The notes under the pieces were generated by a model. The model was not told the DNA's origin, searched no databases, and worked only from the letters and a program-made list of their open reading frames with translations. Positions 1 to 64,000 of a stretch of DNA of 64,000 nucleotides are shown here, piece after piece (position 1 is the first letter of the stretch; each line of letters starts with the position of its first letter). Source of the DNA: Bradyrhizobium sp. AZCC 1693 (lineage in GTDB: Bacteria; Pseudomonadota; Alphaproteobacteria; Rhizobiales; Xanthobacteraceae). The stretch covers positions 6,571,001 through 6,635,000 of the forward strand of contig NZ_JAZHSD010000001.1 in NCBI RefSeq assembly GCF_036924745.1. The letters are read 5' to 3'. Both the position numbers and the translations under genes were made by a program.

Positions 1-269
1 GGCATGATCAGGATACGCGGCCGCGGCAGGCTACCGACGATGGCGCCGAGCAGGATGCCGCCGCCGCAAGCGAACGCCATCGAGATCGCGACCTCGTAGA
101 GCGTGACGGCAAGCGCGTGTCCGTATTCGCCGGCCTCGTTCCATCCGGCTGCAAGCGTCGAGGACAGCGACGGCAGGAACAGCTCGGGAATGAGGCCCGT
201 GCGCGGCAGGATTTCCCACAGCGCGATCAGGCCGATCACGATTAGTCTCCGAAGCGTTGTCGCGGTCAT
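1..269 (-). CDS. ABC transporter permease, partial (C-terminus beyond window)
   Basis: Inner-membrane permease of a nitrate/sulfonate/taurine-type (SsuC/TauC-like) importer. The minus-strand reading frame opens with ATG at 269 and stays open to the window edge, giving about 89 residues. The N-terminus has a hydrophobic stretch (RRLIVIGLIALWEILPRTG) followed by the LPS-LSSTLAAG segment and the next hydrophobic segment, a layout shared with the other permease of this operon. It starts 8 bases after the stop of the ATPase gene, so it is the last visible gene of the operon. Two permease genes beside a single ATPase suggest a heterodimeric channel. The substrate cannot be told from sequence. Confidence 0.85.
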   Translation of the reverse strand, partial: MTATTLRRLIVIGLIALWEILPRTGLIPELFLPSLSSTLAAGWNEAGEYGHALAVTLYEVAISMAFACGGGILLGAIVGSLPRPRILIM

Positions 270-276
270 GTCAGCC

Positions 277-1074
277 TCATGCCGATTTGCGGATGTGCCG
301 CCAGATGCGGTCGCGCAGGCTGCCGAACGTGTCGCCGCTCAGCATCTCATAGGTGCGCGGGCGCGGCAGCGAGACCTGCAGATGATCGACGATGCGGCCG
401 GGCCGCGGCGACATCACGATCACCTCGTCGGCGAGATAGACCGCTTCCGTCAGGCTGTGGGTGACGAACACTACCGTCTTGCCGGTGGCGGCCCAGATCC
501 GCAGCAGTTCGTCGCCCATGGTCATGCGGGTCTGTTCGTCGAGGGCTGCAAACGGTTCGTCCATCAGCAGCACCGGCGGGTCCTGCACCAGCCCGCGCGC
601 GATCGAGACGCGCTGCTTCATGCCGCCGGATAGTTCGTGCGGATGGCGCTTGCCGAAGCCGTCGAGGCCGACGAGTTTTAGCGCATCCTGCGCCCTGGCA
701 CGGCGATCGCTCCTGGTGACGCCGCGCAGCGCCAGCGGAAACTCGACATTCTCTTCCGCTGTCAGCCAGGGAAACAGGCTGGCTTCCTGGAACACCACGC
801 CAACGCGGTTCGGGTCGGGCTCGGGGATCGGCGCGCCGCTGATGGTAATCGTGCCTGATGTCTGCTGGCGCAGCCCGGCCATCATCATCAGAAGCGTCGA
901 CTTGCCGCAGCCGCTCGGGCCGACCAGCACGACGAAACGGCCGGGTTTGACGTCGAGCGAAACGTCTTCCAGCGCGACGACGTCCTGCGTCGTGGTCTTG
1001 AAGACCTGCCCGACATTGCGGACCTCGATCGCGCCGGCCGGCTTCAGCGGGGTTATGTTCGCCAATGGCTGCAT
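277..1074 (-). CDS. ABC transporter ATP-binding protein (SsuB/TauB-like)
   Basis: Cytoplasmic ATPase of the importer, 265 aa. Walker A GPSGCGKST lies at residues 52-60, the Q-loop Gln near 96, the signature LSGGM at 148-152 and Walker B VLLMDEP at 168-174, followed by the D-loop and a switch His in VFVTHS. All motifs are intact. The frame is open further upstream, but the homologous protein begins at MQPLANI, and this ATG (1074) overlaps the end of the upstream permease gene by 22 bases, which suggests translational coupling. The family energises uptake of organic sulfur, nitrogen or pyrimidine-like compounds. Specificity is unknown. Confidence 0.93.
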   Translation of the reverse strand: MQPLANITPLKPAGAIEVRNVGQVFKTTTQDVVALEDVSLDVKPGRFVVLVGPSGCGKSTLLMMMAGLRQQTSGTITISGAPIPEPDPNRVGVVFQEASLFPWLTAEENVEFPLALRGVTRSDRRARAQDALKLVGLDGFGKRHPHELSGGMKQRVSIARGLVQDPPVLLMDEPFAALDEQTRMTMGDELLRIWAATGKTVVFVTHSLTEAVYLADEVIVMSPRPGRIVDHLQVSLPRPRTYEMLSGDTFGSLRDRIWRHIRKSA

Positions 1075-1805
1075 CGTGTTTCCACCCATCTGACCAGTTC
1101 GTTGAAGGCAATCGCGATGGCCGCGATCATCACCACGCCGGCCAGCAATTGCTTCATCTGGAAGTTTTCGCCCCAGGTCGCGATCTGATGGCCGATGCCG
1201 TCGCGCGAGGCGTACATTTCGGCGAGGATGACGCCGGTGAGATTGAAGATCATCGAGATCCGCAGCGCCTCCAGCAGGACGGGAAGCATGCTCGGCAGAT
1301 AGACGCGAAACGCGGTCTGCATGGGCGTGGCGCCATACGAGCGGGCAACCGTCAGATGCTCGACCTTGACCGACTCCACCGCTGTCGTGGTCGACATGAT
1401 CACGATGAAGATGGTCGAGAAGAACCCGAAGCCGACCTTTTGCGAAAAGCCGACCCCGAACACCAGGATGAACATCGGCAGGAAGATCGACTTCGGGATG
1501 CTGAAGGCGAAGAACAGCAGCGGCTTTGCCACGTCGGCAAAGTAGCGGTTCTCCGCGATCAGGAAGCCGATCAGCGCGCCGACGGGAACAGCGAGCGCGA
1601 ACGCGGTCACTACCTCGGTCGCGGTGACGGCGAGGTCCTTGCGCACGCTCGCCCGCTGCAGCAGATCGCCCAACGTTGCCAGCGTGTCGGACGCGGAGGG
1701 AAGCAGGCGCGGATTGACGATGCCGGCCCGCGACAGCATTTCCCATATCGCAAACAGCGCCACCACGATGGCGACCCGTGCCGCCTTTACGCCTAATCCG
1801 CGCAT
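1053..1805 (-). CDS. ABC transporter permease (SsuC/TauC-like)
   Basis: Inner-membrane permease of 250 aa with about six hydrophobic segments. It contains an EAA-type cytoplasmic loop (the ARSYGATPMQTAFRVYLP region, around residues 135-155) that docks on the ATPase. It starts 9 bases after the binding-protein gene ends and overlaps the ATPase start, so all are read as one operon. It is clearly paralogous to the truncated permease at the window edge (both begin with a short basic stretch, an LWE motif and an LPS segment). Its full length is normal for the family. Confidence 0.92.
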   Translation of the reverse strand: MRGLGVKAARVAIVVALFAIWEMLSRAGIVNPRLLPSASDTLATLGDLLQRASVRKDLAVTATEVVTAFALAVPVGALIGFLIAENRYFADVAKPLLFFAFSIPKSIFLPMFILVFGVGFSQKVGFGFFSTIFIVIMSTTTAVESVKVEHLTVARSYGATPMQTAFRVYLPSMLPVLLEALRISMIFNLTGVILAEMYASRDGIGHQIATWGENFQMKQLLAGVVMIAAIAIAFNELVRWVETRCSHWRT

Positions 1806-1814
1806 CGCGCCGCC

Positions 1815-2786
1815 TCAGGGTCTGGTCGGAACCGGCTTGAACTGCGTCGAGATGATCTCGGCGGCAGGCCCAAGGTCCTTCATGCCGCCGGCCTTGGCCA
1901 TGTCGAGCGCGAGCTGGAGCTGCTCCGGAATCTTCGCACCCTCCATGCTGCCGTCGGTTTCCAGCTTCATGATGGTGTGCTCATACTCCAGCGCCGCGAT
2001 CTCGGCGGGAATTTCATAGAGCTCGGTGATCAACTTGACGGAGGCGTCCTTGTTGGCGCGCATGAACATCAGCGCCCCATAGAGCGCGTTCAACGTCTTC
2101 TGCACCATCTGCGGCTTGTCCTGCACGTATTTGTCGAGCGCGATCCAGCCGGCGGCGAGGTTCGGCGGCACCTCCTTGGAGAAGTCGAGGATGGTGCGCG
2201 CTTCGCCCGATTTTAAGATCTGGAAGCTCAGCGGCGAATAGACCACGGCGGCATCGACATTGCCGGCGAGCAGGTTCGGCACCAGTCCGCCGCCGCCGAC
2301 GGGCACGCGGGTGAATTCGATCTTCTTGTCCTGCTGGGTCCACAGCGCCAGCAGGTCGGAGCCGGAGCCCGCGGAGGTGATGGCGACCTTCCTGCCGACC
2401 AAATCCTTGACGCCGAGCGTCGATTTCGAAAGCGTCATCAATTGCCAGCCGTAATAGCCCGTGGCGGCACTGGCGAGCACCTTGGAGTTCACGCCTTTCT
2501 TGCGTCCGGCCGATACCAGCGAGGTGGCGTCGAGAATGACGTCGGCGGCGCCGGCCGCCATCGCCTCGAACGTCTCTGCGCCGCCGCGATAGATCGTAAG
2601 CTCCGCCGCGATGCCTTCCTTCTCGAACAGTTTTTGGCGTACCGCGGTTTCTGCGATCGTGGTCGGCCAATAGGTTTTTGTCGGAAGCCCGATGCGGACG
2701 GTGTCGGCAGCCTGCACAGCGGCTGATGCGCCGAGCACGGCGGCTGCCGTGATGGTTGCCAGGATGTGGCGTCGCGTGATCTTCAT
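1815..2786 (-). CDS. ABC transporter substrate-binding protein (NMT1/SsuA-like)
   Basis: Periplasmic solute receptor, 323 aa. The chosen start MKITRRHIL gives a typical Sec signal peptide with likely cleavage after AVQA, about residue 27, and has an AGGGA-type ribosome site just upstream. The open frame extends 32 codons further but would put a charged leader in front of the signal peptide. The mature part has the NMT1/THI5-like fold pattern: VRIGLPTKTYWPTTIAE at the start, then the GGAETFEAMAAGAADV segment used in ligand binding. It is the first gene of the transporter operon, 49 bases after a GntR regulator on the same strand. Ligand unknown. Confidence 0.9.
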   Translation of the reverse strand: MKITRRHILATITAAAVLGASAAVQAADTVRIGLPTKTYWPTTIAETAVRQKLFEKEGIAAELTIYRGGAETFEAMAAGAADVILDATSLVSAGRKKGVNSKVLASAATGYYGWQLMTLSKSTLGVKDLVGRKVAITSAGSGSDLLALWTQQDKKIEFTRVPVGGGGLVPNLLAGNVDAAVVYSPLSFQILKSGEARTILDFSKEVPPNLAAGWIALDKYVQDKPQMVQKTLNALYGALMFMRANKDASVKLITELYEIPAEIAALEYEHTIMKLETDGSMEGAKIPEQLQLALDMAKAGGMKDLGPAAEIISTQFKPVPTRP

Positions 2787-2835
2787 TGTGACGTTTCCCT
2801 TTTGTTTTTTCTTGATTGGTTTGGCCTTCGATCGA

Positions 2836-3564
2836 TCAGGCGGCGTCGCCACCTCCCAAAGTTTTTGGCGTGGCGAGCTCAACGAGCTGCATGGTCGTCA
2901 TGAAATGCTTCGAGAGCGCCGCGACCGCGGCATCGGCGTCGCGCTTGAGTGTGGCCTGCACGATTGCCGCGTGTTCGGCCTCGACGTTGCGGGATTTTTC
3001 GCTGTTGCGCCGGATCGCGAGCCTTCGATACCGCTCGCTCTGCTCATGCAGCACATCGCGAAACCCGAGCAGCCATTGCGAGCCGCAGGCGTTCACCAGC
3101 GTGCGGTGGAAGACGCGATGCCGCACCACCCATTCCTCATAGTGATGGGTCGGATCGTCGGGATAGGTGTGGGGAACGGCGCAGAGCGCCACGAACGACT
3201 TCTCCACCGCCGCAAGCCATGCCGCGTCGCCGTGCTCGATCGAGCGCCGCAGCGCCAGCCCTTCGATATCGACGCGGGTTTGCGTCACATCGCGAAGGTC
3301 CGCAGGCGATACCGGGCTGACGCGAAAGCCGCGCTGGTCGGATGCCTGCACCAGCCCGTCGGCGACCAGCCGCGACAGCGCCTCGCGTACCGCCGCGAGG
3401 CTGACCGAAAACTGCTTGGCGAGGCCGGCGATATGCAGCTTCTGGCCGGGCAGCAGCCGGGTCGAAAGAATGTCCGCGCGCAGCCGCTCCTGAACGGCAG
3501 ACGTCAGGCTTCGGGGCCGTTCGTCGGCAAGGCTCTCACCAAAACTCAACCCGATGCTGCTCAT
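2836..3564 (-). CDS. GntR-family transcriptional regulator (FCD domain)
   Basis: DNA-binding regulator of 242 aa. The N-terminal winged helix occupies about residues 18-85 (LRADILSTRLLPGQKL, then the recognition region VSLAAVREALSRLVADGLV), and the C-terminal all-helical FCD ligand domain about 95-230 contains histidines that usually hold a metal. It lies directly upstream of the binding-protein gene on the same strand, so it probably controls the importer and may be co-transcribed with it. An inverted repeat 36 bases upstream of its start could be its operator. The effector is probably the imported compound or a metabolite of it (inference). Confidence 0.9.
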   Translation of the reverse strand: MSSIGLSFGESLADERPRSLTSAVQERLRADILSTRLLPGQKLHIAGLAKQFSVSLAAVREALSRLVADGLVQASDQRGFRVSPVSPADLRDVTQTRVDIEGLALRRSIEHGDAAWLAAVEKSFVALCAVPHTYPDDPTHHYEEWVVRHRVFHRTLVNACGSQWLLGFRDVLHEQSERYRRLAIRRNSEKSRNVEAEHAAIVQATLKRDADAAVAALSKHFMTTMQLVELATPKTLGGGDAA

Positions 3565-3599
3565 GGCGGCGCAGCTTGGCGAGGGAAGACGATATCGTC

Positions 3600-3614
3600 A
3601 ATCGAAAATCGATT
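3600..3614. promoter_or_regulatory. inverted repeat, possible GntR operator
   Basis: AATCGA-AAA-TCGATT, a perfect 6-bp inverted repeat, lies 36 bases upstream of the GntR start in the divergent gap between the GntR and MarR genes. Short AT-centred palindromes at this position often bind GntR autoregulators. The assignment is inference from position and symmetry only. Confidence 0.35.
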
Positions 3615-3746
3615 TTTTCTCTAACCTGCTGCTCAGGCTATGATTCCTGGCCCGTTGGCCAACCCGGGTCGATGGCTGTCTCGATTATCAAGCGGCGCCT
3701 GGTCCCAAAATTCACCGTGACAACTTACCGGCGCCGACGTAGATAG

Positions 3747-3758
3747 TTCGCATGCGAA
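3747..3758. promoter_or_regulatory. palindrome upstream of marR gene, likely MarR operator
   Basis: TTCGCATGCGAA is a perfect 12-bp palindrome. After one mismatched pair the symmetry continues for two more pairs (TA on the left, TA on the right). Its right edge is 25 bases before the GTG start of the MarR gene. MarR dimers typically bind near-perfect palindromes of this size over their own promoters, so autoregulation of the MarR-hydratase unit is likely. Confidence 0.55.
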
Positions 3759-3783
3759 ATAAATTCTCGAGCCCGTTTTTCAG

Positions 3784-4224
3784 GTGACCGCCTGTCGCGA
3801 GCACCGGCTGGTCTTCCTGCTCAGCGTCGCGCAGCGCCGGCTGCAGCGCTGGATCGCGGCGCAGACCCAGCAGAGCGGGGTCACGGCCGCGCAGTCCGGG
3901 TTGCTGTTCGTCCTGGGCCAGCGCGACGGCGTGCTGATGGGCGAGGCGGGCGCGGCGCTCGACCTCGGTCCTCCCGGCATCAGCGGACTCGTCGACCGGA
4001 TGACGGCGGTGAACCTGATCAGGCGGCGCGCCGATCCGGATGACGGACGGGCGTGGCGGCTCTGGCTGACGCCGGCCGGCCGCACCGCGCTGGCGCAGTC
4101 GAAGGCGGGCCTTGCCGAAATCAACGCGCGCCTCACGGACGGATTCAGCGACGCCGAGATCAATATTGTCGCGCGCTGGCTCACCACTATGCAAACCAGA
4201 TTTCCCAGAGGAGAAGACGAATGA
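3784..4224 (+). CDS. MarR-family transcriptional regulator
   Basis: Small winged-helix regulator of 146 aa. It has helical dimerisation ends and a central wHTH (about residues 38-100): VTAAQSGLLFVL, then LGPPGISGLVDRM as recognition region and a wing with RADPDDGRAW, the DxR signature of MarR proteins. The start is GTG at 3784; the ATG upstream (3752) is out of frame and runs into a stop. Its stop overlaps the ATG of the following enoyl-CoA hydratase (ATGA), so the two are coupled. MarR proteins next to CoA-pathway genes commonly sense acyl- or aryl-CoA thioesters; that role is inferred here. Confidence 0.9.
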   Translation: MTACREHRLVFLLSVAQRRLQRWIAAQTQQSGVTAAQSGLLFVLGQRDGVLMGEAGAALDLGPPGISGLVDRMTAVNLIRRRADPDDGRAWRLWLTPAGRTALAQSKAGLAEINARLTDGFSDAEINIVARWLTTMQTRFPRGEDE

Positions 4225-5003
4225 CCGAGCACATCAAGATCGAGAAGAGCGACGGGATTTTGAGCCTGACGATGGCGCGGCCCGACAAGAAGAACGCGCT
4301 GACCAATGCGATGTACGGCGCTCTGGCCGACGCAATCGAAGGCGCGGAGAGCGATCCATCCGTCCGCGTCCTCCTGATCCGCGGCGAGGGCGACATGTTC
4401 ACCGCCGGCAACGACGTCGGCGAGTTCGCCGCCATTGCAACAGGCGCGGTTCAGGGCGAGCGGCATGTCGGACGTTTCCTGCAGGCGCTCGCTAAATCGA
4501 GCCGTCCTCTGGTCGCAGCCGTTCACGGACGCGCCGTCGGCATCGGCACCACGATGCTGCTGCATTGCGATCTGGTCGTGCTGGCCGAGAATGCGCTGCT
4601 TTCAACGCCGTTCGTCAATCTGGCATTGGTGCCGGAAGCCTCTTCCAGCCTGTTGATGCCGCTCCGCATCGGCTACGCGCGCGCTTTCGAAATGTTCGCG
4701 CTCGGTGAAGCCGTCGATGCCAGGTCCGCGTTCGCCTGGGGGCTCGCCAACCGGGTGGTGCCGCTGGACAAACTCGACGCGGAAGCAACAGCGCTCGCGT
4801 CCCGGCTGGCGAAACAACCGGCGGGTGCTGTCAGCACAACGAAGCGGCTGATGCGCAATCCGGAGCTTCTGATGGCGCAGATCAAGGCGGAAAGCGAGCA
4901 GTTCGCGGCACGTCTGAAAACCGCCGAGGCGCGTGAGGCTTTCGTCGCGTTCGCCGAACGCCGGCCACCGGACTTCTTGAAACTCGCAAAACAGCTGGCG
5001 TAA
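4221..5003 (+). CDS. enoyl-CoA hydratase/isomerase family protein
   Basis: Crotonase-fold enzyme, 260 aa, acting on acyl-CoA thioesters. The oxyanion-hole segments are visible as FTAGNDVGEF (about residues 58-68) and HGRAVGIGTTMLLHCD (about 102-118), followed by the PEASSSLLMP segment where family members place a catalytic acid. The substrate-side sequence resembles 2,3-dehydroadipyl-CoA hydratase/isomerase-like crotonases more than FadB, but the exact reaction is not certain. It is translationally coupled to the preceding MarR gene; the GMC oxidoreductase follows after 87 bases and may belong to the same unit. Confidence 0.88.
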   Translation: MTEHIKIEKSDGILSLTMARPDKKNALTNAMYGALADAIEGAESDPSVRVLLIRGEGDMFTAGNDVGEFAAIATGAVQGERHVGRFLQALAKSSRPLVAAVHGRAVGIGTTMLLHCDLVVLAENALLSTPFVNLALVPEASSSLLMPLRIGYARAFEMFALGEAVDARSAFAWGLANRVVPLDKLDAEATALASRLAKQPAGAVSTTKRLMRNPELLMAQIKAESEQFAARLKTAEAREAFVAFAERRPPDFLKLAKQLA

Positions 5004-5090
5004 CCGCCTTCTCTCCCGCCCGCGCCCGGGAGGCAATTGACCGCCCGTGACGGTCCCGCTACCTGTTTCGGGTTGCGTGCGGGGAAACAA

Positions 5091-6704
5091 ATGAACAAGA
5101 ACAATGACGCTTCCGAATTCGACTACGTCATCGTCGGCGCCGGCTCGGCCGGATGTGTGCTCGCCAATCGCCTGAGTGCCGACGGCAAACATTCCGTGTT
5201 GCTGCTGGAGGCCGGACCGAAAGACAGCAATCTCTGGATCCATGTGCCGCTCGGCTACGGAAAACTGTTCAAGGAAAAATCCGTCAACTGGATGTACCAG
5301 ACCGAGCCGGAGCCGGGCTTGAACGGCCGGCAGGTGTTTCAGCCGCGCGGAAAAGTGCTCGGCGGTTCGAGCTCGATCAACGGCTTGCTCTATGTGCGGG
5401 GCCAGCATGAGGATTACGATCGCTGGCGCCAGCGCGGCAATGCCGGCTGGGGCTATGACGATGTGCTGCCCTATTTCAGGAAGGCCGAGAACCAGCAGCG
5501 CGGTCCCGACAAATACCACGGCGCGGATGGGCCGCTGCCGGTGTCGGACTGGCGGCACCACGATCCGTTGTCGGAAGCCTTTGTGGTTGCCGCCGCGGAA
5601 ACCGGCATTCCGACCAATCCCGATTTCAACGGCGCGACCCAGGAAGGCGCGGGATTTTTTCAGACCACGACAAGTCGCGGTCGACGCGCCAGCACGGCGT
5701 TCTCCTATCTGCGTCCGGCAAGGAGCCGCAGCAATCTGCACGTCGAGACTTCGGCGCTGGCGCAGCGCATTCTATTCGAAGGGCGTCGCGCCAAAGCGGT
5801 CGAATACAAGCAGGAAGGCCGCGTGCGCACGGCGCGGGCGTGCAAGGAAATCCTGGTCTCCAGCGGCGCGTATAACTCGCCGCAATTGCTGCAGCTCTCG
5901 GGCGTGGGACCGGCCGATCTCTTAAAGCAGCACGGCATCGAGATCGTGCTCGACGCGCCCGGCGTCGGCAACGATCTGCAGGACCACATGCAGGTCCGGC
6001 TGATCACGCGCTGCGCGCAGAAGGTGACGCTCAACGACGTCGTCAACAATCCGGTGCGCCGGGTGATGGCGGGCATTCAGTACGCCGCCTTGCGCAAGGG
6101 ACCGCTGACGATTGCCGCCGGTACTTCGGGCGCCTTCTTCAAGACCAGCCCGCGGCTGGCCTCGCCCGATATCCAGATTCATTTCCTGCCGTTCTCGACC
6201 GACAAGATGGGCGAGAAGCTTCACGCGCTCTCCGGCTTCACCGCATCGGTCTGCCAGTTGCGTCCCGAGAGCCGCGGCTCGCTGCGCATCAAAAGCGCCG
6301 ATGCTTCCGTGCCGCCGGAAATCCGCATCAATTATCTCGCAACCGAAACCGATCGCCGCGCCTTCATCGATGGCATCCGCATTCTGCGGCGGATTCTCGC
6401 AGCACCCGCGCTGAAGGCCTACGCGGTCGGAGAGGTCGATCCCGGTCCGAAAGTGCAGAGCGACGACGAATTGCTGGACTTCTGCCGCCGCACCGGCAGC
6501 ACGGTCTATCACCCGACCTCAACCTGCCGCATGGGCAGCGATGCGCTCGCCGTCGTCGACCAGCGCTTGCGCGTGCGCGGCATCGAAGGCCTGCGCGTGG
6601 TCGATGCGTCTGTTATGCCGGACTTGATGTCGGGCAATACCAACGCGCCGACCATCATGATCGCGGAAAAGGCGTCGGATATGATTCTGGAGGACGCGCG
6701 GTAG
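5091..6704 (+). CDS. GMC-family FAD-dependent oxidoreductase (choline/alcohol dehydrogenase-like)
   Basis: Flavoprotein of 537 aa. The dinucleotide motif YVIVGAGSAGCVLANRL is at residues 10-26, the first GMC signature in the GGSSSINGLLYVRG region near residue 95, and the C-terminal active site consists of HPTSTCRMG plus GNTNAPT, supplying the His/Asn catalytic pair. No signal peptide is seen. Family members oxidise choline, alcohols or polyethylene glycol-like substrates; the annotation betA is often misapplied to such paralogues and is not made here. The ATG at 5091 is chosen because the FAD motif begins ten residues later; an open extension upstream lacks a better site. Confidence 0.9.
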   Translation: MNKNNDASEFDYVIVGAGSAGCVLANRLSADGKHSVLLLEAGPKDSNLWIHVPLGYGKLFKEKSVNWMYQTEPEPGLNGRQVFQPRGKVLGGSSSINGLLYVRGQHEDYDRWRQRGNAGWGYDDVLPYFRKAENQQRGPDKYHGADGPLPVSDWRHHDPLSEAFVVAAAETGIPTNPDFNGATQEGAGFFQTTTSRGRRASTAFSYLRPARSRSNLHVETSALAQRILFEGRRAKAVEYKQEGRVRTARACKEILVSSGAYNSPQLLQLSGVGPADLLKQHGIEIVLDAPGVGNDLQDHMQVRLITRCAQKVTLNDVVNNPVRRVMAGIQYAALRKGPLTIAAGTSGAFFKTSPRLASPDIQIHFLPFSTDKMGEKLHALSGFTASVCQLRPESRGSLRIKSADASVPPEIRINYLATETDRRAFIDGIRILRRILAAPALKAYAVGEVDPGPKVQSDDELLDFCRRTGSTVYHPTSTCRMGSDALAVVDQRLRVRGIEGLRVVDASVMPDLMSGNTNAPTIMIAEKASDMILEDAR

Positions 6705-6731
6705 GCAACGACGCCAGCGGCAAACGCCGAT

Positions 6732-6828
6732 GTCATCATCCGCGAAGGCGGATGATCCGGTACGCCGTGGCGTCTCGATTCAAACTGAGGCCGGCGATTA
6801 CTGGCTACCCGCCTTCGCGGGTATGACG
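6732..6828. repeat. REP-like palindromic element (GTCATC...GATGAC type)
   Basis: Intergenic element bounded by GTCATCATCCGCGAAGGCGG on the left and CCCGCCTTCGCGGGTATGAC on the right, in the gap between two converging genes (GMC oxidoreductase and hemE). Each side can fold into its own hairpin around the CGCGAAGGCG / GCCTTCGCG core. Related copies lie at 57264-57364 and 58805-58924. It may act as a bidirectional terminator. Confidence 0.7.
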
Positions 6829-6835
6829 GTCTTTG

Positions 6836-8242
<1,407 letters not shown>

Positions 8243-8250
8243 CGCAAATC

Positions 8251-8466
8251 TCAGTAATGCGGCGGCGGCTCATTCACCGGGCCCGGCGCGTTGCTTTCGG
8301 CTTCCCGAAGGCGCTCCTTCAGTTCAGCGACCTGGCGCGTCAGCCTGTCGATCTCGACCCACTGTGCGGTGATCGTCTGGTTTAGCGTCTCGATGGTCAC
8401 ATCCTGATAGGTCAGTCGCATTTCCAGCGCGTCGATGCGCTCGTTCAGTGCGTCGACATCACTCAT
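8251..8466 (-). CDS. slyX: SlyX family protein
   Basis: 71-residue coiled-coil protein. The family hallmarks are visible: an N-terminal heptad-like stretch ([23 protein letters not shown]), a central IDRL, and a proline-rich end finishing PPPHY. The function of SlyX is poorly known; it is a small cytoplasmic trimeric coiled coil. Its ATG overlaps the last codons of trhO by 8 bases, so it is translationally coupled to that gene. Confidence 0.9.
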
Positions 8467-9211
8467 CGGAGCCATCGTTCGTTTGTCGCTGCCACAGGCC
8501 ATGATCCAGCGCCACGCGTTCGTCGAACACGAAACATTCGCCGCGCCAGCGGCTCTCTTCTTGCGGCACGCCTTCGAGATAGCGCAGGATGCCGCCCTTG
8601 AGGTGATAGACCTCGTTGAAGCCTTGCGCCAGCAGATAGGCGCTGGCCTTTTCGCACCGGATGCCGCCGGTGCAGAACATCGCGATCCTCTTGTGCTTCG
8701 CCGGGTCGAGTTGCTGCGCGGCGAATTCCTTGAACTGCCCAAAGCTCTTCAGACCGGGATCGACCGCCCCTTCGAATGTCCCCATCGCCACCTCGAAGGC
8801 GTTGCGGGTATCGATGACGAGCGTGTCGGGCGCTGATATCAGTTCGTTCCAGTCCGACGGCTCGACATAGGTGCCGACCTGTCGCGTCGGATCGACGGCA
8901 GTATCGCCGAGCGTTACGATTTCCTTTTTCAGGCGGACCTTCAGGCGCTGGAACGGCATCTCGGAAGCGCTTGAAAACTTGAGTTCGAGATGGTCGAGCC
9001 GGCCGCCGAAAAGCGCGCCATGCTGCAACTCGCGAACGAATGCGTCGATGCCCTCGTCGCCGCCCGCAACCGTGCCGTTGATGCCCTCATGCGCCAGCAG
9101 CACGCTGCCCTTCAGTCCGAGGCCCGCGGCAAGCGCGCGCACCGGCTCGCGCTGCTCCCGGAAGTCCGGCAGCGCGGCGAATTGATAGAGGGCGGCGACC
9201 TTGAGCGGCAT
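8459..9211 (-). CDS. trhO: tRNA uridine-34 5-hydroxylase TrhO (rhodanese-like, YceA family)
   Basis: 250-aa protein. The N-terminal acylphosphatase-like domain (about 1-100, with [17 protein letters not shown]) is followed by a rhodanese domain (about 115-235) with the active-site loop [11 protein letters not shown], catalytic Cys about residue 180. This architecture and the RCE ending of the loop define TrhO, which makes 5-hydroxyuridine at the wobble position of certain tRNAs using oxygen. A conserved C-terminal FVFDERV segment is present. It is followed by the overlapping slyX. Confidence 0.92.
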
Positions 9212-9417
9212 GGCGACCGTTTATCAGGCCGGCCGGTCAGGGGATACCCCGTAAAGCCCTGCATATTCCGCGCATTGCCTCTGACGTCGCCTTGGCATGC
9301 CAGCCATTGCCTCGCCGGGGATGAATATGCCAAGAACCGTCCGTAAACCTGCCCGATGCCCTCCCCAGCGGGATGCCCAAGAAATATTGAAGAAACGCTG
9401 AAAAGAAAGCACTCGCG

Positions 9418-11004
9418 ATGAGGAATTTCCATTTCGCCGGCCGCTCCACGGTCCATGCCCAGAACGCGATGGTGGCGACGTCGCACCCGGAGGCCGCGCT
9501 GACCGCGATCGACGTGATGCGTGCGGGTGGCACCGCGGCGGATGCCGCAGTCGCGGCCTGCGCGCTGCTCGGCGTCATCGAGCCGCAATCGACCGGCATC
9601 GGCGGCGATTGTTTTGCGCTGATCCAGCCGAAGGGCGAGGGCAAGATCGTGGCCTATAACGGCTCCGGCCGCGCGCCGATGGCGGCCAAGGCCGAATGGT
9701 ATCTCGAACGCAAGATCCATTCGGTGCCGCTGACCTCGGCCCACGCGGTGAGCATTCCCGGCGCGATCGACGCCTGGGATACGATCCTGCGCGACCACGG
9801 CAAGATGGGGCTCGACACCCTGCTGCAGCCCGCGATCAAGGCCGCCGAGGAAGGTTATGTCGTTGCCCCCCGCATCGCCTTCGACTGGAAGAACCAGTTC
9901 GAGAAGCTGAAGAATGGCACCAACACCGAGCGCTATCTGCTGTCGCATGGCAAGCCAGCGGTGGCCGGCGACGTGATCCGCCAGCCGGAATTGGGCAAGA
10001 CCCTGCGCGCGATTGCGAAGAACGGCCGCGATGCGTTCTACACCGGCGAAATCGCGGCCGACATGGTGGAGACGCTGCGCGGCATCGGCGGCCTGCACAC
10101 GCTGGAAGATTTCGCCGCGCACTCCACCGAAACGACCTCGCCGATCGGCACGATGTACAAGGGCCACGATGTCTGGCAGTGCCCGCCGAACGGTCCTGGC
10201 ATCACCATGCTGGTGATGCTGAACATCCTCTCCCGCTTCGACCTGACGAAGTTTCCAGCGCTCAGCGTCGAGCGCTTCCATCTCGAGGCGGAAGCTGCGC
10301 GCATCGCCTACATGATGCGCGAGCAGCACGTCGCCGATCCGCAGCATGTTCATGTCGATGTCGCCGGCATCCTCGCCAGGGAATTTGCCGACGAGCACAT
10401 CAAGAACATTAGGATGGACCGCCTGCTCGATCTGCCGAACGTCGCGCCGCCGATGAATCCGTCCACCGTCTACATCACCGTGGTCGACAAGGACCGCAAC
10501 GTTTGCTCGTTCATCAATTCGATCGCGCATTCGTTCGGCTCGGCGATCGTGTCCAACAAGACCGGCATCCTCCTGCAGAACCGCGCCGGCGGTTTCCGGA
10601 TTCAGCCCGGCCATCCCAACTGCATTGCGCCGGGCAAGCGGCCGCTGCATACGATCATTCCGTCACTCGCCACCAAAAACGGCCGCGCGGTGATGCCGTT
10701 CGGCGTGATGGGCGGTCAGTATCAGCCGGTGGGGCAGAGCCATGTGCTGACCAACATTCTCGACTACGGCTGCGACGTGCAGGAAGCCATCGATATGCCG
10801 CGTGGCCTGCATTACGAGGGCGTCTACCAGCTCGAGGACAGCGTGCCTGCCGCCATCGTCGAGGGCCTGAAGAAGATCGGCCACAAGACCACCAGCGTGG
10901 TCGGTCCGCTCGGCGGTGGCCAGGCGATCTGGATCGACTGGGACAAGGGTACGCTGACCGGCGGCTCCGATCCCCGCAAGGACGGTTGCGCGCTGGGCTA
11001 TTGA
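9418..11004 (+). CDS. gamma-glutamyltransferase family protein
   Basis: Ntn-hydrolase of 528 aa. GGT-type proenzymes cut themselves before a Thr that then acts as nucleophile; the segment STVYITVVDKDRN places that Thr at about residue 350, aligned with the Thr of the classical T-T-H-Y-S-VVD motif. The early GGTAADAAVA and PQSTGIGGDCF motifs, and the PLGGGQAIWID glycine loop near the end, fit the family. No signal peptide is present, unlike periplasmic GGTs, so it is probably a cytoplasmic member of the YwrD-like branch. Substrate (glutathione or another gamma-glutamyl or amide compound) is unknown. Confidence 0.9.
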   Translation: MRNFHFAGRSTVHAQNAMVATSHPEAALTAIDVMRAGGTAADAAVAACALLGVIEPQSTGIGGDCFALIQPKGEGKIVAYNGSGRAPMAAKAEWYLERKIHSVPLTSAHAVSIPGAIDAWDTILRDHGKMGLDTLLQPAIKAAEEGYVVAPRIAFDWKNQFEKLKNGTNTERYLLSHGKPAVAGDVIRQPELGKTLRAIAKNGRDAFYTGEIAADMVETLRGIGGLHTLEDFAAHSTETTSPIGTMYKGHDVWQCPPNGPGITMLVMLNILSRFDLTKFPALSVERFHLEAEAARIAYMMREQHVADPQHVHVDVAGILAREFADEHIKNIRMDRLLDLPNVAPPMNPSTVYITVVDKDRNVCSFINSIAHSFGSAIVSNKTGILLQNRAGGFRIQPGHPNCIAPGKRPLHTIIPSLATKNGRAVMPFGVMGGQYQPVGQSHVLTNILDYGCDVQEAIDMPRGLHYEGVYQLEDSVPAAIVEGLKKIGHKTTSVVGPLGGGQAIWIDWDKGTLTGGSDPRKDGCALGY

Positions 11005-11044
11005 GCGTCTAGAAGCTCCATCTCTCCAAGAAGAGGTTCAACAG

Positions 11045-11503
11045 ATGCGCTTCTCCCGACGCACGATCATCCGGACCGCATGCGCCGCCGTGGCGGCCGC
11101 GGTTGCCACGCCGATTGCCATGCAGATGGCTTCGGCCCAGACCGCAGGAAAACCCATGACCACAGCTTCAGGCTTGCAGATCATCGACAGCAAGGTCGGC
11201 ACCGGCGCCTCGCCGAAGTCCGGCCAGACTTGCGTCATGCATTACACCGGATGGCTCTACGAGAACGGCCAGAAGGGCAAGAAGTTCGACTCCTCCGTGG
11301 ACCGCAACGAGCCGTTCGAATTTCCGATCGGCCAGCGTCAGGTAATCGCCGGCTGGGACGAGGGTGTCGCCTCTATGAAAGTCGGCGGCAAGCGCACGCT
11401 GATCATTCCGCCCGCGCTCGGTTACGGCGCGCGCGGCGCCGGCGGCGTCATCCCGCCGAATGCGACGTTGATGTTCGACGTCGAATTGCTGGCGGTGAAG
11501 TGA
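11045..11503 (+). CDS. FKBP-type peptidyl-prolyl cis-trans isomerase, exported
   Basis: 152-aa folding helper. An N-terminal export signal carries two adjacent arginines (SRRTIIRTACAAVAAAVATP, cleavage probably after ASAQ), so Tat export is possible. The mature part is a single FKBP domain: VMHYTGWLYENGQKGKKFDSS, then the QVIAGWDEGVASMKVGGKR active-site strand and PALGYGARGAGGVIPPNATL, with the usual aromatic pocket residues intact. It lies 40 bases after the gamma-glutamyltransferase gene and 26 bases before the dehydrogenase, all on the plus strand; the gaps allow co-transcription. Confidence 0.93.
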   Translation: MRFSRRTIIRTACAAVAAAVATPIAMQMASAQTAGKPMTTASGLQIIDSKVGTGASPKSGQTCVMHYTGWLYENGQKGKKFDSSVDRNEPFEFPIGQRQVIAGWDEGVASMKVGGKRTLIIPPALGYGARGAGGVIPPNATLMFDVELLAVK

Positions 11504-11529
11504 CCGCGCACTGACGGGGAAGGCGCATC

Positions 11530-12510
11530 GTGAAAGTCTCGATCCTCGACGATTATTTCGACACGCTGCGCACCCTCGACTGCTTTCGCAAGCTGGCCGG
11601 GCATGACGTCACGATCTGGAACGATCACGTCCAGGATGTCGACCAGCTTTCGGAGCGTCTGCGCGATACCGAAGCGCTGGTGCTGATCCGGGAGCGTACG
11701 CACATACGCACGCCGCTTCTGGAGCGGTTGCCGAAACTGAAACTGATCAGCCAGCGCAGCGTCTATCCGCACATCGACATCGACACCTGCACCCGGCTCG
11801 GCATCGTCGTGTCATCGGGCCAGCACGCCGACACGCCGTCTTACGCGACCGCCGAGTTCACCTGGGGCCTGATCCTGGCGGCGATGCGCGCCATTCCGCA
11901 GCAGATGGCGGCGCTGAAAGCCGGCAAATGGCAGATCGGCGTCGGCCATACCCTGCGCGGCAAGACGCTCGGCATCTACGGCTATGGGCGGATCGGCGCC
12001 GTCGTCGCCGGCTACGGCAAGGCGTTCGGCATGAACGTGCTGGTGTGGGCGCGCGAGCCTGCGCTCGCGAAGGCGCGATCCGATGGTTACGAGACCGCAA
12101 GCTCCAAGGCTGATTTCTTCGAACGATGCGACGTGCTTTCGCTGCACATGCGCCTGGTCGACGCCACGCGCGGCATCGTCAAGGCAGAAGACCTCGCGCG
12201 CATGAAACCCTCGGCGCTCCTGGTCAACACCAGCCGAGCGCCGTTGATCGAGCCGAACGCGCTGGTCGATGCGTTGCGCGCCGGCAGGCCCGGCATGGCG
12301 GCGATCGATGTCTATGAGAAGGAACCGCTCCGCGACGTCAACGATCCGCTGCTGACCATGGACAACGTGGTCTGCACGCCGCATCTCGGCTACGTCTCGC
12401 GCGATGAATACGAAATCCAGTTCACGGATATTTTTGACCAGATCCTGGCCTATGCCGCGGGAACGCCGACAAATGTCGTCAATCCGGATGTGATGTCCAG
12501 ACGGCGCTGA
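11530..12510 (+). CDS. D-2-hydroxyacid dehydrogenase (NAD-binding)
   Basis: Cytoplasmic oxidoreductase of 326 aa from the phosphoglycerate/glycerate dehydrogenase superfamily. The Rossmann motif GIYGYGRIG lies near residue 155. The catalytic triad is in place: Arg in NTSRAPLIE, Glu in YEKEP and His in CTPHLGYVS. The start is GTG at 11530. The product is probably a hydroxypyruvate, glyoxylate or 2-ketoacid reductase, but the sequence does not fix the substrate; it is shorter than SerA and lacks an ACT domain, so it is not phosphoglycerate dehydrogenase of the long type. Confidence 0.88.
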
Positions 12511-12663
12511 TGCGGCAAGCGCGAGGGGCGTGGGTGGGCGAGGGACGCCCCCGGCCATGACGAAAACCGGGGCGCCCATGCGCCGCAGGCCCCCTTAATC
12601 TTCTGGTTTGCGGGCCCGGTTTTCGATACCGTTCAGACAAACGATTTTCCGAGAAGGCGCACA

Positions 12664-13188
12664 ATGACCGGCACGCACGACCACAGCCATTCCCACGATC
12701 ACGATCATTCGCATGGCGATACCGAGCGCTGGAAGCATGACGGCGTCCGCGTCATTCCCGGCAATCAGCTCGATCCCAACGTGCCGTCGACCGCGGGCAT
12801 GGACCGCAAGGCCGCGATCAATTTCGCCCGCGTCGGCGCGCAGAAACTATGGGCGGGCACGGTGACGATCCGGCCCGACGCCAAGACCGGCGCGCATCAT
12901 CACGGCCATCTCGAAAGCATCATCTATGTCGTGAAGGGCAAGGCGCGGATGCGCTGGGGCGAGCACCTGCAATTCACCGCGGAAGCCGGCCCCGGCGATT
13001 TCATTTTCGTGCCGCCCTACGTGCCGCATCAGGAGATCAATGCCAGCCGCGACGAGGTGCTGGAATGCGTGCTGGTGCGCAGCGACGGCGAGGCGGTGGC
13101 GATCAACCTCGACATCGAGCCGGTGGAAAAGCCGGAGACCGTGCTGTGGGTCGATCCGGTGCACCGGGATCCCGCCGAGAAGAAGTAA
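12664..13188 (+). CDS. cupin-domain protein with histidine-rich N-terminus
   Basis: 174-aa protein. Residues 1-20 are packed with alternating His, Asp and Ser (HDHSHSHDHDHSHGD), a pattern of metal storage or delivery sites. The remainder is a single beta-barrel cupin: motif 1 GAHHHGHLE (about residues 77-85) and motif 2 GDFIFVPPYVPHQEIN (about 111-126) provide the His/Glu/His metal ligands. Similar proteins are annotated as manganese- or iron-binding isomerases or dioxygenases without proof. The crotonase gene follows after 45 bases and may be in the same transcript. Confidence 0.85.
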   Translation: MTGTHDHSHSHDHDHSHGDTERWKHDGVRVIPGNQLDPNVPSTAGMDRKAAINFARVGAQKLWAGTVTIRPDAKTGAHHHGHLESIIYVVKGKARMRWGEHLQFTAEAGPGDFIFVPPYVPHQEINASRDEVLECVLVRSDGEAVAINLDIEPVEKPETVLWVDPVHRDPAEKK

Positions 13189-13233
13189 AAGCAACACACG
13201 CCGCCGTCGTGCGGATGGCGCGGGGGGAATCCC

Positions 13234-13971
13234 ATGAAGCTTGTTCGCTACGAGAGCGCGGGCCATGTCGCCACCATCACCATGGATCGCGCCTCGTCAC
13301 ACAACGCGCTCAATAACGCGTTGTGTGACGAACTGCGCGAAGCCTGGCTTCGCTTTCATGAAAGCGACGACCGCGTTGCGGTGCTCGCTTCGTCCGAAGA
13401 GAAGTATTTTTCGGTCGGCGCCGACGTCAGGGATCTCCCCGTCAACATGTGGCACGCGGTGCCTGGATTGGGCGTCGAACTCGACAAGCCGGTTATTGCC
13501 GCAACGTCCGGATGGGTCGTCGGCGGCGCCTTCGTGCTGGTGCAGATGGCGGACATGTGCGTGGCGTCGGAGACGACGCGCTTCATTTATCCCGAGGGCA
13601 AGATCGGCACCACAGCCGGCGGCATCTCTTCGGTGATGGCGCGCATGCCGCACAAGATCGCCATGGAGTTTCTTTTGGTCGGCGAAGAGATGTCGGCTGA
13701 GCGTGCCTACCAGATCGGCTTCGTCAACAAGGTCGCGCCGAAGGGGCAGCATGTCGCGCTCGCCCAGGAGATGGCGGCCAAAATCGCCGCCAACGCGCCG
13801 CTCGTGGTCCGGGCGCTGAAGAAACTGGCCCGCGACGCCATGCCCAAAGGGCCGCTGGAAGGGGTCGCCGAGGTGCGCCGGCTGCTCGATGCCGTCAGGG
13901 ACAGCGAAGACCTGAAGGAAGGCGTCAAGGCGTTCGCCGAAAAACGCAAGCCCGACTTCAAGGGCAAGTAG
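13234..13971 (+). CDS. enoyl-CoA hydratase/isomerase family protein
   Basis: Crotonase-fold enzyme, 245 aa. The oxyanion-hole segments FSVGADVRDLP (about residues 55-65) and GWVVGGAFVLVQMADMC are clear, and the PEGKIGTTAGG segment occupies the position that carries the catalytic glutamate in hydratases. It ends in the common EKRKPDFKGK tail. It follows the His-rich cupin gene closely. It is distinct from the crotonase at 4221-5003, with low visible identity, so the two are not a recent duplication. Substrate unknown. Confidence 0.88.
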   Translation: MKLVRYESAGHVATITMDRASSHNALNNALCDELREAWLRFHESDDRVAVLASSEEKYFSVGADVRDLPVNMWHAVPGLGVELDKPVIAATSGWVVGGAFVLVQMADMCVASETTRFIYPEGKIGTTAGGISSVMARMPHKIAMEFLLVGEEMSAERAYQIGFVNKVAPKGQHVALAQEMAAKIAANAPLVVRALKKLARDAMPKGPLEGVAEVRRLLDAVRDSEDLKEGVKAFAEKRKPDFKGK

Positions 13972-14119
13972 CAGATCGAGGGGCGCATTCGCGCGACCCG
14001 GCCTGATCGCGCGATCGTGTTCGCGCGGCGCGACGCGCACCTGCTTTCAGAACGGATATCCGCTGCTAAACTTCGTCCAAGAAAAGATGTGACGCAGAAT
14101 GTGACGCGGGGATGAAGCG

Positions 14120-15139
14120 ATGACGAATTCCGAAAATCTGATGGCGCGGCGCACGGTTCTCAAAAGCCTCGGTCTTGGCGTGGCAGCGACCGCCGCGATG
14201 CAGGCTCAGGCCGCCACCGCCGTTCCCTCCGAAGGCGGCGAAATATGGAGCAACGAATACTGGACCAAGAAGGGCGACATTCCCTTGTGGATGTTTCGCA
14301 AGCGGATCGGCGCGCCCAAGCCCGGCGAGCCGGCGCGGCCTGTCGTGTTCTTCGTCCACGGTTCTTCAGTGACGTCGCGGGTATTCGATCTCAACGTGCC
14401 CGGCAAAGGCGAATATTCCGCGATGAACGAGTTCGCCCGCTACGGCTTCGACTGTTGGACCATGGATCACGAGAATTACGGCAAGTCCGGCCGCACCTCG
14501 GGCAATGCCGATATCGCCAGCGGCGCTGAGGATTTGAAGGTCGCAGTCGAACTGATTGTCCGCGAGACTGGACAACAGAAGTTGCACTTCGTCGGCGAAT
14601 CTTCGGGCGCGCTGCGCGCCGGCGCCTATGCCATGGTCGTGCCCAAGCGCGTCGATCGCCTGGTGTTTGCCGCCTTCACCTACAAGGGCGAAGGATCACC
14701 GACCCTGACCAAGCGCGCCGAGCAGCTTGACTATTTCCGCACCCACAACATGCGCAAGCGCGACCGCGACATGATCCGCTCGATCGCGACCCGCGACAAG
14801 CCCGGCACCTCTGATCCAGCCGCCATGGAAGTGCTGGCAGACGCCGAGATGCAGTTCGGCGACCAGATCCCGACCGGCACCTATCTCGACATGACCGCCA
14901 ATCTGCCGGTCGTGCATCCGGAGAAGGTGCTGGCCCCGGTGCTGCTGGTGCGCGGCGAGTATGACGGCATCGCTACCGTGGCCGATCTCGAGGAATTTTA
15001 TAACAAGCTGCCGAACGGCGACCGCCAGTTCATCATGCTGCCCGGCATCGCCCATTCGGTGACGCTGGCGATCAACCGGCAATTGTTCTGGCATGTGACG
15101 CGGGCGTTTCTCACCATGCCGACACCGATCGCGACGTGA
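14120..15139 (+). CDS. alpha/beta hydrolase, probably Tat-exported
   Basis: 339-aa serine hydrolase. The leader ARRTVLKSLGLGVAATAAMQAQA is Tat-like (twin Arg followed by a hydrophobic core), so the enzyme is probably periplasmic. Catalytic features: HGSSVTSRVF oxyanion loop near residue 77, nucleophile elbow GESSG near 158, an acid in LVRGEYDG and the His in PGIAHSV near the end. This is the complete Ser-Asp-His set. The fold family covers esterases, lipases and haloperoxidases; no more specific call can be supported. Confidence 0.85.
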   Translation: MTNSENLMARRTVLKSLGLGVAATAAMQAQAATAVPSEGGEIWSNEYWTKKGDIPLWMFRKRIGAPKPGEPARPVVFFVHGSSVTSRVFDLNVPGKGEYSAMNEFARYGFDCWTMDHENYGKSGRTSGNADIASGAEDLKVAVELIVRETGQQKLHFVGESSGALRAGAYAMVVPKRVDRLVFAAFTYKGEGSPTLTKRAEQLDYFRTHNMRKRDRDMIRSIATRDKPGTSDPAAMEVLADAEMQFGDQIPTGTYLDMTANLPVVHPEKVLAPVLLVRGEYDGIATVADLEEFYNKLPNGDRQFIMLPGIAHSVTLAINRQLFWHVTRAFLTMPTPIAT

Positions 15140-15263
15140 CGGGGGGCCCGGCGCGAGGCCGGACGTGACCGCGCCGGAAATCCCGGAAAAAAAACTCAAA
15201 CGGCATGTCGGCTCGCCGCCCGCTCGCTCGTCCTTGGGTGGAACCCCTCCAAAGGAGCCCAAT

Positions 15264-15686
15264 ATGGCCAAGATGATCTTCGTCAACCTGCCGGTCGGCG
15301 ATCTCGCCCGTTCCACCGCCTTCTATCAGGCGATCGGTGGCGAAAAGAACTCGCAATTCTCCGATGACACGGCGTCCTGCATGGTGTTTTCCGACACCAT
15401 CCACGTCATGCTGTTGACCCACGACAAGTATCGGCAGTTCACCTCGAAGAAGATCGCCGACGCCAAGGCCACCAGTCAGGTCCTGATCTGCCTGTCTGCC
15501 GACAGCCGCGACGCGGTGGATGATGTGGTTGCAAAGGCGCAAGGCGCGGGCGGCGGCGCCGATCCTGGCCCGAAGCAGGATTACGGCTTCATGTATGGCC
15601 GCAGCTTCGAAGATCCTGATGGTCACCACTGGGAGGTGATGTGGATGGATGTCGCCGCCGCGCAATCCGCCATGGCCCAGGCCTGA
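15264..15686 (+). CDS. VOC (glyoxalase/bleomycin-resistance) family protein
   Basis: 140-aa protein with the two beta-alpha-beta-beta-beta repeats of the vicinal-oxygen-chelate fold: MIFVNLPVGDLARSTAFYQAIGG at the start and SFEDPDGHHWEVMWMD at the end, where His and Glu are the metal-ligand positions. It resembles the lactoylglutathione-lyase-like set that is often of unknown function. The ATG at 15264 is preceded by AAAGGAG. A second VOC gene follows 57 bases later, suggesting a co-transcribed pair. Confidence 0.88.
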   Translation: MAKMIFVNLPVGDLARSTAFYQAIGGEKNSQFSDDTASCMVFSDTIHVMLLTHDKYRQFTSKKIADAKATSQVLICLSADSRDAVDDVVAKAQGAGGGADPGPKQDYGFMYGRSFEDPDGHHWEVMWMDVAAAQSAMAQA

Positions 15687-15743
15687 TCCCAAGCCTGATC
15701 CCAAGCCAGATCAGCTTAACCCGTCACAATCCGGAGTTCTCCG

Positions 15744-16232
15744 ATGTCCAAGATTTCCCCCTGCCTGTGGTTCAACGGCGAGGCCGAGGAGGCCGCCAAC
15801 CTCTACGTTTCACTGCTGCCCGATTCCCGGATCGAGATAGTCCAGCGCAACCCGATGGATAGGGCCGGCGCAAAGGCCGGCGCCGTGCTGGTGGTGGAGT
15901 TCACGCTGGCCGGCCAGCGCTTCATGGCGCTGAACGGCGGCATGAAGATGGAATATACCCACGCCGTCTCCTTCAAGATCGACTGCGCCGATCAGGCCGA
16001 GGTCGATCGGTTGTGGGATGCGCTGTTGGCAAATGGCGGCGAGGAAGGAAAATGCGGCTGGCTGAAGGATCGCTACGGCGTATCCTGGCAGATCGTGCCG
16101 AGCGTCATGCTAAAATACCTCGGCGGTGCGGATAAGGCCGGCGCGCAGCGCGCGATGCAGGCGATGATGGGCATGGTCAAGCTCGACATCGAAAGCCTGA
16201 AGCGCGCGTATGAGGGCAAGAGCGCGGCGTGA
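15744..16232 (+). CDS. PhnB-like VOC family protein
   Basis: 162-aa protein of the PhnB / 3-demethylubiquinone-9 methyltransferase-like subgroup of the VOC fold. It opens with MSKISPCLWFNGEAEEAAN, has the FTLAGQRFMALNGG strand in the middle and WLKDRYGVSWQIVPSVM at the end; the C-terminal helix (AMQAMMGMVKLDIESLKRAYEG) is typical. No methyltransferase motif is present; that family name is historical. It follows the other VOC gene on the same strand. Confidence 0.9.
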   Translation: MSKISPCLWFNGEAEEAANLYVSLLPDSRIEIVQRNPMDRAGAKAGAVLVVEFTLAGQRFMALNGGMKMEYTHAVSFKIDCADQAEVDRLWDALLANGGEEGKCGWLKDRYGVSWQIVPSVMLKYLGGADKAGAQRAMQAMMGMVKLDIESLKRAYEGKSAA

Positions 16233-16243
16233 GCTGCTTGCTT

Positions 16244-16312
16244 ACCTCGCCCCGTTCTTGACAGCCGCTGTTGCGGGGAGAGGTCGGATTGCAAAGCAAT
16301 CCGGGTGAGGGG
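16244..16312. repeat. intergenic palindromic repeat (CCTCGCCCCG...GGGTGAGGGG type)
   Basis: Starts about 12 bases after the VOC stop. Outer segments ACCTCGCCCCG and GGGTGAGGGG are partly complementary, TTGCGGGGAGAGGT lies between, and an inner perfect hairpin GGATTGC-AAA-GCAATCC occupies 16286-16302. Elements of this style are common between genes in Bradyrhizobium. The remaining 320 bases up to the next gene show no ORF, RNA or clear promoter. Confidence 0.6.
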
Positions 16313-16632
16313 AGTCTCCGCGAATCTGCTCTTTCGAGTTTGCGCGCGACGCAATCGTTGCAATTGACCTGCTCGTTGACCCCCAGGGAGTACGTTCGGT
16401 GGGGTCGCTGCCGTCATCGACGATGACGGGGGCCGCGTCCGCATATTGCATCTTGCTGCAAAACGTCCATGGCGGATTGTTGCTGTTCTTGATCGTCGAC
16501 CTGCCGCCGCACCCGTCGGTTGGTGATTGCGGAATCGAAGTGCGTTCAACGCGATGGACATAAAAATCTGGAGACATCACATTCAAGTTGCCGCAATGTC
16601 ATATCGTCCCCTGATTCCGTGCCAGATTGTCC

Positions 16633-17937
16633 GTGAAGCCAACAGACCCATCACATTCTGTTTCACCAAATTCGATGATGCGCACGGGCATCATCGCGGC
16701 AGTGCTTTTTGTTCTCGCGCATTTCGCGATGCTGATCGGCGTCACCACGCCGGAGAAGTTCTATTTCGACGAAGTGCATTATGTGCCGGCGGCGCGGCAG
16801 ATGCTCGAGCCGGTGATGCCACAGCCGATGCTCAACCCGATGCATCCGCCGCTCGCCAAACAATTCATCGCGCTGTCGATCCACTCGTTCGGCGATGGGC
16901 CGCTGGGCTGGCGCTATCCGGGCGTATTGTTCGGATCGCTCGCCATCGTCGCGGTGTATCTGTGCGGCCTGGCGCTGTTCGCAGCGCAGGGGCCGGCCAT
17001 CGCGGCGAGCCTGCTCGCCTTTTTCAACCAGATGCTGTTCGTGCAATCGCGGATCGCGATGCTGGATATTTTCGCGCTCACCTTCGGCCTGTTCGCCGTC
17101 GCCGCGTTCATGCATGGCTTTCGAAAGCAGCGGCCGCATCTGTGGTTCGCGCTTGCCGGGATCGGCTTCGGCCTGTCTGTCGCCTGCAAATGGAGCGGGC
17201 TGTTCGTGCTCGCGGTCTGCATCGTCATCGTCGCCGTGATCCGGCTGATGCGAGGCTGGCGCACCCAATTCGCCGACGCCCGGTCTGATGACTGGTACCG
17301 GCCCGATCTCTGGCCCGGCTTCAAGGCCTGGCACTTTGCGGCGTGCTTCATTCTGATTCCGGCCGCCGTCTATCTCGCGACGTTCATTCCGCTGTACGGA
17401 TTTTCGATTCCGGATATTCTGGAAGCGCAACGGCGGATCTTCCGCGATAACACCACGACCGCGATCGCGGGCCACATCTATATGAGTTCATGGCCGTCCT
17501 GGCCGTTCCTGGTGCGCCCGGTCTGGTATCTCTTCGACAAGATCGGCGACGACCGCATTGCCGCCGTGGTCTTCCTCGGCAACCCGCTAATCCTGTGGCC
17601 GGCGCTGATTGCGGTCGCGATCTGCCTGCGCGACTGGATCGTGACGCGGCGCGTGGATGCATTTCTGGTGCTGGCGTTCTACTTCGGCCCCTATCTCGCC
17701 TGGGCGCTGCTGCCGCGAACGTTAGGGTTTATTTACTATTACCTGCCGGCCGCGACCACCGCGAGTCTTGCGCTGGTCTACGCCTTGAAACGCGGCAGCA
17801 TGCCGGGATGGCTGCTATGGGCCTATGTTGCAGTTGGTTTTGCCGGCTTTGCCGCAATGTTGCCGATATCGGCCGCGTTCATAGGTACTTCGATGGCGAC
17901 GTTCAGCCGCCTGATGATCTTCCAGAACTGGATTTGA
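16633..17937 (+). CDS. PMT-family glycosyltransferase (dolichyl-phosphate-mannose-protein mannosyltransferase-like)
   Basis: Polytopic inner-membrane GT-C enzyme of about 434 aa with roughly ten hydrophobic segments. The first periplasmic loop carries FDEVHYVPAARQML, the acidic catalytic motif of PMT-type transferases, followed by NPMHPPLAKQF. Such enzymes move a sugar from a polyprenyl-phosphate carrier to protein or lipid. The start is uncertain: GTG at 16633 is used; TTG at 16627 and ATG at 16675 or 16678 are in frame and none has a convincing ribosome site. It stands alone on the strand after a 400-base gap. Confidence 0.82.
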   Translation: MKPTDPSHSVSPNSMMRTGIIAAVLFVLAHFAMLIGVTTPEKFYFDEVHYVPAARQMLEPVMPQPMLNPMHPPLAKQFIALSIHSFGDGPLGWRYPGVLFGSLAIVAVYLCGLALFAAQGPAIAASLLAFFNQMLFVQSRIAMLDIFALTFGLFAVAAFMHGFRKQRPHLWFALAGIGFGLSVACKWSGLFVLAVCIVIVAVIRLMRGWRTQFADARSDDWYRPDLWPGFKAWHFAACFILIPAAVYLATFIPLYGFSIPDILEAQRRIFRDNTTTAIAGHIYMSSWPSWPFLVRPVWYLFDKIGDDRIAAVVFLGNPLILWPALIAVAICLRDWIVTRRVDAFLVLAFYFGPYLAWALLPRTLGFIYYYLPAATTASLALVYALKRGSMPGWLLWAYVAVGFAGFAAMLPISAAFIGTSMATFSRLMIFQNWI

Positions 17938-18063
17938 GACTACCCGCGCGGCCGAGACGCTTAACGAGTAGTTACCCGAGCAGTCCACTTGTACGGGTCA
18001 TGGGGTCGCCGTAGATTCGTCGTTGCGTTGAGTCTCGAATCCCCGTTTTAAGGAACGACCGAC

Positions 18064-19686
18064 TTGTTGGGCTTCTTTGAACGTCTGCTCGATTCGTCGA
18101 TGTTCTCACCGCACGGAATATGCCTGCTTTGGGAACCCCAGTTGATCTGGCTCCACGTCGCGTCGGATATCGTGATTGCCTCCGCCTATTTCTCGATTCC
18201 CGTGGCGCTGTCGATCTTCGTCTCGAAGCGCCGCGACGTGGATTTCGGATGGGTGTTTTGGGCGTTCGCGCTGTTCATCATGGCGTGCGGCGTCGGCCAC
18301 GTGATGTCGATCATCACGCTTTGGTATCCGATCTATGGCGTCGAAGGCATCGTCAAGGCGATGACCGCCGCGGCGTCGATCGTGACGGCGGCGATGCTGT
18401 GGCCGCTGTTGCCGAAAGTGCTTGCGCTGCCCTCGCCATCGCAGCTTCGCGCCGCCGAAGTGGCGCTGGCGCAGGAAGGCGTGTACCGGCGCGAAGCCGA
18501 AGACATGCTTCGACAGTCTCAGAAGATGGAAGCGATCGGTCAATTGACCGGCGGCGTGGCGCACGATTTCAACAATCTGCTCACGATCATCAGCGGCAAT
18601 CTCGAGATTGCCGATCGCTGTTTGCATTCGTGGAGCGACGCCGCGCGTGAACGATTGACGCGCGTGATCGCCAATGCCGCGAACGGCGCGCATCGCGCGG
18701 CGATGCTGACGCAGCGCCTGCTGGCGTTTGCGCGGAGGCAGCCGCTCGATCCTAAACTGACCAACGTCGGTCAATTGATCGCCGGGATGTCGGATTTCTT
18801 CAGGCGAACGCTGGGCGAGAACGTCGAGCTCGAAGTCGTGGAGGGAGCCAGCCTATGGCAGATCGAGGTCGACCCCAGCCAGCTGGAAGCGGTGATTCTC
18901 AATCTTGTCGTGAACGCCAAGGACGCCATGAACGCCAAAATCTCGGGCGCAATGGCCAACAGCGGCAGGCTGACGATCGAGACCAGCAACGTCTCCGTCG
19001 ACGAGGGCTATCGGCAACAGAATGCAGGCGTGCCGGCCGGGGATTATGTATTGATCTCGGTGAGCGATACCGGTTCCGGAATGCCGCGGGAAGTCCAGGA
19101 GAAGGCGTTCGATCCGTTTTTCACGACCAAGCAACCGGGGCAGGGCACCGGCCTCGGATTGAGCCAGGTCTATGGCTTCGTCAAGCAATCCGGCGGCGAG
19201 ATCAAGATATACAGCGAGGTCGGGCATGGAACGACAATCAGGATCTATCTGCCCCGCGCCGCCGCCTCGCCCGAGACCGACGGACAGAGCGATGCGCCCG
19301 TGGTCGGCAGTTCGGGGAGCGAGACCGTCCTGGTGGTCGAGGACGAATGCGATGTGAGGTCGTATCTGGTCGAGACGTTAAAGGACCTGAACTACCGCGT
19401 TCGCGAGGCGGCGAACGGCGGGGCCGCGCTGGCGCTGTTCGACGCCAATCCGTTCCGGATCGATCTCTTGCTGACCGACATCGTGATGCCAGGCCTGAAC
19501 GGCCGCGAGCTGGCTGATCAGCTGCATCATCGCCAGTCGGGCCTGAGGGTCCTGTTCATGACCGGCTATTCGCGGGATGCGATCGTGCATCAGGGCCGGC
19601 TGGATCCCGGCGTGTCGCTGCTGCAGAAGCCCGTTACCCAGGCCTTGCTGGCGACAAAGATCAGGGAGATTCTCGACAAGGCGTAG
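18064..19686 (+). CDS. hybrid histidine kinase with ethylene-receptor-like (ETR1-type) membrane sensor and C-terminal receiver
   Basis: 540-aa membrane sensor; TTG start at 18064. Residues 25-115 form three hydrophobic helices closely matching the N-terminus of plant ETR1 (shared AYFSIP; CGVGH in place of CGATH). Every ETR1 residue known to matter for the Cu(I)/ethylene site, D25, Y32, I35, P36, I62, C65 and H69, is present here at +10: D35, Y42, I45, P46, I72, C75, H79. A HisKA helix follows (phospho-acceptor His167 in VAHDFNN), then an HATPase domain ([25 protein letters not shown]) and a receiver with Asp472 in TDIVMPG and Lys in LQKP. No GAF domain. Ethylene binding is inferred, not shown. 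Confidence 0.9.
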
Positions 19687-19741
19687 GCCGCAACGGATCG
19701 GCGAGCCGTCGTGTCGTGTCGCGATAGCGACAAATGAAAAT

Positions 19742-19775
19742 CCGCCTGCCGCAAGCGGCAGGCGGTTGGTTTTTC
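19742..19775. terminator. bidirectional intrinsic terminator
   Basis: Eleven-base perfect stem CCGCCTGCCGC / GCGGCAGGCGG (19742-19752 with 19755-19765) closed by a two-base loop, followed on the plus strand by TTGGTTTTTT and on the minus strand by ATTTTCATTT. It lies between the converging kinase and OmpA-family genes and can serve both. Confidence 0.85.
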
Positions 19776-19781
19776 AAGACC

Positions 19782-20414
19782 TCACTTGGACGCGGTCTTG
19801 GTGTCCATATTGACGACCTGAACGCGGCGGTTGGCCGGGTCCATCGGCGCATTCGCATCCTTCGGCCTGGTCTTGCCGTAACCGACGGTCACGAGGTTGG
19901 AACCGGTGATGCCGTACTTCTCGGTCAGGTACTTCTTGATCGTGTCGGCGCGACGTTCGGAAAGATCCTGGTTATACGCCTCGCCGCCGATCGCGTCGGT
20001 ATGACCGGCAACCACGAAGGTCGAACCCTTCAGGCTCGCATCGGAGAGCGCCTTGCCGAGTTCCTGCACGGCTGTCACTGAGCCCTTGCTGATGTCGGCC
20101 GAGTTGTAGTCGAACTGGATCTCGAGATCGATCTTCGGCTTGCTCGCGGCAAGTTCCGCAATTTCCTGGCGCTCGCCGAGCGACAGCGACCGCGTCTTGC
20201 GGTTGCGCAGCGTATTGACGAAGCTGGTTTCCTTGGCCTGTACGGCGGCGTCCACCGGCTGCTGCGGGCCGGTCGAAAGGCCGCGGGTCACGCCCGGCTT
20301 CGGCTTCAGAGCGTCCAGGATCTTGGCGGCCGAGACGGTGTCGCCGGCGGCAGCCAGGCCGGCCGTCATCGACAGCGCGGCGCCGATAGTCATGATGGAA
20401 AGAAAGCGGGTCAT
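19782..20414 (-). CDS. OmpA-family peptidoglycan-associated protein
   Basis: 210-aa exported protein. The signal peptide MTRFLSIMTIGAALSMTAGLAAAG (cleavage near residue 24) decides the start over an open frame reaching further upstream. Residues about 95-205 form an OmpA C-terminal domain: DYNSADISKGSV, then VAGHTDAIGG, QDLSERRADTIKKYL and NRRVQV, with the Asp and Arg that hold the diaminopimelate of peptidoglycan. There is no N-terminal barrel and no lipobox, so it is a soluble periplasmic or loosely outer-membrane protein. A perfect Crp/Fnr-type site lies upstream at 20501-20522. Confidence 0.92.
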   Translation of the reverse strand: MTRFLSIMTIGAALSMTAGLAAAGDTVSAAKILDALKPKPGVTRGLSTGPQQPVDAAVQAKETSFVNTLRNRKTRSLSLGERQEIAELAASKPKIDLEIQFDYNSADISKGSVTAVQELGKALSDASLKGSTFVVAGHTDAIGGEAYNQDLSERRADTIKKYLTEKYGITGSNLVTVGYGKTRPKDANAPMDPANRRVQVVNMDTKTASK

Positions 20415-20500
20415 TGTCCTAATCCTCATTGTTAAACGCCTGCAAAGCGTGGCGTGCATGACGTTTTGATGCTGCGAGGATAAGACGGGTTCAAAGCGGG

Positions 20501-20522
20501 CAATGTGATTCAAGTCACATTG
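20501..20522 (-). promoter_or_regulatory. Crp/Fnr-family binding site upstream of OmpA-family gene
   Basis: CAATGTGA-TTCAAG-TCACATTG: perfect 8-bp arms with a 6-base centre, including the full TGTGA-N6-TCACA consensus of E. coli CRP. It is centred about 97 bases upstream of the OmpA-family ATG, a plausible activator position. A Crp-type (cAMP) regulator fits better than FNR/FixK, whose core is TTGAT-N4-ATCAA. Confidence 0.6.
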
Positions 20523-20959
20523 ATAACGCCAGCTTTCCGTCTAGGGCTGGCTTTGAGTGAGCATCGCAGGGCTTCCGGAAGTTCGATGGAGGCTACTCGT
20601 GCTGTGCAGCGATTCGAAGCGCAGCGATCCGGCGATCTCAATGCCCCGCAGCACAACGCACTGCAGTGACTGGACGGGTGCGGGCTGGCATCCGGAGTCT
20701 TACGGGATAGGCGACCGCTGCATCACTTCCCGCCGCTGACTTCAGAAAAGAAAAACTGTGTGCCGTCGCGCCAGCGCCGATCTCTGGACAACAAATCGGC
20801 CAGATGCGCGCCTAGCAAATCTGCTCACAAAAAAATCTGAAGAAGAATTCGTTCGGGGCAACCAAACGGGCGGGGCGGGTGTTACAGTCAGTCAAGCGTC
20901 AGCGTGAGTACCAGGGCTATCGTGCCAGCGCATCGGAGCCTGCCGGTTCCGGAAGTTCA
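20523..20959. other. gene-poor intergenic stretch
   Basis: About 437 bases with only short unsupported frames. It separates the OmpA-family promoter from a small plus-strand gene. A purine-rich AT stretch (20820-20855) precedes the next gene and may hold its promoter, but no convincing -35/-10 pair was found. Confidence 0.5.
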
Positions 20960-21196
20960 ATGCCAACACTGATCGGCGCGGCGATGATCGCCGCTGCAAT
21001 TTTGCTGTCGACGCTGATCAACGCGCTCGGCAGCCGCTATGTCGGGTTTGAAAGCCCGACAGAGGAGAGCGCGTGGCTGGTCGATCGTCTCACCGGCCAT
21101 GTCTATAAATGCCATGCGCCCCAGCCCGGCCGCGCCTCCTGCGAGGCCGAGATCGCAACCGGCAGCGTAGGCGAACGGCCGAAGCGCGAGAGGTGA
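20960..21196 (+). CDS. small membrane protein, hypothetical
   Basis: 78-aa protein with one hydrophobic segment at residues 3-22 (TLIGAAMIAAAILLSTLINA), then a short soluble tail containing VDRLTGHVYKCHAP, a motif found in many small rhizobial membrane proteins, and a second Cys (RASCEAE). The ATG at 20960 follows GGAAG; an open extension to a GTG at 20879 would place a polar leader before the membrane helix. Function unknown; probably anchored in the inner membrane with the Cys-containing tail outside. Confidence 0.7.
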   Translation: MPTLIGAAMIAAAILLSTLINALGSRYVGFESPTEESAWLVDRLTGHVYKCHAPQPGRASCEAEIATGSVGERPKRER

Positions 21197-21269
21197 GTTC
21201 GCGCCGCGCGCCGGCGATCACGGAACCCGGGACTCCCCCAACGCGCGAATCTCGCTACATTGCCGTGCG

Positions 21270-22442
21270 ATGCCCCGCGCGACTGAACCCCGCCCCCTGA
21301 CCAAGACCGAGGCCCGGCGAATCTGGCTGCATGCCCAGCGGCTCGATACGAACGAGCCGTTCGGTGCCGGACCGCAGGCGGTTGCGGCGGCGGTGGACCA
21401 TCTCGGCTATGTGCAGATCGACACCATCCACGTCATCGAGCGCTGCCATCATCACATTCTCTATAGCCGTATCCCGGCCTATGCCCGCGCCGACCTACGC
21501 CAGGCCCAGAGCGCCGACAAAAGCGTGTTCGAGTACTGGACGCACGCGCTGTCCTATGTGCCGGCGAAGGACTTTCGCTTCTTCGTCCCGGCGATGCGGG
21601 AGCACCGGCGCGAGGGCCACCGGTGGTTTGCTTCCGTCAAGCCGGAGGACACCCGCAAGGTGATGCGGCTGTTGCGGCGCGATGGCGCTCTCACCATCCG
21701 TGACATCGAGGACGACGTCCTGACCGAGAAGGAACATCTCTGGCAGAGCCGCAAACCCTCGAAGCGGGCGCTGCAGCTTGCCTTTTACACCGGCGAGGTC
21801 ACGATCTCCGAACGCACCGGCATGCTCAAGACCTATGAGCTGATGACGCGGCATTTCGGCTGGGACAAACCGCCGAAGCCGGCCTCGGCGGCTGAACTCA
21901 CCGCCTACCTGCTCGACCGCGCGTTACGCTCGCAGGGCATCGTCAGCCTCGATTCCATCTGCCATCTCGACGCGCCGAGCAAGGGCGCGGTGCGGCGCCT
22001 GATCGACGCGCGGGTGCGGCGCAAGGAATTGGTGCCGGTCGCGCTCGAAGGCGCCGGCAAGCAGGAGCATTGGGTCCGGCCGGAAGTGCTGGAGGCAGAT
22101 CGGCCGGCAGATGCGGGCGATGGCCCGGTGCACATCCTCTCGCCGTTCGATCCGCTTGTTATCCAGCGCAAGCGCACCGAATTGTTCTTCGACTACGGCC
22201 ACCGCTTCGAGGCCTATGTGCCGAAGGAAAAACGCCTGTTCGGCTATTTCGCGCTTCCGGTTCTGGCAGGCAGCGACATCGTCGCCGCCATCGACCTGAA
22301 GACCGACCGCCAGAACAAGAAATTGCTGATGCAGAAATGGAGCTGGGTCGGCAAGGGCGCGGCGCGGGCCGCGCGCAAGGACTACAAGCGCCGCATCGAG
22401 GAAGAACTGGATCGCTTTGAGCGGTTTCAGTTGGCGGAATAG
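21270..22442 (+). CDS. YcaQ/AlkX-type winged-helix DNA glycosylase
   Basis: 390-aa protein of the HTH_42 (formerly DUF1006) family. The catalytic Q-phi-D motif is seen in GYVQIDTI (about residues 46-53), followed by the family pattern ERCHHHILYSR and YWTHALSYVP. Winged-helix segments fill the middle, and the end has LSPFDPLV, FGYFALPVL and IDLKTDR, all typical. The YcaQ branch excises bulky or crosslinked N7-alkylguanine adducts and acts in interstrand-crosslink repair; the related AlkZ branch has Q-phi-Q instead. It stands alone. The reading as a repair enzyme follows from the family. Confidence 0.88.
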   Translation: MPRATEPRPLTKTEARRIWLHAQRLDTNEPFGAGPQAVAAAVDHLGYVQIDTIHVIERCHHHILYSRIPAYARADLRQAQSADKSVFEYWTHALSYVPAKDFRFFVPAMREHRREGHRWFASVKPEDTRKVMRLLRRDGALTIRDIEDDVLTEKEHLWQSRKPSKRALQLAFYTGEVTISERTGMLKTYELMTRHFGWDKPPKPASAAELTAYLLDRALRSQGIVSLDSICHLDAPSKGAVRRLIDARVRRKELVPVALEGAGKQEHWVRPEVLEADRPADAGDGPVHILSPFDPLVIQRKRTELFFDYGHRFEAYVPKEKRLFGYFALPVLAGSDIVAAIDLKTDRQNKKLLMQKWSWVGKGAARAARKDYKRRIEEELDRFERFQLAE

Positions 22443-22511
22443 GGTTTCGTTCAGGAACCCGGCGCCACCGGGTTGGTTAGTTCCATGTCAGGAAGCCCGC
22501 GGGAGGGTGAC

Positions 22512-22949
22512 ATGGCCAAGGATAAATCGATTCTGAAAAAGTTCACCAACACGGTGAAAGGCATAGCCAGCACCGCGACGGAAGCTGCAAGCCGGGCGCT
22601 GAAGGCGGATGAGCCGGGCTTGAGGGCCGACGAACGCGCGCTGGCCTATGTGCCGCTTGCTGCCGACGGTCTTGTTTCCGATCCGCTGATGGTACCGCCG
22701 GTCGCAGCCGCGCCCGTACGGCGAAAGCGCGCGGTGAAGAAGCGGCGCAGCGCCCCGGCAGCCAAGGCAACGAAAGCCAGGGCGGCCAAGGCAGAAACGA
22801 CGAAGTCCATGAGCTCGAAGCGTACGGCCAAGAGGGCCGCCAGCAAGAAATCGAGCAACAAGAAGTCCGGTCCTGCGCGCAAGGTCGCAAGGAGCGCCAA
22901 GAAGAGCGTTCCTACGAAGACGCGCAAGAAAGCTCGCCGCGTCCGATAA
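22512..22949 (+). CDS. Lys/Ala-rich histone-H1-like protein, hypothetical
   Basis: 145-aa protein. Residues 1-65 are mixed helical (MAKDKSILKKFTNTVKGIAS), and 70-145 are a low-complexity basic tail made of Lys, Ala, Ser and Arg repeats (AKKSVPTKTRKKARRVR at the end). The tail resembles histone H1-like and HU-extension tails that coat DNA; the N-terminus has no recognised DNA-binding fold. A strong GGGAGG site precedes the ATG at 22512. It probably binds nucleic acid non-specifically (inference from composition). Confidence 0.75.
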   Translation: MAKDKSILKKFTNTVKGIASTATEAASRALKADEPGLRADERALAYVPLAADGLVSDPLMVPPVAAAPVRRKRAVKKRRSAPAAKATKARAAKAETTKSMSSKRTAKRAASKKSSNKKSGPARKVARSAKKSVPTKTRKKARRVR

Positions 22950-23128
22950 ATGACGGCGGGTTTCGGCCCGTAAGAAACGAAGTAGTCGCATAGCCCGGCT
23001 GCGGCTCCATCCAGGCTACTTTCGCCGGGGTGGGCAGTTAGGCGGGCATGACTTCGGCCATCCCGTCGCCATCGGTTTTCGGAAAAGCAATTACCCCTTA
23101 ACCCATTCTCCATCACGAAATGATGACC

Positions 23129-23154
23129 ACTGACGAATGTTGACATTCGTCAGT
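23129..23154. promoter_or_regulatory. TetR-type operator of the RND efflux operon
   Basis: Perfect inverted repeat ACTGACGAATGT-TG-ACATTCGTCAGT, 26 bp, overlapping the -35 box of the promoter at 23140-23168. The TetR gene is the third gene of the same operon, so this is very probably its own operator, giving derepression when a pump substrate binds. Confidence 0.8.
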
Positions 23155-23168
23155 ACGCATTCAATACT
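23140..23168 (+). promoter_or_regulatory. sigma-70 promoter of RND efflux operon
   Basis: Consensus -35 TTGACA at 23140-23145, 17-base spacer and -10 AATACT at 23163-23168. The -35 lies inside the 26-bp palindrome, so repressor binding would exclude RNA polymerase. Transcription should begin near 23175, giving a leader of about 20 bases before the adaptor gene. Confidence 0.7.
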
Positions 23169-23197
23169 CTTCATCAGATCCTGCGATGGAGAGTCCG

Positions 23198-24304
23198 ATG
23201 TTCGCCCGTTCCATTTTCTCTAGCTATTACAGGCTCTTGACAGGTGCGTCGCTGGCCTTTGCGGTATTTGCGCTGGCCGGTTGCAATGAAAAGGCGGCTG
23301 AAACGGCCGCTCCCGGACGCCCGGTTCTGATCGCCACGGTGCACTACGCGGCCGAGACGCCGGAGCGCAGCTTTGTCGGCACCATCCGGCCCCGGATCGA
23401 GACTGACATGGGCTTCCGGGTTCCCGGCAAGGTCGCGAGGCGCCTGGTCGAGGTTGGCCAGACCGTCGATGTCGGCCAGCCGCTGGCTACTCTCGACGAG
23501 GTCGATCTGAAGCTGCAGGCCGAGCAGGCGGAGGCCGAATTCCGCGCCGCCACCGGTGTGCTGGCGCAGGCTGGCGCCGCCGAGCAGCGCGCCAAGGATC
23601 TGCGCGCCAAGGGCTGGACCACCGACGCTCAGATGGATCAGAGCCGCGCCGCGGCCGATGAAGCGCGCGCACGCCTTAGTCGCGCCGAGCGGCAGGTCGA
23701 ACTCACCAAGAATTCTCTGTCTTATGCGACGCTGCTGGCCGACAGCCGCGGCGTCGTTACCGCGACCCTGATCGATCCCGGCCAGGTCGTGGCCTCCGGC
23801 CAGACCGCGGTCCGCGTCGCGCGCTTTGCCGAGAAGGAAGCCGTGGTCGCCATCCCCGAGACGCTGGTCGGCCGCGCCAAGGCCGGCACGGCTACCGTGA
23901 CGCTGTGGTCGGATTCGGAAAAGAAATACACCGCGAAGCTGCGCGAGATCGCGCCCTCGGCCGATCCGGCGACCCGGACCTATCTTGCAAAATTCTCGTT
24001 GCCGGAAGCCGACGACAAAGTCTCGCTCGGTATGACCGCGACGCTGACGCTTGCGGATGCCGCCACCGAGCGCGTCGCAAAGCTGCCGCTGTCGGCGTTG
24101 TTCAGCCAGGGCAGCAACCCCTCGCTTTATACCGTCGATGATGCCGGCGCGGTGAAGCTGCAGCCGGTGGTCGTGAAATCCTATGAGAGCGATGCCGTCG
24201 TGATCGCAGGCGGCGTCAATGAAGGCGCCAAGGTGGTCGCGCTCGGCGTGCAGAAGATCGATCCGGCCCAGAAGGTCCGGGTGGTCTCGGCGCTATCGTT
24301 CTGA
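23198..24304 (+). CDS. RND efflux periplasmic adaptor (membrane fusion protein), lipoprotein
   Basis: 368-aa HlyD/AcrA-type adaptor. The signal peptide ends in the lipobox LAGC, with the lipidated Cys about residue 29. The barrel-sandwich strands ETDMGFRVPGKVARRLVEVGQTVDVGQ flank a coiled-coil hairpin (about 95-165), followed by the ADSRGVVTATLIDPGQVV half-motif and the beta-barrel. ATG at 23198 is chosen because GGAGAG lies four bases before it; another ATG at 23186 overlaps that site. It links the inner-membrane pump coded next to an outer-membrane channel, which is not coded here. Confidence 0.92.
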   Translation: MFARSIFSSYYRLLTGASLAFAVFALAGCNEKAAETAAPGRPVLIATVHYAAETPERSFVGTIRPRIETDMGFRVPGKVARRLVEVGQTVDVGQPLATLDEVDLKLQAEQAEAEFRAATGVLAQAGAAEQRAKDLRAKGWTTDAQMDQSRAAADEARARLSRAERQVELTKNSLSYATLLADSRGVVTATLIDPGQVVASGQTAVRVARFAEKEAVVAIPETLVGRAKAGTATVTLWSDSEKKYTAKLREIAPSADPATRTYLAKFSLPEADDKVSLGMTATLTLADAATERVAKLPLSALFSQGSNPSLYTVDDAGAVKLQPVVVKSYESDAVVIAGGVNEGAKVVALGVQKIDPAQKVRVVSALSF

Positions 24305-24305
24305 T

Positions 24306-24382
24306 CGTCATTGCGAGCGCGGCGAAGCAATCCATCGTGCTGCAAAGAAAGTGCGGGTTGCTTCGCTTCGCTCGCAATGACG
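24306..24382. repeat. REP-like palindrome CGTCATTGCGAGC...GCTCGCAATGACG
   Basis: Complementary ends CGTCATTGCGAGCG (24306-24319) and CGCTCGCAATGACG (24369-24382) flank the GCGAAGCAATCC / GGGTTGCTTCGCTTCG inner arms. It sits inside the efflux operon, in the 109-base gap between the adaptor and pump genes. A second, better conserved copy is at 51609-51687. A hairpin here could lower downstream expression or protect upstream mRNA. Confidence 0.8.
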
Positions 24383-24413
24383 CTGCAAAAGATTTTGGAA
24401 GTTGGAGAGTGAC

Positions 24414-27400
24414 ATGAAGCGCTTCAATCTCTCGGGCTGGGCGGTGAGCCATCCGACGCTGATCCTGTTCTTGATGATCATGCTGGGCGCTGCCGGTTTC
24501 TTCTCCTACCAGCGGCTTGGCCGCGCCGAGGATCCGTTCTTCACGGTGAAGGTGGTCAACGTTTCGGCGATCTGGCCGGGCGCCACCGCCCAGGAAATGC
24601 AGACCCAGGTCGCCGACCCCATCGAGAAGAAGCTGCAGGAGCTGCCGTTCTTCGAGAAGGTGCAGACCTATTCAAAGCCGTCGTTCACGGCGATGCAGGT
24701 CACGTTCAAGGACTCGACCCCGCCGAAGGACGTGCCCTATCTGTTTTATCTGTTGCGCAAGAAGCTCGCCGACGTGCAGGGCCAGTTGCCCGCAGGCCTG
24801 CTCGGGCCGACCGTCAACGACGAATTCTCCGACGTCGATTCCATTCTGTACATGATGACCGGCGACGGCGCTGATTACGCGCAGCTCAAGAAGACCGCCG
24901 AAGGCATGCGCCAGCGGCTGTTGAAGGTGCCTGGTGTCACCAAGGTCAATCTCTACGGTAACCAGGACGAGCGCATCTTCGTCGAGTTCTCGCACGCCAA
25001 GCTCGCCACGCTCGGCATCACCCCGCAGGCACTGTTCGATTCGCTGGCCAAGCAGAACAACGTCACGCCCGCCGGCACGGTGGAAACTTCCTCGCAGCGC
25101 GTGCCGCTGCGCGTCACCGGCGCGCTCGATGGCGCCAAGGCGGTGGCGGAGACGCCGGTCGAAAGCAATGGCCGCGTGTTCCGGCTCGGCGATATCGCGA
25201 CCGTCACCCACGGCTTCGTCGATCCGCCGACCTTCGTTGCCCGCCAGGAAGGCAAGCCCGCCATCGGCATTGGCGTGGTCACCACCAAGGGCGCCAACAT
25301 CCTCGAACTCGGCAAGGACGTCGAGAAGGCGACCAACGATTTCATGAAGGCGGTGCCGCAGGGCATCGAGGTCGAGCAGATCGCCGACCAGCCGAAGGTG
25401 GTCGAGCGCGCCGTCGGCGAGTTCGTGCATTCCTTCATCGAGGCGCTCGCGATCGTGCTGTTCGTCTCTTTCGTGGCGCTCGGCTGGCGCACCGGCATCG
25501 TGGTCGCGATGTCGGTGCCGCTGGTGCTCGCCATCGTCTTCGTCGTCATGAATGCGATGTCGATCGACCTGCACCGCATCACGCTCGGCGCCTTGATCAT
25601 CGCGCTCGGCCTTCTGGTCGACGACGCCATCATTGCAGTCGAGATGATGGTGGTGAAAATGGAACAGGGCTGGGACCGCGTCCGCGCCGCGTCCTTTGCC
25701 TGGGAATCAACTGCGTTTCCGATGCTCACGGGGACGCTGGTTACGGCCGCTGGCTTCCTCCCCATCGGCTTTGCCAATTCGGCGGTCGGCGAATATGCCG
25801 GCGGCATCTTCTGGATCGTGGCGATCGCGCTGGTCGCTTCCTGGTTCGTCGCGGTGATCTTCACGCCTTATATCGGCGTCAAGCTGCTGCCCAACATCAC
25901 TGTGCACCACAACCACGATCCGCACGCGATCTATGAGACGCGGATCTATCGCGGCTTGCGCGCCGTGGTGCAGTGGTGCGTCGATCATCGTGTGAAGGTG
26001 GTGCTGGCAACCGTCGGCGTGTTCGCGCTCTCGATCGTTGGCTTCGGCCATGTGCAGCAGCAGTTCTTCCCGCTGTCCGAGCGGCCCGAATTGTTCCTGC
26101 AGTTGCGCCTGCCGGAAGGTACCGCCTTCAATGTCACGGAAAATTCCGTGAAGAAGGCCGAGGCGCTGCTGAAGGACGACAAGGATATCGCGACCTATAC
26201 CTCCTATGTCGGCCAGGGTTCGCCGCGCTTCTGGCTCGGCCTCAATCCGCAACTGCCGAACGAGGCCTTTGCCGAGATCGTGATCGTCTCAAAGGACGTC
26301 GAAGCCCGCGAGCGGATCAAGGCGCGGCTGGAGAAGGCGGTCGCCGAGGGTGATCTGAGCGAAGCGCGCGTGCGCATCGACCGCTTCAATTTCGGCCCGC
26401 CGGTCGGCTTCCCGGTGCAGTTCCGCGTGATCGGCCCCGACGCCAACACCGTGCGCGACATCGCCTACAAGGTGCGCGACGTCATGAGGCAGAATCACAA
26501 CGTCGTGGAGCCGCAGCTCGACTGGAACGAGCAGTCGCCTTACCTGAAGCTCGTGGTCGATCAGGACCGGGCGAGGGCACTCGGCCTGACGCCGCAGGAC
26601 GTCTCGCAGGCGCTGGCCATGCTGATCTCGGGTGCGCAGGTCACCACCATCCGCGACGGCATCGAAAAAGTTGGCGTGGTCGCGCGCGCGGTCCCGTCCG
26701 AACGGCTCGATCTCAAGAGCGTCGGTGACCTCACTGTGACGTCACGCAACGGCGTCGCCGTGCCGCTGCAGCAGATTGCCAAGATCGAATATTCCCACGA
26801 GGAGCCGATCATGTGGCGGCGCAACCGCGACATGGCGATCACGGTGCGAACCGACGTCGTCGACGGCGTCCAGGCGCCCGATGTCACCAACCAGATCTGG
26901 CCCAAGCTGAAGGAAATCCGCGATCATCTCGAGCCGGCCTACCGGATCGAGCCGGGCGGCGCGTTCGAGGAATCCGCCAAGGGCAATGCCTCGATCTTCG
27001 TGCTGTTTCCGCTGATGGTCATGGTGATGCTGACGCTGCTGATGATCCAGCTGCACAGCTTCTCGCGGCTGTTCCTGGTCTTCCTGACCGCGCCGCTTGG
27101 CATCGTCGGCGCCTCGCTCGGCCTCAATGTCGCCAACCAGCCGTTCGGCTTCGTGGCGCTGCTCGGGCTGATCGCGCTGGCCGGTATGATCATGCGCAAC
27201 GCGGTGATTCTGGTCGATCAGATCGAGGCCGACGTTTCCCAGGGCCTGACGCGCAAGGAAGCCATCGTCGAGGCCACCGTCCGGCGTGCCCGCCCGGTGG
27301 TGCTGACGGCGCTGGCGGCGATTCTCGCCATGATTCCGCTGTCGCGCTCGGCCTTCTGGGGCCCGATGGCGATCACCATCATGGGCGGGTTGTTTGTTGC

Positions 27401-27554
27401 AACCTTCCTGACCTTGCTGTACCTGCCGGGTCTCTACGCCCTGTGGTTCAGGAAGAGCCTGGAAGAAAGCGGCCAGGTCGAACAGCCTGACGTTGCGCCG
27501 CAACATCAGATCAAGGGCCCGCACGCAATTCCGCTTGCCGACGCGGCAGAATAA
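24414..27554 (+). CDS. RND-family efflux pump, inner-membrane subunit
   Basis: 1046-aa proton-driven transporter of the AcrB/HAE1 superfamily. Two halves each have one helix, a large periplasmic loop (about 35-330 and 560-860) and five further helices. The central helix motif GALIIALGLLVDDAIIAVEMM carries the paired Asp residues of the proton relay; GFLPIGFANSAVGEY and the RPVVLTALAAILAMIPL segment are also typical. The start at 24414 follows GGAGAGTGAC. Its shape (about 1046 aa, ending soon after the last helix) fits MdtB/HAE-like drug or solvent pumps. Substrates unknown. Confidence 0.93.
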   Translation: MKRFNLSGWAVSHPTLILFLMIMLGAAGFFSYQRLGRAEDPFFTVKVVNVSAIWPGATAQEMQTQVADPIEKKLQELPFFEKVQTYSKPSFTAMQVTFKDSTPPKDVPYLFYLLRKKLADVQGQLPAGLLGPTVNDEFSDVDSILYMMTGDGADYAQLKKTAEGMRQRLLKVPGVTKVNLYGNQDERIFVEFSHAKLATLGITPQALFDSLAKQNNVTPAGTVETSSQRVPLRVTGALDGAKAVAETPVESNGRVFRLGDIATVTHGFVDPPTFVARQEGKPAIGIGVVTTKGANILELGKDVEKATNDFMKAVPQGIEVEQIADQPKVVERAVGEFVHSFIEALAIVLFVSFVALGWRTGIVVAMSVPLVLAIVFVVMNAMSIDLHRITLGALIIALGLLVDDAIIAVEMMVVKMEQGWDRVRAASFAWESTAFPMLTGTLVTAAGFLPIGFANSAVGEYAGGIFWIVAIALVASWFVAVIFTPYIGVKLLPNITVHHNHDPHAIYETRIYRGLRAVVQWCVDHRVKVVLATVGVFALSIVGFGHVQQQFFPLSERPELFLQLRLPEGTAFNVTENSVKKAEALLKDDKDIATYTSYVGQGSPRFWLGLNPQLPNEAFAEIVIVSKDVEARERIKARLEKAVAEGDLSEARVRIDRFNFGPPVGFPVQFRVIGPDANTVRDIAYKVRDVMRQNHNVVEPQLDWNEQSPYLKLVVDQDRARALGLTPQDVSQALAMLISGAQVTTIRDGIEKVGVVARAVPSERLDLKSVGDLTVTSRNGVAVPLQQIAKIEYSHEEPIMWRRNRDMAITVRTDVVDGVQAPDVTNQIWPKLKEIRDHLEPAYRIEPGGAFEESAKGNASIFVLFPLMVMVMLTLLMIQLHSFSRLFLVFLTAPLGIVGASLGLNVANQPFGFVALLGLIALAGMIMRNAVILVDQIEADVSQGLTRKEAIVEATVRRARPVVLTALAAILAMIPLSRSAFWGPMAITIMGGLFVATFLTLLYLPGLYALWFRKSLEESGQVEQPDVAPQHQIKGPHAIPLADAAE

Positions 27555-27573
27555 TTGAACATTGAGAGCTGAC

Positions 27574-28179
27574 ATGACGCTGATTTCGGAACACATCGAG
27601 ACTGACACCCGGGAAAGGATTCTCGTGGTGGCGGAGCGTCTGTTCCGGCAGATCGGTTATCAGAAGACCACGGTCGCCGATATCGCCAAGGAACTGCGGA
27701 TGAGCCCCGCCAACGTCTATCGCTTCTTCGATTCGAAGAAGTCGATCCACGAGGGCGTGGCGCGAACCCTGATGGGCGAGGTCGAGATCGAAGCGCGCCG
27801 GATTGCGGCCCAGCCTGGTCCGGCGAAACCTCGCCTGCGCGAGCTGCTCAAGACCATCAATCGGATGAACACGGAGCGCTATGTCGGCGATGCCAAGCTT
27901 CACGAGATGGTCGAGATTGCGATGGAGGAGGACTGGGACGTCTGCGTCGCCCATATCGAGTGCGTCACCGGCATCATCGGCCAGGTGATCGCGCAGGGCG
28001 TGGCGTCCGGCGAGTTCGAGGCCCCCGACCTGCCGTTGGCCGCGCTCTGTACCTGCACCGGCATGATCCGCTTCTTCCACCCGCAGATGATCGCGCAGGC
28101 CGTCAACAAGCCCAGCGCAACGATCGACCAGATGGTCGATTTCCTTTTCAAGGCCCTTGAGCCGCGTAAGGCGAATTGA
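27574..28179 (+). CDS. TetR-family transcriptional regulator, efflux repressor
   Basis: 201-aa dimeric repressor. The N-terminal helix-turn-helix is at about residues 12-58: RERILVVAERLFRQIGYQKTTVADIAKELRMSPANVYRFF in continuous form, a textbook TetR domain. The C-terminal helices form a ligand pocket (TetR_C with CVTGIIGQVIAQGVASGEF). It begins 19 bases after the pump gene and shares its operon. The 26-bp palindrome at 23129-23154 is its likely binding site, giving autorepression of adaptor, pump and repressor together. Confidence 0.92.
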   Translation: MTLISEHIETDTRERILVVAERLFRQIGYQKTTVADIAKELRMSPANVYRFFDSKKSIHEGVARTLMGEVEIEARRIAAQPGPAKPRLRELLKTINRMNTERYVGDAKLHEMVEIAMEEDWDVCVAHIECVTGIIGQVIAQGVASGEFEAPDLPLAALCTCTGMIRFFHPQMIAQAVNKPSATIDQMVDFLFKALEPRKAN

Positions 28180-28214
28180 CCGTCGTTCCGGGACGGTGCT
28201 AACGCAGCGGAGCG

Positions 28215-28251
28215 CTTGTCCGCCTTCGCTCTCTGAGCTTCGGCGGACAAG
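28215..28251. repeat. inverted repeat, possible terminator after efflux operon
   Basis: Arms CTTGTCCGCCTTCGCTC and GAGCTTCGGCGGACAAG (nearly perfect) face each other within the gap after the TetR stop. A second small hairpin CAAACGC-TTC-GCGTTTG follows at 28274-28290. A degenerate relative of the first (CCGCCTTCGCTC...GAGCTACGGCG) is at 54303-54327. No T-run follows, so it is classed as a repeat rather than a standard terminator. Confidence 0.6.
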
Positions 28252-28321
28252 TCGTCGCAAGTGCGCCCTAGCGCAAACGCTTCGCGTTTGTCGTAGGCAA
28301 TGACGACAAGGACCGACCGGA

Positions 28322-28954
28322 ATGGACGCCAAGAGCCAGAAAGACCTGCATTTCTACGAACCGAAGAACGGCCACGGCCTCAAGCACGATCCCTTCAACG
28401 CCATCATCGCCCCGCGCCCGATCGGGTGGATTTCCTCGCGCGACGGCAACGGCAACATCAATCTGGCGCCTTACAGCTTCTTCAACGCCTTCTGCTACGT
28501 GCCGCCGATCATCGGCTTCTCCTCGACGAACTGGAAGGACAGCGCGGGCAATATCCAGGACACCGGCGAATTCGTCTGGAATCTCGCCACCATGGATCTG
28601 GCGAAGCAGATGAACGCGACGGCGGCGCACGTTGCCCGTGATGTCGATGAGTTCAAGATCGCGGGGCTGACGGCCGCACCCTGCAAGCTCGTCAACGTGC
28701 CCCGTGTGGCGGAAAGCCCTGTTGCCTTCGAATGCAAGGTGACGCAGATCATCCAGTTGCAGGGTGCCAATGGCGACAAGGCGCAGGCCTGGCTGACGCT
28801 GGGCGAGGTCGTCGCCGTGCACATCGACAAGGCCTTCATCCAGGACGGCGTCTATCAGACCGGGCTGGCTCATCCGATCGTCCGCGCCGGCCGCCGCGGC
28901 GACTATTTCGAGATCAAGCCGGAAAACATGTTCGAGATGATCCGGCCGGATTGA
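28322..28954 (+). CDS. flavin reductase-like FMN-binding domain protein
   Basis: 210-aa protein of the DIM6/NTAB flavin-reductase superfamily. The split-barrel core begins with NAIIAPRPIGWISSRDGNGNINLAPYSFFN (as consecutive segments), the FMN-phosphate loop, and continues through GEFVWNLATMDLA and PVAFECKVTQII; the end has VHIDKAFIQDG and RRGDYFEI. It probably binds FMN and reduces it with NAD(P)H or acts as an oxygenase partner. No partner oxygenase is adjacent. It stands alone between repeats and the L,D-transpeptidase gene. Confidence 0.87.
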   Translation: MDAKSQKDLHFYEPKNGHGLKHDPFNAIIAPRPIGWISSRDGNGNINLAPYSFFNAFCYVPPIIGFSSTNWKDSAGNIQDTGEFVWNLATMDLAKQMNATAAHVARDVDEFKIAGLTAAPCKLVNVPRVAESPVAFECKVTQIIQLQGANGDKAQAWLTLGEVVAVHIDKAFIQDGVYQTGLAHPIVRAGRRGDYFEIKPENMFEMIRPD

Positions 28955-29023
28955 GTCCATCTCGCCGTCACGGAACTCCGCACCGTCCAAATCTTTATCA
29001 GACAGTATTTTGGAGATTTGCCG

Positions 29024-30019
29024 ATGATCCGCTTGTTTGCCGGAATGATGTTGCTCGTCTGCCTTGTCTGTCCGGCCTTCGCGGGCCTCGATGCAGCGGC
29101 GATCAACAACGCCGAATTCAAGGGCAAGCTGGCGGGCGACGACAAGATCAATCCCGTCATCGTCAAGGCGCAGGTGCTGCTTGACCGCGCCAGCTTCTCG
29201 CCCGGTGAGATCGACGGCAAGCTGGGCGAGAACGCCCAAAAAGCCCTGAGGGCATTTGCCGAAGCCAAAGGCCTGGCCGTGAGCAACAAGCAGCCGCTGA
29301 CGTCCGAAATCTGGGGCGCCTTGCTGGCCACCGGATCGGATCCGATCGTCGTCGACTACAAGATCACGGAGAAGGACGTCAAAGGGCCGTTTCTGAAGAA
29401 GCTGCCTGCGAAGATGGAAGACCTCAAGGGCCTGAACTCGCTCGACTACACCAGCCCGCGGGAAGCCATCGCCGAGCGGTTTCACATGAGCGAGGCATTG
29501 CTCGCGGCCCTCAACCCCGGCAAGAAATTCGACGAGGCCGGTCAAACGATCGCGGTGATGAACGTCGCGGTCAAGGAGAGCAAGTCAGCCGTGACGCGTG
29601 TCGAAGTCGACAAGACGTCCCAAACCGTCAAGGCCTTCGCGAATTCCGAACTGATCGCCTTCTTTCCCGCAACCGTGGGGAGCGAGGAGAAGCCGAGCCC
29701 CAGCGGCGTCCTCAAGGTGATCTCGATCGATGCAAATCCGTATTATCGCTACAACCCGGATTACAAGTTCAAGGGAGTCAAATCCAAACGAGCCTTCAAG
29801 ATCAAGCCCGGCCCCAACAATCCCGTCGGCTCCCAATGGATCGGACTTTCAGCGGAAGGTTTTGGCATTCACGGAACGGCGAATCCGTCAAAGGTGAGCA
29901 AGGCGGAGTCGCACGGCTGCGTGCGCCTCACCAACTGGGACGCTGACAAATTGGCAAGGCTCCTCAAGAAGGGCGTAGAGGTCGTCTTTATCGAGCGCGA
30001 AGCGGCCAACAAGAAGTGA
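29024..30019 (+). CDS. L,D-transpeptidase (YkuD) with peptidoglycan-binding domain
   Basis: 331-aa periplasmic enzyme that forms 3-3 crosslinks or attaches proteins to peptidoglycan. A signal peptide (about residues 1-20, MIRLFAGMMLLVCLVCPAFA) precedes a PG_binding_1-like region (about 43-98), then a linker and the YkuD domain (about 190-325). The catalytic motif is complete: GIHGT upstream and SHGCVRL with Cys about residue 299 and His about 297. The ATG at 29024 is preceded by TGGAG. Length and order match the large rhizobial Ldt set, of which genomes usually hold many. Confidence 0.92.
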   Translation: MIRLFAGMMLLVCLVCPAFAGLDAAAINNAEFKGKLAGDDKINPVIVKAQVLLDRASFSPGEIDGKLGENAQKALRAFAEAKGLAVSNKQPLTSEIWGALLATGSDPIVVDYKITEKDVKGPFLKKLPAKMEDLKGLNSLDYTSPREAIAERFHMSEALLAALNPGKKFDEAGQTIAVMNVAVKESKSAVTRVEVDKTSQTVKAFANSELIAFFPATVGSEEKPSPSGVLKVISIDANPYYRYNPDYKFKGVKSKRAFKIKPGPNNPVGSQWIGLSAEGFGIHGTANPSKVSKAESHGCVRLTNWDADKLARLLKKGVEVVFIEREAANKK

Positions 30020-30302
30020 TCGCAGGCGCGATGTCATCGCCGCGACGCTGGTGATAGGCTTCGTCATCGAATGAAGCGCAAAGATCGTGTCGGATGTCAT
30101 CGGAATTTTGGTCGCGATGTCCTGGATTTGGGCACTTGCCCAAGCAAGCCACGGAATTGAATTCGACAAGGTAAAGCCATCTTGCATTGCGAGCTTGAAC
30201 TGCGAGCGGAATCGTAACCAGCTCTCGCAACCGGACACGGCCCGGATTAACCTCAAGTTGCCAGGCCGGATCAACGGCCGGCACACACATTGGGAGGATG
30301 CA

Positions 30303-31538
30303 ATGCAACGCCCCGAACAGCGCGACCCGGAAACCACGATCTCACGACGAACGCTTGTCCACGGCCTGGCCGCCTGCGCCGGCGCCACCGTGGCGGGGGT
30401 CGGCGGCGCGCTGGCCCAAGCGGGTCCTCAAGGCGGCCCCGTAGCGCCGCCGTCGACGATCACCAGCCCGCCGCGCGATTTCGGTCCGCGCGGCGCCCCG
30501 ACCACCTATTTCTGGGACCCCGACATTATCGCGGTCGACCCATCCTTCAACGATCTCGCCCAGCCCAACACCGCAATCAAGCGCCTCCACAGCGGTGTGT
30601 TGTGGGCCGAAGGCCCGGCCTGGAGTGCGCAGGGCCGCTATCTCTTGTGGAGCGACATCCCCAACAACAGGCAGATGCGATGGTCCGAGGATGATGGTCA
30701 CGTCAGCGTCTTCCGCGCGCCCTCCAACAACTCCAACGGCAACTCGTTCGATTTCCAGGGCCGCCAGCTCTCCTGCGAACATCTCACCCGCCGCGTGGTG
30801 CGCTATGAGCACGACGGCACCGCGACCGTGCTGGCCGATTCCTACAACGGCAAGAAGCTCAACTCACCCAACGACGTCGTCGCCCATCCGGACGGCAGCT
30901 ACTGGTTCACCGACCCGCCCTATGGCGGCCAGCTCTATGAGGGCGAGCCTGACGTCGCGGGCGGCCCGAGCAATTCCGCCGGCAAGCTCAATCCGCGGAT
31001 CGGCCAGCCGGCCGGCTTCGTGCCGGGCAAGCGCGAACTGCCGACCAATTGCTATCGCATCGATCCGTCGGGCCGCATCGACCTCGTGGTGACTGAGGAG
31101 CAGGTGCCCGATCCTAACGGCCTCTGCTTCTCGCCCGACTACAAGAAGCTCTACGTCGCCTCTACCGGCAAGGGGCCGGGCGACACCGGTGCGGGCGGCA
31201 AGGGCGATGTGTTTGTGTTCGATGTCGGCACCGACAACAAGCTCAGCAACCACAAGCGGTTCAGCGATTTCATGGTCGACGGCGTGAAATGCGGACCGGA
31301 CGGCGTGCGCTGCGACGTCAACGGCAACGTCTGGTGTTCGAGCAACGCCGGCCGCGCCGTCGGCTACAGCGGCGTGACGGTGTGGTCGCCGGAGGGCAAG
31401 CTGCTCGGCCGCATCCGCCTGCCGGAAGTGTGCGGCAATATCTGCTTCGGCGGCCCCAAGCGTAACCGCCTGTTCATGGCCGCGAGCCAGTCGCTCTACG
31501 CCGTGTATACGGCAACGCAAGGCGCAGGACCGGGTTGA
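30303..31538 (+). CDS. SMP-30/gluconolactonase-family protein, Tat-exported
   Basis: 411-aa six-bladed beta-propeller. The N-terminus has a Tat signal (ISRRTLVHGLAACAG, hydrophobic stretch ending GGALAQA), so export in folded form is likely. Propeller metal-site segments are visible: LWAEGPAWS (Glu ligand), LNSPNDVVAHPDGSYWFTD (Asn ligands) and PDPNGLCFSPDYKKLYVA. The start follows GGGAGG at 30303; the long open frame upstream is not used because the Tat motif begins here. It is probably a sugar-lactone hydrolase. The 283-base gap before it, after the L,D-transpeptidase gene, contains no further gene. Confidence 0.88.
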   Translation: MQRPEQRDPETTISRRTLVHGLAACAGATVAGVGGALAQAGPQGGPVAPPSTITSPPRDFGPRGAPTTYFWDPDIIAVDPSFNDLAQPNTAIKRLHSGVLWAEGPAWSAQGRYLLWSDIPNNRQMRWSEDDGHVSVFRAPSNNSNGNSFDFQGRQLSCEHLTRRVVRYEHDGTATVLADSYNGKKLNSPNDVVAHPDGSYWFTDPPYGGQLYEGEPDVAGGPSNSAGKLNPRIGQPAGFVPGKRELPTNCYRIDPSGRIDLVVTEEQVPDPNGLCFSPDYKKLYVASTGKGPGDTGAGGKGDVFVFDVGTDNKLSNHKRFSDFMVDGVKCGPDGVRCDVNGNVWCSSNAGRAVGYSGVTVWSPEGKLLGRIRLPEVCGNICFGGPKRNRLFMAASQSLYAVYTATQGAGPG

Positions 31539-31568
31539 CGACTGGCTCTGCAGATCCCTCGATACGAC

Positions 31569-31610
31569 GATCAAGCGCCGGCGTAACCCGCCGACGCTTG
31601 ATCATTTTAG
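31569..31610 (+). terminator. strong intrinsic terminator
   Basis: Fifteen-base arms GATCAAGCGCCGGCG and CGCCGACGCTTGATC (one mismatch) at 31569-31583 and 31589-31603, then ATTTTAG. It lies 31 bases after the SMP-30 stop. Confidence 0.75.
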
Positions 31611-31795
31611 AGCTGCTAGTCCGCTGTCTGAAGTCGAGGAATCATCAGCTCCAGCCTGCCGGCATAGTGGTGTTTTGATACCGTAAACCTTTCCGCACGG
31701 TTTTAGGTGCCCGCTTTTCCGGTCGCAAAAAAAGCTCGGCGCTTGCTCCTTCGCTAAACTCAAGCAGACTGGTTCGGCCGGCCGATGGAGTCTTA

Positions 31796-31826
31796 GGGGC
31801 AGGAATTTTGGGGGGCAGGAATTTTG
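31796..31826 (+). repeat. tandem duplication of ribosome site and start codon
   Basis: GGGGCAGGAATTTTG occurs twice (31796-31810 and 31812-31826), a 16-bp period. The second copy contains the probable AGGAA site and the TTG start of the LuxR-family gene. A TTG in the first copy is out of frame and stops at once. Confidence 0.85.
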
Positions 31827-32921
31827 TTTGACGTTCGAAAGCTCGAGGATGTCGGCAAACGCCTCGGCGATGCCGTCCTGGACCCATTGGTCTGGACCGA
31901 ACTGATGGAGGACATATGCCAGGCTGCTGATGCCAAGGGCGCGGCGATGCTGCAAAGCGACGTGCGAACCGAGGACATTCCAAGGACCGAAGCCGTCTCC
32001 GAATTTTTCGACAACTACTTCCGTCATAAATTCCATGTGGCCGACGTAAGGGCTGCGCGAGGCGTTCCTCTTCTTCAGGCCGGCGCCGACGTGGTTAGGG
32101 ATGCCGATCTGTTCAGATCGGAAGCCGAGATGCTGCGCGATCCCCTCTACGCAAATCTCGCCGGATACGGATTGAAGTGGTTTGCGGCGATCGGCTTCAG
32201 GGCTGGCCCGGCGCTGTGGGGATTAACGATTCAGCGTACCCCCAAGCAAGGAATGTTCGAATCCGACGAGGTGAAGGCGCTGTCGCGGCTTTCGCACAGG
32301 CTTACCGAGGCTGCCACGCTTTCCACCGCGGTCGGGCGGGCTGCCATCCTGAGCGTGACGAACGCCCTTGACCTCATGCAACGACCTGCATTGGCGATTG
32401 ATCGCCATGGAGGATTGCTTGGCTTGAACCGACGGATGGAGGCCTATATTGGCGGCGAAATCCTCGTTCGAAACAATCGGCTGGTACTTCGCGACAGCCG
32501 CGCCAATTCCGAATTATCCGAAGTGATCGACCGGCTTAAAGAGACGTCGGACCAGCAAGCTTGTCGCGTCGATCCGATCATCGTCAGGCGAGAAAGCAAG
32601 CGGCCTCTGGTGCTGAAGACGCTACCCGTTCCACCGGCGGCGCGAAGCCCGTTTCTTGGCGCGCGCGCCGTGCTCGCACTAAGCGATCTCGAAGGCACTG
32701 CGACCGTCAATCCCGATATCCTTGGGAAAGTCTTTGAGCTCACGCCGGCACAAGCCATGTTGGCGGGAAAGCTCGCGACAGGAAGTTCCATGGAGACTGC
32801 TGCGGCCGAATTGGGCGTCACCGTGGAAACAGCGCGAACTCATCTCAAGGCAATTTTCAACAGAACCGGCACGCATCGCCAGGGCGAACTCGTGGCGCTT
32901 CTTAACAGGCTGTCTCGTTAG
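31824..32921 (+). CDS. LuxR-family (helix-turn-helix) transcriptional regulator
   Basis: 365-aa protein. The C-terminal 60 residues are a GerE/LuxR HTH (FELTPAQAMLAGKLATGSSMETAAAELGV then TVETARTHLKAIFNRTGTHRQGELV). The N-terminal 300 residues have no receiver and no autoinducer-domain signature; a PAS-like region near 180-230 (ALAIDRHGGLLGLNRRMEAYIGG) is possible. This layout is common in rhizobial orphan LuxR regulators of unknown signal. The start is TTG at 31824 with AGGAA before it, inside a tandem duplication. No ATG lies near that would keep the N-terminus. Confidence 0.85.
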   Translation: MFDVRKLEDVGKRLGDAVLDPLVWTELMEDICQAADAKGAAMLQSDVRTEDIPRTEAVSEFFDNYFRHKFHVADVRAARGVPLLQAGADVVRDADLFRSEAEMLRDPLYANLAGYGLKWFAAIGFRAGPALWGLTIQRTPKQGMFESDEVKALSRLSHRLTEAATLSTAVGRAAILSVTNALDLMQRPALAIDRHGGLLGLNRRMEAYIGGEILVRNNRLVLRDSRANSELSEVIDRLKETSDQQACRVDPIIVRRESKRPLVLKTLPVPPAARSPFLGARAVLALSDLEGTATVNPDILGKVFELTPAQAMLAGKLATGSSMETAAAELGVTVETARTHLKAIFNRTGTHRQGELVALLNRLSR

Positions 32922-33139
32922 TCAATTTTTCATTCTGATTTTTCGTCAGCTTCGGCAGGATTCGAAGAGAATTTCCGTGAGACGTCGATGTCCACGTCAT
33001 CAGCGGCGATTCATTAAAATTCGTCACAATCTGGCAATCCGCAGCCAACCGTTTGGGCAAAAGCAGGGCGCGTCTAAACCCGGCTTTTACGGCGCGTGCT
33101 GCACCTTCCTTTTCCAGAAAGGGAGAGGCTTGTGTACCA

Positions 33140-33407
33140 ATGCCCGTATTCAAATATTTTGCCGTCGTAGGATCGACGCTGTTCGTTTTCCTGTTTATTT
33201 CGAATGCCTATCTCACCGACGACGAGAGCAATTTGCGGTTTGACGGATCGCTGTACGCCAGCGCGCTTTACGCGCCTCGCGTGGAGGGAAACCCGGACCA
33301 CCGCGGAGCTTCGCTTTACCCGCGACGTCACGCCTGCCGTTCGCGTCAAGGAAGTGTTTGCCGTATTCGTCCCCAATGAGCGACGACGCAACAAGCGTGA
33401 TTCATAA
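33140..33407 (+). pseudogene. small membrane-anchored protein, frameshifted
   Basis: The frame from ATG 33140 encodes a hydrophobic N-terminus (MPVFKYFAVVGSTLFVFLFI) and continues to LYASALYAPRVEG, then runs into an unrelated basic tail. The neighbouring frame from that point reads TTAELRFTRDVTPAVRVKE and ends VPNERRRNKRDS. Dropping one G from the GGG at about 33287-33289 joins them into one 88-residue protein (267 coding bases). That the joined product resembles small rhizobial hypothetical proteins is a recollection, not a search result. Either a recent frameshift or a base-calling error. Confidence 0.6.
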
Positions 33408-33661
33408 CACCGGCGTGCCCCCGGTTTGAGGCCGGCGGGCATTCCAGACGGCAACCACCCGGTAACCTCACCGGTCTCTAACCGCCGGTCAATACAGCCA
33501 TTTTGGAACGGGCTCGGGCCTCGGCCGTTATCTCCCGGTTTATTAATTTCGCTTCATTCCCGATGCGAAGCGTCCCCGAAACCCGTGCGTTTCAGCTAGA
33601 ATGGGCCGTCGTTTGGCACAGGTGGGGCGCGACCTCGCGCCGCAGACCAGGAGGGTTCGCC

Positions 33662-35930
33662 ATGAGCTTCCGCCGCGATTTCATCAGCAAGCCGATCTTC
33701 GCTTTCGCGCGTGGCGCAATGCCCGCGATGTCCGACACCGAGCGCGAGGCGCTCGAGGCGGGTGACGTCTGGTGGGACGCCGACCTCTTCACCGGCAATC
33801 CTGACTGGTCGAAATTGCTGGCGAACGCGCCGGCGACGCTGACTGCGGAAGAACAGGCCTTCCTCAATGGCCCGGTCGACGAGCTCTGCGCCATGCTCGA
33901 CGAGTGGAGGATCAATTGGGAATGGCGCGACCTGCCGCCGGAGGCGTGGGCGTTCATCAAGCGTCACAAATTCTTCGGCATGATCATCCCGAAGGAATTT
34001 GGCGGGCTCGGATTCTCGCCCTATGCGCATTCGGAAGTGGTGCGAAAACTTTCCTCGCGCTCGCTCACCGCTGCCGTCACCGTGATGGTGCCGAACTCGC
34101 TCGGGCCGGGCGAACTCTTGATGCGCTTCGGCACCAAGGAGCAGCAGCAGAAATGGTTGCCACGGCTTGCCGAGGGTACGGACATTCCCTGCTTCGGCCT
34201 CACAAGCCCCGAAGCCGGCTCGGATGCGGCATCGATGGTCGACACCGGCATCATCTGCAAGGGCAATTTCGAAGGCCGCGACGTGCTGGGGTTTAAGGCT
34301 GAACTGGCACAAGCGCTACATCACGCTGGGGCCGGTCGCGACGCTGCTCGGTCTCGCCTTCAAGGCCCATGACCCCGATCATCTCGTGGGAGATCAGGAA
34401 GAGCTCGGCATTACCGTGGCCCTGATCCCGACCGATCTGCCCGGCGTCGAGATCGGCCGCCGCCATCTGCCGGCGATGCAGGTGTTCCAGAACGGCCCGA
34501 ACTGGGGCCGCGACGTGTTCATTCCGATGGACTACATCATCGGCGGACAAGAGCGGCTCGGGCAAGGCTGGAAGATGCTGATGACGGCGCTGGCCGCCGG
34601 CCGCGGCATCTCGCTGCCGTCGCTGTCGGCCGCGGGCGCGGCCTATGCCGCACGAACCACCGGCGCCTATGCCCGCATCCGCGAACAGTTCGGCATCTCC
34701 ATCGGCAAGTTCGAAGGCATCGAGGAGCCGCTCGCCCGCATCGCCGGCACCGCCTATCTGCTCGACGCCGCGCGGCGGCTGACCTGTGCCGCGCTCAACC
34801 AGGGGCATCATCCCGCCGTCATTTCCGGCATCATGAAGCTGCACGCCACCGAGCGAATGCGGATCGCGATCGATGACGCCATGGACATCCATGGCGGCAA
34901 GGCCGTGATCGATGGGCCGCAAAATTATCTTGGCAATCTCTATCGCTCGGTGCCGGTCGGCATCACCGTCGAGGGCGCCAATATCCTGACCCGCAATCTG
35001 ATCGTGTTCGGGCAGGGCGCAATCCGTGCGCACCCCTATTTGCTCGAGGAGATGAACGCGCTCGGCGAAGCCGATCGCGCCAAGGGGCTCGACGCTTTTG
35101 ACAGGGCGTTCTGGAATCATGTCGGCCACAGTTTTAAAACCATGTTCCGCGCCTGGGGCCGAAGCTGGAGCGGCGGGCTGTTTGCCCCGGCGCCCGATGC
35201 CGGCGACGCAACACGGTTCTATCGTCAGCTCTCGCGCTATTCGTCGGCGTTTGCTTTGTGCGCGGACATGGCGCTGCTGACACTCGGCGGCGCGCTCAAG
35301 CGCAAGGAGATGCTCTCGGCGAGGTTTGGCGATATCCTTTCCGAACTCTATCTGTTGTCGGCGGCGCTAAAACGCTGGCAGGACGAGGGACGGCAGAAGG
35401 AAGATTTCGCCGCGCTCGAATGGTGCATGGCCAGTGGCTTCAAGACGATCGAGAACCGCTTTGCCGAAATCCTCGCCAACCTGCCGAACCGGTTCGTGGC
35501 CGTGATCCTGAAATTCCTGATCCAGCCGTTCGGCGCAAGGGTGACCGGCCCGTCCGACCGCGTCGTGCATCAATGCGCGCAGCTCGTGCTGGAGCCGTCG
35601 GCGGCGCGCGACCGGCTGACATCAGATCTTTCCGCGGTCGACGATGATGGCGGCATCGCGCGGCTGGAGAAGGCGTTCGTTCTGGTCACGGCGGCAGAAG
35701 ATTTTTCCAGGCAGATGCGCGCCGCGCGCCTGCATGACTGGAAGGAGGCGGTCAAGAAGGGCGTCATCACGCAGGCCGACGGCGAGAAGCTGCAGGCCGC
35801 ACACGAGGCCGTTGCCAAAGTCATCGAAGTCGACGATTTCGCAGCCGAGGCGTTGTCGCCAATTTACAGGAAGGGCGCCGACGTGCATCAATTCTTCCAG
35901 GAACTGGGTGAGCAGAGGGCAGCGAGCTGA
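33662..35930 (+). pseudogene. fadE: acyl-CoA dehydrogenase (FadE-type), interrupted by one frameshift
   Basis: First step of fatty-acid beta-oxidation: acyl-CoA to trans-2-enoyl-CoA with FAD. The first frame runs from ATG 33662 (AGGAGG upstream) to residue about 210 (IICKGNFEGRDVLG); the second continues LRLNWHKRYITLGPVATLLG to the stop at 35930. One extra base in GGGGTTT at about 34288-34294 accounts for the break; removing it gives 755 aa, the length expected of alphaproteobacterial FadE. Motifs survive on both sides: PCFGLTSPEAGSDAAS before and DDAMDIHGGKAVIDGP after. The stop overlaps the thiolase start by one base. Real loss would disable the operon's first enzyme. Confidence 0.88.
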
Positions 35931-37213
35931 TGGCGCGACCGGTCTTTATCGTTGACGGCAGCCGGACGCCGTTTCTGAAAGCGCGCTCGGGTCCGGGCCC
36001 GTTTACCCCGGTCGATCTCGCCGTGCAATGCGGCCGGCCGCTATTGGCGCGGCAGCCTTTCGCGCCCAACGCTTTCGATCAAGTCATCCTCGGCTGCGTC
36101 AACGTCATCGCCGACGAAATGAACCCAGCCCGCGTCGCCGCGCTGCGGCTCGGCATGGGCGAGAAGATGGTCGCCTTCACGGTGCAGATCAATTGCGGCT
36201 CCGGCATGCAGTCGATCGACACGGCTTACCGCTACATCCGCGAGGGTGTCTCCGACCTGATCCTGGCCGGCGGCGCCGAGGCGCTGAGCCACGCGCCGCT
36301 GGTGTGGCCGCAACAGGGTGTGCGCTGGTTCGCGGGCCTTGCGGGTGCGAAAGGTATCGGCGCAAAAATCATGGCCGCGCTGAAGGTGAAGCCGAGCTAT
36401 TTCAAGCCGATCATTGGACTGGAGCGCGGCCTCACCGATCCCATCACTGAACTCAATATGGGCCAGACCGCCGAAGTGGTCGGGCATCTCTTCGGCGTCA
36501 CCCGCGCGCAGTCGGATGCCTATGCCGCCGAAAGCCACAGGCGGTTGGCAAAAGCACAGTCGGAAGGCTGGCTCAAGGGCGAGATCGAAACCGCGTTCGC
36601 GCGCGATGGAAAATTCTACGATCATGACGACGGTGTGCGCCCGGACTCGACGCCGGAAAGCTTGGCGAAACTGCGACCGGTGTTCGAGCGTCCGTGGGGC
36701 AAGGTCACCGCGGGCAATTCCTCGCAGATCACCGACGGCGCGTCCTGGGTGATCCTCGCGTCCGAAGAGGCCGTGGCCAAGCACGGGCTGACGCCAAAGG
36801 CGGCCATTCTCGACAGCCAGTGGTCGGCGCTCGATCCCGGCATCATGGGCCTGGGCCCGGTGCTGTCGGCAACCGAGCTTTTGAAACGCAACGAACTGAC
36901 ACTCTCCGATATCGAGACCTGGGAATTGAACGAGGCGTTTGCGACGCAGGTGCTGGGCTGTCTCGCCGCCTGGAACGACAAGAAGTTCTGTAAAGAAATT
37001 CTCGGCCTCGACGGCGCGGCCGGCGAACTCGATCAGACCAAATTGAACGTCGATGGCGGCGCGATCAGTCTCGGCCATCCCGTGGGCTGCAGTGGCAACC
37101 GTATCGTGCTGCACCTCGTCAATGCCATGAAGCGGTTGGGCACACGGCGCGGCATCGCCACCGAATGCATCGGCGGCGGGCAGGGCGGCGCGATGCTGAT
37201 AGAGACGGTGTGA
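35930..37213 (+). CDS. acetyl-CoA acyltransferase (3-ketoacyl-CoA thiolase, FadI-like)
   Basis: 427-aa thiolase of beta-oxidation. Catalytic residues: nucleophile Cys89 in QINCGSGMQ, His in SLGHPVGCSG and Cys in TECIGGGQGGAM. The N-terminus PVFIVDGSRTPFLKA is typical, and length (about 425-435) fits the FadI/trifunctional-partner type more than FadA. It starts on the last base of the acyl-CoA dehydrogenase stop and is followed two bases later by the FadJ-type gene, forming the thiolase and multifunctional subunits of one complex. The product is acetyl-CoA plus a shortened acyl-CoA. Confidence 0.93.
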   Translation: MARPVFIVDGSRTPFLKARSGPGPFTPVDLAVQCGRPLLARQPFAPNAFDQVILGCVNVIADEMNPARVAALRLGMGEKMVAFTVQINCGSGMQSIDTAYRYIREGVSDLILAGGAEALSHAPLVWPQQGVRWFAGLAGAKGIGAKIMAALKVKPSYFKPIIGLERGLTDPITELNMGQTAEVVGHLFGVTRAQSDAYAAESHRRLAKAQSEGWLKGEIETAFARDGKFYDHDDGVRPDSTPESLAKLRPVFERPWGKVTAGNSSQITDGASWVILASEEAVAKHGLTPKAAILDSQWSALDPGIMGLGPVLSATELLKRNELTLSDIETWELNEAFATQVLGCLAAWNDKKFCKEILGLDGAAGELDQTKLNVDGGAISLGHPVGCSGNRIVLHLVNAMKRLGTRRGIATECIGGGQGGAMLIETV

Positions 37214-37215
37214 GC

Positions 37216-39309
37216 ATGGATAGCCAGATCATGAACGTTCTCGGCGATCGCGTGCTCGAACTCGGGCCGAAGCCTGATGCCGACGGGCCGTACAAAAATT
37301 TCAAGCTGACGCGTGATTCTGATGGCGTCGCGTGGCTGCTGTTTGATCGCGAGGGCACCAGCGCCAACACGCTCTCGGCCGACCTGATCGAGGAGCTCGA
37401 CAAGGTACTGGTGGAGTTGGAAAGCCAGCGCCCCACCGGCGTCGTCATCCGTTCCGCCAAAAAGTCCGGCTTCATCGCCGGCGCCGACGTCAATGCATTT
37501 CGCGGCGCGACCGATGTGGCGGCCGTCGAAACCGAGATCGGCCGCGCGCATGCGGTGATCGACCGGCTTGAGGCGCTGCGGGTTCCGAGCGTGGCCGTGA
37601 TCCACGGCTTCTGCCTCGGCGGCGGTCTCGAAGTGGCGCTGGCCTGCCAGATGCGGATTGCGATCGAGGACGCGCGGTTCGGTTTCCCCGAAGTGATGCT
37701 CGGCCTGCATCCCGGCCTCGGCGGTACTGTGCGGTTCACGCAGCTCGTCAATCCGATGCAGGCGATGCCGCTGATGCTCACCGGCAAGACCATCGATGCG
37801 CGCCGGGCAAAATCGCTCGGGCTGGTCGACGCCGTGACGCAGGAGCGGCATGTTCGCAATGCCGTAAAGGACGCGGTGTCCGGCCGCCTCAAGCGCGCGC
37901 GGCCTGGGCTGCTCAACAACGCTCTCACCCTCGGTCCCGTCAGGGGATTCCTCGCCGGGCGCATGCGCAGCGAGGCCGCCAAGGCCGCGCCGGAAGCGCA
38001 TTACCCAGCGCCTTACGCGCTGATCGATCTTTGGGAAAAGCATGGCGGCGACAAGCGGGCGATGCTGAGTGCGGAGAAGGCGTCTTTCGCCAGGCTGATG
38101 GTGACGCCGACCGCGCAGAACCTGATCCGCGTCTTCTTCCTGCGCGAGCAGATGAAGAAGCTCGCAGGCAGCGGCAACAAGATCGAGCACGTCCACGTCA
38201 TCGGCGCCGGCGCGATGGGCGGCGACATCGCCGCCTGGTGCGCCGGCCAGGATTTGCGGGTGACGCTCGCCGACATGAAGCCGGAGCCGATCGCGGGCGC
38301 GATCAAGCGTGCCGCCGATCTCTACGGCAAGATTTTGCGCAAACGCACCTCAGTGCGCGATGCGCTCGACCGGCTGATGCCGGACATGCAGGCCGAGGGC
38401 GTCCGCAACGCCGATCTCATCATCGAGGCGGTGCCGGAAAAGCTGGAGCTGAAGCAGAAGGTCTATGCCGGGCTCGAGCCTGTCATGAAGCCGGGCGCGA
38501 TTCTCGCCACCAACACGTCGAGCATTCCGCTGCAGGACCTGCGCACCACGCTGCAAAGGCCCGAACGGCTATTGGGACTGCACTTCTTCAATCCGGTGTC
38601 GCGGCTGCAACTCGTCGAGGTCGTCAGCCATGACGGCACCGACGCGCAACTCCTGAAGGAGGCGCTGGCCTTCGTCGGCGCCATCGATCGCCTGCCGCTG
38701 CCCGTGAAATCCTCGCCCGGCTTCCTCGTCAACCGCGCGCTGACGCCGTACATGCTGGAAGCGATGGTGATGCTGGACGAGAAGGTCGACAAGACGGTGA
38801 TCGACGCCGCCGCGAAAAAGTTCGGCATGCCGATGGGGCCGATCGAATTGGCCGATCAGGTCGGCCTCGATATCTGCCTCGATGTCGGCGATATGCTGCG
38901 CTCGAAGTTTGGCGACATGCTGCCGCCCACGCCGGCGTGGCTGCGCGAAAAGGTCGCCAAGGGCGAACTCGGCCGCAAGACCGGCAAGGGTTTTTACACC
39001 TGGAAGGACGGCAAGGCCGACACCGGCGGCATGTCGGCGATCTCGGAGCCCTCGGCCGAAATGATCGACCGGCTGATCCTGCCGATGTCGAATGTCTGCG
39101 TCGCCTGCTTGCGCGAGGGCATCGTCGACAATGCCGACGTGGTCGACGGCGCCGTCATCTTCGGCACCGGCTACGCGCCGTTCCGCGGCGGGCCGCTCAA
39201 TTATGCGCGAACCCGCGGTGTGGACAATGTCGTCTCGACGCTGGATGCCCTGACCGACAAGTTCGGCAAGAGGTTTACGCCGGATGCCGGCTGGGAGAAT
39301 TTCAAGTGA
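37216..39309 (+). CDS. fadJ: 3-hydroxyacyl-CoA dehydrogenase / enoyl-CoA hydratase (FadJ/FadB-type multifunctional protein)
   Basis: 697-aa multifunctional enzyme. Residues 25-210 form the hydratase (FIAGADVNAF and HGFCLGGGLEVALACQ oxyanion segments; GFPEVMLGLHPGLGG with the acidic residue). The NAD-binding GAGAMGGDIAAW is near residue 330 and the dehydrogenase motif HFFNPVS has the catalytic His at 456; the C-terminal helical domains finish the fold (KTGKGFY and YAPFRGGPL). It makes trans-2-enoyl-CoA into 3-ketoacyl-CoA for the thiolase. It starts two bases after the thiolase stop; the thioesterase start overlaps its stop. Confidence 0.94.
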   Translation: MDSQIMNVLGDRVLELGPKPDADGPYKNFKLTRDSDGVAWLLFDREGTSANTLSADLIEELDKVLVELESQRPTGVVIRSAKKSGFIAGADVNAFRGATDVAAVETEIGRAHAVIDRLEALRVPSVAVIHGFCLGGGLEVALACQMRIAIEDARFGFPEVMLGLHPGLGGTVRFTQLVNPMQAMPLMLTGKTIDARRAKSLGLVDAVTQERHVRNAVKDAVSGRLKRARPGLLNNALTLGPVRGFLAGRMRSEAAKAAPEAHYPAPYALIDLWEKHGGDKRAMLSAEKASFARLMVTPTAQNLIRVFFLREQMKKLAGSGNKIEHVHVIGAGAMGGDIAAWCAGQDLRVTLADMKPEPIAGAIKRAADLYGKILRKRTSVRDALDRLMPDMQAEGVRNADLIIEAVPEKLELKQKVYAGLEPVMKPGAILATNTSSIPLQDLRTTLQRPERLLGLHFFNPVSRLQLVEVVSHDGTDAQLLKEALAFVGAIDRLPLPVKSSPGFLVNRALTPYMLEAMVMLDEKVDKTVIDAAAKKFGMPMGPIELADQVGLDICLDVGDMLRSKFGDMLPPTPAWLREKVAKGELGRKTGKGFYTWKDGKADTGGMSAISEPSAEMIDRLILPMSNVCVACLREGIVDNADVVDGAVIFGTGYAPFRGGPLNYARTRGVDNVVSTLDALTDKFGKRFTPDAGWENFK

Positions 39310-39737
39310 CGGAGACGCATGTGCACGCGCCGCCCACGACCGACGAGACCGAGCCACGCGGCGACCTCTGTATCCGCACGCTGGCGATGCCGGCCGACAC
39401 CAACGCCAACGGCGACATTTTTGGCGGCTGGCTGCTCAGCCAGATGGACATCGGTGGCGGCGTATTTGCCTCCAAGATCGCGAAATCACGCACGGTGACC
39501 GTTGCGATTGAGGCGATGAACTTTCGCAAGGCCGTCTATGTCGGCGATCTCGTCTCCGTTTACGGCCATCTGGTGCGGGTCGGGCGCACTTCGATCACGG
39601 TCCATCTCGAAGCATGGGTCGTGCGCCGCAAGGAGTTGCAGTCGATCCTGGTGACCGACGGCAACTTCACCTATGTCTCGATCGACGATAACGGCCGTCC
39701 GCAGCCGGTCAGCCCGGACGGCGTGATCTCGACCTGA
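39306..39737 (+). CDS. acyl-CoA thioesterase (YciA/hotdog type)
   Basis: 143-aa hotdog-fold hydrolase that frees fatty acids from CoA. The conserved ADTNANGDIFGGWLLSQMDIGG segment begins near residue 32, with the Asn-Gly-Asp catalytic patch, and is followed by AIEAMNFRKAVYVGDLVSVYG and GRTSITVHLEAWVVRR. The GTG start at 39306 overlaps the stop of the FadJ gene (GTGA), so it is the coupled last gene of the beta-oxidation operon, probably buffering CoA when substrate is in excess. Confidence 0.92.
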   Translation: MTETHVHAPPTTDETEPRGDLCIRTLAMPADTNANGDIFGGWLLSQMDIGGGVFASKIAKSRTVTVAIEAMNFRKAVYVGDLVSVYGHLVRVGRTSITVHLEAWVVRRKELQSILVTDGNFTYVSIDDNGRPQPVSPDGVIST

Positions 39738-39740
39738 ATC

Positions 39741-40178
39741 TTACGGGCAGGGACGCTCGTAGCCGTCACGGCCGATGAACGTGCCACGGCGCGGATCATA
39801 GGAGCGGTAGCGCGTGCAAGCCGGCGCCTCATACTCATATACCCGGGGCGGCGGAGGTGCATATTGCGCCTGGACACCGCAATAGCGCGGCGAAACTTCC
39901 TGCCAGCCGCCGGGCTGCTCCACGTAGCAGCCGCCTTGATAATAGCGGTAGCCGCCGGGCCGCGGCTCGCCCTGGGCGCCGATCGCGGCTCCCGTCGTAG
40001 CGCCCACGATGGCGCCGACCGCAGCACCCCGGCCGCCGCCGAGTGCCCCGCCGACAATCGCGCCCGCCGCGCCGCCGAACAGCGCGCCCCCGAGCGTGCT
40101 TTCCTGCGCCGCCGCCTCCTGGAGCGGCGCGCAAACCGCCAGGGCAACCAGCATCGAGAGCGCGAACTTCGGCATCAT
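39741..40178 (-). CDS. glycine-zipper outer-membrane-type protein, hypothetical
   Basis: 145-aa exported protein. A signal peptide (MMPKFALSMLVALAVCAPLQEAAAQ) is followed at residues 29-67 by glycine-zipper repeats (GALFGGAAGAIVGGALGGG), which pack into membranes or form bacterial surface assemblies. The tail is Pro/Tyr/Arg-rich with several Cys (GGCYVEQPGG, SPRYCG, PACTRY) and ends RDGYERPCP. It converges on the thioesterase gene with three bases between the stops. Function unknown. Confidence 0.78.
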   Translation of the reverse strand: MMPKFALSMLVALAVCAPLQEAAAQESTLGGALFGGAAGAIVGGALGGGRGAAVGAIVGATTGAAIGAQGEPRPGGYRYYQGGCYVEQPGGWQEVSPRYCGVQAQYAPPPPRVYEYEAPACTRYRSYDPRRGTFIGRDGYERPCP

Positions 40179-40321
40179 GTCAGTTCTCCAGCCATTTGAG
40201 CGATTCGCTAGCTATTCCGCGACCAGCTTTGACATAGGTTGGCCTTGTTACGCAACGTGGAAGCAGGAACAATTTGCCGTGCAACCCGTTGTAAGCCCGG
40301 AAGAAATCAGAGGCCGGGCCC

Positions 40322-40510
40322 ATGTCGGATACCTATATTATCGAAGTCGGCTCTCAGCCGGCGGGGATCATCGTGCGCGCTCCCGGCGGCTATCGGTTCT
40401 TTGCCGCCTCGCACCGTTTCAACCGGCTGGAAGGGCAGATATTCCGCAACGCACGCGAGGCCGAGCGCGCCGCCCGGCAACTCGCCAGCGGGATGACGCT
40501 GGCGGCATGA
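40322..40510 (+). CDS. small conserved hypothetical protein
   Basis: 62-aa soluble protein with balanced composition: MSDTYIIEVGSQPAGIIVRA, then GYRFFAASHRFNRLEGQIF and a helical end REAERAARQLASG. No signal or membrane segment. The even beta-like N-half and single helix suggest a small folded domain; it recurs in style among rhizobial genomes. The ATG at 40322 is the only in-frame start with a purine-rich stretch (AGGCC) nearby. Function unknown. Confidence 0.65.
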   Translation: MSDTYIIEVGSQPAGIIVRAPGGYRFFAASHRFNRLEGQIFRNAREAERAARQLASGMTLAA

Positions 40511-40535
40511 CCCGCCAGCGCCGGTCGCCTGGTGG

Positions 40536-40991
40536 TCAGAGCTTGGTGGCCGACCGCGACAGCAGCTTCCAGTCGTTGCCCTGCTTCTGCCAATTCATCA
40601 GGATATGCAGGTTCTGCGGCGTCTTCTTGCCGTCGGTGAACTCCTGCTCGCCGACGAAGGTGAACCGCACGATGGCGGTCGGTCCGACGACGCGGACCGT
40701 GGGATCCTTGTATTCGAGCGACGTCCATTTGTAATTGGCCTTGGCGATGCCGTCGAGAAGCGACGCCTTGGTGTCGACCTTGGCGTTCGAGTGGCTGTAG
40801 CTCAGGTCGTCCGCACAGAGTGGGGCGACCCCCTCGGCATTGCCAGCCGCCTGCGCCGCACGGAAGGCTTCGACGTTCTTCGCGACGGCATCTTCGTCCG
40901 CACCGGCAAAAGCCGGGACGACGCTCATGAGCCCAAGCGCCAGCCCAAGTGCGAGTACGGGCAAGGCGAGCCGACGGCGATCGATGTTCAT
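40536..40991 (-). CDS. nuclear-transport-factor-2-like exported protein (SnoaL/DUF4440 type)
   Basis: 151-aa protein. A signal peptide ends near residue 29 (LGLMSVVPAFAGAD). The mature part is a cone-shaped NTF2-like fold: VEAFRAAQAAGNAEGVAPLCADDLSYSH, then KASLLDGIAKANYKWTSL and the strands TAIVRFTFVGEQ and HILMNWQKQGNDWKLLSR. Such proteins bind small ligands or act as ketosteroid-isomerase-like enzymes; no catalytic pair can be named. The start follows GGAGGAAACC. Function unknown. Confidence 0.82.
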   Translation of the reverse strand: MNIDRRRLALPVLALGLALGLMSVVPAFAGADEDAVAKNVEAFRAAQAAGNAEGVAPLCADDLSYSHSNAKVDTKASLLDGIAKANYKWTSLEYKDPTVRVVGPTAIVRFTFVGEQEFTDGKKTPQNLHILMNWQKQGNDWKLLSRSATKL

Positions 40992-41237
40992 GGTTTCCTC
41001 CATTTGTTTCTGGTTGTGATCACAGTGTTGCAGCCACAAATTGCTTTGTCGAGCACCGCAGGTGGTGCGGCTCGCATGGCTTCCGGCGTGGTCGCCTTAA
41101 CCAGATTCGTTGTTTCGGCCGGCCAAGTAGTCCCAGGGCCGATCTCACTCGTTGACCGCAGCCCCAATCAGCCGCACCATAACGGCAACTTTGTGCCCCA
41201 GGCCCATATCTCAAGTCCAAATCTCAAGGGCGCCGCC

Positions 41238-42071
41238 ATGGCCGGACTGTCCCATCGTCAGACTGAAATCCTCAACATCGCCCGCGCCTTTGGCCGGGTG
41301 ATGGTGGAAGACCTCGCCAAGCGTTTCGAGGTTTCGGCGCAGACCATCCGCAAGGATCTCAACGATCTCTGCGACCAACGTTCGCTGACCCGCATTCATG
41401 GCGGCGCCATCATTGCCTCCGGCGTCGAGAACCTCGCCTATGAGGCGCGGCGTTTCGTGGCGGCGGAAGAGAAGCGGGCGATCGGCATTGCCGCGGCGTC
41501 GCGGATTCCGAACGGCTGCTCGCTGTTCATCAACATTGGCACCACGACGGAAGAAGTCGCGAGCGCGCTGACCTCGCATGAGGATTTGCTCGTCATCACC
41601 AACAATCTCAACGTCGCGATGCTGTTGTATCGGCACCCGCGCATCGAGGTGATCGTGGCGGGCGGCGCGGTGCGCCGTGCCGACGGCGCGGTGATCGGCT
41701 CGACCGCGATCGGCCTGATCGGCCAGTTCAAGGTCGACTACGCCATCATCGGCGCATCCGCGATCGACGAGGAGGGCGCGCTGCTCGACTTCGACTACCG
41801 CGAAGTGCAGGCGGCGCAGGCGATCATCGCCAATGCGCGCAGCGTCATGCTGGTCGCGGACTCGACAAAACTCCGGCGCAGCGCCCCGGTGCGCATCGCC
41901 CATCTCAGCCAGATCCAGACCTTTGTAACCGATGCGCCGCTGCCGGCAGGCCTTGCCAGCATCTGCAGCCACCGCGGCATCGAGGTGGTCGAGGCGATGG
42001 ACAAGCCGGCGGCGGATATCGACGAGCCGGGTGAGTCGCTTCCTCCTCCCGCCGCCGTTCGATTGCGATAG
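41238..42071 (+). CDS. DeoR-family transcriptional regulator, probable GlpR
   Basis: 277-aa repressor. The N-terminal DeoR HTH (about residues 4-58) reads HRQTEILNIARAFGRVMVEDLAKRFEVSAQTIRKDLNDL in one run, and the C-terminal sugar-phosphate domain (about 75-235) has INIGTTTEEVASAL and DYAIIGASAIDEEGALLDFDY, both typical. It lies 1.7 kb upstream of glpD, so it is a good candidate for the glycerol-3-phosphate-responsive repressor of the glp operon, although two unrelated genes intervene. The tail beyond 250 is unusually proline-rich. Confidence 0.85.
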   Translation: MAGLSHRQTEILNIARAFGRVMVEDLAKRFEVSAQTIRKDLNDLCDQRSLTRIHGGAIIASGVENLAYEARRFVAAEEKRAIGIAAASRIPNGCSLFINIGTTTEEVASALTSHEDLLVITNNLNVAMLLYRHPRIEVIVAGGAVRRADGAVIGSTAIGLIGQFKVDYAIIGASAIDEEGALLDFDYREVQAAQAIIANARSVMLVADSTKLRRSAPVRIAHLSQIQTFVTDAPLPAGLASICSHRGIEVVEAMDKPAADIDEPGESLPPPAAVRLR

Positions 42072-42081
42072 CCCTTCGTCT

Positions 42082-42708
42082 CTATCGCGTCGCGCATCGC
42101 CATCGCCGCTGCTTTTCGCGGTTTCCGCAACCTTTCATGCTGCACCATTGCCGGCGCTGGCCCTTGCTGGTGTCGAGATAGTAGACGTCGCAGTCCGTGG
42201 CTCCGCATTTGCGAATTCTTTTGCGCGGCTCGTCAACGAGCAGACATTCGATCGCGAGCGAACAGGCGTGCAAGGGAATTTCAGGCGACAGCGCAGGAGA
42301 CCAGCGGCGGTTGACCAATCCTGGCGAGGGCGATGCGACGACCAGCGTCCGGGCCACGTGAGCCGCCTGGATCGCAGCAGATAGCGCGTCGAGATCGGAT
42401 TGCCGCGCCGGCCGTCGCGAATTTGCAGCAGCGACGACATCGTGAAGATGCTCACGAAGCTTGCGTGCGCGTGTCGCGACAAGCGGGCCGGAGCGGCCGT
42501 CGAGCCGCTGCAGACCCGCGGCCGTTCGACGATCGATCAGTCCGGCCAGCACCGCGAACCGCACCAGGTCAGGATACGTTGCCAGATTCTCGATCGGCGA
42601 GGGCGAGGGCCGCTCATCCAGGGTGTTTACCAGGTCCAGCGCCGGATGCCCGCCGCTCCATTCGAACGGATCGGCGCGTCGTCCTTGCTTCGCGTGATGC
42701 TCCATCAT
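42082..42708 (-). CDS. ABATE/CGNR zinc-finger regulator
   Basis: 208-aa protein. Residues 15-130 are an ABATE-like ligand domain (GGHPALDLVNTLDER is its hallmark start) and 160-205 the CGNR treble-clef finger: RIRKCGATDCDVYYLDTSKG followed by RRQWCSMKGCGNREKQRRW, with four metal-binding Cys and the CGNR signature. Such proteins regulate stress or transporter genes. It is transcribed away from the EamA transporter at 42763, leaving a 54-base divergent gap, and probably controls it. Confidence 0.88.
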   Translation of the reverse strand: MMEHHAKQGRRADPFEWSGGHPALDLVNTLDERPSPSPIENLATYPDLVRFAVLAGLIDRRTAAGLQRLDGRSGPLVATRARKLREHLHDVVAAANSRRPARQSDLDALSAAIQAAHVARTLVVASPSPGLVNRRWSPALSPEIPLHACSLAIECLLVDEPRKRIRKCGATDCDVYYLDTSKGQRRQWCSMKGCGNREKQRRWRCATR

Positions 42709-42762
42709 AACCTGTAAAACATATCAAAAGGGTTATGGCTACTCCAATCCCCCGGGGAAGCG

Positions 42763-43695
42763 ATGATGACGGATCTTGCCGTCGCTGGACGCTCCACTAC
42801 GGAATATATTCGCGGGGCCCTCTATGGCCTCGCAGCCGTCACCATCTGGTCCGGATGGATCGTGGTGGCTCGCCTGGGACTCCGGACCAGCCTCACGCCA
42901 TGGGACATCGCTGCGCTTCGCTTTGGCGTGGCCGGTATGCTTCTGCTGCCCTTCGTGATGCGCAGGGGGCTCGCGCTCGAGCGGCTCGGCTGGATCGGGC
43001 TGGCGGCGATCGTGATCGGCGGCAGCGCTCCTGTCCTGCTGGCGAACGCAGGTCTGTTGTTCGCGCCTGCGGCGCATGCGGGCGCGCTGTTTCCCGGGGT
43101 GATGCCACTGGCGGTAGCGCTTCTTGCTGCGGCCATCCTGCACGAGCCGTTTACCGACGCGAAAAAGATTGGCTTCGTGCTGATCCTGCTTGGCGTTTTT
43201 GGCATCGCCTGGGGGACTGGCGGCGCAGTCGGGTCCGCGCAGACCGTCGGGCACGCGCTGTTTCTCGGTTCTGCCGTGGCCTGGGCCTGTTACACGGTCG
43301 CGATGCGTCGCGCGCGGCTCGATGGCCTGCATGCGGCGGGCATCACCGCGGTCGGCGCCTTGTTTCTCTACATGCCGGTGTATTTCGTCGTGGAGGGGGG
43401 CAGTCTCGCCAAAGCCCCGTGGGGCGATCTGGCGCTTCAAGTGTTCGTGCAGGGGCTTCTGACGGCTATTGTTTCACTGGTCTTCTACGGACGGGCAGTC
43501 CGCATTCTCGGCGCCTCCAGCGGTGCCGCGTTCGCCGCGTTGTCGCCGGCGATGACTGCCGTCATGGCGATTCCAATTCTGGGTGAGTGGCCGACGGCAG
43601 TGGACTGGATTGCCATCGCCGGTGTTTCTGTCGGCGTTTACGTCGTGAGCGGAGGTCCGCTGCCGAGATGGCTGAGCGCGTCGATCAATTTGTAG
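42763..43695 (+). CDS. EamA/DMT-family transporter
   Basis: 310-aa inner-membrane protein with ten hydrophobic segments arranged as two five-helix EamA repeats. The first repeat contains GLRTSLTPWDIAALRFGVAGMLL and the second GASSGAAFAALSPAMTAVMAIPILGEWPTAVDWIAIAGVS, the typical late-repeat proline/acid pattern. Family members export amino acids or other metabolites. It is divergent from the CGNR regulator and is followed by glpD after about 110 bases, but the glp operator candidates in that gap argue for a separate promoter for glpD. Confidence 0.88.
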   Translation: MMTDLAVAGRSTTEYIRGALYGLAAVTIWSGWIVVARLGLRTSLTPWDIAALRFGVAGMLLLPFVMRRGLALERLGWIGLAAIVIGGSAPVLLANAGLLFAPAAHAGALFPGVMPLAVALLAAAILHEPFTDAKKIGFVLILLGVFGIAWGTGGAVGSAQTVGHALFLGSAVAWACYTVAMRRARLDGLHAAGITAVGALFLYMPVYFVVEGGSLAKAPWGDLALQVFVQGLLTAIVSLVFYGRAVRILGASSGAAFAALSPAMTAVMAIPILGEWPTAVDWIAIAGVSVGVYVVSGGPLPRWLSASINL

Positions 43696-43715
43696 ACTTC
43701 CCCCTCGAGTTCCCC

Positions 43716-43764
43716 GCTTTCGTCTTGCTTTCGTTTTTGTTTGTGATTAACTCTCATCCGAAAG
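43716..43764 (+). promoter_or_regulatory. TTTCG boxes upstream of glpD, possible DeoR/GlpR operator
   Basis: GCTTTCGT occurs twice, at 43716 and 43727, exactly 11 bases apart (one helical turn), followed by TTTTGTTTGTGATT and an opposite-facing CGAAAG at 43759-43764. E. coli GlpR boxes have a TTCG core, and DeoR-family repressors often bind repeated half-sites. The cluster lies 45-93 bases before the glpD start. Confidence 0.45.
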
Positions 43765-43808
43765 TAAAATCGCCGAAGTGAAGAGGCGATCGCCGGGGAA
43801 GCGTTTCG

Positions 43809-45353
43809 TTGGACAGGGTATTCGATCTCGCCATTATCGGAGGCGGCATCAATGGCTGCGGCATCGCGCGCGATGCGGTGGGCCGGGGCAATTCCGTTTT
43901 CTTGTGTGAAATGAACGACTTGGCGAGCGGGACGTCGTCCTGGTCGACCAAGCTGGTGCATGGCGGCTTACGCTATCTCGAATATTATGAGTTCCGGCTG
44001 GTCCGTGAGGCGCTGATTGAGCGCGAAATCCTCTGGCAGATCGCGCCCCATATCATCAGGCCGCTGCGTTTCGTTTTGCCACACCACGCAGGGCTGCGCC
44101 CGGCCTGGCTGCTCAGGCTAGGGTTGTTCCTCTACGACCATATCGGGGGCCGGCACCTGCTGCCGCCGACCCGCTCGGTCGATCTCGCCCATGACGAAGT
44201 GGGAAAACCCTTGATCGCCAACCGCTACAAGCGTGGCTTCGAATATTCCGACTGCTTCGTCGACGACGCGCGCCTCGTCGTGCTGACGGCGCGGGATGCT
44301 GCCGATCGCGGCGCCGAAATCCACACCCGCACGCGCGCGGTCGAGATCAGGCAGGTCGACGGCGTCTGGCAGGTCACCGTCGAGAATACGATCAGTGGAG
44401 AGCGCACAACCATCCGGGCGCGCGGGCTGGTCAATGCCGGCGGCCCATGGGTCGAGCAGGTGCTGTCGTCAGGCTCCGGCGTCAACGCGCGGGCAAAAGT
44501 GCGGCTGGTGCAGGGCTCGCACATCGTGGTGCGCAAGCTCTATGAGCACGACCGCGCCTACATGTTCCAGAACGCCGACGGCCGCATCATCTTCGTCATT
44601 CCCTATCAGGACGATTTCACGCTGATCGGCACCACCGATCGCGATTACGACGGCGATCCGGCCAAGGTAAAAGCCAGCCCAGAGGAGGTTCAATATCTCT
44701 GCGCTTCCGCCAGCGAGTACCTGAAAAAGCCGGTGCTGCCTGCGGATGTGGTCTGGACCTATTCCGGCGTCCGCCCGCTCTATGACGACGGCGCCAGCGA
44801 AGCGAAAGCTGCGACCCGCGATTACGTGTTCGAACTCGATACGCCCGGTGGCGCACCGTTGCTGTCGATCTATGGCGGCAAGATCACGACCTATCGGCGC
44901 CTGGCGGAAGAAGCGCTGGAGCGGCTCGCGCCCTATCTGCGCAGCGCGAAAGAGAAGGAAGGTTGGACCGGCAAGGCGCCGCTGCCCGGCGGCGACATGG
45001 ATGTTTCGGCGGTCGCCGCGCTGGCCGCGGAACTGACGCGGAAATATCCGTTCCTCAGCCCGGCGCATGCCAACCGGCTCGCGCATGCCTATGGCACGCG
45101 CGCCACAAAATTGCTCGGCAGCGCGAAGTCTCTTGCCGATCTCGGCCAATCTTTCGGCGCCACCTTGACGGAGAGTGAAGTCCGCTACCTGATCTCGAAC
45201 GAATGGGCCTGCACCGCCGAAGACGTGGTGTGGCGAAGGTCCAAGCTCGGCCTGCGGCTGTCGGCCGACGAAATCACAGCCCTCGACGAATGGATCAAGG
45301 CCAACAGCGGCTCCGGCGAACGTCCCTTGCGCGAAGCGGGAGGGCGGACATGA
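43809..45353 (+). CDS. glpD: aerobic glycerol-3-phosphate dehydrogenase
   Basis: 514-aa FAD enzyme bound to the inner-membrane face; it oxidises glycerol-3-phosphate to dihydroxyacetone phosphate and feeds electrons to quinone. The FAD motif DLAIIGGGINGCGIARDA is at residues 5-22, SSWSTKLVHGGLRYLEYYEF near 45-64 is the substrate/FAD hallmark, and the C-terminal DAO_C domain (about 385-500) is complete. The start is TTG at 43809. It is the first gene of the glycerol operon, its stop overlapping glpS by four bases (ATGA). Confidence 0.94.
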   Translation: MDRVFDLAIIGGGINGCGIARDAVGRGNSVFLCEMNDLASGTSSWSTKLVHGGLRYLEYYEFRLVREALIEREILWQIAPHIIRPLRFVLPHHAGLRPAWLLRLGLFLYDHIGGRHLLPPTRSVDLAHDEVGKPLIANRYKRGFEYSDCFVDDARLVVLTARDAADRGAEIHTRTRAVEIRQVDGVWQVTVENTISGERTTIRARGLVNAGGPWVEQVLSSGSGVNARAKVRLVQGSHIVVRKLYEHDRAYMFQNADGRIIFVIPYQDDFTLIGTTDRDYDGDPAKVKASPEEVQYLCASASEYLKKPVLPADVVWTYSGVRPLYDDGASEAKAATRDYVFELDTPGGAPLLSIYGGKITTYRRLAEEALERLAPYLRSAKEKEGWTGKAPLPGGDMDVSAVAALAAELTRKYPFLSPAHANRLAHAYGTRATKLLGSAKSLADLGQSFGATLTESEVRYLISNEWACTAEDVVWRRSKLGLRLSADEITALDEWIKANSGSGERPLREAGGRT

Positions 45354-46430
45354 GCGTCACGCTCGAACATGTCACGCGGACCGTGGACGGCATCCCGACC
45401 ATTCGCGATGTCTCGCTCACGCTCGAGCGCGGCACGCTGAGCGTGCTGCTCGGACCGACGCTGTCGGGCAAGACGTCGATCATGCGGTTGTTGGCTGGTC
45501 TGGATAAGCCTGCGACCGGCCGCGTGCTGGTCGACGGCAAGGACGTCACCGGCGCCGACGTGCGGCAACGTTCGGTCGCGATGGTCTATCAGCAGTTCAT
45601 CAACTATCCCTCGCTGACGGTTTACGAGAACATCGCTTCGCCCCTGCGGGTGCAGGGCAGGCCGCGCGAGGAAATCGACCGGCGCGTCCAGGAGGCCGCG
45701 AAACTGCTGCGGCTCGAGCCCTATCTGAAGCGCACGCCGCTGCAGCTTTCCGGCGGCCAGCAGCAGCGCACCGCGATCGCGCGGGCGCTGGTCAAGGGCG
45801 CCGATCTGGTTCTGCTGGACGAGCCGCTCGCCAATCTCGACTATAAGCTTCGCGAGGAGCTGCGCACCGAGCTGCCGCGCATTTTCGAAGCGTCAGGCGC
45901 AATCTTCGTCTATGCAACGACCGAGCCCTCGGAGGCGCTCCTGCTTGGCGGCAATACCGTCTGCATGTGGGAAGGCAAGGTTCTGCAGGCCGGCGACACG
46001 TCGAAGGTCTATCGCCAGCCCGATACGCTGCGGGTGGCGCAGGTGTTCTCCGATCCGCCGCTCAACATCGTCGGTATCGAGAAGAAGAACGGTTCTGTGC
46101 AATATGCCGGCGGCATCCAGGCGCCGGCCACCGGGCTCTATGCGGAGCTTTCCGACGGTCCCTACCGCGTCGGCTTTCGCGCCCATCAACTCGAAGTGGC
46201 CAGCGGCATCGCCGGACGCCACGCCTTTCATGCCACCGTCACCGTGACCGAGATCACCGGTTCGGAAAGTTTTGTGCATCTTAACCGCGGGTGCCTCGAA
46301 CTGGGTTGCAGTGCTGCCGGGCGTGCATGAATACGAGCCCGGCCATTTGCTCGATGCCGTGCTCGATCCCGACAATGTTTTCGTGTTCGACGCCGGCGAC
46401 CGTCTGGTCGCTGCGCCTGGCAAAGCTTGA
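45350..46430 (+). pseudogene. glpS: glycerol ABC transporter ATP-binding protein GlpS, frameshifted near the C-terminus
   Basis: One of two ATPases of the rhizobial glycerol importer. Walker A is LLGPTLSGKTS (near residue 38), the signature LSGGQQQR (near 137) and Walker B LLDEPLANLD are intact. The frame is correct to SFVHLNRG at about 46290 but then stops at 46330. One extra G in the run at 46289-46291 explains this: without it the frame continues ASNWVAVLPGVHEYEPGH through FVFDAGDRLVAAPGKA to 46430, giving 359 aa. The nucleotide-binding domain is whole; only the end of the regulatory/TOBE-like part is lost. Confidence 0.88.
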
Positions 46431-46442
46431 GGGAGATGCAGC

Positions 46443-47528
46443 ATGGCTCGCATTGACCTCGTCGATCTCGCGCACTCCTACGGCGGCAATGACGCGCCGG
46501 AGGAATCGTTTGCGCTCAAGCCGGTGACCATGACGTGGCGGCAGGGCGGCGCCTATGCGCTGCTCGGCCCGTCCGGCTGCGGCAAGACCACGCTGCTCAA
46601 CCTGATCTCCGGCATCGTCACGCCGTCGCGCGGACAGATCCTGTTCGACGGCGCCGACATTACACCGCTGTCAACCCAGAAGCGCAACATTGCGCAGGTG
46701 TTCCAGTTTCCCGTGATCTACGACACTATGACGGTCGGACAGAACCTCGCATTCCCCTTGCAGAACCGCGGCGTGCCGAAGGCCGAGGTCGAGGCGCGGG
46801 TGAGGCAGATCGCCGATCTGCTCGACCTCACGTTCTATCTCGACCGTAAGGCGACGCGCCTGACTGCCGACGCCAAGCAGAAGATTTCGCTCGGCCGCGG
46901 CCTCGTCCGTTCCGACGTCGCCGCGGTGCTGTTCGACGAACCGCTGACGGTGATCGATCCCGAGCTGAAATGGCAGTTGCGCTCAAAACTAAAGGCGCTG
47001 CACCGCGAGCTCGATCTCACGATGATCTATGTCACCCATGACCAGACCGAGGCGCTGACCTTCGCCGACACCGTCGTCGTCATGCATGACGGCCGCGTGG
47101 TGCAGAGCGGCACGCCGGCCGAATTGTTCGACAAGCCCGCGCATACTTTCGTCGGTTATTTCATCGGCTCGCCCGGCATGAACATAGTTCCGGCTGACGT
47201 GAGCGGGCACGAGGCGCGCATCGACGGTCATGTCATCGGCCTGCATCGCAATTACGGCGTGCTGCCGTCTGGCGCCAAGATCGAGATCGGCGTACGGCCG
47301 GAATTCGTCAACGTCGCGGCTCCCGCGTCCGGCCTGTTGTCGGCCACGATCGAGCGCATCGACGATCTAGGCCGCGTCCGCTTCGCTCGCGTTCGCATCG
47401 GCGATGCAAAATTCGCCGCCCGCGTGCCATCAGGATTTTCCGTGCCCGACAACTCGGTCGGGCTCGTATTCGATCCGGCGCACGTGCACGTCTATGCCGA
47501 CAGCCGTCTGGTCGAGGGGGTAGCCTGA
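46443..47528 (+). CDS. glpT: glycerol ABC transporter ATP-binding protein GlpT
   Basis: 361-aa second ATPase of the glycerol importer. Walker A GPSGCGKTT (near residue 40) and Walker B VLFDEPLTVIDPELK are normal, but the signature motif that should read LSGGQ is LTADAKQKISLGRG (around 138-151), as in the usual rhizobial GlpT (known from that family). This implies one of the two composite ATP sites is non-canonical. A TOBE-like C-terminal region follows. It starts 12 bases after the corrected end of glpS and its stop overlaps the first base of glpP. Confidence 0.9.
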   Translation: MARIDLVDLAHSYGGNDAPEESFALKPVTMTWRQGGAYALLGPSGCGKTTLLNLISGIVTPSRGQILFDGADITPLSTQKRNIAQVFQFPVIYDTMTVGQNLAFPLQNRGVPKAEVEARVRQIADLLDLTFYLDRKATRLTADAKQKISLGRGLVRSDVAAVLFDEPLTVIDPELKWQLRSKLKALHRELDLTMIYVTHDQTEALTFADTVVVMHDGRVVQSGTPAELFDKPAHTFVGYFIGSPGMNIVPADVSGHEARIDGHVIGLHRNYGVLPSGAKIEIGVRPEFVNVAAPASGLLSATIERIDDLGRVRFARVRIGDAKFAARVPSGFSVPDNSVGLVFDPAHVHVYADSRLVEGVA

Positions 47529-48430
47529 TGGACAAGACCATCAACCAGAAGGCCTGGTTCCTGGTGCTGCCGGTATTCGCGGTGGTGGCGTTCTCCGCGG
47601 TGCTGCCGCTGATGACGGTCGTGAATTATTCGATGCAGGACACGTTCGGCAACAATCAGTTTTTCTGGAACGGCGTCGGCTGGTTCAAGGAATTGCTCGA
47701 TCCCTCGACCGATCTCGGCGGGCGCTTCCTGGCCTCGCTCGGCCGCAACCTGCTGTTCTCCGCCATCATTCTGGCGATCGAGGTGCCGCTCGGCATCGTG
47801 GTGGCGCTGTCGATGCCGCGCGAGGGCTGGACCGTTGCCGTATGCCTTGTGATCCTGGCGCTGCCGCTGCTGATCCCGTGGAACGTGGTCGGAACGATCT
47901 GGCAGATTTTCGGCCGGCCCGACATCGGCCTGCTTGGCTATACGCTCAACGGTCTCGGCTTCGACTACAATTACGTCTCCAACGAGTTCGATGCCTGGGC
48001 CACCGTCATCGTGATGGACGTGTGGCACTGGACCAGCCTCGTTGCGCTGCTGTGCTACGCAGGGCTGAAGTCGATTCCCGACGCCTATTACCAGGCGGCG
48101 CAGATCGACGGCGCCTCGCGCTGGGCGGTGTTCAAGGCGATACAATTGCCGAAGATGAACCGTGTGCTGCTGATCGCGGTGCTGCTGCGCTTCATGGACA
48201 GTTTCATGATCTACACCGAGCCGTTCGTGGTGACCGGCGGCGGACCGGGCAACTCGACCACCTTCGTTTCGATCGAACTGGTCAAGATCGCGCTCGGGCA
48301 GTTCGACCTCGGCAAGGCCGCGGCACTTTCGCTAGTCTACAATCTGATCATCCTGATCGTGTGCTGGATCTTCTACACCGTGATGACCAACGCCGGGGCC
48401 GAGCGTCCCGCCAAGAAGGGAGGCGCCTGA
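47528..48430 (+). CDS. glpP: glycerol ABC transporter permease GlpP
   Basis: 300-aa inner-membrane subunit of the CUT1 (MalF-like) type with about six helices. The cytoplasmic EAA loop is in YYQAAQIDGASRWAVFKAIQLPKM (near residues 190-213) and precedes the last helices. It shares one base with glpT and glpQ at its ends (ATGG and TGATG joints), consistent with tight translational coupling. With glpQ it makes the channel through which glycerol enters. The TGATG joint at 48428-48432 begins glpQ. Confidence 0.93.
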   Translation: MDKTINQKAWFLVLPVFAVVAFSAVLPLMTVVNYSMQDTFGNNQFFWNGVGWFKELLDPSTDLGGRFLASLGRNLLFSAIILAIEVPLGIVVALSMPREGWTVAVCLVILALPLLIPWNVVGTIWQIFGRPDIGLLGYTLNGLGFDYNYVSNEFDAWATVIVMDVWHWTSLVALLCYAGLKSIPDAYYQAAQIDGASRWAVFKAIQLPKMNRVLLIAVLLRFMDSFMIYTEPFVVTGGGPGNSTTFVSIELVKIALGQFDLGKAAALSLVYNLIILIVCWIFYTVMTNAGAERPAKKGGA

Positions 48431-49236
48431 TGCATTCGATTCCCGGCCGCCGCCTCATCATCTCGCTGTTCCTGATCTTCCTGCTGTTGCCGATCTACTG
48501 GCTCGTCAATATGAGCTTCAAGACCAACAGCGAGATCGTCACCACCATGACGCTGTGGCCGCACCAGCCGACGCTGGAAAACTACAAGCGCATCTTCACC
48601 GACGAGAGCTGGTATTCCGGCTACATCAACTCGCTGAGCTATGTGCTGATCAACACCGTGATTTCGATCGCGGTGGCGTTGCCGGCGGCCTACGGCTTCT
48701 CGCGCTACCGCTTCCTCGGCGACAAGCATCTGTTCTTCTGGCTGCTCTCGAACCGCATGGCGCCGGCGGCGGTCTATGCGCTGCCGTTCTTCAATCTCTA
48801 TTCGGCGATCAATCTGTTCGATACGCCCTGGGCGGTCGCGCTCGCGCATTGCATCTTCAATGTGCCGCTGGCGGTCTGGATTCTCGAAGGCTTCGTCTCC
48901 GGCGTGCCGCGCGAGATCGACGAGACCGCGTTCCTCGACGGCTATTCGTTCCCGCGCTTCTTCATCAAGATCCTGGTGCCGCTGATCGCGAGCGGCATCG
49001 GCGTCGCCGCGTTCTTCTGCTTCATGTTCTCCTGGGTCGAGTTGCTGCTGGCGCGCACCTTGACGTCAGTCAACGCCAAGCCGATCTCGGCGATCATGAC
49101 CCGCACGGTCTCGGCCGCCGGCATGGATTGGGGCCTGCTGGCTGCGGCCGGCGTGCTCACCATCATCCCGGGCGCCCTGGTGATCTGGTTCGTCCGCAAC
49201 TACATCGCGCGCGGCTTTGCGCTCGGTCGGGTGTAG
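48430..49236 (+). CDS. glpQ: glycerol ABC transporter permease GlpQ
   Basis: 268-aa MalG-like inner-membrane permease. About six helices are visible: LIISLFLIFLLLPIYWLV first, then loops with the conserved LPAAYGFSRYRF and the EAA motif EIDETAFLDGYSFPRFFIKILVPL (near 160-183). The start overlaps the glpP stop. A longer open frame upstream (from 47842) is only a shadow of glpP. It is followed by a short glpU gene nine bases on. Confidence 0.93.
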   Translation: MHSIPGRRLIISLFLIFLLLPIYWLVNMSFKTNSEIVTTMTLWPHQPTLENYKRIFTDESWYSGYINSLSYVLINTVISIAVALPAAYGFSRYRFLGDKHLFFWLLSNRMAPAAVYALPFFNLYSAINLFDTPWAVALAHCIFNVPLAVWILEGFVSGVPREIDETAFLDGYSFPRFFIKILVPLIASGIGVAAFFCFMFSWVELLLARTLTSVNAKPISAIMTRTVSAAGMDWGLLAAAGVLTIIPGALVIWFVRNYIARGFALGRV

Positions 49237-49245
49237 GGGGCGCAT

Positions 49246-49572
49246 ATGGAACATATCGCATGGATGGCCTGGACGCTGCCGACCGCGATTTTCTTCGTGA
49301 TGCTGGCGCTGACATTGGGGGCGATGACCTGGCTTGCGGTCGCCTATCCCGAAGCCGAGCGGGTCGGCGTGTTGCGCATCCCGACCACGCGCGGCGACCG
49401 GCTGTTCATTTCGCTGGTGCTCGCCGCCGTCATCCATCTGTTGTGGATTGCCTTTGTCGGTACCGACCCGCTTCTGACGCTGCCGATCGGGGAGGGCGTT
49501 GAGATTTCGAGCCTGTGGCTCGCAACCGTAATTTCGCTTCTATCGGCCGTTGCGATTTTCCGCACCGTCTAG
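49246..49572 (+). CDS. glpU: glycerol transporter small membrane subunit GlpU (DUF2160)
   Basis: 108-aa protein of the DUF2160 family with three hydrophobic segments (about residues 11-33, 45-70 and 85-105): AIFFVMLALTLGAMTWLAVAYP, LFISLVLAAVIHLLWIAFVG and WLATVISLLSAVAIFRTV. The gene regularly sits between the permease and binding-protein genes of rhizobial glycerol operons, and this is that position here. Its role is unknown; it may stabilise the permease complex. It lies nine bases after glpQ. Confidence 0.9.
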   Translation: MEHIAWMAWTLPTAIFFVMLALTLGAMTWLAVAYPEAERVGVLRIPTTRGDRLFISLVLAAVIHLLWIAFVGTDPLLTLPIGEGVEISSLWLATVISLLSAVAIFRTV

Positions 49573-49646
49573 GAAGTGAAAAAGAGCAGATCCGGGATCA
49601 ACCCGGGCCTGAGTTTTGTTTTGTCGCTGCAACCGGAGGATCCAAC

Positions 49647-51443
<1,797 letters not shown>

Positions 51444-51608
51444 GCCTACCATCGTGTCCCGGACGCGATGCGGCGCCCTTGCGCCGCTTCGCAGGGCCGG
51501 GACCCGGATTGCGGATGGACCCCGGAACAGCAGCGCACCGCTACGCGCTGCGCAGCATCCGGGGAACATAAGCGAAAGGCCGGGAGCGATCCCAGCCTTT
51601 TTTCTTTC

Positions 51609-51687
51609 CGTCATTGCGAGCGAAGCGAAGCAATCCATCGTGCGGCATAACGGACGGATGGATTGCTTCGCTTCGCTCGCAATGACG
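51609..51687. repeat. REP-like palindrome CGTCATTGCGAGCGAAGCGAAG...
   Basis: Perfect outer arms CGTCATTGCGAGCGAAGCGA and its reverse complement at 51668-51687, with an AAGCAATCCATC / GGATGGATTGCTTCG inner continuation and a short loop. This is the same family as the copy at 24306-24382. It lies between the converging glpV and old-yellow-enzyme genes and could terminate both. Confidence 0.85.
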
Positions 51688-51697
51688 GCGAGAGCCC

Positions 51698-52798
51698 TCA
51701 CTCCGCCGCCTGCGCAGCCCCAAGCGTCGGATAGTCCGTATAGCCCTTCGCGCCGCCGCCGTAGAACGTCGCCTTGTCCCACTCGTTCAGCGGTGCGCCC
51801 TTCTTCAACCTCTCGACCAGGTCGGGGTTCGAGATGAACGGTTTTCCAAATGCGATCAGGTCGGCGGCGTCAGCCTCGAGCACCTTGGTCGCGAGATCGA
51901 AATCGTAGCCGTTGTTGGCGACGTAGGCGCCGCTGAACCGCTTGCGCAACGAAGCGTAATCGAACGGCGCGACGTCGCGCGGGCCGCCGGTGGCGCCTTC
52001 GATGACGTGGATGTAGGTCAGCTTCAGCGCATTGAGCCCATCCACGATGTGATCGAAGAGAGGCTGCGGATTGCTATCGCTCACGTCATTGGCCGGCGTC
52101 ACCGGCGAGATGCGGATGCCAGTGCGTTCAGGGCCCGCCACCGCGGCTACCACCTTGGAAACTTCCAGCATCAGCTTGGCGCGGTTCTCGATCGATCCAC
52201 CATAGGCATCGGTGCGTTTGTTGGTGCCGTCCTTGGCGAACTGATCCAGCAGATAGCCGTTGGCGCCGTGGATCTCGATACCGTCGAAACCGGCGGCCAG
52301 CGCATTCTCGGTGCCGCGCTTGAAATCCTCGATGATATCAGGAATCTCCGACAGCTCGAGCGCGCGCGGCTCGGAGATCTCGGTGAAGGTGCCGTTGACG
52401 AACGTCTTGCCCTTGGCGCGGATCGCGGATGGCGCCACCGGCTTGCCGCCGCCGGGCTGCAGCGTCGAGTGCGAGATGCGGCCGACATGCCAGATCTGGA
52501 TGAAGATGCGCCCGCCTTTTTCGTGCACGCGATCGGTCACCTTGCGCCAGCCGGCGACCTGCTCCTTCGAATAGATGCCAGGCGTATCCTGATAGCCCTG
52601 GCCCTGCTGAGAAACCTGGCTGGCTTCCGTGATGAGGAGGCCTGCCGAGGCGCGCTGCCCGTAATAGTCCACCGCCAGCGGGCTCGGCACCATGCCGGGC
52701 GGCACCGCGCGGTTGCGGGTCAGCGGCGCCATCGCGAAGCGGTTCGGAAGCGTGATCGGGCCAAGCTTGAAGGGCTCGAACAGTTTGGTCTGGCTCAT
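51698..52798 (-). CDS. old yellow enzyme / alkene reductase (NemA-like)
   Basis: 366-aa FMN flavoprotein that reduces activated alkenes, nitrate esters or quinones with NAD(P)H. The TIM-barrel start LFEPFKLGPITLPNRFAMAPLTRNRA, the ITEASQVSQQGQGY segment, the active-site pair His/Asn in EIHGANGYLLDQF and GKPFISNPDL near the end are all present. The start is ATG 52798; the long open frame upstream is not supported. It is the last gene before the converging glycerol operon. A gap of 350 bases follows to the SPFH gene, with no gene seen in it. Confidence 0.92.
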   Translation of the reverse strand: MSQTKLFEPFKLGPITLPNRFAMAPLTRNRAVPPGMVPSPLAVDYYGQRASAGLLITEASQVSQQGQGYQDTPGIYSKEQVAGWRKVTDRVHEKGGRIFIQIWHVGRISHSTLQPGGGKPVAPSAIRAKGKTFVNGTFTEISEPRALELSEIPDIIEDFKRGTENALAAGFDGIEIHGANGYLLDQFAKDGTNKRTDAYGGSIENRAKLMLEVSKVVAAVAGPERTGIRISPVTPANDVSDSNPQPLFDHIVDGLNALKLTYIHVIEGATGGPRDVAPFDYASLRKRFSGAYVANNGYDFDLATKVLEADAADLIAFGKPFISNPDLVERLKKGAPLNEWDKATFYGGGAKGYTDYPTLGAAQAAE

Positions 52799-53150
52799 GT
52801 CTGATATGTCCGGGTGAATGATGATAGGGGAGAGTTGGGCATTGCGGGCAATTCTCGCAATCCCGGAAGCCATTCGGCTTGCGCAGACGAGCTGCGCCCG
52901 ATCCCGGCGAGATGGCCGGCGCCGGGAAACGGCGTATGCGCATGCGTAGCAGGATTCATTCGAAATCAGGAATCGCGCAGCATAGGCTGCCTCCAGGCCC
53001 GCGCCCTGGTGGCCGAACGGCGCTGTCGGCGCGGAATCGGCCCGCCTTGGGCTGGCGCCGCGGTCGGTCGGGGAATCGATGAAGCCGGGCGCGATCACAT
53101 TGCCGCGAATGCCTTTTTATTCAGCGCCACGCCCGTTGGCGCGGCACGAG
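52799..53150. other. intergenic region, no gene recognised
   Basis: 352 bases between the old-yellow-enzyme start and the stop of the SPFH-like gene, both on the minus strand. Only overlapping shadow frames are present. It should hold the promoter of the old-yellow-enzyme gene, but no clear -35/-10 pair or operator could be named. Confidence 0.4.
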
Positions 53151-53753
53151 CTATTCCGCCGCAAATCCCATTCGCCTGCTGTCCAATTCCACGATGGGCC
53201 CTGCGGAATCGACCTGCAGCAGTTCGAATGTCAGGCATTCGCAACCGATGGCGCGCAGCACCTGGCTGGCGGCCTTCTGCGCGCTGTTGCTGAAGGTCTG
53301 GTGATCCAGTTGAATTTCGAGGCGCGGTTTTCGGCTGCATACCGCCTTCACGACCGATTGCAGCCGGATGGAGACCTCGTCGCGATAGTTCTGGGTGCTT
53401 TCGAACGAGGCCCGGGGATCGACGATTTGCGTTCGGACGACATAGACGAGGTTGACTGCAATGCGGTCGGCGGAAACGGCGCCTTGCGCAAATCGAAACA
53501 CCTCGGGGCGTCTGTCGATCCGCGCCAGTTGGCGGCTGCCGGCGCGGATCCGGTGCCGGCCGGGCGGCAGGGCCTTTTCAAAACGGCCGTTCCGGTAGAG
53601 CAGGACGGTTTCAAACTGCTGCACACAGACCCGGTCGAAGCCGAGCAGCGTCATGATCCCCTTCCTGAACAGCGTCGAAATCCAGGCCCAGGCACCGGCG
53701 ATCACGGCAATGACGATCAAAGAAAATGCTATCGAGCCCAGAAGTTCACCCAC
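53151..53753 (-). CDS. SPFH/band-7 domain membrane protein
   Basis: 200-aa protein. An N-terminal helix (residues 2-28, GELLGSIAFSLIVIAVIAGAWAWI) anchors it, and the rest is a short SPFH-type domain: VQQFETVLLYRNGRFEKALPPGRHRI, then SADRIAVNLVYVVRTQIVDPRASFESTQNYRDEV. Unlike full flotillins it lacks a long C-terminal coiled coil. GTG at 53753 is preceded by GGAAGGAAG. The family organises membrane microdomains or regulates proteases; no specific role is visible here. Confidence 0.78.
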   Translation of the reverse strand: MGELLGSIAFSLIVIAVIAGAWAWISTLFRKGIMTLLGFDRVCVQQFETVLLYRNGRFEKALPPGRHRIRAGSRQLARIDRRPEVFRFAQGAVSADRIAVNLVYVVRTQIVDPRASFESTQNYRDEVSIRLQSVVKAVCSRKPRLEIQLDHQTFSNSAQKAASQVLRAIGCECLTFELLQVDSAGPIVELDSRRMGFAAE

Positions 53754-54365
53754 GTTCTTCCTTCCCCCGCACGGTTTTTATCTTTGTTGCCGTCACCGCG
53801 ATTCCAGCTATTCCTTGGATGATCGTACGTCGAAATTAAGTCATCCGCATTTCAACCAGAGCGGGTAAACAAAAAAATAATCCGGACGGCCGCGCGGTCA
53901 TTTGCATTTTAAATAGACGCATTGTGAGGACCGATTGTTCTCCTTCCCAGGGGGCTTTCGGAGGAGGGGCGGGCGGTTTGCCGACACCGCCGCCTGATCG
54001 ATCAGATCGTAGCCCGCATGAGCGGAGCGACATGCGGGTAGTCCGTTCGCCGAAACGGGCGCCTACGTCTGCTGCGCCTTTCGCGTCCATCGCATCTCAC
54101 CGCACGTTCGTGGCGATCGCGAAGCGTCCCTCATCTGCCGTGAGACGGGCGGAGTTATGGAGCTGATTTGGCCTGCGTGTCGCGGCCGCTGCACAGGATT
54201 TGCGCTTGCGGCGGAAGCAAATCAGTCCGCAGTCCGTAAGGGTGGACAAAGGCGCAAAGCGCCGTGCCCACCAAATAGCACTGCGCTCTCGATGGCATGC
54301 TTCCGCCTTCGCTCTTCGAGCTACGGCGAGACAAGCCCGCCTTGCCAACCTACGCTCTGCTCGCG
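53754..54365. other. gene-free region rich in short palindromes
   Basis: 612 bases between the SPFH-like gene and the Fis-type gene with no supported ORF. It includes the repeat at 54010-54040 (see separate entry) and a CCGCCTTCGCTC...GAGCTACGGCG hairpin near 54303-54327 related to the one at 28215. The rest is low-information sequence in which I see nothing further. Confidence 0.6.
54010..54040. repeat. short palindromic repeat TAGCCCGCATGAGCG...GCGGGTA
   Basis: TAGCCCGCATGAGCGGAGCG at 54010 followed by CATGCGGG: the CCCGCATG/CATGCGGG arms pair. The same left half recurs at 54851-54882, 840 bases away on the same strand, so it is one member of a dispersed family. Confidence 0.75.
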
Positions 54366-54659
54366 CTAGCTGTGCGCGGGAATGTCGACGCCGTCAGTCG
54401 CATACTGCCGGATCTTGTTCCGCATCGTGCGCACCGAAAGTCCGAGCACGCGGGCGGCGTGGGTGCGATTGCCGTGGCAGCGCGCCAGCGTCTGCAGCAC
54501 GAGCTCGCGCTCGATCGCCTCGACCGTGGAGCCGATCAGCATCGGCACGACCTGGTGGGGTGAAAGGCCCTGAGATTCCGATGGCGAAATCTCGGGCGTG
54601 CAGACACAGTCCACGCCAAGGTACAGGTCACGGTACGCATCAAGATGCTCCTGGGGCAT
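54366..54659 (-). CDS. Fis-type helix-turn-helix protein (isolated NtrC-like DNA-binding domain)
   Basis: 97-aa protein. The last 50 residues form a Fis/HTH_8 domain: AIERELVLQTLARCHGNRTHAARVLGLSVRTMRNKIRQY, the C-terminal recognition module of NtrC-type activators. There is no receiver and no AAA+ sigma-54 module, so it is an orphan regulator or nucleoid-type protein. ATG 54659 is chosen because GGGAGG lies just before it; an upstream TTG (54716) lacks a site. The recognition helix closely resembles flagellar regulator FlbD, but identity cannot be claimed. Confidence 0.82.
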   Translation of the reverse strand: MPQEHLDAYRDLYLGVDCVCTPEISPSESQGLSPHQVVPMLIGSTVEAIERELVLQTLARCHGNRTHAARVLGLSVRTMRNKIRQYATDGVDIPAHS

Positions 54660-54850
54660 CAACACCTCCCGATCGACGCTTGCTCCGAAACGCGGAGCAT
54701 AAACATCAGGAATCAACGGCCCCCCGCCGTAGACGGAGGGTGGGCGCGTTTGGTTAATGAAAGGTTAAGTTGCACGGAAAAGTTTTGACGAAGCATTTTA
54801 CACCCTGCAGTATATGTTCAACAGCATGCAGATAGACGTGTCAGAGATTG

Positions 54851-54882
54851 TAGCCCGCATGAGCGGAGCGATATGGGGGCTA
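54851..54882. repeat. short palindromic repeat TAGCCCGCATGAGCG...GGGCTA
   Basis: TAGCCCGCATGAGCGGAGCG followed by ATATGGGGGCTA. Outer arms TAGCCC/GGGCTA pair. Its first 25 bases match the copy at 54010. It lies just after (downstream of) the minus-strand hypothetical gene that ends at 54889. Confidence 0.75.
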
Positions 54883-54888
54883 CGCTTG

Positions 54889-55281
54889 CTAACGCGTCGG
54901 CTCCTTGATCAGCTCTTCGGTTGCGATCGATTGTGCAGGCTTGGTCGAGCGAACCATCAGAAATGTTCCAGACAGCCCTGGCAGCCTCCAGCGCCCATCG
55001 ATCTCCGTCGCGTCAGCATTGACCAGGCCTTCATAAGTGACCTTGTCATAGCCGTAGCCAGGTGGCTCGTAACGTTTGACGAATGAAACCGTACTGCCGG
55101 ATCGATGACCCGCAATCGAAGCTTTGTGAATGCTCAACGGGCAACCGGGCGTCATGCATGGTTCGGTCACGTTTCCTCGGAGTGCGCCACCGGACTCGAT
55201 GAGCGTCGCCAGAAACGTGACCATTCCAACTTGCGGCTGAACAAAGGTGCCGTCCCAGACACCGGTCAGATTGTCGGTCAT
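54889..55281 (-). CDS. hypothetical protein, all-beta
   Basis: 130-aa soluble protein with alternating strand pattern (LTGVWDGTFVQPQVGMVTFLATL, GGALRGNVTEPC, TVSFVKRYEPPGYGYDKVTYEG, IDGRWRLPGLSGTFLMVR), suggesting a small beta-barrel, and two Cys close together (CMTPGC). No signal peptide. It lies 25 bases upstream of the thiC stop on the same strand. Composition is ordinary; no function can be assigned. Confidence 0.65.
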   Translation of the reverse strand: MTDNLTGVWDGTFVQPQVGMVTFLATLIESGGALRGNVTEPCMTPGCPLSIHKASIAGHRSGSTVSFVKRYEPPGYGYDKVTYEGLVNADATEIDGRWRLPGLSGTFLMVRSTKPAQSIATEELIKEPTR

Positions 55282-55306
55282 TGCGGTCCAGGTCAGTGCG
55301 CAGCCC

Positions 55307-57223
<1,917 letters not shown>

Positions 57224-57263
57224 CTAATTCGTTGGCATCGCTGAGCGAGAAACGGCCACCGCT

Positions 57264-57364
57264 GTCATCCCCGCGAAAGCGGGGATCCAGTATCCCAGAG
57301 ACTGCGCGGTAGGACGGAGAGGCCGCGGCGTACTGGATCGCCCGGTCAAGCCGGGCGATGACGG
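57264..57364. repeat. REP-like element GTCATCCCCGCG...GCGATGAC (copy 1)
   Basis: Starts GTCATCCCCGCGAAAGCGGG and ends GCCCGGTCAAGCCGGGCGAT GAC; two inner hairpins, CCCCGC-GAAA-GCGGGG and CGCCCGG-TCAA-CCGGGCG. It sits in the thiE-thiC gap. A closely related copy is at 58805-58924 in the thiG-thiS gap and a relative is at 6732. Confidence 0.85.
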
Positions 57365-57399
57365 CGGAATGAATGGCGCGGGGCTTCGAACAATGCACA

Positions 57400-58008
57400 T
57401 CACGCGGCCTCCGCGCTCTGGCCCAGCCACTGTCGCACCCTTGCGTCGGGGTCGGCGTTCTGGGTGACGTCGCTGACCACGGCGATCGAGTCGGCGCCGG
57501 CCGCAAAAATCTCGGCGGACTGTTCGAACTTGATGCCGCCGATCGCGACCAGCGGGATATTGCCGATGCGCTTCTTCCACTCGGTGATTTTTGCAATGCC
57601 CTGCGGGGCAAAGCGCATCGATTTAAGCGTGGTCGGAAAGATCGGACCGAGCGCGATATAGTCCGGTTTCGCTGCAAGCGCGATCGCCAGTTCCTCGTCG
57701 TCATGGGTGGAGATGCCGAGCGTCAATCCGGCTTTACGGATTTCGCCGAGGTCGGCGTCGACGAGGTCTTCCTGACCGAGATGCAGATGTTTTGCGCCGG
57801 CAACGATCGCCGCGCGCCAGTAGTCGTTGACCACGAGCTTTGCCGGCGTGCCCTTGATGGCCTCGAGCGCGTCGGTCACGATCTGCAGCGCTTCTGACTC
57901 ATTGAGGTCCTTGGCGCGCAACTGGATGGTGCCGGCGCCGAGCAGCGCCAGCCGCGTCACCCAGGCGACGTTGTGAACGACGGGATAAAATCTATCAGGA
58001 TACGGCAT
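57400..58008 (-). CDS. thiE: thiamine-phosphate synthase
   Basis: 202-aa TIM-barrel enzyme that joins HMP diphosphate to thiazole phosphate. Conserved segments: IQLRAKDL near residue 27, [24 protein letters not shown] (pyrophosphate-binding region, 58-81), [14 protein letters not shown] near 116 and [27 protein letters not shown] near the end. Its start overlaps the thiG stop by 14 bases (57995-58008), so the two are coupled. The end is slightly longer than in E. coli. Confidence 0.93.
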
Positions 58009-58783
58009 GCCAGAACGGGGTCCCGATCACAGGGGTTGAAGGCGAGGCGAAGTCGCGGGCTTCCATCAGCCCGGCCTCGTAGGCGGTGCGGCCGGCTTCC
58101 ACGCCAAGGCGGAATGCGGTGGCCATCGCGACGGGGTCGGCGGCCTTCGCCACCGCGGTGTTGAGCAGCACGGCGTCATAGCCGAGTTCCAGCGCGTGAG
58201 CCGCATGCGAGGGCGCGCCGAGGCCGGCGTCGACCACCAGCGTCGCGTCGGGCAAGCGCTCGCGCATCAGCTTCAGCGCGTCGCGGTTGGTGATTCCTTT
58301 GGCGCTGCCGATCGGCGCGGCCCAGGGCATCACGACCTTGCAGCCGGCGTCGACCAGCCGCATCGCGACCGAAAGATCTTCGGTGCAGTAGGGGAATACT
58401 TCAAAACCGTCCTTGATCAGGATGCCGGCGGCTTCGACCAGGCCGACCACGTCGGGCTGCAGCGTGTCGTTGTCGGCGATCACCTCCAGCTTGATCCAGG
58501 GCGTGGCGAATAACTCGCGCGCCAGCTTTGCGGTGGTCACCGCCTCGCGCACGCTGCGGCAGCCGGCGGTGTTCGGCAGCACCGTCACATCAAGCTCGCG
58601 GATCAGCGACCAGAACGCATCGCCCGTCTTGCCGCCGGCAGCCTCGCGGCGCAGCGACACGGTGACGATGTTGGCGCCGGACGCACGGATCGCGTCCTGC
58701 ATGATCGCGGGCGAGGGGTAGAGCGCACTGCCGATCAAGAGGCGGGAGGAGAATGTTTTGCCGTAGAAATTGAGCATGTTCAC
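57995..58783 (-). CDS. thiG: thiazole synthase
   Basis: 262-aa TIM-barrel enzyme that builds the thiazole phosphate from deoxyxylulose 5-phosphate, dehydroglycine and the sulfur carried on ThiS. The Schiff-base Lys is in [10 protein letters not shown] near residue 95, followed by [18 protein letters not shown] and [32 protein letters not shown]. The start is ATG 58783 (or the second Met, two codons on). A 120-base REP element separates it from thiS. Confidence 0.95.
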
Positions 58784-58804
58784 GGTGTCTCCTCAAATGC
58801 CATT

Positions 58805-58924
58805 GTCATCCCCGCACCACCATTCGTCATCCCCGCGAAGGCGGGGATCCAGTACGCCGGGAAGCCTGTGGTCGGACCGATAGGCCGCGGCGTACTGGGT
58901 CGCCCGGTCAAGCCGGGCGATGAC
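58805..58924. repeat. REP-like element GTCATCCCCGC...GCGATGAC (copy 2)
   Basis: Begins with a partial GTCATCCCCGCACC, then GTCATCCCCGCGAAGGCGGG at 58826, CCGCGGCGTACTGG and CGCCCGGTCAAGCCGGGCGA near the end. Matches the copy at 57264-57364 over most of its length, so the two may recombine and remove thiG and thiE between them. Confidence 0.85.
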
Positions 58925-58952
58925 AGCGGAATATGAGGCACGCTCATCATCA

Positions 58953-59150
58953 TCACCCTCCCTGCCGCGGCGTGATGATCTCGATTTCGTCGCCGCTTTT
59001 CAGCACGGTCTCGGCCCAGCGGCTTTTCGGCAGCACGTCGTAATTCAGCGCAATCGCGAAATGCGTGCCTTCATATTCGAGTTCGCTGAGCAGGGCGTCG
59101 ACGCGGGAAGAGGCGATCTCCCGCTGCTCCCCGTTGACGGTCACACGCAT
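58953..59150 (-). CDS. thiS: sulfur carrier protein ThiS
   Basis: 65-aa ubiquitin-like protein. It ends with the essential Gly-Gly (TPRQGG), which is adenylated and thiocarboxylated to give sulfur to ThiG. The body MRVTVNGEQREI, then the helix LLSELEYEG and FAIALNYDVLPKSRWAETVLKSGDEIEII fits the family. It starts inside the thiO coding region, overlapping its 3' end by 10 bases. Confidence 0.95.
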   Translation of the reverse strand: MRVTVNGEQREIASSRVDALLSELEYEGTHFAIALNYDVLPKSRWAETVLKSGDEIEIITPRQGG

Positions 59151-60154
59151 CGCATCACCTCATTGTCGATCGCGCCGCGCTGCACATAGCCAAGCGTCAG
59201 CTCGGCCAGCGCCGGCGCCAGCAGAAAGCCGTGGCGGTAAAGGCCATTCACCGCGATCTTGTTCTTAGCGATTGTGATCCGCGGCAGGTTGTCGGGGTAG
59301 GCGGGACGAAGGCCCGAGCCGAACTCGACGATGCGCGCTTCGGCAAAGGCCGGATGCACGGCATAGGCGGCGCCCAATAGCTCCAGCGCCGAGCGCACGC
59401 TGACGCCGGTGTCTTCGGCCTCGATCGAGGTCGCGCCCAGCATGAACCTGTTGTCGCCGCGCGGGATCACATAGAGCGGCCAGCGCGGATGGATCAGCCG
59501 AACTGGGCGCGCCAGCTCGACCTCGCTGGTCTCGATGATAATCATCTCGCCCTTGACGCCGCGCAACTCTGGTTGCTCGTCGCGCGCGGACAAGCCGCGG
59601 CAGTCGATCACGATGCCGTCGAGATCCTCGGCAGCAGCATCGCAGTCGAACTTGATGATGCCGCCGGCGGCTTCGATGCGGGCATGCAGTTCGGGGAGCA
59701 CGCGGCGCGGCTCGACATGGCCCTCATCGGCATAGAACAGCCCGTCACGGAAACGGCCGTCCAGCGATGGTTCGAGGTCGCTCAACGCCTGCGCGTCGAG
59801 CCTGACATGGCCGGTGGTCAGTTTCGCAAAACGTTCGAAATCGGCGCGGTCGCGCGCATGCGCCACGACCAGCGATCCGTTGAACGGGGTTTTGGGAAAA
59901 TGCTCGCGCCACAGATCGAGCGAGCGGACGCCGAGCCGGCCGATCACCGGCTCCGAGGTCTCGGCCTCGCACCAGGGCGCCAGCATGCCGCCGGCCCAGT
60001 GGCTGGTCGAGAGTGTCATATCGGCGTCACTGCGCTCGTACAGAGTGACGGCATGGCCGGCCTGCGCGAACAGCAACGCCTGCCATGCGCCGGCAATGCC
60101 CGCGCCGATGATGGAAACGGGGGAATCCCCGCGCAGATCTGACTTCTGGTACAT
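59141..60154 (-). CDS. thiO: glycine oxidase ThiO
   Basis: 337-aa FAD enzyme that oxidises glycine to iminoglycine, the dehydroglycine needed by ThiG. The FAD motif SIIGAGIAGAWQALLFAQAG is at residues 14-33, the DAO family body includes RGLSARDEQPELRGVKGEMI and RPVRLIHPRWPLYVIPRG, and GLYRHGFLLAPALAEL near the end is typical. It is the first gene of the operon: its ATG abuts the last base of the TPP riboswitch. Confidence 0.94.
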   Translation of the reverse strand: MYQKSDLRGDSPVSIIGAGIAGAWQALLFAQAGHAVTLYERSDADMTLSTSHWAGGMLAPWCEAETSEPVIGRLGVRSLDLWREHFPKTPFNGSLVVAHARDRADFERFAKLTTGHVRLDAQALSDLEPSLDGRFRDGLFYADEGHVEPRRVLPELHARIEAAGGIIKFDCDAAAEDLDGIVIDCRGLSARDEQPELRGVKGEMIIIETSEVELARPVRLIHPRWPLYVIPRGDNRFMLGATSIEAEDTGVSVRSALELLGAAYAVHPAFAEARIVEFGSGLRPAYPDNLPRITIAKNKIAVNGLYRHGFLLAPALAELTLGYVQRGAIDNEVMRCV

Positions 60155-60271
60155 CCCTGTCCCTTCGCCGGCATGACCCGGATCAGGTTCAAAGGGTCAC
60201 CGCGGTCCAGCGCCTTTCGGCCCAAGCTTGCGGTATCTCAGCTCCTCATCGGAGCACCCCTCGGAACAGGG
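60155..60271 (-). promoter_or_regulatory. TPP riboswitch (THI element) of the thiamine operon
   Basis: On the minus strand: P1 5' arm CCCTGTTCC, then GAGGGGTGCTC, the invariant CTGAGA, the second half CCTTTGAACCTGATCC, the conserved GGGTCATGCCGGCGAAGGGA, and P1 3' arm GGGACAGGG (60155-60163), which pairs base for base with the 5' arm. The 3' arm contains the purine-rich ribosome site and ends immediately before the thiO ATG, so ligand-bound P1 would hide the ribosome site. Confidence 0.95.
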
Positions 60272-60273
60272 CT

Positions 60274-60301
60274 AATGTAGGCAGTTGGGCTGACGTGTCA
60301 A
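60274..60301 (-). promoter_or_regulatory. probable thi operon promoter
   Basis: Minus-strand TTGACA (60296-60301) and TACATT (60274-60279) with a 16-base spacer. Transcription would start near 60267, at the edge of the riboswitch. The boundaries are close to the P1 5' arm, so P1 may be slightly shorter than its 9 drawn pairs. Confidence 0.5.
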
Positions 60302-60377
60302 CGCGGCTTTGCGGGAACTGCACCGCGGTAGTGCCCTGACGCAGCGAAGCGCGGGCCCGGGGAGCGCGATATCAGGG

Positions 60378-60902
60378 CTATTGGGGGGTCTGCAGCGCGT
60401 TTGCGTCCGCAGGTGTTCTCGCCGATTCGGCGGGCCTGGCGACGATTTTCGGCGGTGCACCACTGGCAAGCACCGGCGTGATCTGCAGGGGCTGCTCGAG
60501 CCGCTGGCGCTTTGCAGCATAATAATAGCCGCTCGCATAATAACGCATGGCGCGCCCGTGGTCGCTGTTGGCGGCGCGATAGGCGCCGGCCAGATATTTG
60601 ATGCCCCAGGCGAGATTGGTGTCGGGATCGCGCAGGCCCGCGGCGTCGCCGGTGTAACCGAGGCCGCGCGCGGTCGCGAGCTTGATCTGCATCAGCCCGA
60701 TGGTGCCGCCGCGCCCGACAAGGCCTGGATGGTATTTGCTCTCGCGCACGATCACCCGGTGCACCAGCGCTACCGGCACGTTGTTCGCGGCGGCGTGGGT
60801 GGCGACCATGCTCTCATACTGCGCGCGGCTCTGCGCCATCGCATCGGGCGAAACCAGCAACGCCGCGATGGCGGCGAGCGCAAACTTCGACAAACTTTTC
60901 AT
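60378..60902 (-). CDS. lytic transglycosylase (SLT domain), exported
   Basis: 174-aa exported muramidase-type enzyme that cuts peptidoglycan glycan strands. A signal peptide MKSLSKFALAAIAALLVSPDAMA decides the start at 60902 over an open frame reaching 61151. The catalytic Glu is in VIVRESKYHPGLVGR, followed by IGLMQIKLATARGLGY and NLAWGIKYLAGAYR, the SLT family pattern. A proline/alanine-rich tail follows. Such small enzymes often serve secretion systems or cell division; none is coded nearby. Confidence 0.9.
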   Translation of the reverse strand: MKSLSKFALAAIAALLVSPDAMAQSRAQYESMVATHAAANNVPVALVHRVIVRESKYHPGLVGRGGTIGLMQIKLATARGLGYTGDAAGLRDPDTNLAWGIKYLAGAYRAANSDHGRAMRYYASGYYYAAKRQRLEQPLQITPVLASGAPPKIVARPAESARTPADANALQTPQ

Positions 60903-61227
60903 AAAAATAATCTCGACGGGGCGCGCGTTAACGATGGCGCTTTCGGTAGTTCCATTACCGGGCGCTGATGTGGCGAAAACCCGACGACATAGCGGCGAGA
61001 TATTCGCGGCGTTAACGGACTCGTCAATCGTGACGTACAAATTGTTAGTGCGATGCATCGCATCTGCGACGTGAAACTGCGTCATGCGGACGCGCAGGAT
61101 TGTCGTGCAAAAGACGCAGTCAAGGTGTAAAGAAAGTTTTCCCGGCGACAAAGCGTTCGTTCCGACAGCAAAACTGTCTCATTCCATTAAATAACAAAAA
61201 ATAAAAAATCAAAAGGGAGATGCGCCC
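60903..61227. other. divergent intergenic region
   Basis: 325 bases between the divergent lytic transglycosylase and zinc-ribbon genes. The right end is very AT-rich (61185-61215), unlike the rest of the window, and probably holds the promoter of the zinc-ribbon gene. No supported gene or RNA is visible. Confidence 0.5.
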
Positions 61228-61422
61228 ATGGCTCGACTCGATTCCGGCAATTTACCCCGTGGAAATCCCTGTGCCCAATGCGGCAAGCCGATTGCGAGGC
61301 CCGATTGGGTCGAGAGCAGTCCCGGCCGCACGTCGTTCCTCTGGTTCTGCCGTGCCTGCGATTATCGCTTTGAAGCGATCGCGATCTATGAAGAGGCACA
61401 TCCGGACGCGCTCGCCGCCTGA
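61228..61422 (+). CDS. small zinc-ribbon protein
   Basis: 64-aa protein. Two CxxC knuckles, CAQCGKP and CRACDYRF, 30 residues apart, make a zinc ribbon; between them PDWVESSPGRTSFLWF. No membrane or signal segment. A strong AAAGGGAG site precedes ATG 61228. Similar short proteins are widespread in rhizobia, without assigned function; nucleic-acid or protein binding is likely from the fold alone. Confidence 0.75.
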   Translation: MARLDSGNLPRGNPCAQCGKPIARPDWVESSPGRTSFLWFCRACDYRFEAIAIYEEAHPDALAA

Positions 61423-61443
61423 AGCCTCTGAAATCATCATCCT

Positions 61444-62769
61444 CTAGGCCGCAGCGCGGCCGCTGTTCTGGTGGATTGGCAATCGCATCCGAACCACCAG
61501 ACCATGTGGCTGCCGGTCGTGCAGCGACAGCGCGCCGCCATGCGCTAGCACGATGGCATTCGTGATCGAAAGCCCAAGGCCGAAGCCTGCCGCTTCATCC
61601 ATGTTGCGGGCGTCGTCGCCGCGCACGAACGGCTCCAGCATATTCTGCTTCAGCGCATCCGAAATGCCGGGGCCGTCGTCCTCGACGTCGATGGTCAGCT
61701 GATCCTGTGAGACGCGAAGGCGGATCACCGCTTCGGCGCCGAACCTCACGGCATTCTCCACCAAATTGGTGACGGCGCGGTGCAAATCGTCCGGCCGCAC
61801 CGTGGCCATCGCATGCGCGGGGCCGTGATAGGCGACCTTGCGTCCCATGTCGCCGAACTGGTCGGTTATGAGCTGCAGCGTGCTGGCGACGTCGGCCAGC
61901 GTCATGGCCTCTAACCTGCGGCCGTTGCGCAGGAACGACAGCACGGACTCAAGCATCGCGCGCATCTGGTCGAGATCGTCGAGCATGCGGCTGCGATGGG
62001 TTTCGTCCTCGATGAATTCGGAGCGCAGACGCATTCTTGTAATCGGCGTGCGCAGATCGTGGCTGATCGCGGCGAGCATTTTGGTGCGGTCGTCGATCAG
62101 GCCGGTGATGCGCTCGCGCATCCGGTTCAGCGCGCGCGCGACTGAGCGGATTTCCTCCGGCCCGCGCTCGGGCAGCGGCGCGGCGCCGCCGTTGAGGCTG
62201 AAACTTTCGGCGGCTTTTGCGAAGGACGACAATGGCGCGGTCAACGCCCGCGCCGCCCACAGGCCCAGCAAAGTGACGCTGATGACGGCAAACAGCAGCG
62301 TCATCATCCAGGGACCGCCGAGAAACGGCGGCCGCGGCCGGTCCGGCAGGACCTTGGCCGAAATCGTCATACCGTCAGGCAAGCCGATGCCGACCTTGCG
62401 GCTCCCATCGCTCGCAAGCTGGAAGACGCGATAATCGCGGCCGAGGCGCTGCTGCAGGCCGTGCGGATCGAATCCGTCTGGCTCGATTGCCGAAGGCACC
62501 GGCCCGGCGGGCAGGATTTCGATGCCGAGCTGCGGAAAGGCGCGCGCGATGTCGGCGGACAGCCGCGGCCGTTCCGGCGCGGGCGCGGCGCCGAGCAACT
62601 GTACGGCGGCGGCAAGCTGGCCATGGCCGCGGTCAGACGACGGCTCCGGCTGGTCGGGCCGGTGCAGCAGAAAGCTCGCGGTGATGATCAGATGAAGCGC
62701 TGCGATCGAGACGACGACGAGGGCTGCGATCTGGCCGCTGATGCCGCGCAGGTTCAGGAGGCCCTTCAT
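61444..62769 (-). CDS. sensor histidine kinase (EnvZ-like, HAMP)
   Basis: 441-aa inner-membrane sensor. Two helices (about residues 13-36 and 152-175) frame a periplasmic sensor of some 115 residues, then a HAMP linker (about 172-225), the phospho-acceptor His237 in ISHDLRTPITR, and the catalytic domain with NLVENAVRFG, DVEDDGPGI and GFGLGLSI. The gene starts two bases after the stop of the adjacent response-regulator gene, so they form a pair. The signal is not known. Confidence 0.92.
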   Translation of the reverse strand: MKGLLNLRGISGQIAALVVVSIAALHLIITASFLLHRPDQPEPSSDRGHGQLAAAVQLLGAAPAPERPRLSADIARAFPQLGIEILPAGPVPSAIEPDGFDPHGLQQRLGRDYRVFQLASDGSRKVGIGLPDGMTISAKVLPDRPRPPFLGGPWMMTLLFAVISVTLLGLWAARALTAPLSSFAKAAESFSLNGGAAPLPERGPEEIRSVARALNRMRERITGLIDDRTKMLAAISHDLRTPITRMRLRSEFIEDETHRSRMLDDLDQMRAMLESVLSFLRNGRRLEAMTLADVASTLQLITDQFGDMGRKVAYHGPAHAMATVRPDDLHRAVTNLVENAVRFGAEAVIRLRVSQDQLTIDVEDDGPGISDALKQNMLEPFVRGDDARNMDEAAGFGLGLSITNAIVLAHGGALSLHDRQPHGLVVRMRLPIHQNSGRAAA

Positions 62770-62771
62770 GA

Positions 62772-63526
62772 TCAGTGGCCGGCGGCGGTCACCGCCTCGA
62801 TACTGATGGCTTCAACGCGCGGGGTGAACATGTAGCCGCCGGAGCGCACCGTCTTGATCATGGTGGTAGTTTGCGGATCGGGTTCGATCTTGCGGCGGAT
62901 GCGGCTGACCAGCACGTCGATCGAGCGCTCGAACGAGCCGGCATTGCGGCCCTGCGTGAGGTCGAGCAGGCTGTCGCGCGACAGCACGCGGCCGGGCCGC
63001 TCGCAGAATGTCCGGAGCAGGTCGAACTCGGCGCTGGTCATCGCCACGTGCGCGCCCTCGGGATTGCGCAGCTCCCGCAGCCGGCAATCGATCCGCCAGC
63101 CCGCAAATACGAGCACGGCTGCTCCCTCGGTGGCACTGGCGGTGTAGGCGGCGGCCTGCCGGCGCAGCACCGCGTTGATCCGGGCCAGCAGTTCGCGCGG
63201 GTTGAACGGTTTGGCGAGATAGTCGTCGGCGCCCATTTCGAGGCCGAGGATGCGATCGATGTCCTCGCCGCGCGCGGTCAGCATGATGATCGGGGTCTGC
63301 GATTGCGCGCGCACCTTGCGGCAGAGGGTGAGGCCGTCCTCGCCGGGCAGCATGACGTCGAGGATCAGGAGATATCTACCCTGCGGTCGGTCATGGCGCG
63401 GGCCATCTCGCGGCCGTCGGCTGCTGTGGCCACGTTGCAGGCGTTGTTGCGCAGGTATTTTGCGATCAGCGACCGCGTCTCGCGATCGTCCTCGACGACG
63501 AGGATGTTGGGTATTGCCTGGGCCAT
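62772..63526 (-). pseudogene. OmpR-family response regulator, frameshifted in the receiver domain
   Basis: Partner of the histidine kinase. The first frame runs from ATG 63526 (MAQAIPNILVVEDDRE) to DRRVDIS then stop at 63365. The second, from ATG 63353, reads MLPGEDGLTLCRK through the winged helix (MTSAEFDLLRTFCERPGRVLSRD) to 62772. Removing a duplicated AT (GATAT for GAT, about 63372-63377) rejoins them as RRVDLLILDVMLPGEDG, restoring the phospho-acceptor Asp and giving 250 aa. As written the receiver is broken right before that Asp. Confidence 0.88.
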
Positions 63527-63674
63527 GCCGATCTTTTGTCGGTGATTCGGGCCTGCGCGCGAAGGATTTTTGTTTCCAGATGTTTCTGGATGACTCGGGG
63601 CAACACCGGGCAACAGGCCCGGGGGCGGTGAAAAGACCTCGTTAAGACCCGGAGCCCTACCGTCGAGGCGTCTT

Positions 63675-63734
63675 CTACGAATCTCTCGACGAATCCCTTC
63701 GACGAATCACCTGACGATCCCTTTGACGATCCTT
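63675..63734. repeat. degenerate 12-13 bp tandem repeat
   Basis: About five head-to-tail copies of a (C)GACGAATCCCTT-like unit: CTACGAATCTCT, CGACGAATCCCTT, CGACGAATCACCT, GACGATCCCTTT, GACGATCCTT. The last ends 9 bases before the ATG of the next gene and close to its ribosome site, so copy number could affect its expression. Confidence 0.7.
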
Positions 63735-63743
63735 GGAGCTATC

Positions 63744-64000
63744 ATGACCTCGATCTCGGCGGCCTCCGTCAACACCTATCAATCGCCACTGCAGAAGTTG
63801 CAGGATGAGTTGCTCTCCGAAGTCAATTCCGGCGCCATCAGTTCGTCGGACAAGGACGCCTTGTCGGCGGCCCTGACCGATATCGATTCCGCGATGCAGG
63901 CGAGCCGCGCCAGCGACCAGGCCAGCGGAACGCGGCCGTCGCCCGACCAGCTCAAATCGAAGATCGACGACCTGATCGCCGGCGAAGTTTCCAGCGGCAA
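63744..64000 (+). CDS. hypothetical protein, partial (C-terminus beyond window)
   Basis: The frame opens at ATG 63744 with TTGGAG upstream and stays open to the window end (85 codons). The sequence starts MTSISAASVNTYQSPLQKLQ and is Ser/Asp/Ala-rich with even helical stretches (LSEVNSGAISSSDKDALSAALTDIDSAM) and no signal peptide. This pattern, with two similar 'SSGxISSxDxxAL' style helices, suggests an EF-hand-like or short coiled protein of the type seen in rhizobia. Function unknown. Confidence 0.7.
   Translation, partial: MTSISAASVNTYQSPLQKLQDELLSEVNSGAISSSDKDALSAALTDIDSAMQASRASDQASGTRPSPDQLKSKIDDLIAGEVSSG

What the first reader, a model, noticed from the sequence alone, without database searches (positions are those of the whole stretch)
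18064..18430. Hybrid histidine kinase with a complete ethylene-receptor (ETR1-type) copper site in a rhizobial-type bacterium
Seen: the three-helix N-terminus matches plant ETR1 in order and spacing. All seven ETR1 residues known from mutants to be needed for the Cu(I)/ethylene pocket, D25, Y32, I35, P36, I62, C65 and H69, have identical counterparts at exactly +10 (D35, Y42, I45, P46, I72, C75, H79), with no gap. Known: bacterial ethylene-binding receptors exist in cyanobacteria and Azospirillum. Inference: this protein binds Cu(I) and ethylene, a plant signal that limits nodulation, and passes it on through its own HisKA-HATPase-receiver without a GAF domain. A soil or symbiotic bacterium sensing host ethylene directly would be notable.
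Basis: partly seen in the sequence, partly recalled or inferred. Interest (0 to 1): 0.85.

Follow-up and report, generated by a model that had tools for sequence, protein, structure and literature searches.

The report
Bacterial ethylene receptor in Bradyrhizobium
A soil bacterium, probably a Bradyrhizobium, carries a sensor protein whose membrane part has all seven residues that the plant ethylene receptor needs to bind ethylene, and over half of the related species examined carry a similar sensor, with or without nodulation genes.

Summary
ORF 18064-19686(+) encodes 540 aa: ETR1_N (PF25487, E 1.6e-38), HisKA, HATPase, receiver. All seven site residues are present, at +10 to plant ETR1 with no gap from D25 to H69. 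The closest characterised relative found, Azospirillum AzoEtr1, binds ethylene (PMC11819568); 68 of 124 residues are identical, ungapped.

It is a new member of a known kind. PF25487 matches occur in 181 of 265 genomes of the genus, 147 of them strong; the 34 strong loci aligned, mostly best-scoring ones, all keep the site. A nodulation role is not supported here: no NodA, no NifH above cut-off, no clear receptor-NodA link across the genus (84 of 139 with NodA versus 63 of 126 without).

New here: the genome also holds a paralogue with Arg in place of the copper-ligand His. All 120 listed relatives of it share that Arg, and its clade nests inside the Bradyrhizobium receptors. Ethylene binding by the window's protein is inferred, not shown.

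The parts
18064..19686 (+). Receptor gene, 540 aa, TTG start: ETR1_N - helical linker - HisKA - HATPase - receiver
   Evidence: start codon position supported by ATG in 11 of 12 syntenic loci tried
18050..18054 (+). AAGGA, likely ribosome-binding site, 9 bases before the TTG
   Evidence: sequence; AAGGA also in 10 of 11 aligned relatives
18109..18132 (+). N-terminal motif PHGxCxxW (residues 16-23) ahead of helix 1; Cys20 may play the part of the plant N-terminal dimer cysteine (inference)
   Evidence: of 65 loci with D35, C75 and H79: G18 and W23 in 65, H17 and C20 in 64, P16 in 62
18142..18429 (+). ETR1_N ethylene-binding-type domain, residues 27-122, three predicted helices (25-55, 62-87, 91-120)
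   Evidence: E 1.6e-38, 131.3 bits, cut-off 27; helices from a low-confidence model (mean pLDDT 64.3)
18166..18201 (+). Helix 1 site residues D35, Y42, I45, P46
18277..18300 (+). Helix 2 site residues I72, C75 and H79 (C75 and H79 = the copper ligands by homology with ETR1 C65/H69)
   Evidence: roles from PMC11819568 passages
18355..18357 (+). K98, helix 3, counterpart of AzoEtr1 K98 / ETR1 K91 (predicted bond with the Asp)
   Evidence: PMC11819568 passage
18538..18741 (+). HisKA; phospho-acceptor H167 (18562-18564) in the sequence HDFNN
   Evidence: 26.7 bits, just under the cut-off of 26.9; H167
18871..19260 (+). HATPase_c; residues of the N, G1, F and G2 boxes present (box names recalled); kinase core closest by sequence to CckA in the PDB
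19327..19662 (+). Receiver domain, phospho-acceptor D472 (19477-19479), K522
16627..17937 (+). Upstream neighbour: PMT-type membrane glycosyltransferase; conserved neighbour in part of the genus, functional link not shown
   Evidence: 12 of 27 loci compared
19782..20513 (-). Downstream convergent neighbour: OmpA-family protein; conserved order, functional link not shown
   Evidence: 12 of 27 loci; in L188 about 7 kb off

Best explanation
A membrane-bound hybrid histidine kinase that binds Cu(I) through C75 and H79 in a three-helix domain and uses it to hold ethylene, that is, a bacterial ethylene receptor homologous in its sensor part to AzoEtr1. Shown: the anatomy, the intact site, the kinase and receiver residues, the kinship, the wide spread in the genus. 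Inferred: copper and ethylene binding. Inferred further: ethylene changes the packing of helices 1-3, the change runs down the helix that links TM3 to the H167 helix (no GAF or PAS between), kinase activity falls (as reported for ETR1, indirectly for SynEtr1, and predicted for AzoEtr1 in PMC11819568), and less phosphate reaches D472 of the fused receiver and from there an unlinked phosphotransfer protein or regulator. The kinase core is CckA-like, so a ChpT-type HPt partner is a guess worth testing. The likely signal is soil, rhizosphere or microbial ethylene, not nodulation of a legume by this strain.
For: ETR1_N E 1.6e-38; all seven residues plus K98; 68 of 124 identical to AzoEtr1, ungapped from residue 1, with the same numbering D35/C75/H79/K98. 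The AzoEtr1 used is the 525-aa ORF of A. brasilense Sp7 with an overlapping receiver ORF, which fits PMC11819568 section 6. The seven sites are invariant in the 120 listed of 2012 proteins found with the sensor part and in the 34 strong-match loci of the genus aligned (30 of them the best-scoring). In the paralogous clade that lost the His (R in 120 of 120), Y42 became F in 120, P46 was replaced in 120, I45 in 110 and I72 in 115, while D35 was kept in 120, K98 in 117 and C20 in 115: the site residues changed together. H167, D472, K522 and the ATP-site residues are present.
Against: No binding measured. No dedicated partner was seen: the eight neighbouring genes scanned with Pfam include no copper chaperone or receiver, and the protein's own receiver, used as query, hit no other ORF of 80 aa or more in the window (E <= 0.01; a distant receiver could be missed). 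2 of 12 syntenic loci (L185, L191) have the reading frame broken in the ATPase domain, so the gene may be dispensable. 118 of 265 genomes of the genus have no strong match, 84 of them no match at all (some genomes are incomplete). HisKA scores just under Pfam's cut-off. The structure model is of low confidence (pTM 0.37). The tree's link to AzoEtr1 is weak (82/76).
Confidence: 0.75

Rival explanations
1. A Cu(I) sensor: the site binds copper, but the physiological signal is copper (or another small gas or alkene), not ethylene.
For: The ligand residues are those of a copper site, and sequence alone cannot tell the signal. One neighbour, four genes downstream (23186-24304), is a membrane-fusion protein whose Pfam match is the 'CusB or HlyD' domain (E 7.1e-16); CusB is a copper-efflux subunit (recalled), but HlyD types carry many cargoes.
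Against: The set includes residues (Y42, I45, P46, I72) that alanine scanning of ETR1 linked to ethylene binding (PMC11819568), and they are kept or lost together with the His. The closest characterised relative binds ethylene. No other copper-homeostasis gene was noted among the eight neighbours scanned.
Confidence: 0.12
2. An ethylene receptor that serves symbiosis: it reads legume ethylene to time nodulation.
For: 84 of 139 genomes with a strong NodA match also have a strong receptor match; a root-nodule isolate, Rhizobium sp. 32-5/1, carries a receptor gene with the full site on a 1.09-Mb plasmid.
Against: This genome has no NodA match and no NifH above cut-off. Across the genus the receptor is nearly as frequent without strong NodA (63 of 126), Fisher p = 0.11 without correction for kinship.
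Confidence: 0.1
3. A relic: an inherited sensor that no longer binds or signals.
For: Frame breaks in 2 of 12 syntenic loci; no match in 84 of 265 genomes of the genus.
Against: This copy has an uninterrupted frame with the catalytic and site residues; site residues are invariant in the 120 listed close relatives.
Confidence: 0.06

Closest known systems
AzoEtr1 of Azospirillum brasilense Sp7 (PMC11819568; section 6, part 1 of section 12 and passages read)
   Same: ETR1_N with the same residue numbering D35/C75/H79/K98; 68 of 124 residues identical without gap; HisKA-HATPase output; N-terminal PHGxCxxW motif
   Different: AzoEtr1 has a PAS domain and no receiver; its receiver is a separate, overlapping gene. 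Here the receiver is fused, no PAS is found, and no other receiver was found in the window. AzoEtr1 binding is measured; here it is not.
SynEtr1 of Synechocystis (slr1212; passages of PMC6682694, PMC7700396, PMC10452086 and PMC11819568 read)
   Same: Bacterial ETR1-type sensor with histidine-kinase signalling
   Different: Described with a phytochrome-like domain and a separate regulator slr1213; its sequence was not fetched here
Plant ETR1 (P0244 and relatives)
   Same: Same three-helix domain and site at +10; hybrid kinase with a fused receiver
   Different: 39 of 113 aligned columns identical in the N-terminal part; the plant hits carry PF01590, the GAF family (name recalled), absent here
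CckA (Caulobacter; PDB 5idj, 5idm)
   Same: Closest solved relative of the kinase core: E 6.6e-52, first in the fold search
   Different: Different sensor part; the partner ChpT and the CtrA role are known for CckA (PMC5189948 passages) and only guessed here

Membership tests
ETR1-type ethylene receptors | Three-helix ETR1_N domain | tested here: met
   PF25487 E 1.6e-38, 131.3 bits against a cut-off of 27
ETR1-type ethylene receptors | Seven residues needed for binding in AtETR1 | tested here: met
ETR1-type ethylene receptors | Lysine of helix 3 (ETR1 K91 / AzoEtr1 K98) | tested here: met
   K98
ETR1-type ethylene receptors | Common descent with characterised receptors rather than convergence | tested here: met
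   Domain-wide homology. The tree (97 columns) groups it with Rhodovastum and Methylobacterium rows (98/78) and, weakly, AzoEtr1 (82/76)
ETR1-type ethylene receptors | Histidine-kinase or kinase-like output | tested here: met
   HisKA (just under cut-off), HATPase, receiver; H167, D472
ETR1-type ethylene receptors | Saturable, copper-dependent ethylene binding | not testable with these tools
   needs 14C-ethylene binding
Plant-type ETR1 subfamily | GAF domain between membrane part and kinase | tested here: not met
   no GAF or PAS match at E <= 0.001
AzoEtr1/SynEtr1-type two-gene system | Separate receiver gene beside the kinase gene | tested here: not met
   receiver fused; no other receiver found in window ORFs of 80 aa or more with the protein's own receiver as query (E <= 0.01)

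The most novel reading that the evidence does not exclude
Bradyrhizobium has a widespread ethylene sense built on two related sensors: a copper-site receptor (this gene) and a daughter clade in which the copper-ligand His became Arg, with Tyr42 and Pro46 replaced throughout and Ile45 and Ile72 in most members, while Asp35, Lys98 and Cys20 were largely kept. The Arg form would be a re-purposed, copper-free or differently tuned partner (a dimer partner, a decoy, or a sensor of another small ligand). This genome has both.
Probability: 0.2. Interest if true: 0.7.

Novelty: new member of a known kind. Interest (0 to 1): 0.48.

Why it matters
Ethylene is a known negative regulator of nodulation (abstract of PMC13291814), and work on ethylene in plant-microbe associations has mostly looked at how microbes change plant ethylene (PMC11819568 passage). 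If these receptors work, over half of the Bradyrhizobium genomes examined (147 of 265; 84 of these 147 with a strong NodA match) could read ethylene directly, and that can be tested with existing assays. The Arg-79 paralogues are a natural experiment on the copper site. The receptor is also a GAF-free and PAS-free form that joins the ethylene domain straight to a kinase-receiver, useful for structural work: no relative of the sensor domain was found by sequence in the PDB copy (E <= 1).

Tried and rejected
Nodulation link: tested with NodA across 265 genomes; no clear association, and this genome lacks it. I split NodA into strong (E below 1e-60, 139 genomes) and weak (24 genomes, E 9.4e-4 to 9.8e-7; my guess is other acyltransferases); the weak ones were counted as lacking NodA. 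Most of the weak ones are over Pfam's own cut-off (160 genomes over it in all), so the split is mine.

ACC deaminase link: this genome has one (579 bits), but 232 of 265 genomes of the genus do over the cut-off, so co-occurrence says little.

Structure: the AlphaFold model from 59 sequences was poor (mean pLDDT 64.3, pTM 0.37) and was used only for the helix layout; the best matches listed by the fold search are kinase cores. The second structure job was not used.

c-di-GMP control as in CckA: Y370 aligns with the Tyr of the CckA stretch TVYGIVKQ, which I take to be Y514 (needed for c-di-GMP binding, PMC5189948 passages) by counting from the recalled H322; the Trp a few residues on in CckA, which I recall as part of that site, is Glu here. 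Not pursued.

Tree: of 107 aligned rows I dropped 19 (12 divergent or wrongly captured, among them L182, which my ORF picker caught wrongly; 2 near the query, L001 and P0014; 5 near-duplicates), leaving 88 rows and 97 columns. 30 forks are open, and plant and cyanobacterial rows join by long branches, so no claim is made on the origin of the plant receptors.

Literature: searches of the held open-access library showed me no title or abstract on an ethylene receptor of Bradyrhizobium. The listings were partial (for example 20 of 60, 20 of 62), and the 18 papers that hold 'ethylene receptor', 'Bradyrhizobium' and 'histidine kinase' were seen as listings only. Papers opened say that many plant-associated proteobacteria have putative receptors (PMC11819568, PMC7700396). 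Three key papers (PMC4972284, PMC1785413, PMC10266040) are not held, so an earlier listing of Bradyrhizobium is quite possible.

Full report
What is there. The ORF at 18064-19686 (+) encodes 540 aa. Pfam finds ETR1_N at residues 27-122 (E 1.6e-38), HisKA 159-226 (26.7 bits, 0.2 under the cut-off), HATPase 270-399 and a receiver 422-533, and no GAF or PAS at E <= 0.001. The TTG start, on which the '+10' numbering rests, lies at the codon where 11 relatives have ATG (12 loci tried; L004 did not match my pattern), nine bases after AAGGA.

Comparison with the plant receptor. Against a plant ETR1 (P0244) the register +10 gives 23 of 56 identical residues, the eight other registers tried 1 to 6. The alignment has no gap from D25 to H69 but has gaps on either side.

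Closest characterised relative. A tblastn of residues 20-125 against the plasmid records gave 19 records, seven of them Azospirillum. The Sp7 plasmid copy (L177) holds a 525-aa ORF from its ATG and an overlapping downstream receiver ORF, which fits the published description of AzoEtr1 and AzoRRetr1 (PMC11819568 section 6). The window protein and AzoEtr1 share 68 of 124 residues from residue 1 with no gap. [quoted passage not shown] Domain layouts differ: PAS and no receiver there, receiver and no PAS here.

Spread. PF25487 matches at E <= 0.001: 181 of 265 genomes of the genus, 42 of 297 drawn from the order, 29 of 398 drawn from the phylum; eight of the matching genomes in each of the last two samples belong to the genus itself. 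None of 14 control genomes rang. In the genus I split by best E-value: 147 strong (below 1e-30) and 34 weak only. The 34 strong loci of the genus that I aligned (L001, L083-L111, L112, L117, L118, L121; mostly the best-scoring, so a biased sample) all carry D, Y, I, P, I, C, H and K. Over the 76 loci aligned, from all three samples (78 tried; L137 and L138 gave no hit), the counts are D 71, Y 66, I 66, P 66, I 68, C 72, H 71, K 71. Among the best 120 of 2012 proteins found with the sensor part, the seven sites are invariant and K98 is kept in 119.

Layouts. Of nine ETR1_N proteins scanned, four are PAS-free with a receiver as here (L186, L196, L198, L164), three Bradyrhizobium ones have PAS and a receiver (L195, L205, L206), and two have no receiver (L119, L161). 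So the output part varies freely around a constant sensor.

The Arg paralogue. The same genome has a second ETR1_N kinase (C1:7509099-7509383, L002/P0122; 533 residues as translated; ETR1_N E 2e-21) with R at position 79, F at 42, T at 45, A at 46, V at 72. Among the best 120 of 438 proteins found with it, R79, F42 and D35 are present in 120, A46 in 118, K98 in 117, C20 in 115, C75 in 109; I45 survives in 10 and I72 in 5. The four genomic examples aligned (L002, L134, L135, L168) agree on R79, F42 and A46. I take the 34 weak-only genomes to hold this form, but only two of them (G237, G208) were looked at. In the tree the seven paralogue rows form one clade (100/100) on a long stem inside the Bradyrhizobium-Rhodopseudomonas clade (100/97). 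I read this as a duplication followed by loss of the copper-ethylene site with the fold and the Asp-Lys pair kept. It is uniform replacement rather than decay, which hints at a new ligand or a partner role; that is inference.

N-terminal motif. Loci with D35, C75 and H79 (65 of 76) keep G18 and W23 in 65, H17 and C20 in 64, P16 in 62. Plant receptors have cysteines at the same end, and a disulfide-linked ETR1 dimer is in the literature (title seen in the reference list of PMC13012798). As the Arg paralogues keep C20, I think it serves dimer structure rather than copper; inference.

Neighbourhood. In 12 of 27 loci compared (L003, L004, L185-L194) the receptor follows the same PMT glycosyltransferase gene; an OmpA-family gene is also found in these 12 (in L188 about 7 kb off) and AlkZ in 11. 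In the other 15 none of the nine neighbours was found within the DNA held. The order is stable in part of the genus, and no function follows from it. No second receiver gene was found in the window by a search with the protein's own receiver (E <= 0.01); a weak kinase match lies at 61447-62811 (-). Two of the 12 syntenic copies (L185, L191) are frame-broken in the ATPase domain.

Lifestyle. NodA: none in this genome, 163 of 265 in the genus at E <= 0.001, 139 strong by my split. NifH: best 24.5 bits against a cut-off of 394. ACC deaminase: present (579 bits) but common in the genus, 232 of 265 over the cut-off. Strong receptor and strong NodA occur together in 84 genomes, receptor only 63, NodA only 55, neither 63; Fisher p 0.11, not corrected for kinship. 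With any ETR1_N match the table is 98, 83, 41, 43 (p 0.43). The receptor looks like a feature of the genus rather than of its nodulating members.

Mechanism. The predicted helices (25-55, 62-87, 91-120, then 125-156 towards the HisKA helices) come from a poor model and are taken only as a layout. The kinase core is nearest to CckA by sequence (E 6.6e-52) and in the fold search. Ethylene is reported to inhibit the kinase activity of ETR1, with indirect evidence for SynEtr1 and a prediction for AzoEtr1 (PMC11819568 section 12, part 1 of 2 read). I expect the same here, with output through the fused receiver to an unlinked HPt protein. Steps shown: anatomy, conserved site, catalytic residues. Steps inferred: copper, ethylene, direction of the switch, partner.

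Verdict. A genuine new member of a known kind. What I have not seen in print, within the limits of the searches named in Tried and rejected, is the spread in the genus without a clear link to NodA and the Arg-79 daughter clade.

Noticed in passing
L002 / L201 (own genome C1:7509099-7509383): Second ETR1_N kinase in the same genome with the copper-ligand His replaced by Arg; the 120 listed relatives share this.
   Followed up: yes
L185 and L191: Two syntenic copies of the receptor have the reading frame broken within the ATPase domain, in single-contig genomes; real loss or sequencing error cannot be told.
   Followed up: partly
L180 (Rhizobium sp. 32-5/1, root nodule isolate, 1.09-Mb plasmid): Plasmid-borne ETR1_N gene with the full seven-residue site in a nodule isolate of another rhizobial genus.
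   Followed up: partly
L165, L169, L171-L176 (Nodosilinea sp. FACHB-131): One cyanobacterial genome holds eight ETR1_N matches; four of them (L173-L176) have Asn in place of the conserved Asp.
   Followed up: no
window 18109-18132 and relatives: Conserved PHGxCxxW motif just before helix 1 in bacterial ETR1_N proteins, its Cys kept in 115 of 120 Arg paralogues.
   Followed up: partly
L195, L205, L206 versus L186, L196, L198: Within the genus, ETR1_N kinases come with and without a PAS domain.
   Followed up: partly
window 60142-60271 (-): TPP riboswitch aptamer (Rfam RF00059, 71.7 bits).
   Followed up: no
window 61447-62811 (-): A further open frame with a weak histidine-kinase match (E 6.5e-05 within the window ORFs).
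   Followed up: no
window 21270-22442 (+): AlkZ-like DNA glycosylase gene (Pfam E 5.3e-68), part of the conserved gene order.
   Followed up: no
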